Of a stretch of 64,000 bases of DNA, positions 1 to 64,000 are shown piece after piece. Source of the stretch: Plastoroseomonas arctica. GTDB lineage: Bacteria; Pseudomonadota; Alphaproteobacteria; Acetobacterales; Acetobacteraceae. Numbering within the stretch: the stretch's first letter is position 1; every line of letters begins with the position of its first letter. The notes under the pieces are model-generated. The model made no database searches, had not been told where the DNA came from, and worked only from the letters and a program-made list of their open reading frames with translations. The position numbers and the translations under genes were made by a program. The DNA is taken from NCBI RefSeq assembly GCF_018128965.1, contig NZ_JAAEDH010000020.1, positions 1 through 64,000 on the forward strand, in the 5' to 3' direction.

Positions 1-498
1 GAGCGCGAGGGCGGCCTCGGGCGCGCCCCAGGCCGCGCAGAAGCCGGCGAGCGGCGGTGACGCGAGCGTCGCGACGGCCCGCGCGAGCTCCAGCGCCGCA
101 TTCGCGCCTGCCAGGTGCTGCCGCGGCACCAGCTGCGGCACGATCGAGAAGGCCGCCAGCACGCCGGGCACCACAGCGGAGGCCGCGAGAAAGGCGGCGA
201 GCGCCAGCCAGCCCGCATCCGGCGCGGCCATCGCGACCAGGCACAGCAGCGTGGCACCCGCCGCCGCGCCGAGCAGCACGCGGGCGCGCGGCGCCCGATC
301 GACCAGCACGCCGGCCGGCAGCGCGACCAGCAGCCAGGCCGCGCCCTGGGCCGCAACCAGCGCGCCCACGGCGCCGGGACCCGCGCCGAACGACAAGGTG
401 GCGATCAAGGGAAGGGCCGCGAGCGCGATCTGGTCGACGGCATGCAGTCCGAGTAGCGTGAGGAGAAGCGGCTTGGGCGCGGTCTGTGACATGATCAT
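1..498 (-). CDS. MFS transporter, C-terminal part cut by window edge
   Basis: The first 166 codons of a major facilitator superfamily permease run off the left edge. The N-terminus is a string of alternating hydrophobic helices, and an Asp-Arg-x-Pro-Arg-x-Arg cytoplasmic loop (about residues 66-72) follows helix 2, as expected for loop 2-3 of MFS proteins. The Gln-Leu-Val-Pro-Arg region near residue 121 resembles the EntS/enterobactin-exporter-like subgroup, but the substrate cannot be told. The ATG at 498 is chosen because GAGG lies a few bases upstream; an in-frame ATG two codons later (492) is an alternative. It is transcribed away from the pdh operon. Confidence 0.75.
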   Translation of the reverse strand, partial: MIMSQTAPKPLLLTLLGLHAVDQIALAALPLIATLSFGAGPGAVGALVAAQGAAWLLVALPAGVLVDRAPRARVLLGAAAGATLLCLVAMAAPDAGWLALAAFLAASAVVPGVLAAFSIVPQLVPRQHLAGANAALELARAVATLASPPLAGFCAAWGAPEAALAL

Positions 499-718
499 CG
501 GGGTCCTCGTTGCCACCGAATCTTCGGCCGCGATCGGTGCTGTCGGCCTTCCGCAAGTTGCCGTGACACGCACGCCCACGCAACTTAACCGAAACTCAGT
601 TAACTGTCGTATTGCATTGCAATAGAAGGGTTTTCATTCCGCCCGCATCCTTGCGGTTTGCGGTCCGAGACCTTATTCAAGGGCCAAGAGAGTTCCATCA
701 GACGGGAGGAGCGGCCGC
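499..718. promoter_or_regulatory. Divergent promoter region, MFS gene / pdh operon
   Basis: This 220-bp gap separates the leftward MFS gene from rightward pdhA and must hold the pdh promoter. It is more AT-rich than its surroundings between 580 and 640. Two symmetric elements are visible: TTAAC at 585-589 with GTTAA at 599-603, and the near-perfect palindrome ATTGCA-T-TGCAAT at 611-623. Either could be an operator; I cannot name the regulator or point to convincing -35/-10 boxes. Confidence 0.4.
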
Positions 719-1747
719 ATGGCCCAGGGCAGCGACACGGCAACCAAGCGCCGGGGCAAGGCAGCACCGCCCACCAATGCCAGCCGGGACACCCTGTTCC
801 GCGCCTACCGCGACATGCTGCTGATCCGCCGCTTCGAGGAGAAGGCGGGCCAGCTCTACGGCATGGGCCTCATCGGCGGCTTCTGCCACCTCTACATCGG
901 GCAGGAAGCGGTCGTGGTCGGCATGCAGATGGCGCTGCAGCCGGGCGACCAGGTCATCACCTCCTACCGCGACCACGGGCACATGCTCGCGACGGGGATG
1001 GAGGCGCGCGGCGTCATGGCGGAGCTTACCGGGCGCATCGGCGGCTATTCCAAGGGGAAGGGCGGCTCGATGCACATGTTCAGCCGCGAGAAGGGGTTTT
1101 TCGGCGGCCACGGCATCGTGGGTGCGCAGGTCTCGCTCGGCGCCGGCCTCGCCTTCGCCAACATGTACCGCGCCGATGGGCATGTCGCGCTGGCCTATTT
1201 CGGCGAGGGTGCGTCGAGCCAGGGCCAGGTGTTCGAGAGCATGAACCTCGCCGCCCTGCTGAAGCTGCCCTGCGTCTTCGTGATCGAGAACAACAAGTAC
1301 GGCATGGGCACCTCGGTGGAGCGCGCCTCCGCCTCGCGCGACCTGTCCAAGAACGGCTCGCCCTGGGGCATCCCCGGCGAGCAGGTGAACGGCATGGACG
1401 TGCTCGCCGTGCATGAGGCCGGCGAGCGCGCCGTCGCTCACTGCCGCGAGGGCAAGGGCCCCTATCTGCTGGAGATGCGCACCTACCGCTACCGCGGCCA
1501 CTCCATGTCTGACCCCGCAAAATACCGCACGCGCGAGGAGGTGCAGAAGATGCGCGAGCAGTCGGACTGCATCGAGACCGCGCGCAAGCTGCTGATGGAA
1601 TCGCACGGCGTCACCGAGGCCGATCTCAAGGTGATCGACGACGAGGTGAAGGACATCGTCACCGACGCCGCCGAATTCGCGCAGTCCAGCCCGGAACCGG
1701 ATGTGAGCGAACTCTGGACTGATATCCTCATCGAAGGGACCCGCTGA
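719..1747 (+). CDS. pdhA: Pyruvate dehydrogenase E1 component, alpha subunit
   Basis: ThDP-dependent E1-alpha of the pyruvate dehydrogenase complex, which with E1-beta decarboxylates pyruvate and passes the acetyl group to lipoyl-E2. At 342 residues it has the usual length. The ThDP/Mg motif runs from Gly-Glu-Gly (162-164) to Glu-Asn-Asn (190-192), and the conserved DHGH segment is at about 85-88. A clear ribosome site (GGGAGGA) precedes the ATG. It is first in the operon and is separated from pdhB by a single base, which suggests tight coupling of the two subunits of the heterotetramer. Confidence 0.97.
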
Positions 1748-1748
1748 G

Positions 1749-3113
<1,365 letters not shown>

Positions 3114-3125
3114 GGGGTTCGCACC

Positions 3126-4436
3126 ATGGCCACGAACATCCTGATGCCCGCCCTCTCGCCCACCATGACTGAGGGCAACCTGGCCCGCTGGCTCAAGGCC
3201 GAGGGCGACACCGTCAAATCCGGCGACGTGATCGCCGAGATCGAGACCGACAAGGCCACGATGGAGGTCGAGGCCGTCGATGAGGGCGTGCTCGGCAAGA
3301 TCGTCGTCGCGGCGGGAACCGAAGGCGTGAAGGTCAACGCCGTGATCGCGGTGCTGGTGGAGAAGGGCGAGGCGGTGCCCGATGCCGCGCCGCCGCCCGC
3401 GCAGGCACCTGCCGCCGCGCCCGCTCAGGCGCCGGCTGCGGCTCCCGCACCGCCGGCTCCGGCTGAGAAGGTCGCGCTCAATCCGCAGCCGATCCCGCCC
3501 AAGGCGAACGGGCATGATGCCGGCGAGCGCGTCTTCGCCTCGCCTCTCGCGCGCCGCATGGCGCAGCAGGCGGGGCTCGCGCTGGATGGCATCAGCGGCT
3601 CCGGCCCCAACGGCCGGATCGTGAAGTCGGATGTCGAGGCCGCACTCGCGAAGCCCGTGCCAGCTTCGGCCTCCGCACCCGCCGCCGCGCCCGCCGCTGC
3701 ACCGGCGCCGAAGCCCGCAGCACCGCCGGCCATCACCGCGCCGCACACCGCGATCCCGAACAGCTCGATGCGCAAGGTCATCGCGCGCCGCCTCGCGGAA
3801 TCGAAGGCGACCATCCCGCATTTCTACGTGACGATGGACATGCAGATCGATGCGCTCCTGAAGCTGCGCGCCGATCTCAACGCCCGCTCGTCCAAGGACG
3901 GCCCCGGCGCCTTCAAGCTCTCGGTCAACGACCTGGTCATCAAGGCGACGGCGGCGACGCTCAAGCGCTACCCGGGCTGCAACGCGACCTGGACCGACGA
4001 GGCGACGATACAATACAGCGACGTCGACATCTCGGTCGCCGTCTCGATCCCCGACGGGCTGATCACCCCGATCATCCGCAAGGCCGACCAGAAGGGCCTC
4101 GCCGCCATCAGCGCGGAGATGAAGGACCTGGCCGCGCGGGCCAAATCCGGCAAGCTCAAGCCCGAGGAGTTCCAGGGCGGCGGCTTCTCCATCTCCAACA
4201 TGGGCATGTATGGGGTGAGCGATTTCTCCGCCATCATCAACCCGCCCCAGGCCGGCATCCTCGCGGTCTCCGCCGGCGAGCAGCGCCCGGTGGTCAAGGA
4301 CGGCGCGCTCGCGATCGCCACCGTGATGACCTGCACGCTCAGCGTGGACCACCGGGTGATCGACGGCGCGTTGGCCGCCGAGTTCATGCAGGCCCTCAAA
4401 CGCACCATCGAGGACCCGCTGAGCCTGATGCTGTGA
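3126..4436 (+). CDS. pdhC: Dihydrolipoamide acetyltransferase (E2) of pyruvate dehydrogenase
   Basis: E2 core of the complex, moving acetyl from the lipoyl arm to CoA. Domain order is: lipoyl domain (1-78, Lys43 as the lipoylation site), Ala/Pro linker, peripheral-subunit-binding domain around 136-172 ([10 protein letters not shown] ... [10 protein letters not shown]), a second Ala/Pro linker, then the catalytic acyltransferase domain with the HRVxDG active site at His409/Asp413. The length of 436 residues is normal for an E2 with a single lipoyl domain. It is third in the operon after pdhA and pdhB. Confidence 0.97.
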
Positions 4437-4686
4437 GCGGGTTCGGAGGGACGGTCATCCCTCCCGCCGCGCCCCTGGACATCGTCGGCGGCCCTGCGCA
4501 TGCTAGGAAATTAATCCGTTCTTTTAACCGTACATCCGTGTCAGACCGCCTTTCCGCCCCAGGTGGGGAATATGTCCGAAAGCTGCATCGCGATGCGCTA
4601 GGGAAGTCTGAAAGTAAGGCGATCTCACTTCCTCTATTTCAAATTCAGAGGGTTACGCGGTCACCTTTGGCGTGGGCACCCTCGCC
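4437..4686 (+). other. Intergenic region after pdhC with a stem-loop
   Basis: The 250-bp gap begins with a perfect 7-bp stem (GGAGGGA 4445-4451 with TCCCTCC 4458-4464, loop CGGTCA). No T-run follows, so it is a weak terminator candidate or an mRNA-stabilising hairpin. Downstream, about 4500-4640 is AT-richer than the coding sequence and probably holds the promoter of the GNAT-lpdA-lipA-ratA group. I found no convincing gene in it. Confidence 0.3.
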
Positions 4687-5169
4687 GTGACCTCCTTCAC
4701 CCTTCGCGACGCGACGCCGGCCGACGTGCCGACCGTCGTCCGCCTGGTCCGCGCCCTCGCCGAGTACGAGAACCTCCTCCACGAAGCCCAGGGCACCGAA
4801 GCCGAGTTCCACCGCGCGCTCTTCGGCGAAACGCCCCGCGCCGGCGCGATGATCGCCGAGGTCGCCGGCATCCCGGTCGCGCTCTGCGTCTGGAACCGCA
4901 CCTTCTCCACCTTCACCGCCCGCCACGGGATCTGGGTGGAGGATGTCTTCGTCGAACCCGCCCATCGCGGCCAGGGCATCGCGCGCGCCATGTTCAGGGC
5001 GCTCGCACGCCGCGTGCTCGACGAGGGCGGCGCCCGCCTCGAATGGAACGTGCTCGACTGGAATGCGCCCGCCATCGCCGCCTATCGCGCCATGGGCGCG
5101 CGCCCGCTCGATCCCTGGACCATGCAGCGCGTCGATGGCGCTGCGCTGAAAACCCTCGCCGGAGACTGA
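4687..5169 (+). CDS. GNAT-family N-acetyltransferase
   Basis: Predicted acetyl-CoA-dependent N-acetyltransferase of about 160 residues. The N-terminus (TSFTLRDATPAD) is the standard first strand of the fold. The acetyl-CoA pyrophosphate loop is the R/Q-x-x-G-x-G/A segment HRGQGIARAMF near residue 98, and the WNVLDWN...A-x-x-x-Y-x-x-x-G-A segment forms motif B. It resembles the diamine/spermidine-type acetyltransferases. The GTG at 4687 is chosen; another GTG five codons upstream (4672) is in frame. It ends 3 bases before lpdA, so it is probably co-transcribed with it although functionally unrelated. Confidence 0.85.
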   Translation: MTSFTLRDATPADVPTVVRLVRALAEYENLLHEAQGTEAEFHRALFGETPRAGAMIAEVAGIPVALCVWNRTFSTFTARHGIWVEDVFVEPAHRGQGIARAMFRALARRVLDEGGARLEWNVLDWNAPAIAAYRAMGARPLDPWTMQRVDGAALKTLAGD

Positions 5170-5172
5170 CCC

Positions 5173-6570
5173 ATGGCCGAGCAAACCTTCGACCTCATCG
5201 TGGTGGGCGGCGGCCCCGGCGGCTATGTCGCGGCCATCCGCGCCGCGCAGCTCAAGATGAGCGTGGCGCTGGTCGAGCGCGCGGAACTGGGTGGCATCTG
5301 CCTCAACTGGGGCTGCATCCCGACCAAGGCGCTGCTGCGTGCGAGCGAGATTAACCACACGCTGCACACGCTCGACGCCTATGGCTTCGCGGCGGACAAT
5401 ATCCGCTTCGATTTCGCGAAGGTGGTGAAGCGCTCGCGTGCGGTCGCGGGGCAGCTTTCGGGCGGGGTGAAGCACCTGTTGAAGAAGAACAAGATCACCG
5501 TCTTCGACGGCCATGCGAAGCTCGCCGGCGCCGGCAAGCTCACCGTGACCAAGGACGGCAAGCCGGTCGCGGACTTGGCCGCGAAGCACATCATCCTGGC
5601 CACCGGCGCCCGCGCGCGGGTGATCCCGGGGATCGAGCCGGACGGCAAGCTGATCTGGTCCTACCGCGAGGCGATGGTGCCGACCGCCATGCCGAAGAGC
5701 CTGATCGTCATCGGGTCAGGGGCGATCGGCGCGGAATTCGCCAGCTTCTACCGCAACATGGGCGCCGAGGTGACGCTGGTCGAGGTGATGGACCGCATCC
5801 TGCCGGTCGAGGATGCGGAGATCTCCGCCTTCGTGCAGAAGGCCTTCGAGAAGCAGGGCATGAAGATCCTCGTCAACGCCAAGGTGCAGGGTGTGCGCAA
5901 GGAGGGGGACGCGCTGACCGCCATCATCGAGACCGCGAAGGGTGTCACCGAGATCAAGGCGGACCGGCTGATCTCCGCCGTCGGCATCGTGGGCAATGTC
6001 GAAGATCTTGGCCTCGAGGGCACCAAGGTCGAGGTCGAGCGCACCCATGTGAAGATCGATGCAATGGGCCGCACCGGGGAGCCGGGGGTCTACGCCATCG
6101 GCGACCTCACCGGTGCGCCCTGGCTGGCGCACAAGGCGAGCCATGAGGGGGTGATGACGGTCGAGGCGATCGCCGGTCTGCACCCGCATGCGATGGACGC
6201 GCTGAACATCCCAGGGTGCACCTATTGCCGGCCGCAGGTGGCCTCGGTGGGCCTCACCGAAGCGGCCGCCAAGACCGCGGGCCATGAGGTGCGTGTGGGC
6301 CGCTTCCCCTTCATCGGCAACGGCAAGGCGATCGCCATGGGCGAGCCCGAGGGCTTCGTGAAGACGGTGTTCGACGCCAAGACCGGCGAGCTGCTGGGCG
6401 CGCACATGGTCGGGCCGGAGGTCACCGAGATGATCCAGGGCTACGCCATCGCCCGCACGCTGGAGACCACCGAGGCCGATCTGATGCACACGGTCTTCCC
6501 CCACCCCACGGTCTCGGAAGCCATGCACGAAAGCGTGCTTGATGCTTACGGGCGGGTGATCCACATCTAG
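5173..6570 (+). CDS. lpdA: Dihydrolipoyl dehydrogenase (E3)
   Basis: FAD-dependent disulfide oxidoreductase that reoxidises the dihydrolipoyl arm of the complex with NAD+. Visible elements are the FAD-binding GGGPGGY at 12-18, the redox disulfide Cys43/Cys48 in GICLNWGCIPTKA, a second Gly-rich NAD fold (IGSGAIGAEFAS, about 180), the GDLTG FAD motif around 313, and the catalytic His-Glu pair in HPTVSE (His444, Glu449). The length of 465 residues is normal. Its place near pdhABC and directly before lipA supports a role in pyruvate dehydrogenase. Confidence 0.97.
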   Translation: MAEQTFDLIVVGGGPGGYVAAIRAAQLKMSVALVERAELGGICLNWGCIPTKALLRASEINHTLHTLDAYGFAADNIRFDFAKVVKRSRAVAGQLSGGVKHLLKKNKITVFDGHAKLAGAGKLTVTKDGKPVADLAAKHIILATGARARVIPGIEPDGKLIWSYREAMVPTAMPKSLIVIGSGAIGAEFASFYRNMGAEVTLVEVMDRILPVEDAEISAFVQKAFEKQGMKILVNAKVQGVRKEGDALTAIIETAKGVTEIKADRLISAVGIVGNVEDLGLEGTKVEVERTHVKIDAMGRTGEPGVYAIGDLTGAPWLAHKASHEGVMTVEAIAGLHPHAMDALNIPGCTYCRPQVASVGLTEAAAKTAGHEVRVGRFPFIGNGKAIAMGEPEGFVKTVFDAKTGELLGAHMVGPEVTEMIQGYAIARTLETTEADLMHTVFPHPTVSEAMHESVLDAYGRVIHI

Positions 6571-6573
6571 CCC

Positions 6574-7560
6574 ATGCGCGTAGAAATCGACCACAGGACC
6601 AGACCCGCTGCGGAGCCGCAAACCGTCAGGACCGGCGCCGAGCGGCACCCCGAAAAGGCCAACCGCCCGGACAACCCCATCCAGCGCAAGCCGGACTGGA
6701 TCCGGGTGAAGGCGCCGACTCACCCGATCTACAAGGAAACCCGCGACCTGATGCGGGAGAACCGCCTGGTCACGGTGTGCGAGGAGGCCGCCTGCCCGAA
6801 CATCGGCGAGTGCTGGTCGCAGCGCCACGCCACCATGATGATCATGGGCGACACCTGCACCCGTGCCTGCGCCTTCTGCAACGTCGCCACCGGCATCCCC
6901 CGCGCGCTCGACGCCGACGAGCCCCGCCGCGTCGCCGATGCGGTCGCCAAGCTCGGCCTGCGCCATGTGGTGATCACCTCGGTGGACCGCGACGACCTGG
7001 CCGATGGCGGGGCGCGCCACTTCGCGCAGACCATCCTGGCCATTCGCGCCGCCACGCCCACCACGACCATCGAGGTCCTGACCCCCGATTTCCTGCGCAA
7101 GGACGGGGCGATGGAGGTGGTGGTCGATGCCCGCCCTGACGTGTTCAATCACAATCTGGAAACCGTGCCTGCGCTATACCCCTCCATCCGCCCGGGTGCG
7201 CGCTACTACCACTCGCTTCGGCTGCTTGACCGCGTGAAGCAGCGCGACCACACGGTCTTCACCAAATCCGGCATCATGGTGGGCCTGGGCGAGACGCGGA
7301 TCGAGGTTCTGCAAGTCATGGATGATCTGCGCAGCGCAGATGTGGATTTCCTCACCATCGGGCAGTACCTGCAGCCCTCGGTGAAGCATGCCGCGGTGGA
7401 CCGCTTTGTGCCGCCCGACGAGTTCGACAGCTATGCCATTACCGCCCGTGGCAAGGGGTTCCTGCTGGTTTCGGCGACCCCACTGACGCGAAGCAGCTAC
7501 CACGCGGATCGCGATTTCGCAGCACTCGCGGAAGCCCGCCGGTCGGGGGCGCGCGCCTGA
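6574..7560 (+). CDS. lipA: Lipoyl synthase
   Basis: Radical SAM enzyme that inserts two sulfurs into octanoyl groups on E2 and other lipoyl domains. Both [4Fe-4S] sites are present: the auxiliary cluster CX4CX5C (Cys69, 74, 80) and the radical SAM CX3CX2C (Cys95, 99, 102). The C-terminal R-S-S-Y-H motif that supplies the serine ligand of the auxiliary cluster is also present. It starts 3 bases after the lpdA stop and ends next to ratA, so cofactor maturation is genetically linked to its main client complex. Confidence 0.97.
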
Positions 7561-7561
7561 C

Positions 7562-8035
7562 ATGCCGACACATGCCGAAAAGCGCATCCTCCGCGCCACG
7601 CCGGAGCAGGTGTTCGACGTGGTCGCCGATGTGCGCCGCTACCCGGAATTCCTGCCCTGGTGCGTGGGCGCGCGCGTCATCACGCGCACCGACACGGTGC
7701 TGACCGCGGACCTTACCATTGGGTTCAAGGTGTTCCGAGAGACCTTCCGCAGCGAGGTGACGCTGGACCGGCCCGGCCATGTGCAGGTGCGCTACCTGAA
7801 CGGGCCCTTTCGCTATCTGAACAACCAGTGGCGCATCAGCCCGCACGCGCAGGGCTGCGAAGTGGATTTCTTCGTCGACTTCGAGTTCCGCTCGCGCCTG
7901 CTGCAGGCGGTGATCGGGACCGTCTTCAACGAGGCAGTCCGCCTGATGGTGCGCGCTTTCGAGCGGCGGATCATGGCGCTGCACGGCCGGGCTCTGGTTC
8001 CGAATGCGCCGCCGGAGCCGCTGCCGCAGGGCTAG
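7562..8035 (+). CDS. ratA: RatA/Coq10-type START-domain protein
   Basis: A 157-residue polyketide-cyclase/START-like protein matching the RatA/COQ10 family: the N-terminus reads as A-T-P-E-Q-V-F-D-V-V-A-D-V, followed by the Y-P-E-F-L-P-W-C signature typical of the group. Family members bind ubiquinone (Coq10) or were described as the ribosome-association toxin RatA. In alphaproteobacteria it very often follows lipA, as here, and the quinone-chaperone role is then the more likely one. Its stop overlaps the stop of the convergent DUF72 gene by 4 bases. Confidence 0.85.
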   Translation: MPTHAEKRILRATPEQVFDVVADVRRYPEFLPWCVGARVITRTDTVLTADLTIGFKVFRETFRSEVTLDRPGHVQVRYLNGPFRYLNNQWRISPHAQGCEVDFFVDFEFRSRLLQAVIGTVFNEAVRLMVRAFERRIMALHGRALVPNAPPEPLPQG

Positions 8036-8832
8036 CCCATCAGCTCGATCAGCGCCATTGCGGCTGCGGGGTTGCTCACCTTGTGGCCGCTGATGACGTA
8101 GACATAGATGTCCCGTCCCGCAGCCTTCGCCGCCGGTTTGCCAACGCGCTCCAGGCCCTTCGGCAGCTCGCCCTTCGCCCAGCTGCGTGCCCGCTCCGCC
8201 CAGAGTTTCAGGGTCGCCGCGGGATACCCGGTCGGCTCGCCCTCCTTCGTGCCCAGCAGCCGGGCATAGACGAACGGTGCGGTCAGGTCCGCGATCAGCG
8301 GGTATTCACCATCGAAGTCGGCGACGATCGCGACGCCATGCTCGCGCGCGAGCTCGATGAATTCCGGCGCGCGGAAACTCTCGTGCCGCACCTCGACGAC
8401 GTGGCGCAACGCCTGTCCGTTGCGGCTCGACGGCAGCAGCTTGAGGAAGGCCCCGAAATCATCGGGGTCGAAGCGCTTGGTCGGCATGAACTGCCAGTTG
8501 ATAGGACCGAGCTTCTCCTTCAGCTCCATCACGCCGCCGCCCAGGAACCGCTCGATGGTGTCGCCGGCCTCGGCGAGAACCTTGCGGTTGGTCGCATAGC
8601 GCGGCGCCTTGACGGAGAACACGAAGTCTTTCGGCGTCTCCTCGCGCCACTTGGCAAAGGTCTCGGGTTTTTGGGAACCGTAGTAGGTGCCGTTGATCTC
8701 GATCGAGCTTAGCTTTCGGCTCGCATAGGCGAGCTCGTCCTTATGCGGGTGCTTGTCGGGGTAGAACGCCCCGCGCCAGGGCTCGTAGGTCCAGCCCCCC
8801 ACGCCGATGCGGATGTTTCCGGGTTTTGCCAT
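8032..8832 (-). CDS. DUF72 family protein
   Basis: A 266-residue protein of the DUF72 (YecE-like) TIM-barrel family. The hallmarks are the opening I-R-I-G-V-G-G-W-T-Y with W-R-G-x-F-Y-P, the L-x-S-I-E-I-N-G-T-Y-Y-G segment, the K-A-P-R-Y-A-T-N-R-K block, and the VEVRHESF and YVYVISGHKV strands. The biochemical function of the family is not established. Length is normal. It is convergent with ratA and divergent from the threonine aldolase gene. Confidence 0.9.
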   Translation of the reverse strand: MAKPGNIRIGVGGWTYEPWRGAFYPDKHPHKDELAYASRKLSSIEINGTYYGSQKPETFAKWREETPKDFVFSVKAPRYATNRKVLAEAGDTIERFLGGGVMELKEKLGPINWQFMPTKRFDPDDFGAFLKLLPSSRNGQALRHVVEVRHESFRAPEFIELAREHGVAIVADFDGEYPLIADLTAPFVYARLLGTKEGEPTGYPAATLKLWAERARSWAKGELPKGLERVGKPAAKAAGRDIYVYVISGHKVSNPAAAMALIELMG

Positions 8833-8913
8833 GATGGCTCCTGAAATCAGCCAGGCCGGCGAAAGTTGCCCGGCCGTTTACCGTCTGCCGGATTGCAGGC
8901 TAGCCTGCGCGTC

Positions 8914-9984
8914 ATGGTCCATGCCCCCTCCCGGCCACCCGCCGGCGCCCCGCCCGTCCGCATCAACCTGTATTCGGACACCCAGACCCTCCCGACGCCG
9001 GCCATGAAGGACGCCATGATGCGCGCCGAGCTGGGCGACGAGCAGCATGGCGACGACCCCACTGTGCACGCGCTCACCGACCGGATGGCAGCACTCCTGG
9101 GCAAGGAGGCGGCGATGTTCCTGCCCTCCGGCACGATGTGCAACGTGATCGCCATCCTCACCCATTGCCGCAAGGGCGACGAGGTCCTGGCGCATGAAAC
9201 GGCCCACATCCTGTCCAGCGAGGGCGGCACCCACGCTGCGTTGACGGGTGCGCAGATCTACCCGCTGAAGGGTGCGCGCGGCCTGTTCACGCCGGAAACG
9301 CTGCGCGCCGCCATTCGCCCGCGCACCCGCTACGCGCCCCCCCAGCGCCTGCTGGAGGTCGAGCAGACCGCCAATATCGGCGGCGGTATCGTCTGGCCGC
9401 TGGAACAGCTCAACGCTGTCGCCGACATCGCCCATGGCCAGGGCTGGGCGACGCATATGGACGGCGCGCGGCTGATGAATGCCTGCGTCGCGGCCGGCAT
9501 TCCGGCTTCGGAAATGGTCGCGCAATACGACAGCGTCTGGCTCGATTTCACCAAGGGCCTGGGCGCGCCGCTCGGCGCGGTGCTCGCCGGGTCCAGCGAG
9601 TTCATCGGCGAGGCCTGGCGTTGGAAGCAGCGCCTAGGCGGCTCCATGCGCCAGGCCGGCATCGTCGCCGCCGCCTGCCTCTATTCGCTGGACAACAACA
9701 TCGACCGTCTCGCGGACGACCACGCGAATGCGAAGGCGCTCGCCCGCGGCCTTGCGCAGATCGAAGGCTTCAAGGTCGAGGCACCCGAGACCAACCTGGT
9801 GTTCTTCGACACCACCGGCGCCGGCTTCACCGCCGAGCAGCTCTCCGCCGCGCTGCGCATGGAGGGCATCATGATCTCCGGCCTCGGCGGGCGGCTGCGC
9901 GCGTGCACTCATCTCAACGTGACGGCACCGATGATCGAGGACGCGCTCACCGCCATCCGCGGCATCGTCGCGCGCGGGCATTGA
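8914..9984 (+). CDS. ltaE: Low-specificity L-threonine aldolase-type PLP enzyme
   Basis: PLP enzyme of the beta-eliminating lyase/threonine aldolase family, which cleaves L-threonine or allo-threonine to glycine and acetaldehyde. The N-terminal L-Y-S-D-T-Q-T-L-P-T block, the G-D-D-P-T-V active-site loop and the Schiff-base lysine in D-F-T-K-G-L-G-A-P-L-G (Lys214 from this start) are all present. About 356 residues, normal size. The ATG at 8914 is preferred over a GTG at 8866 because the family N-terminus begins close to it; the ribosome site is weak. A ThDP enzyme gene follows directly. Confidence 0.85.
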   Translation: MVHAPSRPPAGAPPVRINLYSDTQTLPTPAMKDAMMRAELGDEQHGDDPTVHALTDRMAALLGKEAAMFLPSGTMCNVIAILTHCRKGDEVLAHETAHILSSEGGTHAALTGAQIYPLKGARGLFTPETLRAAIRPRTRYAPPQRLLEVEQTANIGGGIVWPLEQLNAVADIAHGQGWATHMDGARLMNACVAAGIPASEMVAQYDSVWLDFTKGLGAPLGAVLAGSSEFIGEAWRWKQRLGGSMRQAGIVAAACLYSLDNNIDRLADDHANAKALARGLAQIEGFKVEAPETNLVFFDTTGAGFTAEQLSAALRMEGIMISGLGGRLRACTHLNVTAPMIEDALTAIRGIVARGH

Positions 9985-9989
9985 GGCGC

Positions 9990-11591
9990 GTGGCCACCGC
10001 CGCCGAACGCCTCATCGAGTTTCTCGCCGACCAGGGCATCGACCGCGCCTTCTGCGTCCCCGGCGAGAGCTACATCGCGCTGCTCGACGCGCTGCACGCG
10101 CACCCGCGCATCGACCTGGTCATCGCCCGTCAGGAAGGCGGTGCGGGGTTCATGGCCGTCGCGGATGCGAAGCTCACCGGCCGCCCCGGCGTGGTGCTGG
10201 TCTCGCGCGGCCCCGGTGCATGCAATGCCGCGATCGCCGTGCACACGGCGGAGCAGGATGCCGTGCCGTTGATCCTGCTCATCGGGCAGGTCGAGAAGCG
10301 CGATCTGCGCCGCAACGCCTTCCAGGAAATCGACTACGCGAACATGTTCCGCGGCGTCGCCAAATGGGTCGGCGAGGCGACTGACCCCGAGCAGGTGCCG
10401 GAACTCATCGCTCGCGCCTACGCTGTGGCCATGCAGGGCGTCCCCGGCCCGGTGGTGCTCTCGCTGCCCGAGGATATCGGCGCCATGTCCTGCACTGCGC
10501 CCCCTCTGCCCGCGACGCTTGTGGCCCCTGCGCTCGCCGACGCCACGTCGATCGCCGAGGCGCTGCGTCGCGCCGGGCGCCCCATCCTGCTCGCGGGCTA
10601 CGGTTTTGAAGCGCCCGGCGGCCGCGACGCGCTGCTCGCCCTCGCCGAACGCTGGCACCTGCCCGTCGCGGTCAGTTTCCGCCGCCAGGACCTCTTCCCC
10701 AACGCGCACCCGCTCTATGCCGGCGACATGGGCCTGCGCAATCCGGACGCGCAGCGCGAAGCCTTCGCCGAGGCGGATCTGGTGCTGGCCCTCGGGACGC
10801 GGCTGACCGACATCACGACACAGGGCTGGACCTGGCCCGCACCCGGCCAACGCCTCATCCATGTCTGCGACGAGCCGCGTTTCCTCGGCTGGCAATTCCC
10901 GGCGGAGGTTGCGCTGGCGGCCAACCCGCTGGCGGTGGCGCAGGCGCTGCTCGACATGCAGCCGGGCGCGCCGGCCACCCGCGTGGGCTGGAACAAGCGC
11001 CTGCGCGATCTGCAGACCGCCGACAGCCAAATCGGCACGCGCAGCTTCGATGACGGCATCGCCTTCGCGAAGGTCGCGGCATTGATCCATCGTGTCGCAC
11101 CGGCGGATGCGATCGTCACGCTCGACGCCGGCACCTTCGGCGCGCCGTTCTACCGCAAGCTGCCCTGGGCGCCGCCGCAGCGGCTGCTCGCGCCCATCTC
11201 CGGCGCGATGGGCTTCGGCATGCCCGCCGCCGTCGCCGCCGCGCTGCGCCATCCGGAGCGCACGGTGATCTGCGCGCTGGGCGATGGTGGCGCGCTGATG
11301 ACGGGCGGCGAATTGGCCGTCGCCGTCGCGCGCGGTGCCGCCATCAAGATGGTGCTGTCGGACAATGGCAGCTACGCCTCGATCCGCATCCACCAGGAGC
11401 GCCAGCACCCGGGGCGCGTCTCCGGCACCGACCTGGTCAATCCCGAGTTCGCCACCTGGGCCGCCGCCTTCCACGTCCCGGTGACGGTCGCCTCGACCGA
11501 GGCGGATTTCCCCGCCATCGAGGCGGCGCTGCTGGCACCCGGCCCTGCCGCGATCATCGTGAAAACCTCCCTCGCCGCGGTGCTGCCCTGA
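9990..11591 (+). CDS. ThDP-dependent acetolactate synthase-like enzyme
   Basis: About 533 residues with the three-domain layout of the acetolactate synthase/benzoylformate decarboxylase superfamily: an N-terminal pyrimidine domain with the catalytic glutamate in I-A-R-Q-E-G-G-A, a central domain, and a C-terminal ThDP-binding domain with G-D-G-G-A-L ... S-D-N-G-S-Y. The GxGxxG-like glutamine loop of true biosynthetic IlvB is not obvious and no small subunit gene follows, so I do not call it ilvB. The GTG at 9990 is chosen; a TTG at 9981 overlapping the upstream stop is also possible. Likely co-transcribed with the aldolase gene. Confidence 0.85.
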   Translation: MATAAERLIEFLADQGIDRAFCVPGESYIALLDALHAHPRIDLVIARQEGGAGFMAVADAKLTGRPGVVLVSRGPGACNAAIAVHTAEQDAVPLILLIGQVEKRDLRRNAFQEIDYANMFRGVAKWVGEATDPEQVPELIARAYAVAMQGVPGPVVLSLPEDIGAMSCTAPPLPATLVAPALADATSIAEALRRAGRPILLAGYGFEAPGGRDALLALAERWHLPVAVSFRRQDLFPNAHPLYAGDMGLRNPDAQREAFAEADLVLALGTRLTDITTQGWTWPAPGQRLIHVCDEPRFLGWQFPAEVALAANPLAVAQALLDMQPGAPATRVGWNKRLRDLQTADSQIGTRSFDDGIAFAKVAALIHRVAPADAIVTLDAGTFGAPFYRKLPWAPPQRLLAPISGAMGFGMPAAVAAALRHPERTVICALGDGGALMTGGELAVAVARGAAIKMVLSDNGSYASIRIHQERQHPGRVSGTDLVNPEFATWAAAFHVPVTVASTEADFPAIEAALLAPGPAAIIVKTSLAAVLP

Positions 11592-11645
11592 CCCTGGACA
11601 GGCGCTCCCCTCGCTCCTAATCCAGGGGCAACGGAGGACCCGACC

Positions 11646-12815
11646 ATGGACCAGCCCCTCATCGCCGCCGACCCGCATGCCGAGATCCGCGCCGAGGTCA
11701 CCAAACTGTGTGCGCGCTTCCCGGGCGAGTACTGGCGTGAGCTCGACGCGCGTCGCGGCTACCCCACCGAATTCGTCACCGCGCTGACCGAGGCCGGCTA
11801 CCTCGGCGCGCTGATCCCCGAGGAATTCGGCGGCGCCGGTCTGCCCCTCTCCGCCGCGGCTGCGATCCTGGAGACGGTGCACGCCTCGGGCGGCAATGGC
11901 GGTGCCTGCCACGCGCAGATGTACATCATGGGCACCATCCTCAAGCACGGGAACGCCGCGCAGAAGCAGGCCTACCTGCCCAAGATCGCGACCGGCGAGC
12001 TGCGCCTGCAGGCCTTCGGCGTCACCGAGCCGACCTCGGGCACCGACACCACCGCGCTGCGCACCACGGCGCGTCGCGAGGGCGAGAACTACATCGTCAA
12101 CGGCCAGAAGATCTGGACCAGCCGCGCCGAGCATTCCGACCTGATGCTGCTGCTCGCACGCACCACGCCGCGCGATCAGGTGGCGAAGAAGACCGAAGGG
12201 CTGTCCACCTTCATCGTCGACATGAAGGCGGCACTCGGGAACGGTCTGACCATCCGCCCCATCCGCACGATGATGAACCACAATTCCTGCGAGGTGTTCT
12301 TCGACAACATGGTGGTCCCCGCCGAGAACCTGGTCGGCGTTGAGGGCAGGGGGTTCCGCTACATCCTCGACGGGATGAATGCCGAGCGTCTGCTGATCGC
12401 CTCCGAATGCATCGGCGACGCCAAGTGGTTCACCGAGCGCTCCATCGCCTACGCCAAGGAACGCGTGCTGTTCGGCCGCCCGATCGGGCAGAACCAGGGC
12501 GTGCAGTTTCCCATCGCCAAGGCCTATGCCCAGATGCGCGCTGCCGAGGCCATCGTGCAGAAGGGTCTCGAGAAGTTTGAAGCCGGCCTGCCCTGCGGCG
12601 AGGAAGCCAATATGGGCAAGATGCTCGCCGCCGACGCCAGCTGGGCCGCCGGCGAGGCCTGCATCCAGACCCATGGCGGCTTCGGTTTCGCCGAGGAATA
12701 CGACATCGAGCGCAAGTACCGCGAGACGCGCCTGTATCAGGTCGCCCCGATCAGTACGAACCTGATCCTGAGCTACATCGGCGAGCACGTGCTGGGCATG
12801 CCGCGGAGCTATTGA
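11646..12815 (+). CDS. Acyl-CoA dehydrogenase
   Basis: FAD-dependent acyl-CoA dehydrogenase of 389 residues (normal). Recognisable parts are the F-G-V-T-E-P-T-S-G-T-D-T substrate/FAD loop near 122-133, the I-V-N-G-Q-K-I-W-T-S strand, and the C-terminal Q-T-H-G-G-F-G-F-A-E-E-Y with the I-E-R-x-Y-R-E-x-R helix. A good GGAGGA site precedes the ATG by 7 bases. The acyl substrate is unknown. It is followed within 5 bases by a HAD hydrolase gene, and preceded by a ThDP enzyme with a 54-base gap. Confidence 0.92.
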   Translation: MDQPLIAADPHAEIRAEVTKLCARFPGEYWRELDARRGYPTEFVTALTEAGYLGALIPEEFGGAGLPLSAAAAILETVHASGGNGGACHAQMYIMGTILKHGNAAQKQAYLPKIATGELRLQAFGVTEPTSGTDTTALRTTARREGENYIVNGQKIWTSRAEHSDLMLLLARTTPRDQVAKKTEGLSTFIVDMKAALGNGLTIRPIRTMMNHNSCEVFFDNMVVPAENLVGVEGRGFRYILDGMNAERLLIASECIGDAKWFTERSIAYAKERVLFGRPIGQNQGVQFPIAKAYAQMRAAEAIVQKGLEKFEAGLPCGEEANMGKMLAADASWAAGEACIQTHGGFGFAEEYDIERKYRETRLYQVAPISTNLILSYIGEHVLGMPRSY

Positions 12816-12820
12816 TTGCC

Positions 12821-13660
12821 ATGCAAGCGACCGTCGCCATCGCCTATGATTTCGACGGGACCCTGGCGCCGGGCAACATGCAGGAGCATCGCTTCCTGCC
12901 GAAGCTTAGCATCGACGCTGTTGATTTCTGGAGGCGATCCACCGAGCTCGCTAAAGCGCAGCAGGGCGACCCGATCCTCACCTACATGCACTGCATGATC
13001 GAGGGCGCGCGCTACGCGGGCCTGTCAATGCGGCGGGAGGATTGGGTGGCACATGGGCGCGACCTTCCGCTTTTCCCCGGCGTCGAGACTTGGTTCGCGC
13101 GCATCAACGCCGCCGCCTCGGTGCGAGGCATCACCATGCAGCACTACGTCATCTCCTCCGGCCTACGCGAGATGATTGACGGCACGTCTATTCGGCCGCA
13201 TCTCGGCGCCGTGTTCGCGTCGGGCTTCCTGTACGACGGATCTGGCGTCGCGGTCGGCGCTGCGGTCGGGGTCAATTACACCACCAAAACGCAGTACCTG
13301 TTCCGCATTAACAAGGGCGCCCTCGATCTCTCGGACAATGAGGCGGTCAATGCTTACCAAGCGCCCGAGGATAGGCCCGTGCCGTTTCCGAACATGATCT
13401 TCATTGGCGATGGCGACACCGACATCCCCTCCTTCCGCACAGTGAAGGAGATGGGCGGCCACTCCATCGCCGTCTTCCCGCCCGACGACGAGGCGCGCGC
13501 AGCCAAGGGTGCGAAACTCATCCACGAACAGCGCGTCCACTGCGCCGTGCTCGCCGACTACACCGCGGGCGCCGAGCTGGAGCGCCGCGTGCTGGCCGTG
13601 CTCGACCTCGTCGCCGCCCGCGCCATCGTCACCGCACCGTCCTCCGGTACCTCGGCGTGA
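12821..13660 (+). CDS. HAD-superfamily hydrolase/phosphatase
   Basis: A 279-residue haloacid dehalogenase-like protein. Motif I is D-F-D-G-T (residues about 10-14), with Asp nucleophile and acid/base Asp two residues apart. Motif II lies in Y-V-I-S-S-G-L-R, and motif IV in I-G-D-G-D-T-D-I-P-S. A substrate phosphate is likely but the identity is unknown. The ATG at 12821 fits the fold start better than a TTG at 12812. Base composition inside the gene is slightly more relaxed than in its neighbours. The stop codon overlaps the GTG of the next gene. Confidence 0.85.
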   Translation: MQATVAIAYDFDGTLAPGNMQEHRFLPKLSIDAVDFWRRSTELAKAQQGDPILTYMHCMIEGARYAGLSMRREDWVAHGRDLPLFPGVETWFARINAAASVRGITMQHYVISSGLREMIDGTSIRPHLGAVFASGFLYDGSGVAVGAAVGVNYTTKTQYLFRINKGALDLSDNEAVNAYQAPEDRPVPFPNMIFIGDGDTDIPSFRTVKEMGGHSIAVFPPDDEARAAKGAKLIHEQRVHCAVLADYTAGAELERRVLAVLDLVAARAIVTAPSSGTSA

Positions 13661-13956
13661 CGCCAGCGGCCGGCGCCTGGCTGCAATGGGTGATGGCGGT
13701 AGGCGGGGCGATGATCGGCGGGGTCGGCGTGGCTGGCGCGCTGTTCGGCGAAGGGCCGGTGCCATCCTACGTCCTGCAGATCTTCGCCGGCTGGTGCGTG
13801 CTGACGCCCTACTGGTGGTACTACGAGTACCGCACGCTCGCCCCTGCCGATCCCGCCGCGCTTGCCGAGTTCGAACGGCGCCAGCGCCATTCCCGCACCG
13901 TCTGGCTCGGCGTCGCCTTTGCCATGGGCGTGCTGATCCTGGCACACGCGCGGTGA
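13657..13956 (+). CDS. Small hypothetical membrane protein
   Basis: A 99-residue protein with three hydrophobic segments: about 9-29, 36-54 (rich in Trp/Tyr, ending YWWYYEYR) and 80-96. A charged stretch with many Arg/Glu lies between the second and third. I do not recognise the family. The GTG start overlaps the upstream HAD stop (GTGA), which implies translational coupling and supports the gene being real. It may be a membrane partner of the HAD hydrolase, but nothing shows this directly. Confidence 0.6.
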   Translation: MTPAAGAWLQWVMAVGGAMIGGVGVAGALFGEGPVPSYVLQIFAGWCVLTPYWWYYEYRTLAPADPAALAEFERRQRHSRTVWLGVAFAMGVLILAHAR

Positions 13957-13962
13957 ACCCGA

Positions 13963-14916
13963 TCAGCGCTTCGGCATGGATCCCAGCCCGATGAGACTGT
14001 CGCGCACCGCCTGGTCCAAAGCCGTGTGCGGCTCCGCCCCGAGCAGCGCCACGAGCCGCGCATTGTCGAGGCGCAGCGGCTCCTTCCAGAGATAGCGCAG
14101 CTCGCGCACCTCTCGGAAGAACGTGTTGAATGGCGCTCCGAGCGTCATCAGCCACCACGGAAAACGCCCCAGCTTCAGCGTCTCGTCGCCGACGGCGCGA
14201 CGCACTGCGCCGGCCATCGCCGCGTCATCGACGAAGTGCCCGGCGAAATGCAGATCCTCCATCGCGCCGAGCTCCGCCTCGCGATCGGCGAGCAGGGCAA
14301 AAGCCTCGGCGAGGTCGGGCAGGTAGGCGAAGGCGTGGCCACCGCCCGTCACGCCCGGCCAGGTGATCCGCCGCACCGGCTTGCCGCCCTCGATGATGGC
14401 CTGGGAGAACCAGGAGCTTCGCGCCTCGGGACCGAAGAAATCCCCCGCCCGCAGCACAAGGGCGCGCGTTCCGCGCGCCGTCGCCGCGTGCAGCAGCGCC
14501 TCCATCTCGGCGCGCACCTTGCCCTTGCGCGTGAGCGGGTTTTGCGGCGCGCCCTCATGCAGCACGGGCCACGCATCGGGCCCGAAATTATAGATGGTGC
14601 CGGGAAAGATGAGCCTCGCACCGTGCGCCTCGGCGGCGGCGATGCTCGCGCGCAGCATCGGCAGGGCGAGGCCGCGCCAGTTGCGATAGCCGGGCGGGTT
14701 CGCGCCGTGGAAGATCACCTGCGTGCCCTCGGCGGCGGCGATGACATCGGCCGCGACCATGGCATCGCCGCGCACCCAGTCGATGCCGTTCTGTACGGGG
14801 GGCGCATCGCGGCGCGTCATCGCGCGCACCTGCCAGCCGTGTCGCAGGAGGGCGGCGGCAACCGCGCCGCCGATGCCGCCCGTCGCCCCGATCACCAAAG
14901 CCTTGCGTTCCGTCAT
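13963..14916 (-). CDS. NAD(P)-dependent epimerase/dehydratase-like SDR
   Basis: Atypical short-chain dehydrogenase of 317 residues. The cofactor motif is V-I-G-A-T-G-G-I-G-G near residue 7-16, followed by an alternating beta/alpha Rossmann pattern and a C-terminal substrate domain (F-F-G-P-E-A-R-S-S-W). The strict YxxxK pair is not obvious, placing it with the NAD(P)-binding/NmrA-like extended SDRs. It is read divergently from the LysR gene at 15007 across a 90-bp region with an inverted repeat, so it is the probable target of that regulator. Confidence 0.85.
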   Translation of the reverse strand: MTERKALVIGATGGIGGAVAAALLRHGWQVRAMTRRDAPPVQNGIDWVRGDAMVAADVIAAAEGTQVIFHGANPPGYRNWRGLALPMLRASIAAAEAHGARLIFPGTIYNFGPDAWPVLHEGAPQNPLTRKGKVRAEMEALLHAATARGTRALVLRAGDFFGPEARSSWFSQAIIEGGKPVRRITWPGVTGGGHAFAYLPDLAEAFALLADREAELGAMEDLHFAGHFVDDAAMAGAVRRAVGDETLKLGRFPWWLMTLGAPFNTFFREVRELRYLWKEPLRLDNARLVALLGAEPHTALDQAVRDSLIGLGSMPKR

Positions 14917-14965
14917 GACCTGTCTCCTTCGTGCAGGTCCGCAGAATGACGTCCGGGCCGCATCA

Positions 14966-15006
14966 ACGAAATTGCATATTGTCCTTCATCAGATATACAA
15001 TTTCGT
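14966..15006. promoter_or_regulatory. Inverted repeat in SDR-lysR divergent region
   Basis: ACGAAATTG (14966-14974) is mirrored by CAATTTCGT (14998-15006), with 23 bases between the arms; the second arm ends directly before the lysR ATG. The region is strikingly AT-rich for this genome. A symmetric site between a LysR-type gene and a divergent enzyme gene is the usual arrangement of a LysR operator, so this is a candidate autoregulatory and target site. Confidence 0.5.
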
Positions 15007-15882
15007 ATGACCAACGTCGCTCCTGGATGGGAGCTCTATCGCTCCTTCCTCCATGTCGTCCGCGACGGCAGCCTCTCCGCCGCGGCGCGCGGGCTCGGCC
15101 TGACCCAGCCCACCATCGGCCGGCACGTGGAGCAGCTGGAGGCCGCCCTCGGCACGCCGCTCTTCACCCGCTCGCCGCAGGGCCTGCTGCCGACCGCTGC
15201 CGCCCTGGACCTCAGCCCGCATGCCGAGGCGATGGCCGATGCCGCCGCCGCCCTTCTGCGCGCCGCTTCCGGCGAGGCCGGCGCGGAGCATGGCACGGTC
15301 CGCCTCAGCGCCAGTCAGATCATGGGCGCCGAAGTGCTGCCGCCGATCCTGGGGCGCTTCCGCCGCGACCATCCCGGCGTCGTGATCGAGCTCTCGCTCT
15401 CCAACCGCACCGAGGATTTGCTGCGGCGGCGGGCGGATGTCGCGATCCGCCATTTTCGGCCCACCCAGACGGGGCTCGTCGCCCGCCGCCTCGCGACCGT
15501 CGCGGTGCATCTCTACGCGCATCGCGCCTATGCCGAGGCGCATGGCCTGCCCGAGACCCCGCCCGATCTCGCCCGCCACACGCTGATCGGCGACGACCTG
15601 GACGGGCAGACGCTGCGTGCCAGCGGCGGCCTCGGCCTGACGCGCGAGAGCTTCGCGATCCGCTGTGACAATGACCTCGGCAAGCTCGCGATGATCCGCG
15701 CCGGACTCGGCATCGGCGGCTGCCAGGCGCCGGTCGCGGCGCGCGACCCGGCGCTGCTGCCGGTGCTGGCCGACCGGCTGCGCTGGCCGCTGGAGATCTG
15801 GGTCGTCATGCATGAGGATCTCCGCGCCAGCCGTCGCGTGCGGCTGCTGTTCGACCACCTGGCCGCGTCGCTGGCGGCTTGA
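15007..15882 (+). CDS. LysR-family transcriptional regulator
   Basis: A 291-residue LTTR. The N-terminal winged helix-turn-helix reads G-S-L-S-A-A-A-R-G-L-G-L-T-Q-P-T-I-G-R-H (about 20-39), followed by the linker helix and a periplasmic-binding-like effector domain. It shares sequence along its C-terminal half with a degenerate copy at 16542-16951. By position it should control the divergent SDR gene and perhaps the CoA-transferase gene downstream. No effector can be predicted. Confidence 0.93.
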   Translation: MTNVAPGWELYRSFLHVVRDGSLSAAARGLGLTQPTIGRHVEQLEAALGTPLFTRSPQGLLPTAAALDLSPHAEAMADAAAALLRAASGEAGAEHGTVRLSASQIMGAEVLPPILGRFRRDHPGVVIELSLSNRTEDLLRRRADVAIRHFRPTQTGLVARRLATVAVHLYAHRAYAEAHGLPETPPDLARHTLIGDDLDGQTLRASGGLGLTRESFAIRCDNDLGKLAMIRAGLGIGGCQAPVAARDPALLPVLADRLRWPLEIWVVMHEDLRASRRVRLLFDHLAASLAA

Positions 15883-15914
15883 CGGGTCCTGGCCGCGGAC
15901 GGAAACACCCGGGC

Positions 15915-16448
15915 ATGATCAGCCCCGCCGATGCCCGCAGGGACAGGGCCACCGCCAAGGTCGCGCCGCTGCGCGCGGGCGTTGCCGCGGCACTGCTGCT
16001 GCTGTTGGCCAGCCTGGGCGCCGTGGCGGGCGAGATCGAGACCGCCGTCGCCGATCGCGCCGCGGCGATCCAGGCCACGCGCGGCACGCGGCCGCACCAT
16101 CGTAGCTGGCCCGATTGCCCGCCGCTCGGCGCCGCGTTGACGGAGTGGCGCGACGCACGCGGCGTCGTTCGGCGCGCCGTGCTCGCCCATGGCAGCGAGG
16201 ACAGCGCGTTCCGTGTCGAGATGTTCCGCGACGGCGCCGGCCATCCGCGCCTGGCGCTGATCAGCGGCGGCGCGGTTAACGGCGCGCGCCTGGTCCAACG
16301 CATCGTCTTCGGCCCGAACGGGCGCCGGGTGCGCGAGGCGCGCAGCGTCTCCGATCCCGGCTACACCTTCCCCAATCCCTGGCCGGACGCGCTTCTGCCG
16401 CGCCCGCGAACTCCGGCCGGGCGCTGCCCCTGGCCCGAGCAAGGATGA
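15915..16448 (+). CDS. Hypothetical secreted or membrane-anchored protein
   Basis: A 177-residue protein with one hydrophobic segment at about 19-37 (Leu/Ala-rich, ending A-V-A-G-E), readable as a signal peptide or anchor. The rest is soluble and contains two cysteines (in D-C-P-P-L and G-R-C-P-W). I do not recognise a family. The ATG at 15915 avoids an unlikely extension into the lysR stop. Its end overlaps by 4 bases the beginning of the caiB/lysR relic, so its 3' part may have been shaped by that rearrangement. Confidence 0.5.
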   Translation: MISPADARRDRATAKVAPLRAGVAAALLLLLASLGAVAGEIETAVADRAAAIQATRGTRPHHRSWPDCPPLGAALTEWRDARGVVRRAVLAHGSEDSAFRVEMFRDGAGHPRLALISGGAVNGARLVQRIVFGPNGRRVREARSVSDPGYTFPNPWPDALLPRPRTPAGRCPWPEQG

Positions 16449-16540
16449 TTGATTCGGCCGCACAACCCCTCGCCGGCCTTCTCGTCATCGCCATGGAGCA
16501 GGCCGTCGCCGCCGCTCGCGTCATCAAGATTGAGCGACGC
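16445..16540 (+). pseudogene. Relic: 5' end of a CaiB/BaiF CoA-transferase gene
   Basis: Translation from the ATG at 16445 gives P-L-A-G-L-L-V-I-A-M-E-Q-A-V-A-A, matching the N-terminus of the intact CoA-transferase at 17434 (P-L-T-G-L-L-V-I-A-M-E-Q-A-V-A-A). About 33-36 bases coding the C-S-M-R-L-A-D-A-G part are missing, after which A-R-V-I-K-I-E-R-R resumes. The match stops at about 16540, where lysR-like sequence begins. It is a truncated copy and not a working gene. Confidence 0.8.
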
Positions 16541-16541
16541 T

Positions 16542-16951
16542 GTGCATCTCTACACTCATCGCGACGACGCCGAGGCGCACGGGTTGCCCCAGAGACCGCC
16601 CGACCTCGCCCGCCACACGCTGAGCGGCGATGACCAGGATGGGCAGAGGCTGCGCGCCAGCGGCAGCTCGGCCTGCCGCGCGCGAGCTTCGCGCTCCGCT
16701 GCAACAATGACCTCGGCAAGCTCGCGATGATCCGCGCCGGACCCTGCATCGGCGGCTGCCAGGCGCCGGTCGCGGCGCGCGACCCGGCGCTGCTGTCAGT
16801 GCTGGCCGACTGGCTGCTGGCGGCTGGAGGTCTGGGTCGTCATGCATGAGGATCTGCGCGCCAGCCGTCGCGTCCGGCTGCTGTTCGACCATCTGGCGGA
16901 TACCCTCGCCATGCCGCCGCTTGACGGCGCCTGAAGGCGGTCGGAAACAGA
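16542..16951 (+). pseudogene. Relic: 3' half of a LysR-family gene, frameshifted
   Basis: The DNA is closely similar to lysR bases 15505-15910, from V-H-L-Y-x-H-R through the end of the effector domain. The similarity continues past the stop codon (GCTTGACGG and CGGAAACA are shared), so this is a DNA-level duplication. At least two small deletions break the frame, one near 16655-16680 and one near 16805-16830. No DNA-binding domain remains. It is fused directly to the caiB relic at 16540. Confidence 0.85.
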
Positions 16952-16985
16952 AACACGACACTTTGAAAGAACAGGGGCGGATCCA

Positions 16986-17393
16986 ATGGCGACGGTGGCT
17001 GAGAACATGCACGGCGTCGGCGGCGTCGGCGCCTATATCGCCAAGCATTGGCGTGGTGGTTTCTCGCTGGGCTTTGCCTATTGGATAAACGGCGTGCTCG
17101 TCGCTTTGGTCAGTGTGGCGGTGCTGTACGGCATCGGCACCCTCATCGATGCGAACGCCGACTCCCTGAGCCTGAACCAGATGCGCGCCGCCGTCATCGG
17201 CTTCACCGCGTTGATGCTCGTCTCTCCCATCTGGCAATTTGTTGGCATCTGGCGCTCTGCTTCGGCGCATGTGTCGCGTGGCGGCAAGCAGGCCTGGGCC
17301 ATCGCCGCCAAGCTCGCGGTGGCTGCGGCCGTCCTGCGAAACCTGTCGGAGCTGATCACCTTCGGCCGCGAGATTGCGCCGCTCTTCACCTGA
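16986..17393 (+). CDS. Hypothetical four-helix-type membrane protein
   Basis: A 135-residue protein with hydrophobic segments at about 29-50, 67-84 and 96-113 and short polar ends. The first 20 residues (V-A-E-N-M-H-G-V-G-G-V-G) are glycine-rich. I do not know the family. A ribosome site (GGGGCGG) lies upstream of the ATG. It sits between the lysR/caiB relic and the intact caiB-type gene, 40 bases before the latter, so it may be co-transcribed with it. Confidence 0.6.
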   Translation: MATVAENMHGVGGVGAYIAKHWRGGFSLGFAYWINGVLVALVSVAVLYGIGTLIDANADSLSLNQMRAAVIGFTALMLVSPIWQFVGIWRSASAHVSRGGKQAWAIAAKLAVAAAVLRNLSELITFGREIAPLFT

Positions 17394-17433
17394 CCGCGCA
17401 CGCCGCGCCGCCGCCCACACGAGGCTGACCCCC

Positions 17434-18579
17434 ATGGACACCCAAGCCAAACCCCTCACCGGCCTCCTCGTCATCGCCATGGAGCAGGCGGTCGCAGCGC
17501 CCACCTGCTCCATGCGACTGGCCGATGCCGGCGCCCGCGTCATCAAGATCGAGCGCCGCGAGGGCGATTTCGCGCGCGGCTACGATCGCGCGGCGAAGGG
17601 GCAGTCGAGCTATTTCGTCTGGCTCAACCGGGGCAAGGAATCGGTCACCATCGACCTGCGCGACGATGCCGACCGCGCGCTGCTGGAGCGGCTGATCGCG
17701 CGCGCCGACGTCTTCATCCAGAACTTTGCCCCCGGCGCGATGCAGCGCGCCGGTCTGGGTTCGGCAACGCTGCGGGAGAAGCATCCGCGCCTGATCACCG
17801 TCGATATCTCCGGCTATGGCGAGCAGGGCGAATACGCGTCGATGAAGGCCTATGACCTTCTGGTGCAGGCGGAATCGGGCCTCTGCTCGGTCACCGGCCG
17901 CGCCGAGGGGCCGGGCCGGGTGGGGGTCTCGCTCTGCGACGTGGCGTGCGGGATGAATGCCCATGCCGCGGTGCTCGAGGCGCTGATCGCGCGCTCCATC
18001 ACCGGTCGGGGCGCCGGCATCGCCGTCTCGCTGTTCGACGGCATGGCCGACCTGATGAACGTGCCGCTGCTGTTCCAGGAAGGCACCGGCGCCGCGCCGG
18101 CGCGCATCGGCCTCGCCCATCCCTCGATCTGCCCCTATGGCGCCTTCGCCACCGCCGACGCATCGCTGGTGCTCATCTCGATCCAAAACGAGCGCGAATG
18201 GGGGCGGCTGTGCAGCGTCTTCCTCCAGCAGCCGGACTTGCCGAGCCGGCCGGGCTTCACCCTCAATGTCGACCGGGTCGCGAATCGCGCGGAGGTCGAC
18301 GCCCATGTGGGGCGGACCTTCGCCACGCTGACGCGCGAGGCCTGCGCGGCGCGGCTGCGCGAGGCCGATATCGCCTATGGATTCGTCAACGAGGTGAGCG
18401 ACCTCGCGCGGCATCCGGCGCTGCGGCGGCTGCCCGTGCACACGCCGGCCGGCACGGTGGAGGTCGCGGCACCCGCCGCCATTTTCGCCGGGATCGAGCG
18501 CAGCTATGGACCGGTGCCGGCGCTGGGCGAACACGACGCCCAGGTACGGGCGGAATTCCTGGCGCCGGCGCCCGGCTGA
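17434..18579 (+). CDS. CaiB/BaiF-family CoA-transferase (class III)
   Basis: A 381-residue family III CoA-transferase, which moves CoA between carboxylic acids through an aspartyl-CoA intermediate. Typical parts are the N-terminal G-L-L-V-I-A-M-E-Q, A-D-A-G-A-R-V-I-K-I-E, the L-N-R-G-K-E-S-V-T-I-D-L block, F-I-Q-N-F-A-P-G, and Y-D-L-L-V-Q-A-E-S-G which carries the catalytic Asp. Substrates are unknown. The ATG at 17434 with GAGG upstream is preferred to a far upstream start. A copy of its first 30 codons survives as a relic about 1 kb upstream. Confidence 0.92.
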   Translation: MDTQAKPLTGLLVIAMEQAVAAPTCSMRLADAGARVIKIERREGDFARGYDRAAKGQSSYFVWLNRGKESVTIDLRDDADRALLERLIARADVFIQNFAPGAMQRAGLGSATLREKHPRLITVDISGYGEQGEYASMKAYDLLVQAESGLCSVTGRAEGPGRVGVSLCDVACGMNAHAAVLEALIARSITGRGAGIAVSLFDGMADLMNVPLLFQEGTGAAPARIGLAHPSICPYGAFATADASLVLISIQNEREWGRLCSVFLQQPDLPSRPGFTLNVDRVANRAEVDAHVGRTFATLTREACAARLREADIAYGFVNEVSDLARHPALRRLPVHTPAGTVEVAAPAAIFAGIERSYGPVPALGEHDAQVRAEFLAPAPG

Positions 18580-18607
18580 CCGGATTGGAGCTTCAGCAAC
18601 ATTTCGT

Positions 18608-18754
18608 TTCGTATTGCACCGCAAAAAAACGCTTGCATACGAACGATGGACGCCCTAAATAGGTTTCAGCAGCGACGGGCTTGCCCGTTCTCTGCTTTCT
18701 TGGACGTTTCCTCCCTAAACTTGGCGGTGCCCTCGGGCGCCGCCACTTTTTTTT
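18608..18754 (+). ncRNA. Structured intergenic segment ending in an intrinsic terminator; possible sRNA or caiB 3' UTR
   Basis: Three elements lie in 150 bases: inverted arms TTCGTAT (18608-18614) and ATACGAA (18637-18643); a nested hairpin AGCAG-CG-ACGGGC-TT-GCCCGT-TCT-CTGCT (18668-18696); and a strong terminator (18723-18754). Base composition is clearly less GC-rich than the flanks. The stretch could be a small RNA with its own promoter or only the long 3' end of the CoA-transferase mRNA. I cannot decide from sequence alone. Confidence 0.35.
18723..18754 (+). terminator. Rho-independent terminator
   Basis: GGCGGTGC pairs with GCGCCGCC (18737-18744, one G-U pair) around a CCTCGG loop and is followed by AC and eight T residues. 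This is the clearest intrinsic terminator in the window. It ends plus-strand transcription coming from the CoA-transferase gene or from a local RNA, and protects the convergent gene at 18780. Confidence 0.85.
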
Positions 18755-18779
18755 GGCCGGGTCGCAACGCCGCGGACGC

Positions 18780-19640
18780 TCAGCTTCGCGCCAGGAAATC
18801 CCAATCCGTCGACGCAAGGGCCGCGATCACGGCGCCAAGGTCCCGGCGCAGCCGCGGAAATCCTGCATTCCGCTCGATCAGCGCCTCATCCATGTAGAGC
18901 GACCGCGCAACCTCGATCTGCAACGCGTGCTGGCCCTCGCGCGGGCGCCCGTAGTGGCGAGTGACATAGCCGCCCGCGTAAGGGTCGTTGCGGCGCACGC
19001 GGTAGCCGAGGTCCGACAGCAGCTCCTCCAGCAGCCGGGTCGCGCGCGGGGCGCAGGCGGTGCCATGGGCGTCGCCCAGCACGATGTCAGGCGCCGCGGC
19101 GCCATGGGCCGGGTGGGCCGGCATCGAATGGCAATCGATGAGCAGGGAGGCGCCGAATCGCGCCCGGGTCGCCGCGATCAGGTCCGACAGCGCGGCATGA
19201 TAGGGCTGCCAGGCGGCGCGGACCCGCTCCTCGGCCTCGGCGAAGCGCAGCTTGCGGCGATAGACTGCCTCGCCGTTCGCGACCACGCGGGCGATGGTGC
19301 CGAGCCCCGCGCCGACCCGCACGCTGGCGCTGTTCACCCAATGCGGCAGCGGGCCGTCGAACATGGTGGGGTCGAGTTCCCAGGGCTCGCGATTCACGTC
19401 GCACCAAACGCGCGGGAAGCGGGCGGCGAGCAGCGGCGCGCCTTCGCCAGGTGCTGCGCCGAACAATTCCTCGACGAAGCTGTCCTCGCTCCGGCGCAGC
19501 CCATGGGCGTCGAGCCGCGCCGCGGCGAGCAGGGCAGGGGGGTATTCGCGGCCGGAATGCGGCGAGGCGAAGATCAGCGGCATCGTCTGCGGCGCCGGGC
19601 GCAGCAGCGAGTAGGGCTGGGGGTCTACGGGAATGTCCAT
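18780..19640 (-). CDS. N-formylglutamate amidohydrolase family protein
   Basis: A 286-residue member of the N-formylglutamate amidohydrolase (HutG-type) family, which hydrolyses N-formyl-glutamate at the end of one histidine degradation route. Hallmarks are [11 protein letters not shown] near the start, the D-x-N-R-x-P-W-E-L-D segment, L-L-I-D-C-H-S-M-P with metal-binding residues, and the C-terminal [14 protein letters not shown] and E-V-A-R-S-L-Y-M. No other hut genes are nearby, so the physiological role could differ (several such genes act on other formyl or acyl amides). Confidence 0.88.
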
Positions 19641-19741
19641 CGGTAACCTTGTTCAAACCACAGCCGTGGTCTCATGTCATCCGGGCGCTCGACGCCTCGG
19701 CGCGTTTGCCCCAGAGGAATGGGCGAAAGGTTGGGACCAGA

Positions 19742-20710
19742 ATGGCAAATATGCTCTCCCGCAAGCGGGTTCTCGTCACTGGCGGCGCCGGGTTCATCGG
19801 CTCGCATCTTTGTGCGCGGTTGCTCGCCGAGGGCAACCAGGTGCTCTGCGTGGATAATTACTTCACTGGCAGCCGGGACAATATCGCGACCCTGCTGCAG
19901 CACCCCCGCTTCGAGGCGCTGCGCCACGACGTGACCTTCCCGTTGTTCGTCGAGGTCGACGAGATCTACAACCTGGCCTGCCCAGCCTCCCCGGTGCACT
20001 ACCAGTTCGACCCGGTGCAGACGACCAAGACCTCCGTCCATGGCGCGATCAACGCGCTTGGCCTCGCGCGGCGCACCCGGGCCAAGATCCTGCAGGCCTC
20101 CACCTCCGAGGTCTATGGCGACCCCGAGATCCATCCGCAGCCCGAGACCTACCGCGGCAACGTCAACCCGCTCGGGCCCCGCGCCTGCTACGACGAGGGC
20201 AAGCGCTGCGCCGAGACGCTCTTCTTCGACTACCACCGCCAGCACGCGCTGCGCATCAAGGTCGCGCGCATCTTCAACACCTATGGGCCGCGCATGCACC
20301 CCAATGACGGGCGGGTGGTGTCCAACTTCATCGTCCAGGCGCTGTCGGGCGACGTCATCACCATCTATGGCGACGGCAGCCAGACGCGCGCCTTCTGCTA
20401 CGTCGATGACCTGGTCGATGGCCTGATGCGGCTCATGGCGTCGGACGACAGCGTCACCGGCCCGATCAACCTCGGCAATCCCCACGAGATGACGGTGCTG
20501 GAACTGGCCGAGCAGGTGATCGCCATGGTCGGCGGCAAGGCTCGGATCGAGCGTCGCCCGCTGCCGCAGGACGACCCGACGCGGCGCTGCCCCGACATCA
20601 CGCTGGCGCGGAAAACGCTGGGCTGGGAGCCGCGCGTGCCGCTCGCTCAGGGGCTGGAAAAGACGGTCGCGTATTTCCGCCACCTGCTCGATGAGGGCCT
20701 GCCTGTCTGA
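19742..20710 (+). CDS. UDP-glucuronate decarboxylase (UDP-xylose synthase-like)
   Basis: Extended SDR of 322 residues. T-G-G-A-G-F-I-G (13-20) binds [12 protein letters not shown] gives the catalytic serine region, and Tyr150/Lys154 (Y-D-E-G-K) form the catalytic pair. The [18 protein letters not shown] segment is the signature of UDP-glucuronate decarboxylases, which make UDP-xylose for polysaccharides. No other sugar-nucleotide genes are adjacent. The ATG at 19742 follows an AAAGG-type site at about 19728. Confidence 0.9.
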
Positions 20711-20716
20711 GGCCGC

Positions 20717-20745
20717 TTGTCGGGCATGAAATTCCCGCCTAGAAG
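20717..20745 (+). promoter_or_regulatory. Candidate promoter of tRNA-Val
   Basis: TTGTCG (20717-20722) and TAGAAG (20740-20745) are separated by 17 bases and lie about 17 bases before the mature tRNA 5' end. Spacing and position fit a housekeeping sigma-factor promoter, although the -10 box is a poor match. Confidence 0.4.
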
Positions 20746-20761
20746 GCCGCTCCCCGGCTAT

Positions 20762-20833
<72 letters not shown>

Positions 20834-20849
20834 TGTTTCCAAGGGGTTA

Positions 20850-20870
20850 GGCGCGACGCAGCGCGCCTTT
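20850..20870 (+). terminator. Terminator after tRNA-Val
   Basis: GGCGCG (20850-20855) pairs with CGCGCC (20862-20867) around the loop ACGCAG and is followed by TTTAT. It lies 17 bases after the tRNA end and in the right orientation. Confidence 0.6.
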
Positions 20871-20947
20871 ATCCGATGTCATCGCGCTGAACTTGTGACG
20901 CCGGGACCGGTCGGGTTCCCTCCGGCGCATCGTCGTGGAAACCACTC

Positions 20948-22057
20948 ATGTCCAGCCCGCCGCCCACCATCCGGTCCGGCCAGATCGCGGCGCTGCGCCT
21001 GTTCGACATCGCCTATGCGATCGACCTCACGCGCGCCGAGACCCTCGCGGCCCGCCCGGGCGGTGAGCGCGCGCGCCTCGCCTCCACCCCGCCAAAGGCG
21101 GTCGCCTTCGATGTGCCGCCGCTGCTGCTGCCGCTGGGCCCGGCGACGCTCGAGCTCGACGGCACCCAGCACCAGGCCCAGGCGCGCGTGCGCCTGTACG
21201 ATTTCGGCATCGCCGCCTTCGAATTGTCGCTGGCCGTCACCGACCTCGCCTGGCCCGCCTTCGTGGACCGCGCGAATGCCTTCGACCGCGCGGTGGGGCC
21301 GGCCGCGAACGCACCCGTATGGGCCGGCCTGCTCGCCACCCTGCGCGCCGAAATCGGCCCCGCGCTCGACCGCGCGAGCAGCGCCATCCTGCAGGAGGAC
21401 TACCTGCTCGCCACCATCCACGCCTTCGACCCGCCGCTGAACGCAACCGAGGCCGAGGCGCGCATCGACCTCATCCCGCTGCTCTCGGGCGAGACCCGCC
21501 CGCTCTCGGCCGCCGCGCGCCAGGGCCTGCTCCGTCAGCGCTTCTCCTATTTCGAGGATGACCTGGTCATCCTCACCTGGGACCGTGCGGTCCTGATCGA
21601 GCCACGGCGCGAGACCGACGTCGCCGACGTGCTGGAGCTGGTCAACGCCCAGCTGCTCGAGATGCGCTACTACGACGAGCGACTCGATGACGAGCTGCCG
21701 CGCATGTACGACCTGGTCGAGGCTGCGCGCCGCACCACATCGCTGCTCGCCGCGCGCCGCTACGCCGCGCTGGCCCGCCGGCTCACCTCGATGGTCGCCG
21801 AGGTCACCGAGGTGACCGAGAAGGTCGACAACGCCCTGCAGGTCACCGAGGACGTCTACCTGGCCCGCGTCTACGCCGCGGCCATCGACACGCTGCGGGT
21901 GCCCGCGATCGGTGCCGCGGTGGACCGCAAGGTCGCGATCATGCGCGACACCTACACCGCGCTGTACAGCGAATCCCACGCCAACCGGGCGGAGGTGCTG
22001 GAGATCTCGATCCTGGTGCTGATCGCGCTCGAAATCGTGCTGTCCATCGTCCGCTAG
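20948..22057 (+). CDS. DUF155 / RMD1 family protein
   Basis: A 369-residue protein of the RMD1/YagE (DUF155) family. The middle-to-C-terminal region (about 220-350) has the family pattern: an acidic helical stretch L-E-x-V-N-A-Q-L-L-E-M-R-Y-Y-D-E, long helices with R-R-x-T-S-M-V-A-E-V-T, and a single C-terminal membrane helix preceded by L-E-I-S-I-L-V-L-I-A. Yeast relatives act in meiosis and mitochondrial translation; the bacterial function is unknown. It is followed by a radical SAM gene on the same strand with a 65-base gap. Confidence 0.8.
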   Translation: MSSPPPTIRSGQIAALRLFDIAYAIDLTRAETLAARPGGERARLASTPPKAVAFDVPPLLLPLGPATLELDGTQHQAQARVRLYDFGIAAFELSLAVTDLAWPAFVDRANAFDRAVGPAANAPVWAGLLATLRAEIGPALDRASSAILQEDYLLATIHAFDPPLNATEAEARIDLIPLLSGETRPLSAAARQGLLRQRFSYFEDDLVILTWDRAVLIEPRRETDVADVLELVNAQLLEMRYYDERLDDELPRMYDLVEAARRTTSLLAARRYAALARRLTSMVAEVTEVTEKVDNALQVTEDVYLARVYAAAIDTLRVPAIGAAVDRKVAIMRDTYTALYSESHANRAEVLEISILVLIALEIVLSIVR

Positions 22058-22122
22058 AAAACCCCCGATGCGGGCGCGAACCGAATCGCGTTCCGCACCG
22101 CTTGGCGATAACCTTCACGGCC

Positions 22123-23460
22123 ATGAAGGTGCTGTTCCTCGAAATCGACACCGAGAGCGACTGGGCCGTGGCCTCGCTCGGCCCCGGATTTCTCGCCGCG
22201 ACCTTGCGCGCCCACGGGCATGAGGCGGCGTTCCTGCGCCTGGGCATCGCCATGGGCCTGCCCGACATCCTCGCCGCGCTGCGCGAGGAAGCGCCGGACC
22301 TGATCGGCATTTCCGCCACCACGCGGCAATGGCTGCGCGCGCGGGCCCTGCTGGTCGAGCTGCGCCGGGTGTCCAACATCCCCACCATCCTCGGCGGTCT
22401 GCATGCGACCTTCGCGCCGGAGGAGGTGCTGAAATGTCCCGGCGTGGACTATGTCTGCCTCGGCGAGGGCGAGTCGGCGTTGCTCGACCTCGTCGCCGCG
22501 CTCGCCGAGGGCGGCGATACCACGGCGATCGGGAATATCTGGGCCAAGGGCATGCCGCGCCCGAAGATCCGCCCACCCATCGAGCCCATCGACAGCATAC
22601 CCTTTGCCGCGCGCGACCTGCTCGATGAGCGCTACGGCGTGGTCCATGTCTCGACCCAGCGCGGCTGTCCGTTTCCTTGCACCTACTGCGCCGCGCGGAT
22701 GTATGACCAGCTCTATGCCGAACAATCCACCGGCGCCTATGGCCGAAGGCGCAGCCATGAGAACGTGCTGGCGGAACTGCGCGCCATCCGCGCGAAGGGC
22801 CCGCTGAACTACGTCATCTTCCTCGACGACACCTTCACCATCCACCATCCCTGGGTCACCAAGTTCTGCCGCGTCTATGGGGACGAATTCCGCACGCCCT
22901 TCTCGCTGCATGCGCGCGTCGAGACGGTGAACCAGCGCATGCTGGGCGAGCTCGCGGAGGCCGGGTGCAAGCACATCGTCTACGGCGTGGAGAGCGGGTC
23001 CGAGAGGGTGCGCCGCCAGATCATGCAACGCCACGCGACCAACCAGCGCTTCCGCGACGTGTTCCGCTGGACCAAGGAGGTGGGGATCATGGCCACCGCC
23101 AACTACATCATCGGCACGCCGGGCGAGACGCTCGCCGAGATGGAGGAGACCATCGACCTCCACCATGAGCTGGACCCGGTCGATTTCGGCTATTTCGTCT
23201 TCTACCCCTATCCCGGCACGGCGCTGTTCCAGCTCTGCCGCGACAAGGGCTACCTTCCGGAGGACTACCTGGAGCGCCCGGCCGTCCATAGCCGGTCCAT
23301 TCTCAACCTGCCCGGCGTCACGCCCGAGCAGATCGAGGCCGTCTATGCGTGCTGGACTGCGATCCGCGCCGCCAAGACCCTCTCCCGCGCACCCACCGCC
23401 ACCGCACCGCAGCGCGCCGAGGCGGTCGCGATGGTCGAGCATCGCGCCCGGCTGGGCTGA
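22123..23460 (+). CDS. B12-binding-type radical SAM protein
   Basis: A 445-residue radical SAM enzyme. The [4Fe-4S]-SAM motif CX3CX2C is at Cys182, Cys186 and Cys189 (R-G-C-P-F-P-C-T-Y-C). The first 150 residues have the Rossmann-like fold of a cobalamin-binding domain (I-G-I-S-A-T-T-R, I-L-G-G-L-H-A-T-F-A-P-E-E), but I do not see the DxHxxG cobalt-ligand motif, so B12 may bind base-off or not at all. The C-terminal TIM-barrel part has G-V-E-S-G-S-E and the F-Y-P-Y-P-G-T strand typical of the class. Substrate unknown. The ATG at 22123 is preferred over a TTG at 22102. Confidence 0.85.
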   Translation: MKVLFLEIDTESDWAVASLGPGFLAATLRAHGHEAAFLRLGIAMGLPDILAALREEAPDLIGISATTRQWLRARALLVELRRVSNIPTILGGLHATFAPEEVLKCPGVDYVCLGEGESALLDLVAALAEGGDTTAIGNIWAKGMPRPKIRPPIEPIDSIPFAARDLLDERYGVVHVSTQRGCPFPCTYCAARMYDQLYAEQSTGAYGRRRSHENVLAELRAIRAKGPLNYVIFLDDTFTIHHPWVTKFCRVYGDEFRTPFSLHARVETVNQRMLGELAEAGCKHIVYGVESGSERVRRQIMQRHATNQRFRDVFRWTKEVGIMATANYIIGTPGETLAEMEETIDLHHELDPVDFGYFVFYPYPGTALFQLCRDKGYLPEDYLERPAVHSRSILNLPGVTPEQIEAVYACWTAIRAAKTLSRAPTATAPQRAEAVAMVEHRARLG

Positions 23461-23539
23461 CGACGCATCTTGCCAAGGCCGCGAACGTCTCCTTAATCCT
23501 CTCCGTCCAGATCGCGGCCGAGCGCCGTTGGAGTCTTCG

Positions 23540-23800
23540 ATGCCGAGCCTGCAAGACCTTGGCCACGCGATCGCCCGGCACCCGAACCCGGTGAAGATGA
23601 TCTTCCTCGGCTTCGACCTGTGGCTGGAGGTCCTGGGCTCGGGCAAGGTGAAGACCACGCTGTTCAAGAAGGGCGGCCTGCCGACCACCGAGGAAGAGCC
23701 GATCAAGACCGCCAAGGTCCCGTTGATGGCGGTGGGCGAGCACATGGTCGTCTCGGTCGACATCACACTGCCGCCGGATGGATTTCGCCTGGCGCCATGA
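23540..23800 (+). CDS. Small protein preceding PAAR gene (unknown family)
   Basis: An 86-residue soluble protein. It opens with a helix (L-Q-D-L-G-H-A-I-A-R-H), then alternates short beta-like segments around K-T-T-L-F-K-K-G-G and M-V-V-S-V-D-I-T-L-P. No signal peptide or membrane segment. TTGGAG lies 6 bases before the ATG. I do not recognise the family. It lies 96 bases upstream of the PAAR gene on the same strand and may be an adaptor or structural partner, but this is inference from position only. Confidence 0.6.
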   Translation: MPSLQDLGHAIARHPNPVKMIFLGFDLWLEVLGSGKVKTTLFKKGGLPTTEEEPIKTAKVPLMAVGEHMVVSVDITLPPDGFRLAP

Positions 23801-23896
23801 TGCACGGCGCGGCGGAGGACCACGCGCGCCCCCGCGCCGCGCTCGGCCTCGCTTTTTCGGTACGGTCCCGGTAGGCTTCGCGCAGGAGAGTGTCCC

Positions 23897-24286
23897 ATGG
23901 GTATGCCGGCCGCACGTCTGACCGATCTCGTCCTGCAGGATGCGCCGCATTGCCACGCGCCGATCCACCCGCCCGCACCGACGCCGACGCCCGTCCCACA
24001 CCCGGCCATGCCGCTGGCCATCGTCGCCCCCGGCGCGCCCACGGTGCTGATCGGCAGCATGCCCGCCGCACGCTCCACCGACATGACCGTGCCGTGCATG
24101 CTCATCCCCTGCGTCCCCGCGGGTCCGGGGATCATCGTCAAGGGCTCCGCCACGGTCCTGATCCTGAACCTTCCCGCCGCGCGAGCGAACGACCTGACGG
24201 CGCATGCCTCCTGCGTCGCGCCGATCCCTTCGCCGACCGGCAAGATCCTGCCGCCCTGCTGCCCAACCGTGCTGATCGGCGGCTGA
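23897..24286 (+). CDS. PAAR-motif protein (secretion spike tip type)
   Basis: A 129-residue protein with a repeated pattern of P-A-A-R-x-T/N-D and G-S/G-x-x-V-L-I steps, typical of PAAR proteins that cap the VgrG/spike of type VI secretion systems or related contractile injection systems. Blocks are M-P-A-A-R-L-T-D at the start, M-P-A-A-R-S-T-D in the middle and L-P-A-A-R-A-N-D later, with conserved His/Cys residues that could hold the apical metal (H-C-H near 19-21, C-C near the end). AGGAGAG precedes the ATG. No VgrG, Hcp or sheath gene is in the window. Confidence 0.85.
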   Translation: MGMPAARLTDLVLQDAPHCHAPIHPPAPTPTPVPHPAMPLAIVAPGAPTVLIGSMPAARSTDMTVPCMLIPCVPAGPGIIVKGSATVLILNLPAARANDLTAHASCVAPIPSPTGKILPPCCPTVLIGG

Positions 24287-25387
24287 GTGCGCCTGGGCCA
24301 TTTCGAGGCGCTCGCCCCCGTCTGCCCCCGCTGCCGGCTCGAAGCCCGAACTGATCGCGCCCTCAGCCTCGGCAGGATCGACCGGCGCGATGGCGAGGTC
24401 ATCGAGCACGGCACGCTGCTGTGCGCGGCGGCGGAGTGCCAGTGCGAATTCCCCATCATCGATGCGATCCCCATCCTGGTGCCGGACCCGGCGCGCTTCC
24501 TGGCCGACAGCCAGGCGCAGATCCTCGCGCGCGAGGACCTCATGCCCGACACGGTCTCGGCACTCGGCGACGCCATCGGGCCAGGTACGCCCTTCGAGGC
24601 GACGCGCCATCACCTCGGCGCCTATGCGCATGACCATTGGGGCGAGTTCGACCCGGAGCTCGGCACGCAGCCCTTCCCGCCCGGCAGCGTGGCGCGCGCG
24701 CTGCACGCCGGCCTGGTGCTGCTGGGTGAGGGGCTGCCCACCGGGCCGGCGCTGGATATCGGCTGCTCGATCGGTCGCGCGACCGCCGAACTGGCCGCGG
24801 GCGGCGACGGGCTGGTGCTCGGCGTCGATCTTAATTTTTCCATGCTGCGCCTGGCCGGCCAGGCACAGCGCAACGGGCGGGTGGCCTTCGCCCGGCGCCG
24901 CATCGGGCTGGTCTATGACGCCGTCGCCTTCACCATCCCAACGCCGCATGCCACGCGGATCGATCACTGGGCCTGCGACGCCATGGCGTTGCCCTTCGCG
25001 GCGGGGACGTTCGGCCGCATCGCCGCGCTGAACGTGCTGGACTGCGTGCCCTCGCCGGTGACGCTGCTGCAGGCGATGGTGGCGCTGCTGGCGCCGGGCG
25101 GCGGCGCGATCCTGTGCTCACCCTATGACTGGTCGCCGACCGCGACGCAGCCGCCCTACTGGATCGGCGGCCATTCGCAGCGTGGGCCGCACCGGGGTTC
25201 GGCCGAGTCCCTTGTCCGTGCGATCCTCACCGAGGGCGCGCATCCGCAATCCATCGCCGGCATCACCATCGCCGGCGAGATCGCCGACCAGCCCTGGGCG
25301 GTGCGGCTGCACGCGCGCTCGACCATGGTCTATGCGCTGCACCTGCTCGCACTCCGCAAGGACGCGGCCGTCGTTCAGGACCTGTAG
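24287..25387 (+). CDS. Trm112-like domain fused to SAM-dependent methyltransferase
   Basis: A 366-residue protein. Residues 1-70 carry C-P-R-C (13-16), a second Cys group C-A-A-A-E-C-Q-C, then F-P-I-I-D-A-I-P-I-L-V, which is the Trm112p-like zinc-ribbon pattern. From about 150 there is a class I methyltransferase fold: motif I A-L-D-I-G-C-S-I-G-R-A, an acidic strand end V-L-G-V-D-L, and A-L-N-V-L-D-C-V. The GTG start is the base directly after the PAAR stop codon, so the two genes are almost certainly co-translated. Target of methylation unknown. Confidence 0.75.
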   Translation: MRLGHFEALAPVCPRCRLEARTDRALSLGRIDRRDGEVIEHGTLLCAAAECQCEFPIIDAIPILVPDPARFLADSQAQILAREDLMPDTVSALGDAIGPGTPFEATRHHLGAYAHDHWGEFDPELGTQPFPPGSVARALHAGLVLLGEGLPTGPALDIGCSIGRATAELAAGGDGLVLGVDLNFSMLRLAGQAQRNGRVAFARRRIGLVYDAVAFTIPTPHATRIDHWACDAMALPFAAGTFGRIAALNVLDCVPSPVTLLQAMVALLAPGGGAILCSPYDWSPTATQPPYWIGGHSQRGPHRGSAESLVRAILTEGAHPQSIAGITIAGEIADQPWAVRLHARSTMVYALHLLALRKDAAVVQDL

Positions 25388-25533
25388 CGGTAGCCGATGA
25401 CGAAGGTGTTCGCGCCCTCGTAGACGGCGTTGAACAGGCCGAGCACGCCGCTGCAATGGATGTAGCGCAGCGAAATTGCGTTCCGCGGCCTCGCGATGCT
25501 CAGGATGCTGCGACGTCGCGCCACGACGATCTG
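25375..25533 (-). pseudogene. C-terminal remnant of an outer-membrane acyl hydrolase-like (PagL-type) barrel
   Basis: On the minus strand an open stretch after a stop reads R-N-A-I-S-L-R-Y-I-H-C-S-G ... F-V-I-G-Y-R-Y-R-S. The R-Y-I-H-x-S block followed by a terminal beta-strand resembles the end of lipid A deacylase PagL-type proteins. There is no start codon with a ribosome site and upstream frames are closed, so if the resemblance is real only the last 40-50 codons remain. The rest of 25534-25688 holds nothing I recognise. Confidence 0.3.
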
Positions 25534-25688
25534 TCAACGTTTGCCGCCGAGAGCCGCGGCTGCGGTCCTGAGACGGGCATCTTCCGGCGGCGTGGACGGC
25601 CACCGCAACAGCGGGGCGTCCGACAGTGGCAGCTGCGAGGGCCGCAGCACCGGTGAAGCGGCGTAGCCAAGGCCGCCAGGCGTCGCGG

Positions 25689-26219
25689 CTAGGCCGCGAG
25701 CGCCATCTCGCCATCCAGCACCGCGGCGGTCGCATGCACGACCGAGGCGATGCGCACCGCAGCCTGCACCTGCTCCTTCCCGAGGCCGCCATGCAGGACG
25801 ACCTTCTCGTGGCTCTCCATGCACATGCCGCAGCCATTGATCGCCGAGACCGCCAGCGACCAGAGCTCGAAATCCACCTTTTCGACACCCGGCTTGGCCA
25901 TGACGTTCATGCGCAGCCGCGCCGGCATCTGCGCGTAGTCGCCGCCGACCAGGTGGGTGAAGCGGTAATAGACGTTGTTCATGCCCATGATCGCCGCCGC
26001 CGACTTCGCCGCGACCAGCGCCTCGGCCGAGAGCTTCGGGGCGAACTCCGCCAGGATCGCCTGGATCACCGCCGCGTTGCGCGAGGCGAGGGCGGAGGCC
26101 ACGAAGGTGCCGGCCAGCTGCTGCTGGCTCAGCACCGGCTCGGCGGCGAGGCTGCCGAGGTTGAGCTTCAGGTCCTTGGCATAGTCGGGCAGGGAATTCC
26201 GCAGGGCTTCAAGCGACAT
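25689..26219 (-). CDS. ahpD: Alkyl hydroperoxide reductase AhpD
   Basis: A 176-residue carboxymuconolactone-decarboxylase-fold protein. The catalytic C-x-x-C plus His is in [11 protein letters not shown] (about 131-141). AhpD reduces AhpC in organisms that lack AhpF, using lipoyl-dependent reductants in the characterised mycobacterial system (a possible link to the E2/E3 proteins at the start of this window). It lies 62 bases downstream of ahpC on the same strand, forming a two-gene operon. Confidence 0.93.
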
Positions 26220-26281
26220 GGCCGATATCCTTCACGCGATCCGAAGAAAGGGCAGGGGGCATCGCCCCCCCGCCGGTTTGC

Positions 26282-26866
26282 TCACGCCGCCGCGGAGAAC
26301 AGCTCCTGCGGCTTCAGCGCAGCCTGGCCCTTTTCCCAGTTGCAGGGGCAGAGCTCATCCGTCTGCAAGGCGTCGAGTACGCGCAGCACTTCGGCCGGGT
26401 TGCGCCCGACGTTCAGGCCGTTGACCGAAGCCCATTGGATGGTGCCGTGCGGGTCGACGATGAAGGTCGCGCGCAGCGGCACGCCCGCGTCCTTGTCGAG
26501 GATGCCCAGAGCGGAAGACAGCTCGCGCTTGATGTCGGCGAGCATCGGGATCGGCAGGTCGCGAATGTCGTCATTGTGCAGGCGCCAGTTCAGATGGACG
26601 AACTCGCTATCCGTGCTGACGCCGTAGACCACCGCGTCGCGATCGGCGAACTCGCCGGCGAGCTTGCCGAAAGCCGCGATCTCGGTCGGGCAGACGAAGG
26701 TGAAATCCTTCGGCCAGAAGAACACGATCTTCCACTGGCCCGCATCGGAGGCCGAGGTCACGTCGGTGAAGGACACGCCCGGACCACCGAGCCCCTCGGG
26801 GCCGCCCTTGACCGCGGTGAGCGCGAACTGGGGGAACTTGTCGCCAACGGTGAGCATCGGAATCAT
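26282..26866 (-). CDS. ahpC: Peroxiredoxin AhpC
   Basis: Typical 2-Cys peroxiredoxin of 194 residues, which reduces hydrogen peroxide and organic peroxides. The peroxidatic cysteine is Cys59 in D-F-T-F-V-C-P-T-E-I, and the resolving cysteine is at 173 or 175 in D-E-L-C-P-C-N-W. It is close to the mycobacterial AhpC type, in keeping with an ahpD partner downstream. AAAGGA lies before the ATG. It is divergent from oxyR, which should activate it. Confidence 0.96.
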   Translation of the reverse strand: MIPMLTVGDKFPQFALTAVKGGPEGLGGPGVSFTDVTSASDAGQWKIVFFWPKDFTFVCPTEIAAFGKLAGEFADRDAVVYGVSTDSEFVHLNWRLHNDDIRDLPIPMLADIKRELSSALGILDKDAGVPLRATFIVDPHGTIQWASVNGLNVGRNPAEVLRVLDALQTDELCPCNWEKGQAALKPQELFSAAA

Positions 26867-26922
26867 CCTTTGGTTGTTTGCCTACAAGTGACATAGTGCG
26901 GTGCAGCAATGCCGGCCAATGA

Positions 26923-26942
26923 ATAGTTTTCGGGAAAACGAT
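26923..26942. promoter_or_regulatory. Candidate OxyR operator between ahpC and oxyR
   Basis: ATAGTTTTCGGGAAAACGAT is almost perfectly symmetric (GTTTTC 26926-26931 mirrored by GAAAAC 26934-26939) and keeps the ATAG half-site beginning known from OxyR sites. It lies 11 bases before the oxyR ATG and 57 bases from ahpC, where an autoregulated oxyR and activated ahpC would both need it. Confidence 0.5.
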
Positions 26943-26953
26943 CGCTGGAATCG

Positions 26954-27883
26954 ATGAAGACCCTGGCCTCCGGGCCGCTCCCGAGCCCGCAGCAACTGCG
27001 CTACCTCGTCACCCTGGGTGAGTTCGGCCATTTCGGGCGCGCCGCCGAGGCCTGCGCGGTGACGCAGTCCACGCTGTCCGCCGGCATCATCGCGCTCGAG
27101 CGCCAGCTCGATGCGCCGCTGCTGGAGCGCCGTGGCGCCAAGCGCCCGATCTTCACGCCGCTCGGCCTCGACATCCTGCGCGAGGCGCGGCACGCGCTGG
27201 CCGCGCTCGCCTCGGTGACCGAGGCGGCGGCCGCCGCGCGCGCCCCACTCAGCGGCCCGCTGCGACTCGGCGTCATTCCGACCATCGGGCCGTTCCTGCT
27301 GCCGCGGCTGATGCCGGCGCTGCGCGAGAATTTCCCGCGCCTCAAGCTCTGGCTGCGCGAGGACCTGACCGACCGGCTGCTCGACTCGCTCGCGGCCGGC
27401 AAGCTCGACCTGCTGCTGCTCGCCTTGCCTGTCGGAACGGCCGCCGATATCGACACGCTCGCGATCGCCGAGGATCCCTTCCTCGCGGCACTGCCCCTGA
27501 ACCACCCGCTCGCTTCCCTGCCACGCATCCCGAGCACGGCGCTGGGTGGCGAATCGCTGCTGCTGCTTGAGGATGGGCATTGCCTGCGCGACCATGCGCT
27601 GTCCGCCTGCGGGCTGCCGGGCGCCTCGGCGGGGGAGGGGTTCTCCGCCACTTCCCTGCACACGCTGGTGCAGATGGTGGCGGGCAATCTCGGCATGACG
27701 CTGCTGCCCAGGCTCGCGGTCGATGGCGGCGTGCTGAGTGGCGCCGATGTCTGCCTCCGCCCCATCGATGGCGATCGGCCGAGCCGGACCATCGGCCTTG
27801 CCTGGCGCGGGCGCAGCGTGCGCGCCGGGGAGTTCAAGGGCCTGGCGCCGGTCATCGCCGCGGCGCTGCGACCGGCGCCGTGA
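26954..27883 (+). CDS. oxyR: Hydrogen peroxide-sensing regulator OxyR
   Basis: A 309-residue LysR-family regulator. The N-terminal helix-turn-helix is near 25-45. The redox pair is Cys210 and Cys219 in D-G-H-C-L-R-D-H-A-L-S-A-C, the same nine-residue spacing as Cys199/Cys208 of Escherichia coli OxyR. Oxidation to a disulfide is expected to switch it on. Divergent from ahpC-ahpD, its usual target. The first 10 residues before the helix-turn-helix are a little longer than in E. coli. Confidence 0.95.
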   Translation: MKTLASGPLPSPQQLRYLVTLGEFGHFGRAAEACAVTQSTLSAGIIALERQLDAPLLERRGAKRPIFTPLGLDILREARHALAALASVTEAAAAARAPLSGPLRLGVIPTIGPFLLPRLMPALRENFPRLKLWLREDLTDRLLDSLAAGKLDLLLLALPVGTAADIDTLAIAEDPFLAALPLNHPLASLPRIPSTALGGESLLLLEDGHCLRDHALSACGLPGASAGEGFSATSLHTLVQMVAGNLGMTLLPRLAVDGGVLSGADVCLRPIDGDRPSRTIGLAWRGRSVRAGEFKGLAPVIAAALRPAP

Positions 27884-27898
27884 CGGAAGGCCGAAGGG

Positions 27899-28108
27899 CT
27901 AGTCGCGCGGCCGCGCCGCGGTACCGCCGGCGCCCCAGATCATCAGCCGCTTGGCCGGCCACGCCCAGGCGACGCCGACCACCACGAAATACAGCAGCTG
28001 GACCAGCCAATGCAGCGGCAGCACATGGTCGGCCAGGGCCACCACGGCGCCGACATAGAGCAGGAAGCCGAGAACGCCGGCGAGGCCGGCCACCGCGATG
28101 CGTGACAT
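27899..28108 (-). CDS. DUF2842 family small membrane protein
   Basis: A 69-residue protein with two membrane helices: [16 protein letters not shown] at the start and [11 protein letters not shown] near the middle, with the W-x-W-P-A-K-R-L-M-x-W motif at the end. This pattern is that of DUF2842, a small alphaproteobacterial family of unknown function. The ATG at 28108 matches the family's start; longer starts (28120, 28126, 28216) add residues without membrane or family character. No clear ribosome site. Confidence 0.7.
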
Positions 28109-28306
28109 GGCGAGGCACATGGCACCGAAGTGCTGCATCGCCAAGCGCTTCGCTTGAGCAACAAATTTCCGCCATCCTTCAAAGCAAGGATAACATCCGT
28201 GGTGCGAATCATGCATGAACCAGGACTTGCAGCGCGCGACCCCCGGCGCCTTGTTACCATGGCGCCCGATCTCCCGCTTTCCCGATTGTCACGGACCCAT
28301 TTCACC

Positions 28307-28861
28307 ATGAATGACGATTTGCCCAGCCAGGCTGGCACCGCCGATCTGGACCTCAAGGCGCACATCCGTGGAATTGCGGATTTTCCGAAGCCGGGCATCC
28401 TGTTCTACGACATCTCGACGCTGCTCGCGCATGCCGCGGCCTGGCGCGCGGCGGTGTCCCGCCTCGCGGCGCTGATCCGCCCCTACGAACCCGAGCTCCT
28501 GGCCGGCATCGAGAGCCGTGGCTTCCTCGTCGCCGCCCCGCTGGCGCTTGAGCTCGGGCTCGGCTTCGTCATGCTGCGCAAGCCGCGCAAGCTGCCCGGC
28601 GAGACCATCGGGCTCGACTACGCGCTCGAATACGGCTCCGACCGCATCGAGATGCAGGCCGATGCGGTCGCGGCGGGCAAGCGCGTCGTGCTGCTCGACG
28701 ATCTGCTGGCCACCGGCGGCACCATGGCGGCTGGCGTGTCGCTGCTGCGCCAGGCGGGTGCGGTGGTGCCGGCGACCGCCGCGCTGATCGAGCTCAGCTT
28801 CCTCGGCGGCCGCCAGCGCCTCGACACGCCGTTCGAATCGCTCGTCGCCTACGAAAGCTGA
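28307..28861 (+). CDS. apt: Adenine phosphoribosyltransferase
   Basis: A 184-residue purine salvage enzyme that makes AMP from adenine and PRPP. The family blocks are [36 protein letters not shown] and the PRPP-binding [14 protein letters not shown]. The ATG at 28307 fits the normal N-terminus. It ends 4 bases before the LOV kinase gene, so the two share an mRNA. Confidence 0.96.
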
Positions 28862-28865
28862 ACCG

Positions 28866-30860
28866 GTGCGCGTCGTCACCCCGCGGCCGGACCCCCAGGA
28901 CCTCGCCGCCGAAGCCATTGCCCAGGCCGAGAACGCGACGCTGGCCGCGGCGGTCGCCGCCGCGCCCACCGGGGTCGTGCTCGCCGATCCCCGCCAGCCG
29001 GACTGCCCGATCACCTTCGCAAACCCTGCCTTCCTGGCGATGACCGGTTACGCTGCGGAGGAGGTTCTGGGGCGCAACTGCCGCTTCCTGCAAGGACCGG
29101 GCACCGAGCCGGGCAAGGCGCTTGAGATCCGTCGCGCCCTGTCCGAGCGTCGCGCGATCGAACTCACGATCACCAACCACCGCAAGGATGGCAAGCGCTT
29201 CGTGAACGAGTTGCTGATCTCGCCGCTATTCGACGCCGACGGATCACTGCGCTGCTTCCTGGGCATCCAGCACGACGTGACGCTGCGCGAGAAGGCACGC
29301 CGCGCCGCCGACCGCGCCCGCCGCGATGCGCTGCGCGCCCATGCCGAGAAGACCGGTTTCCTCGCCTTCATGAGCCATGAGGTGCGGGTGCCGCTGAACG
29401 GCGTGATGGGGACGCTGGCGCTGCTGCTCGAGACCGGGCTCAGCGCCGAGCAGCGCGCCTATGCCGAGACGGCGCGCCGCTGCGGGCTGACCCTGCTCGA
29501 CACCATGAACGACGTGCTCGACCTTTCGCGCATGGAAGCGGGCAAGTTCGTCATCGCGGCCAAGCCGTTCCGGCTCGCCGGCCCGGTGGCCGAGGTGATG
29601 GAGCTGCTCCGCCCGGCCGCCGACGAGAAGGGCCTGGCGCTGACCAGCTTCGTGGACCCCAAGCTGCCGGAGGGCGCAGTGGGCGATGCGCAGCGGCTGC
29701 GCCAGGTCCTGCTCAACCTCGCCGACAATGCGGTGAAGTTCACCGTGCTCGGCGGGGTTCACATCAGCCTGCACCTGACGCCGGAGGGGCGGATGCGCGG
29801 CGTGGTGAAGGATAGCGGCGTTGGCATCGCCCCCAAGGTGCAGGCGCGGCTGTTCCGCCGCTTCAGCCAGGGTGCCCAGGACATCACCCGGCGCTACGGC
29901 GGCACCGGCCTCGGGCTTTCCATCTGCAAGCGCCTGGTGGAGATGATGGGCGGGGCGATCTGGGTCGAGAGCGAGGCCGGGCACGGGGCCACCTTCACCT
30001 TCGACCTGCCGCTGCAGCCCATCCAGCGCGGCGCGCTGCCGCGCCTGCCCGCACCACCCGCAAGCCAGCCGCACCCGCTGCCACGGCGAAGGACGGCGAG
30101 CATGGCGGGGCGTATCCTGCTCGCCGAGGACGGCATCTCGAACCAGCTCGTCGCAGCGGCCATCCTGCGCAAGGCGGGATACGAGGTCGACCTTGTCCAT
30201 GATGGCGACGAGGCGGTCGCGGCGGCGCGCGGCGGCGAATACGACCTGATCCTGATGGATATCCGCATGCCCGGCCGCGACGGCATTGCGGCGACGACGG
30301 CGATCCGCGCCCTGCCGGGGATTGCCGGACGGGTGCCGATCGTGGCGCTGACCGCCTCCGCCCTGCCCGAGGATCGCGAGCGGTGCCTTTCCGCCGGGAT
30401 GGACCGGCATATCGCCAAGCCGATGGACCAGCACCAGTTGCTCGCGGTCGTCGCTGAACTCACCGCGCTGCGCCTGCCGCGGCCCGACGCGAGCGAGCCC
30501 GAGCCGCCGACGCGCCCGATCCTGCTCGACCGGCAGACGCTGGAGGAACTGCGCGCCGCCGTCGGCCCCGGCCAGTTGCCGCGCCTGTTGCGGGTCTTCG
30601 CCGAGGAGACGCGCGAACGCCTCGCCCGGCTTCTGTCGCTGCGCGACCTCGGCATGATCGAGGACGAGGCGCATGGGCTGAAATCCGCTGCCGGCACCTT
30701 TGGCGCGATCGCACTCCGGGATGCGGCACTCCAGATCGAGCTTGCCGCGCGGGCCGGAGATCGCGCCACGGTGGCGAGGCTGCTCGACGCGCTCACCGCG
30801 CTCACCGAAAACAGCCTTGCGGCCTATCCGCGGCCCCCGCCGCGGCCTGACGCGGCCTAG
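28866..30860 (+). CDS. LOV-domain hybrid histidine kinase with receiver and HPt domains
   Basis: A 664-residue signalling protein. Residues about 30-140 form a LOV-type PAS domain with G-R-N-C-R-F-L-Q: Cys72 is the flavin-adduct cysteine, and Asn104, Asn114 and Gln135 match the flavin-contacting residues. Then come the HisKA helix (His171 in M-S-H-E-V-R), an HATPase_c domain (N box L-A-D-N-A, G-T-G-L-G-L), a receiver domain with Asp465 (L-M-D-I-R-M-P) and Lys518, and a C-terminal HPt domain with His603 (E-A-H-G-L-K-S). So it contains a whole internal phosphorelay and is predicted to sense blue light. GTG start, 4 bases after apt. No output regulator is adjacent. Confidence 0.92.
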   Translation: MRVVTPRPDPQDLAAEAIAQAENATLAAAVAAAPTGVVLADPRQPDCPITFANPAFLAMTGYAAEEVLGRNCRFLQGPGTEPGKALEIRRALSERRAIELTITNHRKDGKRFVNELLISPLFDADGSLRCFLGIQHDVTLREKARRAADRARRDALRAHAEKTGFLAFMSHEVRVPLNGVMGTLALLLETGLSAEQRAYAETARRCGLTLLDTMNDVLDLSRMEAGKFVIAAKPFRLAGPVAEVMELLRPAADEKGLALTSFVDPKLPEGAVGDAQRLRQVLLNLADNAVKFTVLGGVHISLHLTPEGRMRGVVKDSGVGIAPKVQARLFRRFSQGAQDITRRYGGTGLGLSICKRLVEMMGGAIWVESEAGHGATFTFDLPLQPIQRGALPRLPAPPASQPHPLPRRRTASMAGRILLAEDGISNQLVAAAILRKAGYEVDLVHDGDEAVAAARGGEYDLILMDIRMPGRDGIAATTAIRALPGIAGRVPIVALTASALPEDRERCLSAGMDRHIAKPMDQHQLLAVVAELTALRLPRPDASEPEPPTRPILLDRQTLEELRAAVGPGQLPRLLRVFAEETRERLARLLSLRDLGMIEDEAHGLKSAAGTFGAIALRDAALQIELAARAGDRATVARLLDALTALTENSLAAYPRPPPRPDAA

Positions 30861-32119
30861 GCCGCGCAGCGCTCCGCCAAGGCGCGCTCGGCGAGCGAGG
30901 CGTGAATGCGGCTGGGCACCTGGCGATGCGCCTTGGCGCGCGGGATCGTCATTTCCTGGATGCTCGGGAGATGGCCGTAGAACGCCTCGTGCTCATTCCA
31001 GTTGTCGAAGGCGCAGCGGGCGACATTGTCGACGAAGGTCTCGGCCGGCGCGCCCTCCGCGAGGACCAGGCTGTGATCATGCAGCTCGATGTGGTGATAG
31101 GTGAAGGTCTCCGGCACGACGGGCTCGCGGGTGATGGAGGTGCCGTTCACCAGGGCGCCGGCTTGGATCAGGATGCCGTCCACGAGCATCGCGTGGTCGG
31201 GCGAGACGAGCAGGTCGCGCTCGGGCACCCCATCGGCGAGAGCGCCAGCGCGGATGCGGATGGGCAGGACGCGCAGGGGATCGCCGAAGCGGGTGGAGAC
31301 GGTCTGACGGCCCATCCAGCGCACCCGTGTGGCGATGCCGGCGCTGGTGAGCACCAGGTCACCGATGGCGAGCTGCTCGACCGCGCAATGGCCGGCCGGG
31401 GTGGTGATCAGGGTGCCGGGATAGAAGCAGATGATGTCGAACTGGCGTGGCGCGTCGCCGGCATCGGGCGCGGTGCCGTCGGTGTCCTGGCTGCCGGGGC
31501 CGCCCTGTGTGATCCAATAGCCCTGGCTGGCTTGCGTCGGCGTGTCCTGGGTGCCTGTGACCGGTGTGGTGCCGTTGATCGCGGCCAGCGCCTCGGCGCG
31601 GCTGGTCGCCTGGTCGTGGCTGTTGTTGAAATCGGTCGGGCCCACGTAGCGCGCGACATCGACGCTGCCGGTCAGGCCCACCGCGTTGACGCCGAGCGTC
31701 AATCCCGTGTTGTCGAGCGAGCCGGCCGACTGGTTCGAGAAATTGTTGTTGGAGATGGCCGAGAGGTAGGTCGTGGGCGTCGTGTTGCTGGTGCCTTGGA
31801 ATGCGTAGAGCGACTCGTCGGTGCCGCTGGGGTTGAAGCCGCTCGTCGCGGTGATTGAACCGGACGAGACGCTGCGCGTCCCGAGGATGACGTTGGAGAA
31901 GACAACCTCCTGGCCGGGCACGACGCCGCCGGCTGGCGCCGTCCAGGTGAGCGAGCCCTCGCTGGTGTTGAGCGATCCGAGGGCATTCGGCTCATTGTCG
32001 GTGAAATGGATGACGGTGCCGGCGGCGATCGCATCGACCGCGACGAAGGCGAAACCCTTGTTGCCGTCCGCGTCGAAGAAGGTGAACGCGATCGAGCCGG
32101 CGCCGAGGGATTGGGACAT
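30857..32119 (-). CDS. Hint-domain protein
   Basis: A 420-residue protein. The N-terminal 220 residues are beta-rich, low in Lys and Cys, with many Thr/Ser/Asn/Gly, like a secreted repeat-type domain (F-F-D-A-D-G-N-K-G opening). From about 228 a Hint_2-type domain starts with the nucleophile Cys231 (I-I-C-F-Y-P-G-T) and continues A-V-E-Q-L-A-I-G-D-L-V-L-T and R-V-R-W-M-G-R, then V-S-P-D-H-A-M-L-V. No signal peptide is visible, so export would need a type I or other leaderless route. Autoprocessing is possible. It overlaps the kinase gene by 4 bases. Confidence 0.85.
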   Translation of the reverse strand: MSQSLGAGSIAFTFFDADGNKGFAFVAVDAIAAGTVIHFTDNEPNALGSLNTSEGSLTWTAPAGGVVPGQEVVFSNVILGTRSVSSGSITATSGFNPSGTDESLYAFQGTSNTTPTTYLSAISNNNFSNQSAGSLDNTGLTLGVNAVGLTGSVDVARYVGPTDFNNSHDQATSRAEALAAINGTTPVTGTQDTPTQASQGYWITQGGPGSQDTDGTAPDAGDAPRQFDIICFYPGTLITTPAGHCAVEQLAIGDLVLTSAGIATRVRWMGRQTVSTRFGDPLRVLPIRIRAGALADGVPERDLLVSPDHAMLVDGILIQAGALVNGTSITREPVVPETFTYHHIELHDHSLVLAEGAPAETFVDNVARCAFDNWNEHEAFYGHLPSIQEMTIPRAKAHRQVPSRIHASLAERALAERCAA

Positions 32120-32268
32120 GGTCGCGACACTCCGGACAGGACGCCCCACAGCCCATCCGCCGCGGGCGGATCGCCGCGACCGAGGATGCCGTAAAGCTCT
32201 ATGCCCGCTTGTGTCGTCAAAGACGCGGCCGCGAGAGACCGCGATAACATGGTGAAACGATTAAGCTT

Positions 32269-33576
32269 TCAGGACTCCGCGCCGAGTGCCGCGGGCTTCG
32301 GACCGCCTGCCATCCAATCCAGCAACTCCACCGTGTGGATCGTCGGCAAGCCGCCGCCGGCAAGCTGGGTGAGGCAGCCGATATTCCCCGCCGCGATCGC
32401 GTCCACGCGCAGCCGTGCGATATTGTCCAGCTTGCGCGCCTTCAACTGTCCCGCGATCACCGGCTGCATCAGGTTGTAGGTGCCCGCGCTGCCGCAGCAG
32501 AGATGCCCCTCCGCCGGTTCCTTCACCGCAAAGCCCGCCCGCTTGAGCAGCGCCTTGGGTTCGGCCGTGATCTTCTGCCCGTGCTGCAGCGAGCAGGCGG
32601 CGTGGTAGGCGAGCGTCAGCCCCGGCGCCGCGCGCGTCGGCGCGTAGCCGAAGCGCACCAGCACCTCGGTGACGTCGGCGGCCAGCGCGCTCACCTGCGC
32701 GGCTTTCGCGGCCAGCGGCGTGTCGCGGAACATGAAGCCGTAATCCTTCACCGTGGTCCCGCAGCCCGAGGTGTTCACCACCACCGCGTCCAGGCCCGCA
32801 CCAGCGATCTCGCCCGACCATGCCTCGATGTTGGCGGCGGCCAGGCGCATCGCCGGGTCGTGGTGGCCCATGTGGTGATCGAGCGCGCCGCAGCAGCCGG
32901 CACCGCCGGCCACCACCACTTCGATGCCCATGCGCGTCAGCAGCCGGATCGTGGCCTCGTTGATCGAAGGCGCGAGCACCTGCTGCGCGCAACCGGCGAG
33001 CAGGGCCACGCGGCCGCGGCGCTCGTCCTGAGCCGCATGCACGCGCGCCCCGGCGAGCGGCGAGGCCGGCGGCACGCGCGATGGCGCGAGGGCGAACATG
33101 GCACGTAGCCGCGCCGCCAGCATGGACGTGCCGGGGATGAGTCGCGCGAAGGGGCGGCCAAGGCGCGCGCCGGACAGCGCCACGCGGAAGCGCGCGGGGT
33201 ATGGCAGCACGAAGGACAGCACCCGGCGCAGCGCGCGCTCCGGCCACGGGCGCGTGTAGGTCTCCTCGATATGGCGCCGCGCGTGGTCGACAAGGTGCAT
33301 GTAGTTCACGCCCGAGGGGCAGGTCGTCATGCAGGCGAGGCAGGAGAGGCAGCGGTCGACATGCTTGACCACATCCGGTGTCGCCGGCGCGTTCTGCTCG
33401 AGCATCTCCTTGATCAGGTAGATGCGCCCGCGCGGGCTATCCAGCTCGTCGCCCAGCAGCACGAAGGTGGGGCAAGTGGCCGTGCAGAAGCCGCAATGGA
33501 CGCAGGTGCGCAGGATGGTGTTCGACTCGCGCGTGTCCGAATCGGCGAGCTGCGCTTCGGAGAAATTCGTCTGCAT
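32269..33576 (-). CDS. glcF: Glycolate oxidase iron-sulfur subunit
   Basis: A 435-residue electron-transfer subunit. It has two [4Fe-4S] ferredoxin-type motifs (Cys25, 28, 31, 35 and Cys76, 79, 82, 86) and two CCG-type motifs (G-C-C-G-A-L-D-H-H and L-C-C-G-S-A-G-T-Y). It passes electrons from the GlcD/GlcE flavoproteins to the membrane quinone pool. Last gene of glcDEF, starting 1 base after the glcE stop. Confidence 0.96.
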   Translation of the reverse strand: MQTNFSEAQLADSDTRESNTILRTCVHCGFCTATCPTFVLLGDELDSPRGRIYLIKEMLEQNAPATPDVVKHVDRCLSCLACMTTCPSGVNYMHLVDHARRHIEETYTRPWPERALRRVLSFVLPYPARFRVALSGARLGRPFARLIPGTSMLAARLRAMFALAPSRVPPASPLAGARVHAAQDERRGRVALLAGCAQQVLAPSINEATIRLLTRMGIEVVVAGGAGCCGALDHHMGHHDPAMRLAAANIEAWSGEIAGAGLDAVVVNTSGCGTTVKDYGFMFRDTPLAAKAAQVSALAADVTEVLVRFGYAPTRAAPGLTLAYHAACSLQHGQKITAEPKALLKRAGFAVKEPAEGHLCCGSAGTYNLMQPVIAGQLKARKLDNIARLRVDAIAAGNIGCLTQLAGGGLPTIHTVELLDWMAGGPKPAALGAES

Positions 33577-33577
33577 T

Positions 33578-34717
33578 CTAAAAGCCTGCCTGCATGCGCC
33601 CGGGATTGAACAGACCGCGTGGGTCCAGCGCCGCCTTCACGCGGCGCGCGATCGTGGCGAGCGCGGGCGCATCGGGCTTGATCACCGGCACCGCGGCGCG
33701 CAGCGCATCGGGCGCGCGAAACAGCAGGAAGGCGCCATCTTCGGCGGCCGCCATCACCGCGCGATGCGCAGCCTCGGTCGCTGGTCCGGCCACCCAGACG
33801 AGGCCGCCGCCCCAGTCGAGCATGAGCTTCGCATCGAAGGCGGTGCGCAGCGCGGCCGCGAGGCGCGGCCCTTCGCTGGGCTTGACCGAGACGCGCCACA
33901 CCGCGTCATCCGGTGCGAGGTCGAGCGGCGTCGCCTCCGCGACGTCGCGCCACAGCGCGCGGCTCGCCTCGCCCTCGATGATCTCGGACGCGCCGTGTTC
34001 GGCCAGGTCTTGGCGCAGCTTCGCGATACGGTAGGCGACGCTCTCGGCGAAATCCTCGATCCGCAGCAGCGCGCGATGGCCGACGATCGCTGCGCCGCTG
34101 ACGCCATAGGGCGCGCCGAGGCCGGCCGAGAGCACGCGCTGACCGGTGGCGAAATCTGCCGCGTTTACCGCGAGCGTCGCAGTCGCCTCGGGACGCGGCA
34201 GCACCTTCAGCGTCACCTCCGTGATGATGCCGAGCGTGCCATGGCTGCCGGTGAGCAGCTTGCACAGGTCGAGCCCGGTGACGTTCTTCAGCACACGGCC
34301 GCCGGAATGCATCACCTCACCCGCGCCGTTGACGAATCGAACACCCATGACGTGGTCTCGCATGGCTCCGCCGGTGATCCGGCGCGGGCCGGAGATGCCG
34401 GCTGCGACGGCACCGCCGATGGTGGCGTTGCCGGCGCCGAAGATGCCGGCATAGGAGGGCGGCTCAGCGATCAGCATCTGGCCCTTGGTCGCGAGCATCG
34501 CCTCGACCTCCGCCACCGGCGTGCCGGCGCGCGCCGAGATGATGAGCTCGGTCGGGCGATGCAGCGTGATGCCGGTGAGGTTGCGCGTGGAGATGGTCGC
34601 CGCCGCCTGCACCGGGCGCAGCATGGCGCGCTTGGTGCCCTGGCCCTCGATGGCGAAGGGCGCATCGGCAGCGGCCACCAGCGCGGCGAGCGCTGACTCC
34701 GTGTCGGGCGTCAGCAT
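33578..34717 (-). CDS. glcE: Glycolate oxidase FAD-binding subunit
   Basis: A 379-residue FAD-binding subunit, shorter than GlcD. The PCMH-type FAD fold shows I-S-A-R-A-G-T-P-V-A-E-V, G-N-A-T-I-G-G-A-V-A-A, G-G-A-M-R-D-H-V-M-G and G-R-V-L-K-N-V-T-G-L-D. The C-terminus ends D-P-R-G-L-F-N-P-G-R-M. It works with GlcD and GlcF in glycolate/lactate oxidation. It lies between the other two genes with 1- and 9-base gaps. Confidence 0.96.
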   Translation of the reverse strand: MLTPDTESALAALVAAADAPFAIEGQGTKRAMLRPVQAAATISTRNLTGITLHRPTELIISARAGTPVAEVEAMLATKGQMLIAEPPSYAGIFGAGNATIGGAVAAGISGPRRITGGAMRDHVMGVRFVNGAGEVMHSGGRVLKNVTGLDLCKLLTGSHGTLGIITEVTLKVLPRPEATATLAVNAADFATGQRVLSAGLGAPYGVSGAAIVGHRALLRIEDFAESVAYRIAKLRQDLAEHGASEIIEGEASRALWRDVAEATPLDLAPDDAVWRVSVKPSEGPRLAAALRTAFDAKLMLDWGGGLVWVAGPATEAAHRAVMAAAEDGAFLLFRAPDALRAAVPVIKPDAPALATIARRVKAALDPRGLFNPGRMQAGF

Positions 34718-34726
34718 CGCGCGGCC

Positions 34727-36160
34727 TCAGCCATGCGCGCCGGCCACCAGCGGAAACACCTTCGCGCCATTCAGCAGCCACCCCGGATCGAAGGCCGATT
34801 TGATCGCGCGCTGCTGGTCCAGCTCGGCCTCGGAGAACTGCACGCCCATCAGGTCGCGCTTCTCCACGCCCACGCCGTGTTCGCCGGTGAGGCACCCACC
34901 GACCTCGACGCAGAGCCGCAGGATATCCGCGCCGAATTTTTCCGCCCGCGCGAAGCTGGAGGGATCATTCGCGTCGAACATGATCAGCGGATGCAGATTG
35001 CCATCGCCGGCGTGGAAGACATTGGCGACCTGCAGCCCGCACTCCGCGCTCATCTCGCCGATCCGGCGCAGCACGCGCGGCAATTCGCCGGTCGGGATCG
35101 TGCCATCCATGCAGAGGTAGTCGGGGCTGATCCGCCCGACGGCACCAAACGCGCCCTTGCGGCCCTTCCAGATGGCGGCAGATTCCTCCGGCGTCTGCGC
35201 GACCTTCATGCTCAGCGGCGCGAAGCGCGCGCAGATGTCGCGGATTTTTCCGAGCAGCGCATCCTGTTCGGCCACGCTGCCCTCGACCTCGATGATCAGC
35301 ATCGCCTCCGCATCCAGCGGATAGCCGGCATGGGCGAAGGCCTCGCAGGCATGGATGCAGGGGCGGTCCATGAACTCGAGCGCCACCGGGATCACCCCCG
35401 CGCCGATGATGGCATCCACCGCCTCGCCGGCGACCTGGATCGAGTCGAACGCCGCCAGCATAGCGCGCGCCCCTTCCGGGCCGCGCAGGATGCGCACCGT
35501 CACTTCCGTGACCATCCCCAGCTGCCCTTCGCTGCCGGTGATAAGGCCCAGCCAGTCGTAGCCACCACCATCCAGATGCTCGCCGCCGATGCGCACCACC
35601 TCGCCCTCGATGGTGACGAAGGTGAGACCCAACAGGTTGTTCGCGGTGACCCCGTATTTCAGGCAATGCGCCCCGCCGGAATTCATCATCACGTTGCCGC
35701 CGATCATGCAGGCGAGCTGCGAGGACGGATCGGGCGCGTAGAAGAACCCATCGCCGGCGACGGCCTGGGTGATGCCGATATTGGTCACGCCCGCCTCGAC
35801 CACCGCCAACCGGTTCTCGTAATCGACCTCCAGGATCCGGTTCATGCGCATCAGCCCGATCACCACCGCATCGGCCAGCGGCAACGCGCCGCCCGACAGC
35901 GACGTCCCCGCCCCGCGCGGCACCACGCGAATCCCCATCCGGTTGCAGTACCGCAGCACGTCGGCGACCTCGGCCGTCGTGCGCGGCAGAACCACCGCGA
36001 GCGGCACCTGCCGGTACGCGGAGAGCCCATCCGTCTCGTAGGGCTTGAGGCGCACCGGCTCGCCGATCACCGCATCCTCCGGCAGCATGGCGCGCAGCGC
36101 CGCAAGGATCGCGTCACGCTGGGCGAGGATTTCGGCCTTGGGCGGGGGCAGGGCGATCAT
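34727..36160 (-). CDS. glcD: Glycolate oxidase FAD-linked catalytic subunit
   Basis: A 477-residue flavoprotein that oxidises glycolate to glyoxylate. FAD-binding blocks are P-R-G-A-G-T-S-L-S-G-G-A, D-P-S-S-Q-L-A-C-M-I-G-G-N-V, G-L-I-T-G-S-E-G-Q-L-G, and the C-terminal H-A-G-D-G-N-L-H-P and G-E-H-G-V-G. The ATG at 36160 fits the family and has GGAG upstream; the frame stays open further upstream but that part lacks family features. First gene of the leftward glcDEF operon, 137 bases from a divergent secreted-protein gene. Confidence 0.96.
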   Translation of the reverse strand: MIALPPPKAEILAQRDAILAALRAMLPEDAVIGEPVRLKPYETDGLSAYRQVPLAVVLPRTTAEVADVLRYCNRMGIRVVPRGAGTSLSGGALPLADAVVIGLMRMNRILEVDYENRLAVVEAGVTNIGITQAVAGDGFFYAPDPSSQLACMIGGNVMMNSGGAHCLKYGVTANNLLGLTFVTIEGEVVRIGGEHLDGGGYDWLGLITGSEGQLGMVTEVTVRILRGPEGARAMLAAFDSIQVAGEAVDAIIGAGVIPVALEFMDRPCIHACEAFAHAGYPLDAEAMLIIEVEGSVAEQDALLGKIRDICARFAPLSMKVAQTPEESAAIWKGRKGAFGAVGRISPDYLCMDGTIPTGELPRVLRRIGEMSAECGLQVANVFHAGDGNLHPLIMFDANDPSSFARAEKFGADILRLCVEVGGCLTGEHGVGVEKRDLMGVQFSEAELDQQRAIKSAFDPGWLLNGAKVFPLVAGAHG

Positions 36161-36296
36161 GGGCGTGGCTCCGACGACACCGCCAAGATGTCCATCCTGC
36201 GACACTTCCACAAGCAGGCCGGGCGCGCCCTTGCCGAACGCCCCGCCGATGCACCAGTCTGGCGTCGCATCGAACGCCGGAACAAGGGCCAAACCC

Positions 36297-36650
36297 ATGC
36301 AGCGCCTCCTGCTTGCCGTCATCCTCGCCGCAGTCGCCGCCGCGCCGGCCCTGGCGCAACGCTCGGGCACCTACGCGGTCGAAGGCGCGTCGCCCGGTGG
36401 TGCGCGCTACGAGGGCGCGCTGCAGCTGCAGGCGACCGGTCCGCAGACCTGGCGGATGATGTGGACGATCTCCGGCACCACCACGGTGGGCGTCGCGATC
36501 ACCGCCGGCAGCACGCTGGTCGTGGGCTACTTCACCGAGGGGCAGCCGGGCGCGGCTTCCTACGAGGTCCAGCCTGATGGGCGCCTCGTCGGCCGCTGGA
36601 CGCAGGGTCTGCAGGGCGGCGTCGGCACCGAGACGCTCACCCCGCGCTGA
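36297..36650 (+). CDS. Secreted protein, first of two tandem paralogues
   Basis: A 117-residue protein with a clear Sec signal peptide (M-Q-R-L-L-L-A-V-I-L-A-A-V-A-A-A-P-A-L-A, cleavage after the last Ala). The mature part begins R-S-G-T-Y-A-V and is a small beta-rich domain with Y-E-G-A-L-Q-L-Q-A-T-G-P-Q and G-R-W-T-Q-G-x-Q-G-G-V-G-T-E. I know no name for the family. The last 100 residues align without gaps to the next gene. Confidence 0.75.
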   Translation: MQRLLLAVILAAVAAAPALAQRSGTYAVEGASPGGARYEGALQLQATGPQTWRMMWTISGTTTVGVAITAGSTLVVGYFTEGQPGAASYEVQPDGRLVGRWTQGLQGGVGTETLTPR

Positions 36651-36677
36651 TCATCGCCGCACCGGAGACCGCCGACC

Positions 36678-37070
36678 ATGCGCCGCACCCTCCTTGCCCT
36701 GCTTTGCACCCTGGCATTCGCCATGCCTGTCTTTGCCCAGGCGCCCGCGCCGCTCAGCCTTGCGCCCGCGCCGCTGATCCGCTCGGGCACCTACGCGGTC
36801 CAGGGCACCGCCCCGGATGGCACCGCCTATGAAGGCGCGCTGGAGCTGCAGGCGACCGGTCCGCAGAGCTGGCGCCTCACCTGGCGCATCGCCGGCGACA
36901 CCACGATCGGCGCTGGGCTCAGCGTCGGCGACCGCCTGGTCTTCGGCTACCGCTCGGAAGGCGAGGTCGGCACCGGCTTCTACGAGCCCCAGTCGGATGG
37001 CCGCATCACCGGCCGCTGGACCCAAGGCGCGCAGGGCGGGGTCGGCACCGAGGTCCTGTCGCCGCGCTGA
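36678..37070 (+). CDS. Secreted protein, second of two tandem paralogues
   Basis: A 130-residue protein with a signal peptide (L-L-A-L-L-C-T-L-A-F-A-M-P-V-F-A-Q-A). A short Pro/Ala linker of about 18 residues, absent from its neighbour, leads into the shared domain (S-G-T-Y-A-V-Q-G ... G-R-W-T-Q-G-A-Q-G-G-V-G-T-E). It follows the first copy after 27 bases, so the pair is an operon born by tandem duplication. Function unknown; both should be periplasmic. Confidence 0.75.
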   Translation: MRRTLLALLCTLAFAMPVFAQAPAPLSLAPAPLIRSGTYAVQGTAPDGTAYEGALELQATGPQSWRLTWRIAGDTTIGAGLSVGDRLVFGYRSEGEVGTGFYEPQSDGRITGRWTQGAQGGVGTEVLSPR

Positions 37071-37078
37071 CCTGGGCC

Positions 37079-38239
37079 TTAGGCGCCGGCCACCGGGCGC
37101 CGTTGCATGGATGCGACGAGCGCCAGGCTGCCCAGTCCCACCAGCACCAGGCCCGCCGCGGCCGGCCCCAGCGCCTCGAAGCCGAAGCCGCGCAGGACCT
37201 GGCCGCCGGTCACCGACCCGACCGAGCCGCCGAGGTAGATCGCCGCCGCGTTCAGCGCGAAGAGCACCGGCGTGAGTGGCGGCGCCAAGGCCGCGAGGCG
37301 CGCCTGCTGCGGCACCATGAAGGCCCAGCAAGCCACCGACCACAGCAGCACCAGCACGAACAGCCCTGTCATCGGCAGCGGCAGCAGCGTCATCGGCAGC
37401 AGCGTCGCGATCTGTGCGCACCCCAGCAGCACCAGCGTGCGCAGCGGCCCGATGCGGTCGCTGAGAAATCCGCCCAGCGCATTGCCCACCACCGCACCCA
37501 CGCCGAACACAAGCAGCAGCGCAGTGACGCCGTCGCGCCCGAGCCCGAAGCGCTGCTCGGCGAAGGGCCCGAGGAAGGTGAACACCACATAGGCCCCGCC
37601 CAGGAACAGCGCCGTATAGGCGACGGCGAGCACCAGCACCGGCGAGGCGAGCACGGCGCCGAGACTGGCGAGCGTGGTGGGCGGCACAGCGATGGCCCGC
37701 GGCAGGCTGCGCCAGAGCAGGCCCGCGCAGAGGAAGGTCATCACCGCGACCAAGCCGAAGGCGAAGCGCCACCCCAGCGCATAGCCGATCCAGGCGCAGG
37801 CCGGCACGCCCAGCGCCTGGGCCAGCGTCAGCCCGCCGAACACGATGGCCAGCGCCCGACCGCGCTGCTCGGCCGGCACCAGCGCAACCCCGATCGAGGC
37901 GCCGACCGGGGTGATGAAGCCGCCGCCGAGGGCCATGAGGGCACGCGCCACGAGCACAGTGGTGAAATCCGGCGCCACGGCGGCGAGCACGGCGCCGAAC
38001 GCGAACACGACCAGGCCACCGGTGAGGATGAAGGCGCGGTCGAACCGCCCGGTCAGCGCCACCAGGACCGGCGAGGTGAGCGCATAGACGAGCGCATAGA
38101 GGCTCATCATCCACGCCGCCTCGCTGGGCGGGATCGCGAAGGCACCGGCGACCGGCGTCAGCAGGCCGATCACGCCGAAGGCGCCCATGCCCACGGCGAA
38201 GTTCCCAAAGGCGATCAGCAGCAGGACAGGGTTGCGCAT
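37079..38239 (-). CDS. MFS transporter (drug/sugar efflux type, DHA1-like)
   Basis: A 386-residue permease with 12 predicted helices. The first helix motif G-N-F-A-V-G-M-G-A-F-G-V-I-G-L-L-T-P and the following E-A-A-W-M-M-S-L-Y-A-L-V-Y-A resemble AraJ/YdhP/NepI-type arabinose-family exporters. The loop 2-3 motif A-L-T-G-R-F-D-R is present. GAGG lies 7 bases before the ATG at 38239. It follows the SMR exporter gene by 75 bases on the same strand and could be in the same transcript. Confidence 0.85.
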   Translation of the reverse strand: MRNPVLLLIAFGNFAVGMGAFGVIGLLTPVAGAFAIPPSEAAWMMSLYALVYALTSPVLVALTGRFDRAFILTGGLVVFAFGAVLAAVAPDFTTVLVARALMALGGGFITPVGASIGVALVPAEQRGRALAIVFGGLTLAQALGVPACAWIGYALGWRFAFGLVAVMTFLCAGLLWRSLPRAIAVPPTTLASLGAVLASPVLVLAVAYTALFLGGAYVVFTFLGPFAEQRFGLGRDGVTALLLVFGVGAVVGNALGGFLSDRIGPLRTLVLLGCAQIATLLPMTLLPLPMTGLFVLVLLWSVACWAFMVPQQARLAALAPPLTPVLFALNAAAIYLGGSVGSVTGGQVLRGFGFEALGPAAAGLVLVGLGSLALVASMQRRPVAGA

Positions 38240-38314
38240 GCGGTGCCTCGGGCTGTGTGCCCGAGCATGTGCGCGCAATGCCGCCCCCGGCAACCGCTCG
38301 TCGCCAGGGCGCTG

Positions 38315-38629
38315 CTATTCCGCCAGCTTCAGACCGACGATGCCCGCAAGGATCAGGCCGATGCAGGCAATCCGTGCAGCGCTCGCGGCTTCACCAAACA
38401 GCGCAATACCGATGATGGCGGTGCCGATGGTGCCGATCCCCGTCCAAACGGCATAGGCGGTGCCGATCGGCAGGGTGCGCAGCGCGAGGCCGAGCAGGCC
38501 CAGGCTCGCCACCATGCTGGCGACCGTGAGCAGGGTCGGCACGAGGCGCGTGAAGCCGTGGGTGTACTTCAGGCCGACGGCCCAGCCGATCTCGAGCAGT
38601 CCGGCGAGGAGGAGGGTAAACCAAGCCAT
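38315..38629 (-). CDS. sugE: SMR-family exporter, SugE/Gdx type
   Basis: A 104-residue small multidrug resistance protein with four helices. It has the membrane glutamate in [16 protein letters not shown] (Glu13) and the [11 protein letters not shown] stretch of helix 3. The G-W-A[11 protein letters not shown] wording is that of the SugE/Gdx subgroup, which exports guanidinium. A candidate guanidine-II riboswitch directly upstream agrees with this role. Confidence 0.93.
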
Positions 38630-38650
38630 GGGGAAAGGATCCCTTCACGT

Positions 38651-38700
38651 TGCCAGGACGTCCCGGCCGGAGAGGGATGGCCGCACGGTCGTCCGCGCGG
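38651..38700 (-). promoter_or_regulatory. Candidate guanidine-II (mini-ykkC) riboswitch upstream of sugE
   Basis: Read on the minus strand, two stem-loops precede the sugE ATG: CGCGCGG-ACGA-CCGTGCG (38682-38699, 7 bp with one G-U) and GCCGGG-ACGT-CCTGGC (38652-38667, 6 bp with one G-U), 14 bases apart. Twin hairpins with GG-ACGR-CC loops are the defining feature of the guanidine-II class. The second loop has T in place of the purine, a departure from the consensus. AAGGGA, the probable ribosome site, follows the second hairpin. Confidence 0.65.
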
Positions 38701-38737
38701 GAGGATAAGGCATCGGACCTTCGGCCCTGACATGGAG

Positions 38738-38819
38738 CGGGGGGCCTGCGCCCCCCTCAGTCCCCGCTGAGCTGACGCTCTGCGTCAGCCTCTGCGCCAA
38801 GCCAACGCTGCTGCGCAGC
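38738..38819 (-). repeat. Cluster of GC-rich hairpins downstream of rpmJ
   Basis: Two strong palindromes stand together: GGGGGGC-CTGC-GCCCCCC (38739-38756) and GCTGACGC-TCT-GCGTCAGC (38771-38789), with a shorter CTGCGCAG near 38811-38818. They lie between rpmJ and the riboswitch. They may end the rpmJ transcript or be a REP-like intergenic element; neither is followed by a T-run on the minus strand. Confidence 0.4.
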
Positions 38820-38945
38820 CTAGCCTTGGCGCGCCTTGAGCCGCGGGTTCTTCTTGTTGATCACGTAGACACGCCCGTGCCGGCGCACGACGACGCAGTT
38901 CTTGTCGCGGATCTTGGCGGTCTTCAGGCTGTTGCGGATCTTCAT
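38820..38945 (-). CDS. rpmJ: 50S ribosomal protein L36
   Basis: A 41-residue ribosomal protein beginning [11 protein letters not shown] and containing [15 protein letters not shown] and [10 protein letters not shown]. This is the form of L36 with a single cysteine, common in alphaproteobacteria, where the zinc-binding cysteines of the other type are lost. The gene stands alone, outside any ribosomal protein operon, which is usual for this type. Confidence 0.95.
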
Positions 38946-38994
38946 CACTCAGGTCCTTGCGAGGGGCGCTCTCTACGGGCGACCACCTTCCCTG

Positions 38995-39696
38995 TCAACC
39001 GCCCAGCCGCGCCTCGATCGCACCCGCCGCCGCGCGATCGAGCTTCAGCGCGCGTGCAAGTGTGTCAAGCCAGCTGCGCTCGGCCTCGCTGATGGTGCCC
39101 ATCGCGGCATAGGCGCCGGCGTAGAGCTGGGCCGCCTGCATCGGGTCGCGCACCTCCTTGGCCAGTGCGGCGGGCGTCAGCGGCGCGTCGAAATCGGCGA
39201 GGACGAAGTCGCGCTCGCCCGATGTCAGCCCCGCGGCGTCGAGCTGGCGCGCGATCGCCGCGCGCTCGGCCGCATCGATGCTGCCATCGGCGCGCGCGGC
39301 CGCGATCATGGCGCGGATCATCAGCAGCGCCTCGGCGGTCTCGGCCTCCGGCGCCGGGGAGGGAGGCGCCGGGCGCGGCGTCCAGGGCGAAGCGGCCGGA
39401 CCCGTGTTCGGCACGCTTCCATGTTGCGCGGCCGGAGGCGGCGCAGAGGGGGCGGGCGCGCGCAGATCCGGCACCGGCCGGCGCGGCGCCGGGTCCGGCG
39501 GCGGCGGGCTCTGCCTATTCGACAGCGCCTCCATCGCGACCGTGGCCAGCCCCGTCAGCGCGCGCGCCAGCTGCGCATTGCTGGATCGCGAGGTGCCAAA
39601 GCCCGGGATGCTTCGCGCCCGGCTACCGCGCGTGGTGCGCCGCGGCGGCTGCACCGCGCCCTGCAGCACAGCGCCAAGAATGCGGGAGAAATCCAT
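38995..39696 (-). CDS. DUF533 / TerB-like protein
   Basis: A 233-residue protein. The N-terminus (M-D-F-S-R-I-L-G-A-V-L-Q) is followed by a long low-complexity Pro/Ala-rich region (about 60-120). The C-terminal 110 residues form a TerB-like helical domain: L-M-I-R-A-M-I-A-A-A-R-A-D-G-S-I-D-A-A-E-R is the metal-binding opening, and the end has A-E-R-S-W-L-D-x-L-A-R-A-L-x-L-D. This matches DUF533 (YebE), an inner-membrane-associated family of unknown role. Confidence 0.85.
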   Translation of the reverse strand: MDFSRILGAVLQGAVQPPRRTTRGSRARSIPGFGTSRSSNAQLARALTGLATVAMEALSNRQSPPPPDPAPRRPVPDLRAPAPSAPPPAAQHGSVPNTGPAASPWTPRPAPPSPAPEAETAEALLMIRAMIAAARADGSIDAAERAAIARQLDAAGLTSGERDFVLADFDAPLTPAALAKEVRDPMQAAQLYAGAYAAMGTISEAERSWLDTLARALKLDRAAAGAIEARLGG

Positions 39697-39764
39697 CGCG
39701 AAACTCCTCGGCGTGATCGCCCGGCACAGTCGATACTCCGCACCGGACGGTCAAGCCGGGCGCA

Positions 39765-40868
39765 TCAGCCCAGGAACGGGTAGTCCGTGTAGCCCTTGGC
39801 ACCACCGCCGTAGAAGGTGCTGCGGTCGTGCCGGTTGAGCGAAGCACCGGTCCGGAACCGCTCCGGAAGATCCGGATTGGCGATGAACAGCCGGCCATAG
39901 GCGATCGCGTCGGCGTTGCCGGCCGCAACCGCCGCCGCCCCGGTCTCATGCGTGAACCCGCCGGCCGCGATTACCGGGCCGGAAAAAATGCGCTTGAAAC
40001 GCGAGGCCGCATCCGGCGCATCGGCGTGCAGGGCGTTCACGTCGCTGGTCTGGTCCGCGCGCGGCTCGACCAGGTGCAGGTAGGCGAGGCCGCGCGGGGC
40101 CAGTGCGCCCACCACATGGTCGAACAGCGCGCCCGTGTCGCTGTCGCGCATGTCATTGAAACTGCCCCAGGGGGAGAGGCGCACGCCGACGCGCTCGGGG
40201 CCCCAGACCTCGGCCACGGCATCGACGACCTCGAGCAGGAAGCGCGTTCGGTTCTCGAAAGACCCGCCATACGAGTCGCTGCGCTGGTTGCTGCCGTCGC
40301 GCAGGAATTGGTCGAGCAGGTAGCCATTCGCACCATGCACCTCGACGCCGTCGAAGCCGGCATCCTTGGCGTTGACGGCCGCCTGGCGGAACTCGGCGAC
40401 GATCGCCGCAATCTCGCTCACGCTCAGCGCGTGTGGCGTCTCGAAGGCCACGCCCTCGCCGCGCGCATTCACATGCCCGCCCGCGGCCGCGATCGCCGAG
40501 GGTGCCACCGGCACCGACCCGTCCGGCCGCATCGAGGAGTGCGAGATGCGGCCGCAATGCCAGATCTGGTTGACGATCAGCCCGCCCTTCGCGTGTACCG
40601 CCGCCGTCACCAGCCGCCAGCCCGCAATCTGCTCGGGAGAATGAACCCCCGGCGCGCCGGGATAGCCGCGCGCATCCTCGGCGATGTCGGTCGCCTCGGT
40701 GATCAGCAGCCCGCCCTGGCTGGCGCGCTGGCCGTAATACTCGGCGTTGAGCGTGGTCGGGATGTCGCCGGGCTGGGCCGAGCGCAGGCGCGTCAACGGC
40801 GCCATCACGACGCGATGGTAAAGCTCGAGCGCACCGAGGCGCGTCGGTTCGAAAAGGGGATCGCTCAT
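39765..40868 (-). CDS. Old Yellow Enzyme-family ene reductase
   Basis: A 367-residue FMN-dependent alkene reductase of the NemA/YqjM relatives. Landmarks are V-V-M-A-P-L-T-R-L-R, the active-site pair in I-W-H-C-G-R-I-S-H-S (His where NemA types have H-x-x-x), the D-G-V-E-V-H-G-A-N-G-Y-L-L-D-Q-F strand, and the C-terminal A-I-A-Y-G-R-L-F-I-A-N-P-D-L. It reduces activated C=C bonds or nitro compounds with NAD(P)H. GGAG precedes the ATG. The neighbours do not suggest a pathway. Confidence 0.93.
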   Translation of the reverse strand: MSDPLFEPTRLGALELYHRVVMAPLTRLRSAQPGDIPTTLNAEYYGQRASQGGLLITEATDIAEDARGYPGAPGVHSPEQIAGWRLVTAAVHAKGGLIVNQIWHCGRISHSSMRPDGSVPVAPSAIAAAGGHVNARGEGVAFETPHALSVSEIAAIVAEFRQAAVNAKDAGFDGVEVHGANGYLLDQFLRDGSNQRSDSYGGSFENRTRFLLEVVDAVAEVWGPERVGVRLSPWGSFNDMRDSDTGALFDHVVGALAPRGLAYLHLVEPRADQTSDVNALHADAPDAASRFKRIFSGPVIAAGGFTHETGAAAVAAGNADAIAYGRLFIANPDLPERFRTGASLNRHDRSTFYGGGAKGYTDYPFLG

Positions 40869-40977
40869 CGGGATCTGCTCCTGGGCACCGCCCGGGATAG
40901 GGCGGGGGCCATGTTGCAGTGCAATATATGAGGCGCGGGGTGGGTTTGAAGACCCGGGCGGCAACCCGCAGGAACCC

Positions 40978-41054
40978 TGGTCGGAGTGAGAGGATTCGAA
41001 CCTCCGGCCCCTGCGTCCCGAACACAGTGCTCTACCAGGCTGAGCTACACTCCG
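40978..41054 (-). tRNA. tRNA-Pro (CGG), CCA encoded
   Basis: On the minus strand: acceptor CGGAGTG/CACTCCG, D stem GCTC/GAGC, anticodon stem CTGTG/CGCAG (one T-G pair) with loop TTCGGGA (anticodon CGG, reads CCG), and T arm GGAGG-TTCGAAT-CCTCT. Discriminator A followed by a genome-encoded CCA (40978-40980). Confidence 0.95.
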
Positions 41055-41195
41055 AACCTTGCGGGAGCCGCGCTATAGCCCGCCCCCCGCGGCCCCGCAA
41101 CACCTCGCGTCACATTCGCGCGCTTGAACAAGCACACGACTTGCTGCGAGGCTGTATCGCGCCGGCAACATCCCGGTCCATGGAGAGCAAACCCG

Positions 41196-41648
41196 ATGCG
41201 GCTTCGCCTGATCGCCAGCGCCCTGCTGGCGACCCTGTCCCTCACCGGTGTCGCGCTCGCGCAGACCGAGGTCATCACCGCCCGACGGGAGGGTCTCCGC
41301 GGTGTCGGCGCGCACATGGAGGCGATGAAGGCGATCGCGGATGCGCGCGGCAATCCCGCACCGGCCGTCGAACGCATCGACGCGATGACCGCCTTCTTCA
41401 CCACCTTCCCCACGCGCTTCCCGCCGGGCTCCGACGTGCCGCAGGGCACCAACCCCGGCCAGACCCGCGCGCTGCCGGTGATCTGGACCGACAATGCGGG
41501 CTTCCTGCAGGCAAACGCGAACATGCTCACCCAGATCACCGCGCTGCGCGGTGCTGCGACGGGTGGCGACCCGGCGGCCTTTGCAGCGGCCTTCCAGCAG
41601 ACCGGCGCGACCTGCGGCGGGTGCCACCGCACCTACCGGGCACGGTGA
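41196..41648 (+). CDS. Cytochrome c prime family protein
   Basis: A 150-residue periplasmic protein with a Sec signal peptide (about 1-22, ending V-A-L-A-Q). The single haem site is at the extreme C-terminus, C-G-G-C-H (Cys140, Cys143, His144), and the sequence is helical with a distal R-R-E-G-L-R-G-V-G-A-H-M segment, as in class II cytochromes c (c'). These bind NO or act in electron transfer. A cytochrome b561 gene is found 1.1 kb downstream on the other strand, a common partner. Confidence 0.9.
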   Translation: MRLRLIASALLATLSLTGVALAQTEVITARREGLRGVGAHMEAMKAIADARGNPAPAVERIDAMTAFFTTFPTRFPPGSDVPQGTNPGQTRALPVIWTDNAGFLQANANMLTQITALRGAATGGDPAAFAAAFQQTGATCGGCHRTYRAR

Positions 41649-41667
41649 ACGGGATGGTCGTTCAAGG

Positions 41668-42633
41668 ATGACCATCACGAGGCATCCAGGCATGAGGCAG
41701 CGCAGCCTCAGCCTGGCTGCCTTGTTGTGCCTGACCGGTGCGCTGCTTGCTTTCGCCAGCGATGATCGACTGGAGCCGGGCGCAAGGGATCAGCCCTCCG
41801 CTGAAGCGGCGGCGCACCGCGCCGGTACGCTCGACAGATATGCCCGCGCCCTGATCGAGCGCGCGAGCGACGAGCCTGTGACGCTCGGCATCCGCGCCGT
41901 GCGACGATGGGTAGGATCTGGCACCTCGATTGCGGCTGACGAGCGCATCGTCTTTCGACTGCGCGCGGCCGCGATCTCGCTTATCGACCTCAACGACCTG
42001 CGGGCTACCAATCAGCGGATTGGTTGGACATTTTGGAGCCGCAGCCTCGATCCGGTGCGATCCGACACGGAAGTCGATCGCGCCGCCTGCGCGCCGACGA
42101 ACGGGGCCTGTCTCGCCCAGGGCCGTGTCTTCGCCCGCCGCCAAGGCTGCGAGTACGAGCTCAGAGTCGAGCTGACCGGCGTCATCGGAACAGCCGAGAA
42201 TCGGCAGCGCGTGCTTTGGGCGCAGTCGGGCATGCGTGAGGGCGGTCACACCCGTTTGTACGGGCCCTGTGCCCACCGGCACGACGCTGCGCTCGACATG
42301 CTCTCAACCGATGAGCCGCTCGATTCGAGAGCTGCACAGGCGTGCCAGCTCAGCGGGTTCGTCGGTGTGGTCGGTCCGGATGGCCGGCGTCACCGTCCGG
42401 CCAACTTCCTCAAGCTCGAGCCCGACGGCACGCCCCGCTTCGTCGTGCGGTGCCAGGCCTATGTGCGCGATGCACCCGACGGCAGGGGAAGAACGTGCGA
42501 GCTGCAGGGCTATTTCGGCATCTGGCCCCTCTTCATGTGGGTGCCGAGCAATCGCGCCGCCGAGTGGAACGAGACCTTTTTACGCGTGCGCGACCACCTC
42601 GCACGACACGTCGTCAGCAGATCCGACCGATGA
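41668..42633 (+). CDS. Hypothetical exported protein
   Basis: A 321-residue protein with an N-terminal hydrophobic segment (S-L-A-A-L-L-C-L-T-G-A-L-L-A-F-A, about 14-30), probably a signal peptide. It contains about ten cysteines in the mature part, mostly in pairs, which suggests disulfides in the periplasm. I do not recognise the family. Codon use is less GC-extreme than that of its neighbours. The ATG at 41668 is chosen; ATG at 41692 (M-R-Q-R-S-L-S-L) is an equally good start. Confidence 0.6.
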   Translation: MTITRHPGMRQRSLSLAALLCLTGALLAFASDDRLEPGARDQPSAEAAAHRAGTLDRYARALIERASDEPVTLGIRAVRRWVGSGTSIAADERIVFRLRAAAISLIDLNDLRATNQRIGWTFWSRSLDPVRSDTEVDRAACAPTNGACLAQGRVFARRQGCEYELRVELTGVIGTAENRQRVLWAQSGMREGGHTRLYGPCAHRHDAALDMLSTDEPLDSRAAQACQLSGFVGVVGPDGRRHRPANFLKLEPDGTPRFVVRCQAYVRDAPDGRGRTCELQGYFGIWPLFMWVPSNRAAEWNETFLRVRDHLARHVVSRSDR

Positions 42634-42740
42634 TGCAACCCGCTGGAGGGCTTTCAAGCCGGCGAGCAGGCGCACGCCTTCTGAGGGCATGGTCCTCGGC
42701 GACGCCTTCGCGCCGACCGCCCGCCGACTGAGGCCATACA

Positions 42741-43415
42741 CTACGCCCCGGCGCCGTACCGGCTGAGCGCCACCACCGCGCCGGCGATCACAGCGAAAAT
42801 CACCGCGCCCCGCGCCATCGACACGATGCGCGGCGCCGCGACATCCGGCGGCAGCTTCTTCCGACCCGTCAGCATGGCCGCCACCAGGTCATGGCCCTTG
42901 AAGACGCGGTAGGCGAAAATCGCCGCCACATGCACGCCGACTGCGATCAGCAGCAGGTTGAAGTTGCGTGCGTGCAGCCCGTAGGCGGCGTAGCTGGTGG
43001 CGGCGTCCACCATGCGCGCGAACGGGCCGCGCACCACGAAGTCATCAGGGTCGGCGATGAGCCCGGTGCCGACCTGTGCGAGCAGCAGGAGCAACAGTCC
43101 CACCACCATCCAGGCGCCGGCGGGGTTGTGCGTCACATGGAGGTCCGGCCCCGGCCTGCGCACCTCGCGCAGATGCGCAAGCGCGCGCAGCGGCGTGCGC
43201 ACGAAGTGGCCGAAGCGCGCGGATTGGGACCCGAACACCCCCCAGGCAAGGCGGAACAGCACCATGGTCAGGATCATGTAGCCGGAGAAGAAATGCAGCT
43301 TCCAATTGCCGCTCTTCGCCGAGCCCCAGGAGAGCAGCAGCAGCAGCACGACCGACCAATGGAACAAGCGCACCCAGCCATCCCAGACCAGCACGTAACG
43401 CCAGGCGCGATCCAT
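42741..43415 (-). CDS. Cytochrome b561-type membrane protein
   Basis: A 224-residue integral membrane protein with the cytochrome b561/Ni-hydrogenase b-type fold. The first helix begins W-D-G-W-V-R-L-F-H-W-S with a haem-ligand His. Further histidines lie in W-K-L-H-F-F-S-G-Y, G-L-H-A-R-N-F-N, and V-G-V-H-V-A-A-I-F-A-Y, the last giving the other ligands. It passes electrons between quinol and a soluble cytochrome c. GAGGAG precedes the ATG at 43415. Confidence 0.92.
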   Translation of the reverse strand: MDRAWRYVLVWDGWVRLFHWSVVLLLLLSWGSAKSGNWKLHFFSGYMILTMVLFRLAWGVFGSQSARFGHFVRTPLRALAHLREVRRPGPDLHVTHNPAGAWMVVGLLLLLLAQVGTGLIADPDDFVVRGPFARMVDAATSYAAYGLHARNFNLLLIAVGVHVAAIFAYRVFKGHDLVAAMLTGRKKLPPDVAAPRIVSMARGAVIFAVIAGAVVALSRYGAGA

Positions 43416-43495
43416 CCAGGGCTCCTCTTCGCCGAATGCCGCAGCGCAGCACGACAGGGATCGCGGCGCCACCCCGCATCGGGCAATGTCGCGCC

Positions 43496-44296
43496 ATGAG
43501 CCTCGATTCCCTCTGGACCCAGGCATGGCCGTGGCGCGGCAGCCTGATTGCGCTGCTGGTTGCGCTCGGCTGGGCGGCGGGGCTGCGGCTCGCGCGGCAG
43601 CCGGCGCTGGGGCCGGCGGCGGCGGCGCTGGGGCTCGCGGTCGGCTGGGTGGTGACGATGGGCCTGGTCACCGCATCGCCACGCCAGCTGGCCGAACGGC
43701 TTCCCGTGCTCGGCCTCGCGCTGGCCGTGCTGGCGCTGGTGCTCGCCGGGCTGCTGCGCGGCCGCGCCGGCGTGATCGGCTTGCTGATGGCGGCACTCGC
43801 CGTCCTGGGTGCGGCCTGGTGGATGGCGGGCGCCCCGATGCATGGGCCGAGCCTCGTCGCCGCGCTGCCGGTGCTGGCGGGCGTCGCCGCCTTCGGCGGC
43901 GCGATGCTGCTGCGGCTGGACGATGCGACGGATGGCGCGAAGGCGGCGCTTGCCTTGCTTGCCGGGCTGCTCGTGGCCGGCGGCTTCGGGCCGCAACCCA
44001 TGCTCGCCGGCTGCGTGGCGGGTGCGGCGATCGGCGCGGCGCTGGCCGGGGCAGGGGGCGGGCCGGCGGTACGGGCTGCCCTCGCGCCGGCGATTGCGGC
44101 ACTCGGCGCCTTGCCGGTGATCGCGCGCGGGCAGCCGTCGGACTGGGCGGCCGCTGCGGCGCCCTTGCTGGCGCTGTGGCTCGGCCCGGTCATCGGGCGG
44201 CGATTGCCGGCCCGGCTGGGGCCGGCCTTGGGCTGGGCGATCGCGGCGGCACCTGCGATCGGGCTCGCTTGGTACCTCGCACCCGGCCGCCGATGA
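43496..44296 (+). CDS. Hypothetical polytopic membrane protein
   Basis: A 266-residue protein made of roughly eight or nine hydrophobic helices with very short loops, extremely rich in Ala, Leu and Gly. There are no charged motifs that identify a family. It is divergent from the cytochrome b561 gene (80 bases) and followed by the LysM protein gene after 76 bases. High-Ala membrane proteins are hard to place by eye; I offer no function. Confidence 0.6.
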   Translation: MSLDSLWTQAWPWRGSLIALLVALGWAAGLRLARQPALGPAAAALGLAVGWVVTMGLVTASPRQLAERLPVLGLALAVLALVLAGLLRGRAGVIGLLMAALAVLGAAWWMAGAPMHGPSLVAALPVLAGVAAFGGAMLLRLDDATDGAKAALALLAGLLVAGGFGPQPMLAGCVAGAAIGAALAGAGGGPAVRAALAPAIAALGALPVIARGQPSDWAAAAAPLLALWLGPVIGRRLPARLGPALGWAIAAAPAIGLAWYLAPGRR

Positions 44297-44372
44297 GCGC
44301 CCTTGCCCGCAAACCCCGGAAACGGCTAGATTTTGAGCGGACTCGCGCGCTTTGGCGCGGGGCGGAGGCGTG

Positions 44373-45725
44373 ATGCTGATCGGTTCTGTGCCGAGATTTC
44401 TGTTGCTCGGCCTCAGCGGGGCCATCGCCTTCGGTGCGACGGCCGTTGTGATGCGCGGCTGCACGCCCGTGGCGCCCGAATTGGCCGTCCCGCGCCAGGT
44501 TGCCGAGACGGTTCCGCCGGTCCTGGCGGCGCGTCCACCGGCCTCCGCCAGCGCCGCCGCGCGTGGCCCGGCGGCCGAGGCAGGTCCCTCCATCCCGGAG
44601 CGCCGCGCGGCGCTTCCGGAAACGCGCCCGGCCGAGCCGCAGCGCCAGCCCTCCGCGCCAGAGTCATCCAACCCGGCCCCGGCCGCGCGGCCCGTTCCCG
44701 CCGCCCCTCCGGCCGCCGCGGTTACGACCATTACCCCCGTGCCCTCCCCCACGCCGCGCACCACGCCACCCGTCGAGGCCACCGCCCCGGGCTTCCCAGC
44801 GCCACGCTTCGACGTGGTGCGGGTCGGCGCTCGCGGCACCGCGGTGCTCGCCGGGCGCGCCGCGCCGGGTGCGGAGGTGCTGCTCTTCGCCAATGGTGAT
44901 CGCGAACTCGCCCGCACCCGCGCCGATCGGCGCGGCGAGTGGGTGCTGCTGCCGGCCGATCCGCTCGCGCCGGGGACCTATGTGTTCACGCTCCGCGCGC
45001 GTCTCGCCGGCACCGACATCGCGGGTCCGGATTCCGTCGTCGTCGTGGTTCCCGACGCCGCCCCGCCCGCGAGCGATCCGCCGCGCACCATGGCCGGCGA
45101 CCCGGCGCGGCCGCCTGCCGCGGCTGGCGGCGCACTCGCCGTGCTGATCCCGCCCGGCGCCGATGCCGCGACGCCCCGCCTGCTGCAATCGCCAGGCACG
45201 CCCGCTACTGCCGCTCGCGGCACCACGCCGTCTCCGGCGCCGGCCACGACCGCGCCCAGCCGCCTCACGCTTGAGGCCGTGGACTATGCCGATGCGGGTG
45301 CGATGCGCTTCTCCGGCACGGCGCAGCCGGGTGCGGCGGTCCGCGCCTATGTCGGGGATCGCCACGCCGGCGACGCGGTGGCCGATGCCGAGGGCCGCTG
45401 GACGCTGGTGCCGGCGCAGACCCCCACCATCGGCCGCCACACGCTGCGGCTGGATCAGCTCGCCGCCTCCGGCACCGTCGCCGCTCGTGTCGAACTGCCC
45501 TTCCAGCGCGACCAGATCGCCGAGGAGAGTTTCGCGGGCGGGCAGGTGGTCGTGCAGCCGGGACAGAGCCTGTGGCGCATCGCGCGCCTGAACTACGGGC
45601 GCGGCGTCCGCTACACGACCATCTATGAGGCGAACCGCGCCCAGATCCGCGACGCCGCGTTGATCTTCCCAGGGCAGGTCTTCTCCGTGCCGGCCGCCGA
45701 GCCAGGCCCGCAGGCCACGCGCTAG
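44373..45725 (+). CDS. LysM-domain envelope protein with Ig-like repeats
   Basis: A 450-residue protein. One N-terminal membrane helix (R-F-L-L-L-G-L-S-G-A-I-A-F-G) anchors it. A Pro/Ala linker of about 90 residues follows, then two Ig-like domains with matching wording (G-R-A-A-P-G-A-E-V and G-T-A-Q-P-G-A-A-V), and a C-terminal LysM domain (V-V-Q-P-G-Q-S-L-W-R-I-A-R ... Y-x-x-I-Y-E-A-N-R-A-Q-I ... I-F-P-G-Q-V-F-S-V-P) that should bind peptidoglycan. This architecture is common in alphaproteobacteria. A GGAGG site is next to the ATG at 44373. Confidence 0.85.
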   Translation: MLIGSVPRFLLLGLSGAIAFGATAVVMRGCTPVAPELAVPRQVAETVPPVLAARPPASASAAARGPAAEAGPSIPERRAALPETRPAEPQRQPSAPESSNPAPAARPVPAAPPAAAVTTITPVPSPTPRTTPPVEATAPGFPAPRFDVVRVGARGTAVLAGRAAPGAEVLLFANGDRELARTRADRRGEWVLLPADPLAPGTYVFTLRARLAGTDIAGPDSVVVVVPDAAPPASDPPRTMAGDPARPPAAAGGALAVLIPPGADAATPRLLQSPGTPATAARGTTPSPAPATTAPSRLTLEAVDYADAGAMRFSGTAQPGAAVRAYVGDRHAGDAVADAEGRWTLVPAQTPTIGRHTLRLDQLAASGTVAARVELPFQRDQIAEESFAGGQVVVQPGQSLWRIARLNYGRGVRYTTIYEANRAQIRDAALIFPGQVFSVPAAEPGPQATR

Positions 45726-45774
45726 CCGGCGCGCGGCTTGTCCTCACCGGGCCGAAACACCATAAGCTTCGCCC

Positions 45775-46452
45775 ATGTCCATCCTGAACAGCATGAAACT
45801 CGTCCTGGCGCCGCCGCACCCCGCGGGCGCCCCGTTCCTGATCGGCGGCGCCGTCGTCGCGGTCGTCGGCGGGATCTTCGCCGGGGGCTGGCTGTTCTGG
45901 CCCGGCGCGATCTTCCTCGCCTTCTGCCTTTACTTCTTCCGCGACCCCGAGCGCGTGACGCCGCCGCGCCCGGGGATCGTCGTCGCCCCCGCCGATGGCC
46001 GCATCGTCAACATCGGCCAGTATCCGCCACCGGCCGAGCTCGACCTCGGCAGCGAGCCGCGCTGGCGCGTGGCGATCTTCCTCTCCGTCCTCGACGTGCA
46101 CGTGAACCGCGCGCCGTGTGATGCGGTGGTGACGCGCATCGCCTACCATCACGGCAGCTTCCTCAATGCGAGCCTGGACAAGGCGTCGGACGAGAACGAG
46201 CGCAACGCGCTGGCGCTGCAGCTGCCCGATGGGCGGACCATGGCAGTGGTGCAGATCGCGGGGCTGATCGCGCGGCGCATCCTGTGTTCGGCGAAGGTCG
46301 GTGGCAGCCTGCTTGCCGGCGAGCGCTTCGGCATCATCCGCTTCGGCAGCCGCACGGATCTCTATTTGCCGCCGGGAATCCGACCGCTGGTCGAAGTCGG
46401 ACAGACGATGATCGGGGGCGAGACCGTCATCGCGGAGCTGCGCGCATCATGA
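45775..46452 (+). CDS. psd: Phosphatidylserine decarboxylase proenzyme
   Basis: A 225-residue short-type (Psd-B/archaeal-like) phosphatidylserine decarboxylase, making phosphatidylethanolamine. It has an N-terminal membrane segment (about 18-60), the Y-F-F-R-D-P-E-R block, S-V-L-D-V-H-V-N-R-A-P, and the self-cleavage site Gly191-Ser192 in R-F-G-S-R-T-D. Cleavage generates the pyruvoyl group on the alpha chain. Its stop overlaps the pssA start (ATGA). Confidence 0.96.
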   Translation: MSILNSMKLVLAPPHPAGAPFLIGGAVVAVVGGIFAGGWLFWPGAIFLAFCLYFFRDPERVTPPRPGIVVAPADGRIVNIGQYPPPAELDLGSEPRWRVAIFLSVLDVHVNRAPCDAVVTRIAYHHGSFLNASLDKASDENERNALALQLPDGRTMAVVQIAGLIARRILCSAKVGGSLLAGERFGIIRFGSRTDLYLPPGIRPLVEVGQTMIGGETVIAELRAS

Positions 46453-47360
46453 GCCGCGATCCACTCCGCCCCGACCCGATGCGTCCCGAGCTCCCGCGGC
46501 AAGGCCCGATCCGCCGCCTGCGTCGCCGATTCCGCCCGCGCACCCGGCCGCGCTTCGATGGGCTTTCGTTCAACCGGCTGATCCCCAACCTGATGACCAT
46601 GCTCGGCCTCTGCGCCGGGCTCGTCGCGATCCGCGCCGCCATGGAGGACCGCTTCGCCATGGCCGCGGCACTGATCGTCGCGGCCGCGGTCATCGATGGC
46701 CTGGATGGCCGGCTCGCGCGGCTGCTGAAGGCCACGTCGCGCTTCGGGGCGGAGTTCGATTCCCTGTCGGATTTCCTCTGCTTCGGCGTCGCACCCGCAC
46801 TGATCCTGTACCTGTGGACCATGCAGGATGCGCGCGGCATTGGCTTCGTGCCCTGCCTGCTGTTCGCGGTGTGCATGGCGCTGCGTCTCGCGCGCTTCAA
46901 CGCTACGATCGATGTCGGGCTTACGCCCAAGCCGGCCTATGCCTACAACTTCTTCACCGGCGTGCCGGCCCCCGCGGGCGCGGCCGTCGCGCTGTTCCCG
47001 CTGTTCGCGGGCCTCGCGATCAATGATTGGGGGCAGGGCGCCTGGGTGCACCTGCTGCGCAACCCGATCTTGGTGGGCCTGGTGCTGACCGTCACCGCAG
47101 GGCTGCTGGTGAGCACGCTGCCGACCTGGAGCTTCAAGAACTTCAAGATCCCGCGCGCCGCGGTGCTGCCGGTGCTGCTCGGCGCGGGGCTGTTCCTCGC
47201 CTTGCTGCTGAGCGAGCCCTGGGCGGCGCTCGCGGCACTCGGCCTGCTCTATATCGGGATGCTGCCCTTCTCGGTGCGCAGCTACCAGCGTCTCAAGCGC
47301 GAGGCGGAGAGCCTGCTCGAGCCTGTTGTGGTTTCCGAAACGCCGCGCCCGCCTGCCTGA
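46449..47360 (+). CDS. pssA: CDP-diacylglycerol-serine O-phosphatidyltransferase
   Basis: A 303-residue membrane enzyme that joins CDP-diacylglycerol and serine. The CDP-alcohol phosphotransferase motif is complete: D-G-L-D-G-R-L-A-R ... G-A-E-F-D-S-L-S-D. A 38-residue Arg-rich N-terminal tail precedes N-L-M-T-M-L-G-L-C-A-G. At least six helices follow. It is coupled to psd by a 4-base overlap and supplies its substrate. Confidence 0.96.
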   Translation: MSRDPLRPDPMRPELPRQGPIRRLRRRFRPRTRPRFDGLSFNRLIPNLMTMLGLCAGLVAIRAAMEDRFAMAAALIVAAAVIDGLDGRLARLLKATSRFGAEFDSLSDFLCFGVAPALILYLWTMQDARGIGFVPCLLFAVCMALRLARFNATIDVGLTPKPAYAYNFFTGVPAPAGAAVALFPLFAGLAINDWGQGAWVHLLRNPILVGLVLTVTAGLLVSTLPTWSFKNFKIPRAAVLPVLLGAGLFLALLLSEPWAALAALGLLYIGMLPFSVRSYQRLKREAESLLEPVVVSETPRPPA

Positions 47361-47779
47361 TGCCCGCACTGCGGCTGCGCGGCGCTGCCACGCTGGTGGT
47401 TGCCGGGCAGGGTGTCCGCATCTCCGGCGGCCCGTTCGACGCGCTGCCGCCGGGCGCGAACGGGCTTTGCCTGGAAGCGGGGGCCGCGCGCATCGGCGAA
47501 GCGCGCTGGCGCCTCGATATTCCCGACTACCAGGTGCCCGAGCCCGAAGCACTGCGCCTGGTGCTGGGGTCCATGCTGGTCGCGATGACCACCGCGCCAG
47601 ATGCGGCCTATCACATCGGCTGCCTCGCCGGCCTCGGCCGAACCGGACTTGCGCTGGCCTGCCTCGCGCGCATGAGCGGCATCGCGGGTGACCCGGTCCT
47701 ATGGGTGCGCGCGAACTATCATCCGAAGGCCGTGGAGAACCCGGCGCAGGAGGCGTTCGTGCGCGGCTTCACCGCCTGA
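47360..47779 (+). CDS. CX5R protein-tyrosine-phosphatase-like protein
   Basis: A 139-residue protein. Residues 88-94 (C-L-A-G-L-G-R, followed by T-G) form the CX5R-[ST] P-loop of cysteine-dependent phosphatases, and the tail P-K-A-V-E-N-P-A-Q-E-A-F-V resembles the C-terminal helix of dual-specificity phosphatase-like proteins. The start overlaps the pssA stop (TGATG), so it is translated with the phospholipid genes. A phosphoprotein or phospholipid substrate is possible. The general acid aspartate is not obvious (Asp54 or Asp81 are candidates). Confidence 0.65.
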   Translation: MPALRLRGAATLVVAGQGVRISGGPFDALPPGANGLCLEAGAARIGEARWRLDIPDYQVPEPEALRLVLGSMLVAMTTAPDAAYHIGCLAGLGRTGLALACLARMSGIAGDPVLWVRANYHPKAVENPAQEAFVRGFTA

Positions 47780-48641
47780 ACACCCGCCCGTCGATCAGCG
47801 CGAGACCCGCCAGGATCAGCACCAGACCGGCGCCGTGCCGTGCCAGCACCGCCTCGCCGAGCACCAGGATGCCGAGCAGGATCGCGACCGGCGGGATCAA
47901 CAGCGTCACCAGCATGACGTTCTGCCCGCCCGCCAGCGCGATGATGCGGAAGAAGATCGCATAGGCCAGCGCGGTGGATGCGAGCCCCAGCCCGAGCAGC
48001 GCCAGCACGGTGTCCATCGGCGGCAGGGCCGGCACCCCTTGCCAGAACGCCACGGGCGCGAGCAGCAGCGCCGAGGCCGTCACCTGCCCCGCCGCGGCCG
48101 CGAGCGGGGCAATGCCGTCCCGCGCCACCCGCCGTGCCCAGAGGCCCGACAGCGCATAGGAGAGCGTCGCACCCAGGATCAGCGCCACGGGAAAGGCTTC
48201 CGCCGCTGATGGACCGCCCATCAGCACCACGACGCCGAGCACGCCGCAGACCATGCCGGCGAGTCGCAGCGCGCCAGGCCGCTCGCCGAAAAACACCAGC
48301 GCCAGCAGCACGCCCCAGACCGGCGTGGTCGCATTCAGGATCGAGGCGAGCCCCGCCGGCATGGAGCGCTGCGCCAGCGCGATCAGCGTGAAGGGGATGA
48401 GGTTGTTCAGCACCGCCATGCCCGCCAGGGTGACGATCGCGGCGCGACCGCGCGGCAATCGCACGCCCAGCGCCGCGACCACGGCCCAGAGTGCCACCGC
48501 CGCAATCGCGACGCGCGACCACACGATCAGCACCGGCCCGACGTCGCGCAGCGCCAGCGCGGTGAACAGGAAGCTGCCGCCCCACAGCACGGCGAGGCCC
48601 AGCAACAGGGCCCAGGCGCGCGGCGGGATCATCTCGGGCAT
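47769..48641 (-). CDS. EamA/DMT-family transporter
   Basis: A 290-residue drug/metabolite exporter with ten helices in two EamA repeats. The first repeat begins L-L-L-G-L-A-V-L-W-G-G-S-F-L, and the second follows L-I-L-G-A-T-L-S-Y-A-L-S-G-L. The repeat-ending F-G-E-R-P and L-G-E-A-V loops are typical. The ATG at 48641 is chosen; a Met three codons later is possible. Substrate not predictable. It overlaps the phosphatase-like gene by 11 bases at the 3' end. Confidence 0.9.
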   Translation of the reverse strand: MPEMIPPRAWALLLGLAVLWGGSFLFTALALRDVGPVLIVWSRVAIAAVALWAVVAALGVRLPRGRAAIVTLAGMAVLNNLIPFTLIALAQRSMPAGLASILNATTPVWGVLLALVFFGERPGALRLAGMVCGVLGVVVLMGGPSAAEAFPVALILGATLSYALSGLWARRVARDGIAPLAAAAGQVTASALLLAPVAFWQGVPALPPMDTVLALLGLGLASTALAYAIFFRIIALAGGQNVMLVTLLIPPVAILLGILVLGEAVLARHGAGLVLILAGLALIDGRVFRR

Positions 48642-48773
48642 GGCGGTGGCGTAGCAGGGGGATCGGGGGTCGGCCATCCGCATCGTGCGGCCGCGTAACC
48701 TCGAAGTTGTCGCTGGCGAAGATGTCCGACACCCGGCTAGCCTCCGCTCCATCGCAATCCAGGGACGCCCCAC

Positions 48774-49757
48774 ATGACGCTCCGCCGAAGCCTGCTTGCC
48801 GCCGCCGCCCTGCTCCTCGCGCTGCCGGTCCAGGCCGCCGATCCGCCCTCGCCCGATGCGATCGTCGATGCGTTCGAGGCGGTGCTCGGCCCGATCACCA
48901 ATTACCGGCCGAGCCATCCCAAGGGCACCTGCGCGGTCGGCCACTTCACCGCCACGCCCGATGGCACCCGCCTCACCGTCTCGCCGGTGTTCAGCGGCCA
49001 GCGCATTCCCACGTTGATCCGCTTCGGCGTCGGCGGCGCGAACCCCAACGCATCCGACGTGGCGCGCTCCACGCGCAGCCTGTCGATCCGCTTCGACACG
49101 CCGAGCGGCGACGTGTGGGAGATGGCCAACATCTCCGCCCCGATCTTCGGCGCGCCGACGCCCCAGGCCCTCGTCGATGGCCTGCTCGCGCGCCGGCCGG
49201 ACCCGGCGACGGGGCAGCCCAATGCCGAGCGCGTCGCGGCCTTCGTCGCGGCCAACCCGGCGACAACGCTGCAGGGCCGCTGGCTTGCCGCAAACCTGCC
49301 GCCGGCGAGCTGGGCCACGACCCCCTATTGGGGTGTGAACACCTTCATGTTCCGCGGCCAGGACGGTCAGGTGCGTCCCGCGCGCTGGGTGTTCGAACCG
49401 CGCGCCGGCGTGCAGCGTCTGACCGAGGAGCAGGTCCGCACGATCGGCACGAATTTCCTCGCCGACGAGATGCGCCGCCGCGTGGCGACCGCGCCAGTCG
49501 AATTCGACATGGTGCTGCAGTTTCCGGGGCAGGGGGATGACCTGCTGAACCCGACCATTGCCTGGCCGGACGACCGGCCCCGCACGGTCGTCGGCCGCCT
49601 CGCGGTCACCGAGGTGTCCGCCGGCCCCGGCGGCCCCTGCGACCCGGTCAGCTTCCTGATCCTGGACCAGGCGCCGGGCATCACGATGAGCGACGACCCG
49701 ACGCTGCAGGCGCGTGCCTCGGCCTATGCGGTGTCGCTCTCGCGCCGCACCCGGTAG
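48774..49757 (+). CDS. Catalase-related peroxidase (SrpA-like), exported
   Basis: A 327-residue haem peroxidase of the small-subunit catalase family. It has a signal peptide (about 1-21, A-L-P-V-Q-A-A), the H-P-K-G-T-C-A-V-G-H-F distal region, F-R-I/R-F-G-V-G-G-A-N-P, S-L-S-I-R-F-D-T-P-S-G, and a long E-F-D-M-V-L-Q-F-P-G-Q-G-D proximal part. Such proteins are periplasmic and use peroxide with small organic donors. The length is normal for the family (about 330-370). Confidence 0.9.
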   Translation: MTLRRSLLAAAALLLALPVQAADPPSPDAIVDAFEAVLGPITNYRPSHPKGTCAVGHFTATPDGTRLTVSPVFSGQRIPTLIRFGVGGANPNASDVARSTRSLSIRFDTPSGDVWEMANISAPIFGAPTPQALVDGLLARRPDPATGQPNAERVAAFVAANPATTLQGRWLAANLPPASWATTPYWGVNTFMFRGQDGQVRPARWVFEPRAGVQRLTEEQVRTIGTNFLADEMRRRVATAPVEFDMVLQFPGQGDDLLNPTIAWPDDRPRTVVGRLAVTEVSAGPGGPCDPVSFLILDQAPGITMSDDPTLQARASAYAVSLSRRTR

Positions 49758-49760
49758 CGC

Positions 49761-50996
49761 TCAGCGACGGCGTGCTTCCACGAGCACGCCGTCGCGCGCC
49801 AGCGCCTCAATCTCGGCCTCCGAGAATCCGCGCGCGCGCAGCACGCTCGCGCCGTGTTCGTTGAAGCGAGGCGGCTTGGTGCGCGCGCCACCGGGCGTGC
49901 GGCTGAGCTTGATCGGCGTGCCAAGGCCGCGGAAATCGCCGATATCGGTCACCATCTTGCGGTGCAGGGTGTGCGCCGCGGCCATCGCTTCGTCGACATT
50001 GAGCACCGGCCCCGCCGGCAGACCGGCGGCGAGCATCCGGCGGGTCAGCTCATGGCCATCCTCATCGGCGAAGCGCGCATTCAACGCCTCGGTCAGGGCG
50101 GGCTTGTTCACGACGCGCGCGCCGTTGGTGGCGAAGCGCGGGTCACGCGCCATCGCCTCCAGGCCGAGGAAGGCACAGAATTTCTGGAAGGCGGGGTCGT
50201 TGCCGGCGGCGACAAAGATCTCGCAGGTCCGCGTCTGGAATTTGGAGTAGGGCGCGAGGTTCGGGTGCGGGTTGCCGGTCGCCGCCGGACGCTTGCCGTT
50301 GAGGAAGAAATTCGCCGCGTGCGGATGCAGCAGCGCCATGCCGCAATCATGCAGCGTCATGTCGCAATACTGCCCCTGGCCGGACCGCTCGCGCTCATGC
50401 AGCGCCATCAGGATGGCGATGGCGGAGAACAGCCCCGTCGCGATGTCCACGATCGGCGTGCCCATGCGCGTGGCGCCGGAATCCTCGGTGCCGTTGATGG
50501 ACATCAGCCCCACCATCGCCTGCAGCACCGCGTCATAGCCGGGAAACCCGCCCAGGGGCCCATCCGCGCCGAAGCCGGAGACGCGGCAATGGATGAGGCG
50601 CGGAAAACGCTCGCGCAGCACGTGGTCGTAGCCGAGGCCCCATTTCTCCATGGACCCTGGCTTGAAGTTCTCGACCAGCACATCCGCGTCTTCGAGCAGG
50701 CGCAGCAGCACCTCGCGCCCCGCGGGCTTGCCCAGGTCCAGGCCCACGCTCTTCTTGTTGCGGTTCACGCCAACAAAATAGCTGGCATCGCCATCCGCAT
50801 TGAACGGAGGCCCCCAGTCGCGCACCTCGTCGCCCTGCGGCGGTTCGAGCTTGATGACTTCCGCGCCGTGGTCGGAGAGCAGCATGGTGCAGTAGGGGCC
50901 GCCCAGCACGCGGGTGAGGTCGATCACCCGCAAGCCGGCAAGTGCGCCTGACCCCTGCGAGACCCGCTCGCCCGGTTGCGCCATGTCATCCATCAT
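49761..50996 (-). CDS. CaiB/BaiF-family CoA-transferase (class III)
   Basis: A 411-residue type III CoA-transferase. It has G-L-R-V-I-D-L-T-R-V-L-G-G-P-Y-C, G-A-E-V-I-K-L-E-P-P-Q-G-D-E-V-R, the N-R-N-K-K-S-V-G-L-D-L block, V-L-V-E-N-F-K-P-G-S-M and G-Y-D-A-V-L-Q-A-M-V-G, where Asp is the catalytic residue. It is much closer to the canonical formyl-/succinyl-CoA-transferase wording than the copy at 17434. AGGA lies 7 bases before the ATG. It follows the CoA-transferase subunit genes on the same strand after 60 bases. Confidence 0.94.
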   Translation of the reverse strand: MMDDMAQPGERVSQGSGALAGLRVIDLTRVLGGPYCTMLLSDHGAEVIKLEPPQGDEVRDWGPPFNADGDASYFVGVNRNKKSVGLDLGKPAGREVLLRLLEDADVLVENFKPGSMEKWGLGYDHVLRERFPRLIHCRVSGFGADGPLGGFPGYDAVLQAMVGLMSINGTEDSGATRMGTPIVDIATGLFSAIAILMALHERERSGQGQYCDMTLHDCGMALLHPHAANFFLNGKRPAATGNPHPNLAPYSKFQTRTCEIFVAAGNDPAFQKFCAFLGLEAMARDPRFATNGARVVNKPALTEALNARFADEDGHELTRRMLAAGLPAGPVLNVDEAMAAAHTLHRKMVTDIGDFRGLGTPIKLSRTPGGARTKPPRFNEHGASVLRARGFSEAEIEALARDGVLVEARRR

Positions 50997-51055
50997 CGGT
51001 GCATCCTGAACATTCGGAGAAGAAAACTGCCTGACCGCGCGCGGGTTGTCGAACC

Positions 51056-51397
51056 TCACTTCAGACCGATCAGGACGACAATGCCGCCCATCGCGGCAGT
51101 GATGCCGGCCAACACATGCTCCAGAGGGCCGATATGCCACCGCAGCGCCAGCGGATCGCCCGGCGGGTGGGTCACGCGCACGCGTGTCCCCGGCGATGGT
51201 GTGTAGTCCTCAGACCACCGCAGACTGCCAAACCGCTTCGGCTCGCCGAGACTGACCGTCACGAGGCCGGCCGCGGGGCTGTACGCGATCACCACCGCCT
51301 CTTCCTTGACCCAGCTTCGGCGGGTCCGGGCGCGCCAGAGCCCACCGACGCCGGCAAGCAGAAACGCACCGCCGATCAGCAGGGTGCCTAGCGTCAC
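51056..51397 (-). CDS. Small membrane protein, DUF3592-like
   Basis: A 113-residue protein with an N-terminal membrane helix (L-L-I-G-G-A-F-L-L-A-G-V-G-G), a soluble beta-rich middle with S-W-V-K-E-E-A-V-V-I, and a C-terminal helix. This helix-loop-helix arrangement with a V-x-V-R-V-T-H-P-P region is DUF3592-like. Start overlaps the CoA-transferase B-subunit stop by 4 bases, so it is co-translated with a soluble enzyme, an odd pairing. Confidence 0.6.
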   Translation of the reverse strand: MTLGTLLIGGAFLLAGVGGLWRARTRRSWVKEEAVVIAYSPAAGLVTVSLGEPKRFGSLRWSEDYTPSPGTRVRVTHPPGDPLALRWHIGPLEHVLAGITAAMGGIVVLIGLK

Positions 51398-52143
51398 GCA
51401 GCCTGCGCTCGGCCCCAGACGCGCGCACAGAATTCGGGATAGGTTTCCGCCATCTCATCGCAGACGGCGCCGCGCAGGATGGCGAGTTCGGCCTCGCTCG
51501 GCTCGGGTGCCGCGGCGAGGCCAGGGGCCACGTCGAAATCGAACCCTGTCGCCGCCCGCACGCTGGCCTCTGTCTCGCCCGGCATCAGAGACGCCAGCGT
51601 GAAGCGCGCGCGCGCCGCGTCGAAGGTGAAAACGCAGCGTCCCGTTACCAGCGCCTGCGCCGTGCCGCGCCGGAACACGCCCGGCGGCGACACGCCTGGC
51701 GCGGAGATCATGTCCACCTTCTCGACCAGCACGCGCGGCGAGTGCTCCTCGCGGAACAGGATGGTGCGCGGCGTCATGAAATACATGAACGCGCTGCCAA
51801 AACTGCCGGGGAATCGCACTCCCGTGCCCGGCCATTCGCCCGTGCCGACCAGGTTCAAATTCGCCTGCCCGTCGATCTGCCCGCCGCCGAGGAAGAACAG
51901 ATCGATCCGCCCCTGCCCGGTGAGATCGAACAATTCGCGCGAGCCCTCCGTAAACGGATTGCCGCTGCGCTTGTGCAGCAGCGACAGCCGCACCGCGTGC
52001 CCCTGCTTCTTCACCAGCCAGCAGGCCGCCGCCGGGATGGGCGACGCCGCGCCCACGGCGATGTGGCGGGCCGGTGGTGCCGCCGGGTCCAGGATCAACC
52101 GCGCGAGTGCGCATGCCAGGCGCTCTTCCGGCTGCACGCTCAT
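51394..52143 (-). CDS. CoA-transferase, beta subunit (glutaconate CoA-transferase type)
   Basis: A 249-residue family I CoA-transferase subunit. It has the D-L-F-F-L-G-G-G-Q-I-D block and G-T-G-x-x-F-P-G-S-F-G-S-A near the middle. The catalytic glutamate of this family lies in the beta subunit and is most likely in A-V-G-A-A-S-P-I-P or E-E-H-S-P regions; I cannot fix it by eye. Its ATG overlaps the alpha-subunit stop, so the pair is translated at equal rate. Confidence 0.85.
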   Translation of the reverse strand: MSVQPEERLACALARLILDPAAPPARHIAVGAASPIPAAACWLVKKQGHAVRLSLLHKRSGNPFTEGSRELFDLTGQGRIDLFFLGGGQIDGQANLNLVGTGEWPGTGVRFPGSFGSAFMYFMTPRTILFREEHSPRVLVEKVDMISAPGVSPPGVFRRGTAQALVTGRCVFTFDAARARFTLASLMPGETEASVRAATGFDFDVAPGLAAAPEPSEAELAILRGAVCDEMAETYPEFCARVWGRAQAA

Positions 52144-52964
52144 TCGGCGGCGGCCTGCAGGTCACCGAACACGTGCTCGGCGCACCATTCGGCAAAGCCC
52201 GCATCGGTCTTGGCCATGCGCGCGTAGTTTGCGACATAGGCGGCGTCGACGCCGTATTCATCCAGCAGCGCCACCGGCTGCGCGCCGCGCTCGGCGATCG
52301 CCACCGCCTCGACGTATGTGCCGCTGATGGTGCCCGGCGCAAGGCGCTCATCTTCGAGGAAATTGCCGGCGACCACGCGCTCCACCGTCACCAGCGCGCG
52401 CTTGGACGCATGCGCCACCGTCGCGCATTCGCGCCGCCGCCCGACCCAGACATTGCCTTCCGCATCGGCCATCACCGCGTGGAACACCGCGATATGGGGG
52501 CTGAGCGCGGGCAGCAGCAGGATCTCATCCGGCGCATCGCTGAAGGGGTTCTGGATCACCCGCCAATCCGGCCGGTGGGCGAGGATGTCGGACCCGATCA
52601 CCCCGCGCAGCGGCATGAACGGCACGCCCTTCTCGGCGGCCTGGAGCATGGTGTGGATGGCGGGGCAGGTGGCATCACGCACGGTGATCGTCCCGGCCTT
52701 CAACGCAGCCGAGAAGCGCGGCGCGAAGCCCGCCTCGCCCAGCGACACGGCCGAGGTCTGCACCTCCACCACGCAGCCCGCACCGATCAGCACGTCGGTC
52801 GCGAAGCCCGAGACCGGTACGCCCAGCAGCCGCAGCCCGCGCGCCCCGCGCCGCACCAGCGCCTTCGCGAGTGCGACGGAGGGCAGCGAATTGTCCGGCG
52901 GCAGCGCGATCAGCGCGCCATCGGGCACGCTCGCGGCCATCGCTTCGAGGCTGATCGGGTCCAT
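52140..52964 (-). CDS. CoA-transferase, alpha subunit (glutaconate CoA-transferase type)
   Basis: A 274-residue partner of the preceding subunit. The N-terminal A-S-V-P-D-G-A-L-I-A-L-P-P-D (Rossmann-like), G-A-G-C-V-V-E-V-Q-T-S and the P-F-M-P-L-R-G-V-I-G-S-D-I segment match GctA/CatI-like subunits. GGAGGAG precedes the ATG by 6 bases, the best site in this operon. The substrate could be a dicarboxylic or aromatic acid; no degradation genes are adjacent. Confidence 0.88.
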   Translation of the reverse strand: MDPISLEAMAASVPDGALIALPPDNSLPSVALAKALVRRGARGLRLLGVPVSGFATDVLIGAGCVVEVQTSAVSLGEAGFAPRFSAALKAGTITVRDATCPAIHTMLQAAEKGVPFMPLRGVIGSDILAHRPDWRVIQNPFSDAPDEILLLPALSPHIAVFHAVMADAEGNVWVGRRRECATVAHASKRALVTVERVVAGNFLEDERLAPGTISGTYVEAVAIAERGAQPVALLDEYGVDAAYVANYARMAKTDAGFAEWCAEHVFGDLQAAAE

Positions 52965-53026
52965 GGTCTTCTCCTCCGCCCCCCTCCATAGCCCCATGGC
53001 GGCCAGCGAGGCTAGGTTGCGCCACC

Positions 53027-53584
53027 ATGGACCAAGTGACCCTGCAAGGCCCGCGCCTGATCCTCCGCCCCTGGCAGGCGGGAGACACCGAGCCGCTATA
53101 CATCCTCAACGGCGACGCTGACGCGATGCGGCATTTTCCCTTCGTGCCGACCCGGTCCGAAAGCGACGCCTGGGCCGCGCGGCTGCAGGCCCATATCGCC
53201 ACCCATGGCTGGGGGTTCTGGGTCGCCGCGCACCGCGCGACCGGCGATTTCCTCGGCGTGGTCGGGCTGATGCATGTCGCCTGGGAGGCGCGCTTCACCC
53301 CTGCGGTCGAGATCGGCTGGCGCATCACGCCGGCGCAGCAGCGCCACGGCTATGCCGAGGAAGCCGCGCGCCTCGCGCTCGGCTTCGCCTTCGACACGCT
53401 GCGGCTGCCCGAGATCGTGGCCTTCACCATCCCCGCCAACGAGCCCTCCTGGCGGCTCATGGAAAAGCTCGGCATGCGCGCGGATGGGCGTTTCGAGCAT
53501 CCGCGTGTCGCCGAGGGACATCCTAAGCGCGAACATCTGCTCTATCGCAGCGCCATCATGCCAGGCGCAGCCGCCCCGCGCTGA
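53027..53584 (+). CDS. GNAT-family acetyltransferase, RimJ/RimL-like
   Basis: A 185-residue protein of the acetyltransf_3 group: L-Q-G-P-R-L-I-L-R-P-W at the start, the E-I-G-W-R-I-T-P-x-x-Q-R-H-G-Y-A-x-E-A core with acetyl-CoA loop, and the N-E-P-S-W-R-L-M-E-K-L-G-M end. Members acetylate ribosomal protein N-termini or small amines. Its 3' end overlaps the convergent DUF1796-like gene by 29 bases. Confidence 0.9.
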   Translation: MDQVTLQGPRLILRPWQAGDTEPLYILNGDADAMRHFPFVPTRSESDAWAARLQAHIATHGWGFWVAAHRATGDFLGVVGLMHVAWEARFTPAVEIGWRITPAQQRHGYAEEAARLALGFAFDTLRLPEIVAFTIPANEPSWRLMEKLGMRADGRFEHPRVAEGHPKREHLLYRSAIMPGAAAPR

Positions 53585-54221
53585 GCCCCGCCTGCGCGGC
53601 CTCGGTGAGGATGCGCCGCCATTTTGGCGCGGTATCCTCCCAGCTGCCGCGACCGGCGATGTCCAGGCGCCGGCGCGTGATCCGTTCCGCTTCGTTTGCG
53701 GCGGCATTGGGTAGCGGATCGACCACGAGCAACCGCGCCTGCGTGCCGGGAAGGTAGGCGTCGAGCGCTGCGAGGAGCGCCGCATCGTCCGCCGCGGGCT
53801 GGCCCTTCTGCACGAACAACACGGGTGCGCCGGCCGCGCTGAGCGCAAACAACCGCGCCGCGAGTGCCGTGTATTTCTCCGCAACTCGCGGCGCGTGCGG
53901 CCGGAACTCGGGCGTGTCCGGGAAATCATGGTGGAACTGCGTCCCGGTCGCCGAATCGATCACGATGTGCCGGTCACGTCCGAGATTGGCGTCGTGCACC
54001 GCGCTGGCTTCGAGCGCCGCACCGTTCACCATTGCCGCGCAAGCATTGCGCAGATGCGCAATCACGGCCGTGGGCGGCACCACCAGCCAGTCGAACGGAT
54101 AGGCCTGCGGCTGATCGAAGATGTGGCGGATCGCCCAAGCCACCTCGCAATCGCCGCCGAGGCTGATCACGTGGGTGAAGGCCGGCGGCTCGGTCCTGGG
54201 GTTGGCGAACGTGTCCTGCAT
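53556..54221 (-). CDS. DUF1796-like putative cysteine peptidase
   Basis: A 221-residue protein. The N-terminal half shows V-I-S-L-G-G-D-C-E-V-A-W-A-I-R and Y-P-F-D-W-L-V-V, the pattern of DUF1796 (papain-like peptidase fold) with a candidate catalytic cysteine (Cys25) and a later H-H-D-F-P histidine pair. Family function is unproven. It overlaps the 3' end of the GNAT gene. Next gene on the same strand (54269) ends 48 bases upstream of its ATG. Confidence 0.75.
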   Translation of the reverse strand: MQDTFANPRTEPPAFTHVISLGGDCEVAWAIRHIFDQPQAYPFDWLVVPPTAVIAHLRNACAAMVNGAALEASAVHDANLGRDRHIVIDSATGTQFHHDFPDTPEFRPHAPRVAEKYTALAARLFALSAAGAPVLFVQKGQPAADDAALLAALDAYLPGTQARLLVVDPLPNAAANEAERITRRRLDIAGRGSWEDTAPKWRRILTEAAQAGLSAGRLRLA

Positions 54222-54268
54222 GCCGGCGCTGGTAACGCGATCGGCGCGGCGGCGGCAAGCCGCTGCCT

Positions 54269-55474
54269 TCAATCGAAGGGGCTGGCGCCTAGCGCCGCCA
54301 GCGCGACCCAGGCCGTCGCGCCCAGATGGGCGCGGTCGGGATAGGTGAAATCCGCCACACCCGGCGTGATCCCGGTCTCCAGCCCCGTCGTCAGCGCCGG
54401 CACGCTCGCTGCCCGCACCCAGCCCGCGCCGGTCATGTGCCGCGCGATGGTGGCGGCGTATCCGCGCGCCTCCGCCTCGCGCCCCAGCCGGCGCAGCAGC
54501 AGCGCGGCCTGCGCGGTCCCCTCCAGCCAGGCGCCGTCGCGGTCCTGGTCGAAATCGAGCCCGCCCGCCGCGCCGTGCCGCGCCAGCACCCAGTCGAGCG
54601 CCGGCGCGAAGCGCGCCTCGCGCGGCCAGGCGAGCAGCGGGAACAGGTTGGCGTCGAGCGCGGAATGCCCGTTCCGCGCGCCGCTCGGCGTGAGGCCCGC
54701 GACGAAGCGCGCTTCGGCCGGCTCCCACATGGCGCGCACGAAATCGGCGGCATGCGCGGCCGCCGCCTGCCGGCCGACGCGCGCAAAGGCGATGGCGAGG
54801 TCGATATTCTGCTCCGTCGAGCGCCAGCGCAGCGCGGCGGGGCTGGGCTCATGGCCGATGACGCCGCCGGCGAAGCCGCCATCCGCAACGCGGAAGCCCG
54901 CACACCAGTCGGCTGCGGCGCGCGCTGCCTCGAGAAAGGGCGCCTCGGCCATCGCGGTCCAGAGCAGCATGGCGAAGGCCACCGGGCCCACCGCGCTGCC
55001 GACCTGATAGGCATCCTCGCGCCAGGCGCCGTCCCACCAGCCGGGTGGGCGGGCGCTTGCCGGCGCATCGGCGAATTGCCGGCCCGCCGCATAGGCGTTG
55101 CGCAGCCTTCCGTCGCGATAGGAGCGGTCCTGGGTCTGCGCGAGGCGCAGGCCCTCCGCGAGGCACCAGGCGCCGTCGCGATCCCCCGCTGCGAGCAGCG
55201 CAAAGCCCGCCAGCGCATTGTCGTAGGTGAAGGCGGCCTCGGCCTGCACCCGGTCGAAATCGCCCCCGCGCCCGATCTCCCAGCTGCGCAGCAGGCCCGG
55301 GCCGCCGAGTGCGGCTACTCCGGCGCGGATCGGTGCGAGGGCGCGCAGCGCGAGCGGCGTCCAGGGCTCGCCCGCCGCGATCAGCGCCGGGGCGGCCAGC
55401 AACACGCCACGCCTTGCGATGCACAATTCCAACGCACGCCCCCACGCATCGCTTGTGACGCCACGCTGTAACAT
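54269..55474 (-). CDS. Hypothetical (alpha/alpha)6-barrel-like protein
   Basis: A 401-residue protein, mostly helical, with repeated helix pairs such as A-E-A-A-F-T-Y-D-N-A-L-A-G-F-A-L-L, and W-R-E-D-A-Y-Q-V-G-S-A-V-G-P-V-A-F-A. The acidic/aromatic spacing (W-W-D-G-A-W, L-D-A-N-L-F-P-L-L, W-L-E-G-T-A-Q-A-A-L-L) is like six-hairpin glycosidases. Near residue 20 there is an R-R-G-V-L-L-A-A-P hydrophobic stretch that could be a twin-arginine signal from a later start. It is divergent from the DUF3047 gene by 12 bases. Confidence 0.65.
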   Translation of the reverse strand: MLQRGVTSDAWGRALELCIARRGVLLAAPALIAAGEPWTPLALRALAPIRAGVAALGGPGLLRSWEIGRGGDFDRVQAEAAFTYDNALAGFALLAAGDRDGAWCLAEGLRLAQTQDRSYRDGRLRNAYAAGRQFADAPASARPPGWWDGAWREDAYQVGSAVGPVAFAMLLWTAMAEAPFLEAARAAADWCAGFRVADGGFAGGVIGHEPSPAALRWRSTEQNIDLAIAFARVGRQAAAAHAADFVRAMWEPAEARFVAGLTPSGARNGHSALDANLFPLLAWPREARFAPALDWVLARHGAAGGLDFDQDRDGAWLEGTAQAALLLRRLGREAEARGYAATIARHMTGAGWVRAASVPALTTGLETGITPGVADFTYPDRAHLGATAWVALAALGASPFD

Positions 55475-55486
55475 GGATAAAACGGG

Positions 55487-56173
55487 ATGCGCGCCTATGC
55501 CGTCTCCGCCGTGCTGCTCTGCTCGCCGCTCATCGGCGGGTCTGCGGCGCGCCAGGACGCGGCGCCGGACCTCGCCGCGGCGGGCTGGCGCGCCGGCACC
55601 TGGTCGGGCGTGGCGCCGGCGCAGTTCAATGCTTTGCCCAATGAAGGCGTCCGCGTGCGCGGCCAGGGGCAGGGCAGTTTCGTCTGGCGGCCGCAGCGCG
55701 GCGCGCCGCAATGCCTGTTCTGGCGCTGGCGCGTCGATGCCGGTCCGCCGCCAACGCGGCTCGATCGCCAGGGCGGCGATGATCGCGCGCTCACTCTTTC
55801 GGTCGGTTTCAGCGGCTGGCCCAAGGATGCCGGCTTCTGGACGCGCACGCAGTTCCAGGTTGCCCAGGCCGCCGCCGGCGAGCACCCGCTGCCGCGCAGC
55901 GTGCTGATCTACGCCTGGGGCGGCACCGGCGCCGAGCCCAACCCGTTCCCGAGCCCCTACCTCCACGGCCTCGGCCAGGTTCGCATCCTGCAGCCGGCAA
56001 GCGCGCAGCGCGGCGCCTGGGTGGAGCAGCGCGTCGACCTCGCCGCGGACTGGCGCGCGAGTTTCGGTGCCGACCCGCCGCCGATGCAGGAGCTCGCGAT
56101 CGGCTCGGATGGCGACGACACGCGCAGCGCGGTGGATGCAGCGGTGGAGCGGATCCGCTTCGGGCCCTGCTGA
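55487..56173 (+). CDS. DUF3047-like secreted protein
   Basis: A 228-residue protein with a short signal peptide (about 1-20). The W-R-W-R-V-D-A-G-P-P-P-T core, G-G-D-D-R-A-L-T-L-S-V-G-F and the A-I-G-S-D-G-D-D-T-R-S-A-V-D-A end match DUF3047, an envelope family of unknown function. Starts of this gene and its divergent neighbour are only 12 bases apart, so their promoters must overlap the partner's coding region. Confidence 0.75.
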   Translation: MRAYAVSAVLLCSPLIGGSAARQDAAPDLAAAGWRAGTWSGVAPAQFNALPNEGVRVRGQGQGSFVWRPQRGAPQCLFWRWRVDAGPPPTRLDRQGGDDRALTLSVGFSGWPKDAGFWTRTQFQVAQAAAGEHPLPRSVLIYAWGGTGAEPNPFPSPYLHGLGQVRILQPASAQRGAWVEQRVDLAADWRASFGADPPPMQELAIGSDGDDTRSAVDAAVERIRFGPC

Positions 56174-56255
56174 GTTTCGTGCCCTGAATCGGCGGGCGCC
56201 GCCTCCGGCGGCTTGCTGCGCCGGACTTTCCCGGCGCGGCGGACCGGAGACCTTT

Positions 56256-57935
56256 CTAGCGCGGCAGCCCTTGCACCGGCCGGCCCTGCGGCGCGCTCAC
56301 GGCATGGCCGAAACGGATGCGCCGCTCCTCGTTCGGCCGCGCCGTCCAGGTCCAGGCGACCACACCCGGCCGGTCCTCCACGTCGCGCGCCGTGGGCGCC
56401 GGCTCGGCGATCATCTCGACAGTCAGCTCGGCGTCGCCCGAGACCGGCACGCGGTCGAGCACGGTGATCTCGATCGGGCGCGCATGGGCGCTTCTCACCG
56501 TGGTCAGCGCGGTGCGCGTCATCACCGTGCGCCGCCCCGACATCACCCAGCCGCCCCTCGCATTGGCCTGCAGCTGGGGCAGGTGGCTGACCACCACCCG
56601 GTCATCGGCGCCGAAGCCCAGCGGCAGCGGCTGCTCGGCGGCGATCAGCGGGATGGTCGTTCGGCCCACGAACACGCCGTCGAGGTAGAGCGCCACATTG
56701 CCCGGCAGCAGCGGCGCCGGCCCGGCATGGGTGAAGCGCGCCTGCAGGTAGGCGCGCGGATCGACGGCGGGCACCACGCGCGCGGAGAGCGTCGCGTCGC
56801 GCACCGCCTCGCCGATGCGCACGCGGCGCTCGCTGCCATCGCCGGCGATGAAGGATTCGCCGGTGATCGCGTATTCGACGGAAAGCCCCTGGACCACGAC
56901 CTCCGAGGTCGCGACGGCCGCGTCCTGGCGGCGCGGCGCCTCCGCCTCATCGGCGAGGCTGTCGATGCCGCGGCCTCTGACCGAGCCGCCCAGCACCGGT
57001 GCGGCGGCGCTCGCCGGGGGCTGCATCGGCATGGGCGGCGGCGCGAAGGCGATGCGCCAGGGCTCCAGCGCCGGCGGCTGCGTGCGCCCCGACGGCCGCG
57101 TGGTGGACAGCACCAGCGCCACGCCGCGCCAATCCTCCCCGGTGGTCTGGCGCAGGATCGCCTCCTGCCGCAGCGTCACCTTGCCCTCGCGCGTGTCGAG
57201 CCGCGCCTCGTAGACCGGGCGCCAGGTGACGCCGGGGATCTGGTAGGTGACGTCGAGTTCCAGGCGCGTCGCCTGCGCCGCCTGCACGGCGACCACGACC
57301 TCGAGCGCCGGGCGCCCGGGCCGGCCGAGCGGGGCGGCCTCCTCGGTGAGCTTCTGCAACTGCTCGCTCATGCCGCGCCGCGATGCCTGGGCAACGCGGA
57401 TCGCCTCGCCGGCCTCGGCGGTCGCGTTGCGTACGGCAAGCATGGCCTCGCGCCAGGCACCGGGTTCGTCGGCGAGGCCGCGTGCCGTCCCGGCCGGGCG
57501 CTGCCCCACGCCGGCGACCAGGCGCTCGCTCATCTGGGCCTGCGCGGTCCAGGCGCGGATCTCGACATCGAGCGCCTCGATTCGCGTGGCGATGTCGCGC
57601 CGCTCGCGCTCGATCTCGGCGAGGCGCGGACTGCTCGAGACCGCGCCGACCGGCGCCTCGCGCAGATCCACCGCGCCGATGGTGACCGCGCCGAGCGCCC
57701 GGCCGCGCGCGGTGACGCTCTCGCGCAGGATCGTGGTGGGCAGGCCGGACAGCACGAGCAGGCTCTCGCCCGCCGGCAGCGCCACCTCGGCCGTGCGGGT
57801 GATCGTCGCCTGGTCGGGATAGGCAACGACGCGCGAGACCTGGGCGGCGACGGCGATGCGCGCGCCCTCCTGGCCCTGCGCCAGGACCGGCAGCGCCAGC
57901 AGCGCCGCGACCAGCATCGTGCCGAACCGGATCAT
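56256..57935 (-). CDS. Mucoidy-inhibitor MuiA-like (DUF4139/DUF4140) protein
   Basis: A 559-residue exported protein. After a signal peptide (A-A-L-L-A-L-P-V-L-A-Q-G), the DUF4140 part has V-V-A-Y-P-D-Q-A-T-I-T-R and S-G-L-P-T-T-I, then a coiled coil (about 90-210), and the DUF4139 part with Y-Q-I-P-G-V-T-W-R-P-V-Y-E-A-R-L-D. C-terminal beta domain ends in a W-T-W-x-A-R-P-N-E-E segment. Family function is unknown despite the name. The ATG at 57935 gives the signal peptide. Confidence 0.88.
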   Translation of the reverse strand: MIRFGTMLVAALLALPVLAQGQEGARIAVAAQVSRVVAYPDQATITRTAEVALPAGESLLVLSGLPTTILRESVTARGRALGAVTIGAVDLREAPVGAVSSSPRLAEIERERRDIATRIEALDVEIRAWTAQAQMSERLVAGVGQRPAGTARGLADEPGAWREAMLAVRNATAEAGEAIRVAQASRRGMSEQLQKLTEEAAPLGRPGRPALEVVVAVQAAQATRLELDVTYQIPGVTWRPVYEARLDTREGKVTLRQEAILRQTTGEDWRGVALVLSTTRPSGRTQPPALEPWRIAFAPPPMPMQPPASAAAPVLGGSVRGRGIDSLADEAEAPRRQDAAVATSEVVVQGLSVEYAITGESFIAGDGSERRVRIGEAVRDATLSARVVPAVDPRAYLQARFTHAGPAPLLPGNVALYLDGVFVGRTTIPLIAAEQPLPLGFGADDRVVVSHLPQLQANARGGWVMSGRRTVMTRTALTTVRSAHARPIEITVLDRVPVSGDAELTVEMIAEPAPTARDVEDRPGVVAWTWTARPNEERRIRFGHAVSAPQGRPVQGLPR

Positions 57936-58084
57936 CACCCAACCCCCCTTGTTGCCGCCCGATATAGAGGCCCGATGCGCAAGGCTGCGCCAGCCACCAT
58001 TGTCCCCTATACGATCCGGCCTACCCTTTGCTTGTCTGCCGCACCAACCTGCCACACCAACCCGCGCGAGAAAGCTGCATCGCC

Positions 58085-58594
58085 ATGACCGTTTCCCGTC
58101 AGGAATTCCGCGACGCCATGGCCCGGCTCGGCTCGGCGGTGAATGTCGTCACCACCGCCGGCGCCGAAGGCGAAGCCGCCTTCACCGCATCCGCGGTCTG
58201 CTCGGTGACCGACGACCCGCCGACGCTTCTGGTCTGCCTCCGGCGCGGCAGCTCGGTCTGGCCCATCGTCACCGGCAACGGCGTGCTTTGCCTCAACGTG
58301 TTGGCCCATCCCCAGCAGGCGGTGGCGGAGCTGTTCGCCAGCTCCTCGGGCCCGGCGATGCATGAACGCTTCGCGCATCACCCCTGGTCGCGCCTCGTGA
58401 CCGGCGCACCGGTGCTCGACGGCGCGATCGTCTCGTTCGACTGCCGCATCGCCGACGTGTTCGAGAAGGGCACCCACAGCGTGCTGTTCGGCGAGGTCCA
58501 GGCGATCCGCCAGGGCAATCCCGACGATGCCGCGTTGCTGTATTTCGGGCGTGGGTATCACGCTCTGGCGAGCAATGTTTCCATCAAGCAATAA
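58085..58594 (+). CDS. Flavin reductase (HpaC/NADH:FMN oxidoreductase type)
   Basis: A 169-residue flavin reductase-like protein. It shows M-A-R-L-G-S-A-V-N-V-V-T-T, A-F-T-A-S-A-V-C-S-V-T-D-D-P-P-T-L-L-V-C, and L-C-L-N-V-L-A, all typical of the family. It reduces FMN or FAD with NAD(P)H for a two-component monooxygenase, but no such oxygenase is adjacent. Confidence 0.92.
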   Translation: MTVSRQEFRDAMARLGSAVNVVTTAGAEGEAAFTASAVCSVTDDPPTLLVCLRRGSSVWPIVTGNGVLCLNVLAHPQQAVAELFASSSGPAMHERFAHHPWSRLVTGAPVLDGAIVSFDCRIADVFEKGTHSVLFGEVQAIRQGNPDDAALLYFGRGYHALASNVSIKQ

Positions 58595-58681
58595 GGTGCA
58601 GCGCAGCAATGCGCATGCGGCAAACCTCCGCTTAACCTGATTGCGCTTCAATGGTGGCGAATCACATGAGGTGAGCCACTG

Positions 58682-58855
58682 ATGACTGAATTGACCGTGA
58701 CGCTGTCGACCGAAGCCGCCGAGGCCATCGCGCGCCGTGCCGAGGCGCTTGGTTGCTCTGCCGATGCCTGGCTCGCCGCCATGGTCGAGGATATCGCCGC
58801 CGACCTGCCGGAGAGCGTCGAGGATGACGGGCCGGACGGCTTCATCTGCCGCTGA
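58682..58855 (+). CDS. Small RHH-like antitoxin-type protein
   Basis: A 57-residue acidic protein. M-T-E-L-T-V-T-L-S-T-E-A-A-E-A-I-A-R-R-A could be a ribbon strand followed by helix, and the C-terminus is strongly acidic (E-D-D-G-P-D-G-F), as in many ribbon-helix-helix antitoxins. A good AGGTGAG site precedes the ATG. No toxin gene of normal form follows, so it is an orphan or a different small regulator. Confidence 0.5.
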   Translation: MTELTVTLSTEAAEAIARRAEALGCSADAWLAAMVEDIAADLPESVEDDGPDGFICR

Positions 58856-59174
58856 GAAGTTTTGTTTAGCTACAAGTAAATAACGAATTCCGTTTAACGG
58901 GAGTCGCTTTACCATGAATTGGTCTCGATTATTTCCTGGTGGAGGGGTGAAGCGCCATAACTTGAATTGTCATTTCCGCTGCGTGAACATTGGTATGCTG
59001 CGAAGGAGCTACTCAATGAAGGATTATTTTCGAGCGCGAGGCGAAATATTTATTGACAGTTATCGCGGTATCCTACAGAACAGTGAGGAACAGGAACACG
59101 GTTGGCTTTAGTTTCGACCCAGAGTTAGATCTTACATGTAGCGACCGGGCGTTTTGGGCAATGGAATACGCCGC
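58856..59174 (+). other. AT-rich stretch with short competing reading frames
   Basis: This 319-bp stretch is markedly poorer in G+C than anything around it. It holds two overlapping short frames. One starts at an ATG at 59016 behind a good GAAGGAG site (31 residues to 59111; an ATG at 58914 would make it 65). The other, one frame over, runs open from about 59022 to a TGA at 59176-59178 and reads G-F-S-F-D-P-E-L-D-L-T-C. It ends in an ATGA overlap with the next gene. This looks like a frameshifted small gene. Confidence 0.45.
59053..59079 (+). promoter_or_regulatory. Candidate promoter for the discoidin/glycosyltransferase gene
   Basis: A perfect TTGACA (59053-59058) is followed after 15 bases by TACAGA (59074-59079). 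The spacing is slightly short for a housekeeping promoter, but the -35 box is exact, which is rare in this GC-rich sequence. It would start an mRNA with a leader of about 90 bases before the ATG at 59175. Confidence 0.4.
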
Positions 59175-60482
59175 ATGACCGAGGAGTGCCTTAATCTTGG
59201 CGCCGGCAAGACCATCCGGCTGAGCAGCTACTGGCGTGGGAGGGAGCCCGCTGCAGAAAACGTGCTGACCGGTAGGCCTACGGGACGATTCTCTTTCCAC
59301 ACCACTATAGAGACGGACCCTTGGATTTTGGTCGATCTCCACCGTGCGGTCCCGGTTGCCCGCATCATGCTGTGGAACCGTGAAGACGCCGGGCTGGATG
59401 GATTGCTACGCGCCGTGCCGCTGCGTATCGAAGCAGCCGCGGAACATGAGGCTTGGTGCACGCTCGCCACCATCGGCATCGCCTTCGGAGGTGCGCTGTC
59501 GAACACGCCCTTCGACTTTCGCTTGCCGCATCCGATCCTTGCCCGCTTTATCCGCCTCACGGCGCTGGGTATTGGCGCCCTTCACTTGGACAAGGTTTTC
59601 ATCTTTTCCCCCGACCTCACACCTGGCACCTCTCCGCGCTATGGCAGGCTTACCAACCTGCGCTTTCTCGACGGATGGCCTACGGCCGATATCGCGGTTC
59701 GTTGGAACCAAGGCTTCTTTTCCAACTGCTCCGTCGCACTCCAGATGGCGATGAGCGCGGCGGCACGCGGCTTCACCATTTCCGAGATTGATTTTTCAGC
59801 TTCCATGTGGGGTTTTCGTGAAAAATCTAATGGCCAACCGCACCTCTTCGTGGCCGACACCGCCATTTCCTTGCCAGTGCCCGCGACCGGCCAGCGATTA
59901 TTCAACGCTTGGGATGTTCATAATCACTATCGAGACTTTCGCTTCGATACACTAACACCCTTCATCCACCGCCTTTTTCGTCCGCATCCTGAAGTTGCGG
60001 AGATTGAACAATCCCTTGTTGCCCACTACGCCGTCGATCAGTCGAATACCATCGTCATCCTGTACCGCGGCACCGACAAGAGGACGGAAATCTCGCCAAC
60101 CGACATCGCCGAATACCTCGCCTTGGCAGACCGTCTGCTCGCCACACGCCCCGGCCACCGTGTCTGCATTCAGACCGACCAAAAGCAGATCCAGGACCAA
60201 GTGAAGGCGCATTTCGGCGAGCGCTGCTTCGCCTTCGATTCCCTGCCGGTCACTGAAGGCAGTGTTGTGATCCATCGCACAGATGTCTCACGCCACGGCC
60301 TGGACCGCACTACCTTCGGCCAGACCCTGCTCGCCGCCATCCACCTGCTGGCCGCGGCGGACATCGTGATCACCCATACCGGCAATGTGGGTGCATGGAT
60401 CAGCCTCTATCGCGGCCATGCCCGCAACCTCTTCCAGTTCGACAGCAAGCAGGCTCTGATTGCCCCCTACAACACCTCCTGA
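59175..60482 (+). CDS. Discoidin (F5/8 type C)-like domain plus fucosyltransferase-like glycosyltransferase
   Basis: A 435-residue protein. Residues about 15-140 resemble a discoidin/galactose-binding beta-sandwich: W-I-L-V-D-L-H-R-A-V-P-V-A-R-I-M-L-W-N-R and F-I-R-L-T-A-L-G. The C-terminal half has I-V-I-L-Y-R-G-T-D-K-R-T-E and ends V-I-T-H-T-G-N-V-G-A-W-I-S-L-Y-R-G, the kind of nucleotide-sugar site seen in NodZ/alpha-1,6-fucosyltransferase-like enzymes. So it may glycosylate a surface structure. Codon use is less GC-rich than its neighbours and the AT-rich flank suggests transfer. The ATG at 59175 is chosen over a TTG at 59154. Confidence 0.65.
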   Translation: MTEECLNLGAGKTIRLSSYWRGREPAAENVLTGRPTGRFSFHTTIETDPWILVDLHRAVPVARIMLWNREDAGLDGLLRAVPLRIEAAAEHEAWCTLATIGIAFGGALSNTPFDFRLPHPILARFIRLTALGIGALHLDKVFIFSPDLTPGTSPRYGRLTNLRFLDGWPTADIAVRWNQGFFSNCSVALQMAMSAAARGFTISEIDFSASMWGFREKSNGQPHLFVADTAISLPVPATGQRLFNAWDVHNHYRDFRFDTLTPFIHRLFRPHPEVAEIEQSLVAHYAVDQSNTIVILYRGTDKRTEISPTDIAEYLALADRLLATRPGHRVCIQTDQKQIQDQVKAHFGERCFAFDSLPVTEGSVVIHRTDVSRHGLDRTTFGQTLLAAIHLLAAADIVITHTGNVGAWISLYRGHARNLFQFDSKQALIAPYNTS

Positions 60483-60489
60483 AACGCAG

Positions 60490-60519
60490 AAGGCCCCGGC
60501 GGTTGCCCGCCGGGGCCTT
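60490..60519. terminator. Strong GC hairpin terminator serving both strands
   Basis: GGCCCCGGCGG and CCGCCGGGGCC pair perfectly (11 bp) around TTGC, with AA before and TT after. On the plus strand it ends the glycosyltransferase gene. On the minus strand it is followed by TTCTGCGTTT and forms the terminator hairpin of the leader element at 60571-60645. T-runs are short on both sides. Confidence 0.75.
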
Positions 60520-60529
60520 CACATCGCGT

Positions 60530-60565
60530 GGCAGGTGGCCTGCCCACGACTACCCAGGTGACCCG
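60530..60565 (-). promoter_or_regulatory. Leader region: SD-sequestering segment and middle hairpin
   Basis: On the minus strand, CGGGTCACCT (60556-60565), 5 bases after the leader-peptide stop, can pair with AGGTGATCCG of the ribosome site (60631-60640): 10 base pairs with a single U-G. Next comes a 6-bp hairpin GGCAGG-TGG-CCTGCC in plus-strand wording (60531-60545), then the terminator. These mutually placed elements look like a translation-responsive switch. Confidence 0.5.
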
Positions 60566-60570
60566 TGCGA

Positions 60571-60630
60571 CTAGACCCGCACGATGATCCGGGCCGTGGC
60601 CAGAGCACGCCCATGATTGCGATGAGACAC
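60571..60630 (-). CDS. Leader peptide, 19 residues, attenuator type
   Basis: The frame GTG ... TAG encodes M-S-H-R-N-H-G-R-A-L-A-T-A-R-I-I-V-R-V. The ribosome site directly upstream, AAAGGAGGTGATCCG (60631-60645), is complementary to about the last 13 bases of 16S rRNA, far more than in ordinary genes. Two Ile and two Val codons stand at the end, just before the stop, as in leaders of branched-chain amino acid operons. No structural gene follows on this strand. Confidence 0.6.
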   Translation of the reverse strand: MSHRNHGRALATARIIVRV

Positions 60631-60645
60631 CGGATCACCTCCTTT
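60631..60645 (-). promoter_or_regulatory. Extended Shine-Dalgarno sequence of the leader peptide
   Basis: AAAGGAGGTGATCCG on the minus strand, 7 bases from GGAGG to the GTG. It covers essentially the whole anti-Shine-Dalgarno tail of 16S rRNA (GGATCACCTCCTTT), so the leader should be translated very strongly unless the site is sequestered by 60556-60565. Confidence 0.75.
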
Positions 60646-60660
60646 CGGTTGTTGACGCAC

Positions 60661-60698
60661 CGAGCCTGCACGGCGCGCTCGGCGCCGCGCAAGCAAAT
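60661..60698 (-). terminator. Possible hairpin terminator after the livK-type gene
   Basis: GCGCGGCG and CGCCGTGC pair on the minus strand (8 bp with one G-U) about 15 bases after the stop codon of the substrate-binding-protein gene. No T-run follows, so it may only stabilise the mRNA end. Confidence 0.35.
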
Positions 60699-60707
60699 AA
60701 ACCGAGA

Positions 60708-61829
<1,122 letters not shown>

Positions 61830-62002
61830 CGCTCATTCCTCTCGCCTCGCCCGCATTGTGCGGCGCGTCGGCGCGAAGCCTAACCGCGCAACCGGCGCTG
61901 TTCCAGCGCTTCCAAGCGCATGGCTGGCCGAGTGCGCAAGTATCTGTTACTTTCCCGGAAGGTCGAGTTTTGCAACATAGCCTTCACTCTCGGGGCCTCA
62001 AA
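61830..62002. promoter_or_regulatory. Divergent promoter region, binding protein / lipoprotein
   Basis: This 173-bp gap separates two divergent genes and must hold both promoters. From about 61935 to 61985 it is more AT-rich than elsewhere (TATCTGTTACTTTCC and TTTTGCAACATAG). I see no clear -35/-10 pair or operator. Confidence 0.35.
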
Positions 62003-63013
62003 ATGCGCTTCATGCATCGTCCGGTGGCGCTCATCGCCAGCGCCTCCCTCTTTCTCGCCGCCTGTACGACCCAGTCCGGGCGCATCGGCACCGATGACGG
62101 CAGCGATGCCTGCCGTCCGCAACTCGTACAGCTCGACAGCACCGGCAATTATTTTGCCGAGGACATCATCCGCGGCGCCGCGATCGGCGTGGCGGGCGGC
62201 GCCATCCTCGGCGGCATCGTCGCCGCGGCGCGCGGCGGCAATTCGCGTAACGTCGCCGTCGGTGCCGGAATCGGCGCCGTCGCGGGCGGCGTCGCCGGCG
62301 CCGCTGCCGGCTACATCAGTGCCCGTCGCCAGCAATACAGCGACCAGGCCCAGCTGAACCAGGCGATCGCCCAGGACGTCTCGGCCGAGAACCAGCAGAT
62401 CGACCGCAGCCAGCGCGCCTTCGACCTGCTGCTCGATTGCCGCATGGCGACCGCGGCCCGCATCCGCAGCGACTTCGCCGCCCGCCGCATCAGCCGCGAG
62501 CAGGCCCAGGCCGCCATGCAGAACGTGCGCGCTCGACTCGCCAACGACGTCGCCGTCGCCCAGCGCATCAACGAGCGGATGGGCACGCGCGGCGCCGAGT
62601 TCGACACCGCCTTCACCGAGGTCGCGCCCGCGGCGCGCAACCAGGCCGGCGCGCGGATCGGCAACCCGAGACCCGTCACCACCGCGCGCGTCATCCCGCT
62701 GCGGCTGCGCCCGGACACTGCTGCGCCGGAATTCACCCAGGTCAGCGCTCGTGAGCGTGTGACCGTTCGCCCGGCGCACAGCGGCTACGCCCTCGTCGAG
62801 ACCGAGCAGGGGGTACGCGGCTATGCCCCCGCCGCGCTGTTCGGCGGTGCCGCGGGCGCGCAGTCGCGCCAGGCCTCGCCCAACGCGGCGCCGGTGACCG
62901 GCGATGTTCGCCAGCTCGCGGCCACCAACATCGCCCGGCGCGAGAACTTCTCGGAATCGGTTGCCACCGCCAACGCCGCCGCGTCCGGGCAGGGCTTCGA
63001 GCTCGCCAGCTGA
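62003..63013 (+). CDS. Glycine-zipper lipoprotein with SH3-like C-terminal part
   Basis: A 336-residue predicted lipoprotein. The signal peptide ends at a lipobox L-A-A-C, making Cys21 the lipidated residue. A glycine-zipper region follows (I-G-V-A-G-G-A-I-L-G-G-I ... G-A-I-G... A-G-G-V-A-G-A-A-A-G), then a coiled-coil-like stretch, and a C-terminal V-I-P-L-R-L-R-P ... R-E-R-V-T-V-R-P-A-H-S-G-Y-A-L-V bacterial SH3-like segment. It should sit in the outer membrane or bind peptidoglycan. Its stop overlaps the next start (TGATG). Confidence 0.75.
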   Translation: MRFMHRPVALIASASLFLAACTTQSGRIGTDDGSDACRPQLVQLDSTGNYFAEDIIRGAAIGVAGGAILGGIVAAARGGNSRNVAVGAGIGAVAGGVAGAAAGYISARRQQYSDQAQLNQAIAQDVSAENQQIDRSQRAFDLLLDCRMATAARIRSDFAARRISREQAQAAMQNVRARLANDVAVAQRINERMGTRGAEFDTAFTEVAPAARNQAGARIGNPRPVTTARVIPLRLRPDTAAPEFTQVSARERVTVRPAHSGYALVETEQGVRGYAPAALFGGAAGAQSRQASPNAAPVTGDVRQLAATNIARRENFSESVATANAAASGQGFELAS

Positions 63014-64000
63014 TGCGCTGCTGGCTGGCCTTCGTCGCGCTGCTGCTGGCCTGGCCGGCGGCGGCGCAGGAACCGCCGCAGACGCCATTCCTCCGCGTCG
63101 AAGCGCAGGCCCATATCGCGCCGGTCAATCGGCTGGCCGTCGATGCGGCCGGGCGGCTGCTCGCCTCGGTGTCGGACGACAAGACGCTGCGCCTGTGGTC
63201 GCTGCCCGATGGCCAGCCGCGCGCCGTCCTGCGCCCGCCGATCGGTACCCGGCTGGAGGGCGAACTCTATGCGGTGGCGCTCTCGCCGGATGGCACCCGC
63301 GCCTATGCGGCGGGCCAGACCGGGCTGGGCTGGGACCGGCTCTTCTCCATCTACGTGTTCGACACCCGCACCAACCGGATGGCCAACGTGCTTCCGCAAT
63401 TGCCGGCGGCGGTCCATCACCTCGCGGTCTCGCCCGATGGCCAGATGCTGGCCGCCAGTTTCGCGGGCCGCGCCGGTGTCCGCGCCTGGGACACCGGGAC
63501 GGGGCGCGAGATCTTCCGCGACCAGGAATACGGCGGCACCGCCCGCATGGTGGCCTTCGCACCCGATGGTCGTCTCGCCGTGACCTCCGCCGATGGTCGC
63601 GTGCGTGTCTACACGCCGCAGGGCCGCAAGATCGCCGACCGCATGGTGGTGCCCAATGGCCGTCCCTATGGACTCGCCTGGTCGCCCGACGGCGCCCTGC
63701 TCGCGATCGGCTTCGAGGACCGCCTGCGGGTTGAGGTCCTGGCTGCGTCTGATCTGCGCACCCTGTTCGTCCCCGACACCTCCGGCATGGCCGGGGACGG
63801 GCTCTCCGCCGTGACCTGGGCCTCCGATGGTCGGGGCGGGGTACAGCTCTACGCCGCCGGCTATGCGCTGGTCGCCGGTGCGGCCGGCGCCTCCGCGTCC
63901 GGCGGGTCGATCGGCCAGGGGCCGGGCGGGCGCGGCATCGCCGTGCGTGAGCAGCAGCCGCGCGTCGGGGCGGAACCCGATGCGCTCGAATACATCATCC
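63013..64000 (+). CDS. WD40-repeat protein, 3' end cut by window edge
   Basis: The first 329 codons of a secreted beta-propeller protein. A signal peptide (F-V-A-L-L-L-A-W-P-A-A-A-Q) precedes at least five WD-like blades, such as R-L-L-A-S-V-S-D-D-K-T-L-R-L-W, V-S-P-D-G-Q-M-L-A-A-S-F, F-A-P-D-G-R-L-A-V-T-S-A-D-G-R-V-R-V-Y and W-S-P-D-G-A-L-L-A-I-G-F. Proteins of this type often carry a caspase-like domain after the propeller; the window ends before that could be seen. Coupled to the lipoprotein gene. Confidence 0.85.
   Translation, partial: MRCWLAFVALLLAWPAAAQEPPQTPFLRVEAQAHIAPVNRLAVDAAGRLLASVSDDKTLRLWSLPDGQPRAVLRPPIGTRLEGELYAVALSPDGTRAYAAGQTGLGWDRLFSIYVFDTRTNRMANVLPQLPAAVHHLAVSPDGQMLAASFAGRAGVRAWDTGTGREIFRDQEYGGTARMVAFAPDGRLAVTSADGRVRVYTPQGRKIADRMVVPNGRPYGLAWSPDGALLAIGFEDRLRVEVLAASDLRTLFVPDTSGMAGDGLSAVTWASDGRGGVQLYAAGYALVAGAAGASASGGSIGQGPGGRGIAVREQQPRVGAEPDALEYII

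Follow-up and report, generated by a model that had tools for sequence, protein, structure and literature searches.

A predicted LOV hybrid histidine kinase linked to apt and associated with phototrophy in the Acetobacteraceae

Within the 64,000-nucleotide stretch of Plastoroseomonas arctica DNA analysed here (the window; contig NZ_JAAEDH010000020.1) is a gene for a hybrid histidine kinase that we think probably acts as a soluble blue-light phosphorelay serving the light responses of phototrophic Acetobacteraceae. Its conserved linkage to apt, the gene for adenine phosphoribosyltransferase, and its association with phototrophy are the main additions reported here.

Results and Discussion

Features of the kinase gene

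The initial annotation described an open reading frame with LOV, HisKA, ATPase, receiver and HPt domains in one chain, and Pfam profiles recover all five above their cut-offs: PAS_9 at residues 36-139 (E 7e-21), HisKA at 162-226 (E 1e-16), HATPase_c at 273-384 (E 1e-30), Response_reg at 417-529 (E 8e-24), and Hpt at 574-649 (E 9e-10). The single polypeptide carries the His, Asp and His residues of an internal relay (Table 1). No gaps are needed to align the PAS domain with solved LOV domains, the best being 9vf7 (E 3e-33), followed by 3t50 (E 7e-31), which is the structure of a blue-light-activated histidine kinase. This alignment bears out the motif and flavin contacts that had been read from the sequence: the adduct cysteine, Cys72, lies within G-R-N-C-R-F-L-Q, an instance of the GxNCRFLQ pattern, and the Asn and Gln residues expected to contact the flavin are present (N71/N104/N114 and Q76/Q135), together with R73/R89. 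A search of the host genome for a second LOV domain found none at E 1e-4.

Table 1. Coordinates in the window of apt, the kinase gene and its predicted parts
Feature	Coordinates	Strand	Remarks
apt, adenine phosphoribosyltransferase	28346..28861	+	conserved 171 aa plus stop; true start further upstream, uncertain
LOV-HisKA-HATPase-REC-HPt hybrid histidine kinase	28866..30860	+	664 aa, GTG start
Putative LOV photosensor, aa 34-140	28965..29285	+	gap-free alignment to solved LOV domains
Cys72 codon, predicted adduct residue	29079-29081	+	in 48/49 orthologues
Gln135 codon	29268-29270	+	in 49/49 orthologues
Putative signalling-helix linker, LOV to phosphoacceptor His171	29286..29375	+	Gln135-His171 spacing
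HisKA (His171) and HATPase_c kinase core, aa 161-384	29346..30017	+	Pfam; invariant residues
Receiver domain, Asp465, aa 416-530	30111..30455	+	Pfam Response_reg
HPt domain, His603, aa 574-649	30585..30812	+	Pfam Hpt

The GTG is a plausible start for the kinase. The reading frame stays open for about 26 further codons upstream, none of which is a start codon, and in many relatives a candidate start lies about 38 bases inside apt.

Conservation among family orthologues

Searching 397 Acetobacteraceae genomes with the LOV domain as query gave 51 strong matches, and 49 of the 397, the host included, carry an orthologue of the kinase. With this many orthologues and near-invariant key residues, the reading frame is a genuine gene and not a chance one. 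Asn71, Arg73, Gln76, Asn104, Asn114 and Gln135 of the LOV domain and His171, Asn288 and Asp316 of the kinase core are invariant in all 49. Cys72 is absent from just one; Asp465 is present in all 47 readable orthologues and His603 in 45 of 47, both exceptions coming from genomes without detected pufLM. The prediction of a blue-light sensor is thus backed by the persistence of Cys72 as well as by the sequence itself, and that of a complete internal phosphorelay by the conservation of His171, Asp465 and His603, so that light sensing and an internal relay are, as far as sequence can tell, very likely. Two short LOV proteins (G185:C11:9950-10312 and G407:C205:9483-9836, from frames of 223 and 216 aa), with 57-58% identity to the LOV domain of the kinase, were set aside as non-orthologous.

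The host copy lies on a long branch and has evolved fast relative to Apt (ratio 2.67), and it departs from near-invariant positions at nine sites. These features, and the fact that LOV flavins can be redox-active, would fit a copy that is decaying in the host, or a PAS/LOV kinase whose signal is redox or some other ligand and not light, but the nine changes are mostly conservative, all catalytic and other key residues are spared, and Cys72 is kept almost throughout the orthologues; we find either idea hard to credit. The divergence also accounts for a contig search with the host's full protein that returned distant kinases only and missed the family orthologues, because its exact peptide seeds were taken from this divergent copy. 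A full-length search of relatives at E 1e-100 recovered the host alone; this was an artefact of sampling and threshold, since the relatives were mostly non-carriers and scoring was limited to 20 kinase candidates in each genome.

Linkage to apt

The upstream gene is identified as apt by NCBIfam NF002636 (206.6 bits against a cut-off of 125), and four bases separate its stop codon from the kinase GTG. In all 48 carriers with readable upstream DNA, the gene immediately before the kinase, read from the same strand, is apt; the 49th copy is cut off by a contig end. The 48 carriers belong to several genera, their Apt is a 68-84% identical copy, and the gap from the apt stop to the start of the LOV match varies from 37 to 178 nt; the genes downstream of the kinase differ from lineage to lineage. 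The pairing had been described as one with no evident logic, and in biochemical terms we likewise found none, but that description understates a pair kept in 48 of 48 readable carriers.

Such constancy could mean that the light relay and the supply of adenine or ATP/PRPP belong to one process, for example one in which purine flux is matched to light energy. However, many genomes, non-carriers included, also retain the DUF2842 gene upstream of apt, showing that retention of neighbours around apt is common; the persistence of the apt-kinase pair is therefore evidence of operon-like linkage but not by itself of shared function. Furthermore, apt is present in 189 of 200 family genomes and the kinase in 18 of the same 200, and we know of no biochemistry shared by apt and LOV kinases. 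A functional meaning of apt beside the kinase is thus unlikely, a common process of purine supply and light relay being highly improbable. The more specific proposal that the pair forms one phototroph unit, a phototrophy-dedicated relay with purine/PRPP supply coupled to light-driven energy metabolism, is improbable too. By default, the part of apt in the pair is housekeeping co-transcription.

Association with phototrophy

Gene content marks the host as a phototroph: pufL and pufM, both Photo_RC genes, lie in its genome within a stretch of translations that by inspection, with no profile search, resemble pufBALMC and bchXYZ. Across the family pufLM is present in 43 of the 49 kinase carriers compared with 81 of 348 non-carriers (Fisher odds ratio 23.6, p 1.5e-18, a p value that is too optimistic because genomes are treated as independent). 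The 81 phototrophic genomes without the kinase show that it is dispensable for phototrophy. In the host genus, G001 and G002 have neither pufLM nor the kinase; their locus can be matched to that of the host through the DNA of apt and of a glcF-like gene, between which no remnant of the kinase was found. Further sampling of genus g96 added no genomes. A phylogenomic study has argued for a photosynthetic ancestor of the Acetobacteraceae with many subsequent losses (PMC10715153). In a 200-genome sample counted by hand, whatever the residue at the cysteine position, other LOV-like matches seem more frequent among non-carriers that have pufLM (about 25 of 50) than among the remainder (about 25 of 132).

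The six carriers without detected pufLM (G075, G097, G248, G271, G301, and G349) include all of the copies that have lost key residues. G075 has Gly in place of Cys72, and G097 and G248, which are sister tips in the tree, have Arg and Ser, respectively, in place of His603; G248 carries two further substitutions, Lys291 to Ser and Asp422 to Glu. These three tips represent two events, compared with none among the 43 carriers with pufLM, which retain Cys72, His171, Asp465 and His603 wherever they are readable. The chance that all three decayed copies fall among six of 49 tips is 0.001. G075 is 82% complete with 7% contamination and G349 is 69% complete, and their lack of pufLM may be apparent only; leaving out both, two of two decayed copies fall among four of 47 carriers (chance 0.006). 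Counted as events, the chance that both fall on pufless branches, which make up approximately 18-20% of tree length, is approximately 0.03-0.04. The kinase/Apt divergence ratios of G097 and G248 are 1.53 and 1.91, against 1.04-1.20 in puf-bearing congeners. This pattern of decay is suggestive of a tie between the kinase and phototrophy.

The same data can be read as those of a LOV phosphorelay that is functional but governs light or stress behaviour in general (stress response, motility or attachment), its link to phototrophy arising only through sunlit habitats and ancestry. Among alphaproteobacterial LOV kinases, those that have been characterised act in the general stress response or in virulence (Brucella LOV-HK, PMC4438053; PMC12148442). 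In the host, a kinase neighbours a PhyR-like regulator, and the odds ratio above ignores relatedness. Moreover, the kinases of G271 (99% complete) and G301 (97%) have all key residues intact despite the lack of pufLM, and their divergence is not raised when set against that of Apt. Against this, the kinase is of the HisKA type whereas stress-response kinases are of the HWE/HisKA2 type, and residue loss is confined to carriers without detected pufLM. We consider a general role possible but rather doubtful, and a role of the kinase in the light response of phototrophs moderately likely.

A model for signalling

The domains, key residues, heptad-constrained linker, operon-like layout and co-distribution are supported by the sequence comparisons; for flavin binding, the light response, the order of the relay and its target we infer the following. 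The kinase would be a soluble receptor made from the apt transcript, in which blue light forms an adduct between flavin and Cys72 of the LOV domain. The resulting change would pass through the linker helix to the HisKA/HATPase core and alter net phosphorylation of His171, from which phosphate would move to Asp465 of the receiver, on to His603 of the HPt domain and finally to a separate, unlinked response regulator. The output would serve light-dependent processes in those Acetobacteraceae that are aerobic anoxygenic phototrophs, perhaps pigment or reaction-centre expression, or protection against photo-oxidation. The gene would be retained in phototrophic lineages and could decay once phototrophy is lost.

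Gln135 and His171 lie 36 residues apart in 46 carriers and 43 apart in the other three (G310, G367, and G416), so that the sole change in linker length is an insertion of exactly seven residues, or one heptad. The engineered LOV-FixL kinase YF1 (4gcz) has the same succession of LOV domain, helical linker and kinase, and aligns over the LOV domain and the start of the kinase, but it is an artificial fusion and its linker is two residues longer by count. Because the spacing is two residues off the YF1 register, taking His161 to be the YF1 phosphoacceptor, the light polarity of YF1 cannot be transferred to the kinase, and prediction of polarity from linker length was dropped. The corresponding LOV glutamine of YF1 is Gln123, and a coiled-coil signalling helix has been described for LOV kinases (PMC6798134). 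A length that is constant except for one heptad fits such a helix.

Comparison with known systems

The kinase falls below the cut-offs of all of the best 25 NCBIfam families listed, which include TorS, ArcB, BarA, blue-light kinase and YtvA. As in the alphaproteobacterial blue-light kinases (Brucella LOV-HK, Erythrobacter EL346 and Caulobacter LovK), an N-terminal LOV domain would drive a soluble histidine kinase, and the photochemical residues are the same. However, the Brucella and Erythrobacter proteins reportedly have cores of the HWE/HisKA2 type and lack an internal receiver-HPt relay, and the kinase, with its HisKA core, is not a member of the blue-light HWE-type family NF052306 (139 bits against a cut-off of 450). 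With ArcB, BarA and TorS (NF008302, NF008318, TIGR02956) it shares the HisKA-HATPase-REC-HPt order and relay logic, but these are membrane sensors of other signals, and it scores far under their cut-offs (359.6 against 676.5 for TorS) and belongs to none of them. By analogy, the kinase may work like a LOV sensor placed on an ArcB/TorS-type relay.

This architecture is itself already known, since Azospirillum soli (L005) has a single frame that combines a LOV motif with HATPase, REC and HPt, as does a Rubrobacter bin (L006), there with two receivers. Both differ from the kinase in being only 37-38% identical to it, in having a longer N-terminus and in lacking apt nearby.

A functional analogy is provided by LdaP of Dinoroseobacter shibae (Dshi_1135), a LOV protein that controls aerobic anoxygenic photosynthesis genes; in LdaP the phosphoacceptor His is replaced by Arg, and the protein does not autophosphorylate but binds the repressor PpsR directly (PMC10890935). 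It may be likened to the kinase in how it works only. The orthologous group described here is a candidate, amenable to testing, for a phosphorelay that places anoxygenic phototrophy under blue-light control, a route that would contrast with direct PpsR binding by LdaP or AppA, and the repeated absence of reaction-centre genes with decay of the kinase in some lineages offers natural loss-of-function comparisons. A literature search, with most subscription journals outside it, found no paper on an apt-linked group of LOV kinases and no study of LOV kinases in phototrophic Acetobacteraceae.

Candidate partner regulators and neighbouring genes

Output had been predicted to run through a response regulator, but none was found beside the gene. 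In those carriers whose apt region was read over 20 kb, no gene for a stand-alone response regulator turned up, nor did approximately 40 kb around pufM in ten carriers, or 60 kb in the host, contain a stand-alone REC gene; a single hybrid kinase lies near the photosynthesis cluster of G199. The host genome has 33 receiver-domain matches, and stand-alone regulators with no adjacent kinase in the stretches read include those at C4:51967-52305, C12:57101-57412, C16:99775, C17:3947-4261 and C2:45327-45581, as well as a CtrA-like regulator at C4:179072 and a PhoB-like one at C11:7498, both by inspection. These orphan regulators are leads only as partners of the kinase. The PhyR-like regulator of the host (L240, G000:C9:67500-76000), with sigma-like and receiver parts and a histidine kinase nearby by inspection, likely belongs to the general stress response.

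Other loci in the window were also noted. A Hint-domain (Hint_2) gene at 30857-32149 on the minus strand is convergent with the kinase gene and overlaps its 3' end by four bases; it is missing along with the kinase at the matching locus of the congener G001. At 25689-27883 a LysR regulator is divergent from an AhpC/TSA peroxiredoxin gene and a carboxymuconolactone-decarboxylase-family (AhpD-like) gene, a group that resembles an OxyR-type peroxide-defence module. Finally, the small protein encoded at 23897-24286 on the plus strand has repeated MPAAR-type motifs and is, by inspection only, PAAR-like.

Follow-up and report, generated by a model that had tools for sequence, protein, structure and literature searches.

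A free-standing CC2171-family RNA gene of Plastoroseomonas arctica with a conserved short reading frame and an internal copy of the 16S rRNA tail

The window analysed here, a 64,000-nt stretch of the Plastoroseomonas arctica genome (contig NZ_JAAEDH010000020.1), contains on its minus strand a free-standing gene for a short RNA of approximately 165 nt that belongs to the Rfam CC2171 family (Table 1). The covariance model RF01867 (CC2171 sRNA) matches it at full length (model positions 1-159 complete, E 3e-14) with 77.8 bits, above the curated gathering score of 75 bits. A preliminary description of this DNA had recognised a leader layout on the minus strand at 60490-60645, and each of its parts was located: a Shine-Dalgarno (SD) site complementary to nearly all of the 16S rRNA tail (17 nt), a 19-codon frame ending in Arg-Ile-Ile-Val-Arg-Val, segments capable of pairing with the SD, a predicted middle hairpin and a terminator hairpin, whose stem is 13 bp long, with a weak T run, and not 11 bp as described. 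Also as described, no ilv or leu gene follows; the RNA adjoins an insertion with a gene on the opposite strand. Elsewhere in the window, Rfam models matched a suhB/mmgR (aR8-type) small RNA (18687-18759, plus strand; RF00519, 49.5 bits) and, barely above the cut-off of 32 bits, a Guanidine-II (mini-ykkC) riboswitch (38653-38700, minus strand; 33.3 bits).

Table 1. Features of the CC2171-family RNA gene and its surroundings in the window
Feature	Position	Strand	Basis or remark
CC2171-family RNA gene	60490..60657	-	ends inferred; Rfam match 60491-60654
Putative -35 element CTTGCG	60688..60693	-	alignment; TTG[AC] enrichment
Putative -10-like element TGCAGG, 17-nt spacer	60665..60670	-	alignment
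SD block GAAAGGAGGTGATCCGG, complement of the 16S rRNA 3' tail	60630..60646	-	final base doubles as the G of the GTG start
19-codon reading frame (sORF) VSHRNHGRALATARIIVRV*	60571..60630	-	frame conserved across the CC2171 family
P1 helix, 5' strand CATCGC, codons 3-4	60619..60624	-	covariation
Internal 16S-tail mimic CCGGATCATC, codons 13-16	60583..60592	-	pairs with SD 60630-60639; position conserved; covariation
Second anti-SD segment CACGGGTCACCT, after the stop codon	60556..60567	-	subclade feature
Middle hairpin	60523..60550	-	predicted fold
P1 helix, 3' strand GCGATG, just before the terminator	60522..60527	-	covariation
Intrinsic-terminator-like hairpin	60490..60519	-	13-bp stem, weak T run
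LivK-like substrate-binding protein (Peripla_BP_6), upstream neighbour	60708..61829	-	LivK also in Acetobacteraceae relatives
Lower-GC insertion beside the RNA	58844..60482	+	carries ORF 59154-60482; absent from L198

The gene appears to have a promoter of its own. Among 251 distinct loci, 120 carry a TTG[AC] motif 46-54 nt 5' of AAAGG, as opposed to 20 in a control interval, and in the alignment the motif is followed about 17 nt downstream by a -10-like element; a GCAGGCT that resembles the -10 element of the window recurs in several Acetobacteraceae relatives. Together with the terminator hairpin, these promoter-like elements point to an independent short transcript that would start approximately 13 nt before AAAGG. 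The earlier suggestion of a stand-alone small RNA is borne out by these elements, by the varied neighbours of the loci (see below) and by the Rfam match. Its comparison with trp-leader-derived RNAs does not hold, given the same promoter-like elements, the lack of a parent operon and the variety of neighbours.

In the window, the GTG start codon (60630-60628, minus strand) comes directly at the end of the SD block and overlaps its last base. The segment AAAGGAGGTGATCC occurs once in the 4.44-Mb genome, with about 0.03 occurrences expected by chance, and the computed duplex of the SD block with the 16S tail has an energy of -34.3 kcal/mol. This complementarity refers to the generally known alphaproteobacterial tail CUGGAUCACCUCCUUUCU, which we take to hold for this organism as well; the assembly gave no rRNA match. 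In the approximately 250 loci compared, the 5' block has the form GAAAGGAGGTGATCC-N-RTG and is complementary to the 16S 3' tail as far as the start codon. Likewise, GAAAGGAGGTG(A/G)TC is nearly invariant in 59 loci whose selection relied on the covariance model, with no use of the pattern. An ordinary SD has no need of such conservation; a 17-nt complement of the 16S tail that reaches the start codon does need it. The same perfect SD also precedes secreted-looking frames of approximately 50-57 residues, with a signal peptide and then a Cys/Ser-rich or KETTVAQ tail, at six loci from Azospirillum and other genomes (L102, L132, L144, L222, L262 and L263), and these frames may descend from a CC2171-type RNA gene.

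Across the class, the exact pattern AAAGGAGGTGRTCC-N-RTG was found in 68 of 385 genomes, at exactly one site in each; the reversed control pattern had no match in the same 385 alphaproteobacterial genomes, and 60 of the 68 sites coincide with covariance-model matches. The model itself, at E <= 0.001, matched 68 of the 150 genomes from the window's own family and 85 of 385 class-wide, mostly below the Rfam cut-off, and none of four Sphingomonadales loci tested was recognised by Rfam at that cut-off. Phylum-wide, a near-identical pattern was present in 68 of 135 alphaproteobacterial genomes versus one of 263 other Pseudomonadota (rows counted by hand), with two sites in one genome. By these counts, the SD block as a rule marks a single gene per genome; roughly one in two of the alphaproteobacterial genomes sampled has it, and other Pseudomonadota hardly ever do. 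The 5' block was also seen on two IMG/VR 'viral' contigs (L180 and L181), which may be host or prophage sequence.

The frame that begins at the SD block is conserved throughout the family while its peptide is not. A stop codon closes frame 0 at codon 16-27 in 89% of 245 distinct loci, compared with 13% and 22% for the other two frames, and over approximately 250 loci both the start (ATG or GTG, rarely TTG) and the stop are conserved, with a frame length of 18-26 codons. Substitution rates at codon positions 1, 2 and 3 are 0.24, 0.27 and 0.16 in Sphingomonadales and 0.18, 0.20 and 0.15 in the other loci; position 3 is thus slower than positions 1 and 2, which indicates that the peptide is not what selection keeps. 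The residues that are conserved, Ser-His-Cys/Arg at codons 2-4 and a Trp/Arg-Ile pair near codons 13-16, coincide with two RNA helices, P1 and the mimic described below, and conservation past codon 4 is otherwise poor.

Codons 13-16 of the window's frame replicate the 16S tail and can form 10 bp with the SD block, one of them a G-U pair, and it is because these codons are the mimic that the peptide contains Arg-Ile-Ile. A single segment with a 10-bp pairing to the ribosome site had been described; the pairing was confirmed, and two segments proved capable of it, the mimic, which is the conserved one, and a second segment after the stop codon that is common to loci L198, L018, L165, L217, L026 and L128. 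In most RNAs outside Sphingomonadales, the best partner of the SD lies in a nearly fixed place, at approximately +37 to +46 from the start codon. For the covariation test, the mimic was located by its GGATC core alone and the base that follows the core was set against SD base 14: the pairs (SD base first) were A-T in 40 of 50 loci, G-C in 11 of 12, T-A in 5 of 9 and C-G in 1 of 2. Watson-Crick pairing at base 14 was therefore seen in 57 of 73 loci, against 33 expected in shuffles that do not correct for the relatedness of the loci, and 0 of 100000 such shuffles reached it. Matched states other than A come from at least six different family-level groups in addition to Caulobacterales loci, and the amino acid encoded in the mimic shifts with base 14 from Trp (TGG) to Arg (CGG or AGG). 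In a slid-column control, in which five core pairs of the SD-mimic helix are selected by construction, 91% of cells were paired versus 23-43% after sliding, with a covariation score of 0.153 versus 0.118 when shuffled, and pairing of the SD with the sORF tends to exceed shuffles. The anti-SD signal is weak in Sphingomonadales, and covariation at base 14 is not clear in the divergent lineages. Divergent loci L219-L260 have a different anti-SD form, GGAGCA(A/G)CCT, near +55, with convergent 'EQPS'-like peptide ends. In relatives of the window, conservation accordingly extends to the pairing segments, as seen from the SD-mimic covariation, and neither to the 19-residue peptide nor to a downstream ilvB.

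The other conserved helix, P1, joins codons 3-5 to the foot of the terminator, which it adjoins and does not replace. Codon 3 is CAT in 200 loci, and ATG stands just before the terminator in 186 of these 200. The neighbouring pair is T-A in 110, G-C in 51, C-G in 14 and A-T in 1, which amounts to Watson-Crick pairing in 176 of 186, against 85 in shuffles that likewise do not correct for relatedness. The window has the C-G version, CATCGC:GCGATG, and the Sphingomonadales form is CATGGTTCAGC:GCTGACCATG. The two internal SD pairings of the window (-18.2 and -20.7 kcal/mol) are weaker than its duplex with the 16S tail, and folding predictions for the whole RNA favour the self-closed forms by 4 to 9 kcal/mol over the one in which P1 is formed and the SD is free. 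The minimum-energy fold is not the same in every clade: the SD is closed in the window's group, and P1 with a free SD is the predicted ground state in most of the Hyphomicrobiales, Caulobacterales and Sphingomonadales examples folded. The mimic and P1 together would be a pseudoknot or would be mutually exclusive. In 58 Acetobacteraceae RNAs, we saw no conserved core between the mimic and the 3' strand of P1 and no other conserved unpaired motif; a ligand riboswitch was rejected because these 58 RNAs have no conserved aptamer core. In Sphingomonadales loci such as L091 and L079, GCGAAGG at the foot of the terminator has a possible partner in a conserved GGCTTCGT that lies upstream of the hairpin; such a pairing would resemble an anti-terminator, and an IlvE-class aminotransferase lies downstream at these loci.

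Comparison of the loci thus brings out an SD block present once per genome, a frame kept without its peptide, the two helices, promoter-like elements and a free-standing context, and the best reading of this set is probably a ribosome-gated RNA, in which the tail of the 30S subunit and the RNA's own mimic of that tail compete for the SD. The 30S subunits would compete in trans and the mimic in cis. Loading of a 30S subunit during transcription, before the mimic has been made, would let a ribosome translate the frame; the translating ribosome would strip the mimic and P1 from their partners and hold the RNA open, and without a ribosome the RNA would close itself. Conservation is seen neither in a downstream gene nor in the peptide or any other unpaired motif, and what the RNA puts out is therefore most likely its own state, ribosome-bound or free; it would then bind 30S subunits in a self-limiting way and respond to those that are free. 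A further step, in which the RNA would be a class-wide sensor of free 30S subunits whose translated fraction would be a readout of initiation capacity with feedback on growth or ribosome economy, is offered tentatively and is rather unlikely as it stands.

That the RNA is instead an ordinary sRNA acting in trans by base pairing, with a 5' sORF that is either incidental or a means of shielding the RNA by ribosome occupancy, seems to us an unlikely but serious alternative. Rfam annotates the family as an sRNA, dual-function sRNAs are known in Alphaproteobacteria (rnTrpL; PMC10117765), and there could be lineage-specific trans targets without a conserved motif, the seeds for which would escape alignment. 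However, the conserved elements are limited to the SD block, the start, P1, the mimic, the promoter-like elements and the terminator, and for protection by a ribosome an internal 16S-tail copy in covariation with the SD would be superfluous.

A small mRNA with tuned translation of a functional peptide is very unlikely. The frame is strongly conserved, and two formerly predicted Caulobacter ncRNAs have been found to be translated (PLoS Genet 2014; PMC4117421), though CC2171 is not shown to be among them. The peptide as main product was nevertheless rejected, since third codon positions are not fast, residues past codon 4 are poorly conserved, and the conserved Ser-His-Cys and Trp-Ile residues map to P1 and the mimic.

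We regard as highly improbable a role as a decoy or sponge for sRNAs with anti-SD loops, such as the aR8/MmgR family, in the way that CrfA acts on SisA-D in Caulobacter. The perfect SD sequence, the precedent of CrfA and aR8 sRNAs (PMC12559287) and the mmgR-type RNA in the window would all suit such a role, but pairing of the aR8 core UUUCCUCCCU with the SD block is confined to GGAGG (5 bp), and on this short match the sponge was rejected. The stronger duplex computed with the window's mmgR (-21.8) appears to use the U tract of the mmgR terminator, and conservation runs on through GAUCCAG and the start codon, as pairing with 16S rRNA would require.

The neighbours of the RNA bear on the preliminary proposal that it is an orphan attenuator, cut off from a branched-chain amino acid operon when an AT-richer glycosyltransferase region inserted. 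The insertion is real: its 1.64 kb start approximately 8 nt beyond the terminator hairpin, where the same-genus locus L198 has 237 nt. Its ORF carries an F5/8 type C domain (Pfam), 'glycosyltransferase-like' being the label of the preliminary description. The severed ilv gene is not: the uninterrupted site in L198 leads to a flavin reductase on the opposite strand. No IlvB, IlvN or IlvC match was found near the RNA in 262 loci, and the window genome's own ilvB lies approximately 60 nt after miaA (named from its sequence), without a leader. LivK lies upstream in 19 Acetobacteraceae loci (the window and 18 others), and an IlvE-class aminotransferase lies downstream in 17 Sphingomonadales loci only, at distances from the terminator of tens of nt to several kb; the peptides at these aminotransferase loci have no runs of branched-chain codons, and both links are local synteny with unrelated peptides. 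Other neighbours vary by lineage: a sulfatase (plus strand) or flavin reductase (minus strand) downstream, DUF188 or RNase R downstream elsewhere, and UvrB upstream in some Sphingomonadales. Ile, Leu and Val together make up 21% and 16% of residues after codon 5 and are not enriched in the frames. The attenuator, for which a leader-like frame with Arg-Ile-Ile-Val-Arg-Val, SD-pairing segments, a terminator, the LivK and IlvE-class neighbours and the adjoining insertion had spoken, is thus largely refuted and extremely improbable, as its supposed control codons are not conserved across loci and are accounted for by the mimic, no ilvB, ilvN or ilvC gene accompanies the RNA at the 262 loci, and the empty site in L198 holds a flavin reductase.

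A ribosome-gated RNA of the kind preferred here shares with ribosome-mediated attenuators (the ilvB, leuA and trpE leaders) an SD, a short frame, alternative pairings and a terminator, and in both the position of the ribosome would decide the fold; unlike them, it has no downstream operon or conserved regulatory codons, and it has promoter-like elements of its own and occurs in many unrelated contexts. With rnTrpL/peTrpL of Sinorhizobium, an attenuator-derived dual-function RNA, it has in common its shortness, the tiny frame and a proposed action apart from an operon; the leaderless rnTrpL derives from the trpE leader (PMC10117765), whereas the SD of the CC2171-family RNA is maximal and there is no parent operon. 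As in the expression platforms of translational riboswitches, the SD would toggle between a free state and pairing with an internal anti-SD, a pairing that the SD-mimic covariation supports; in contrast to them, there is no conserved ligand-binding core, and the anti-SD is part of the very frame under its control, its likeness to the 16S tail running through GGAUC as far as the start codon. Our literature search for an SD/anti-SD RNA of this kind found none.

The RNA agrees with RF01867 (CC2171, a Caulobacter sRNA) in its free-standing position, terminator, conserved 5' block and start region and in the whole-length model match; Rfam, by contrast, treats the family as an sRNA gene. CC2171/RF01867 is mentioned as an RNA predicted in Mesorhizobium huakuii (PMC5596092), and a table of structure updates also includes it (PMC11701678). 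The literature searched on CC2171/RF01867 gave no description of the sORF, the one-per-genome SD, the 16S-tail mimic, or the Sphingomonadales and divergent members, which score below the cut-off.

A family catalogued only as a Caulobacter sRNA is hereby extended to about half of the alphaproteobacterial genomes sampled and to a conserved reading frame. Its members carry a full-length complement of the 16S tail that generally has no second copy in the genome, and with it an internal, covarying copy of the tail itself. The Arg-Ile-Ile-Val of the window illustrates that the look of a leader peptide can stem from RNA pairing and not from amino acid sensing. For an uncharacterised family, the competition of 30S subunits and mimic for the SD would be a concrete mechanism, and it prompts the question of whether bacteria may possess an RNA devoted to responding to the availability of ribosomes.
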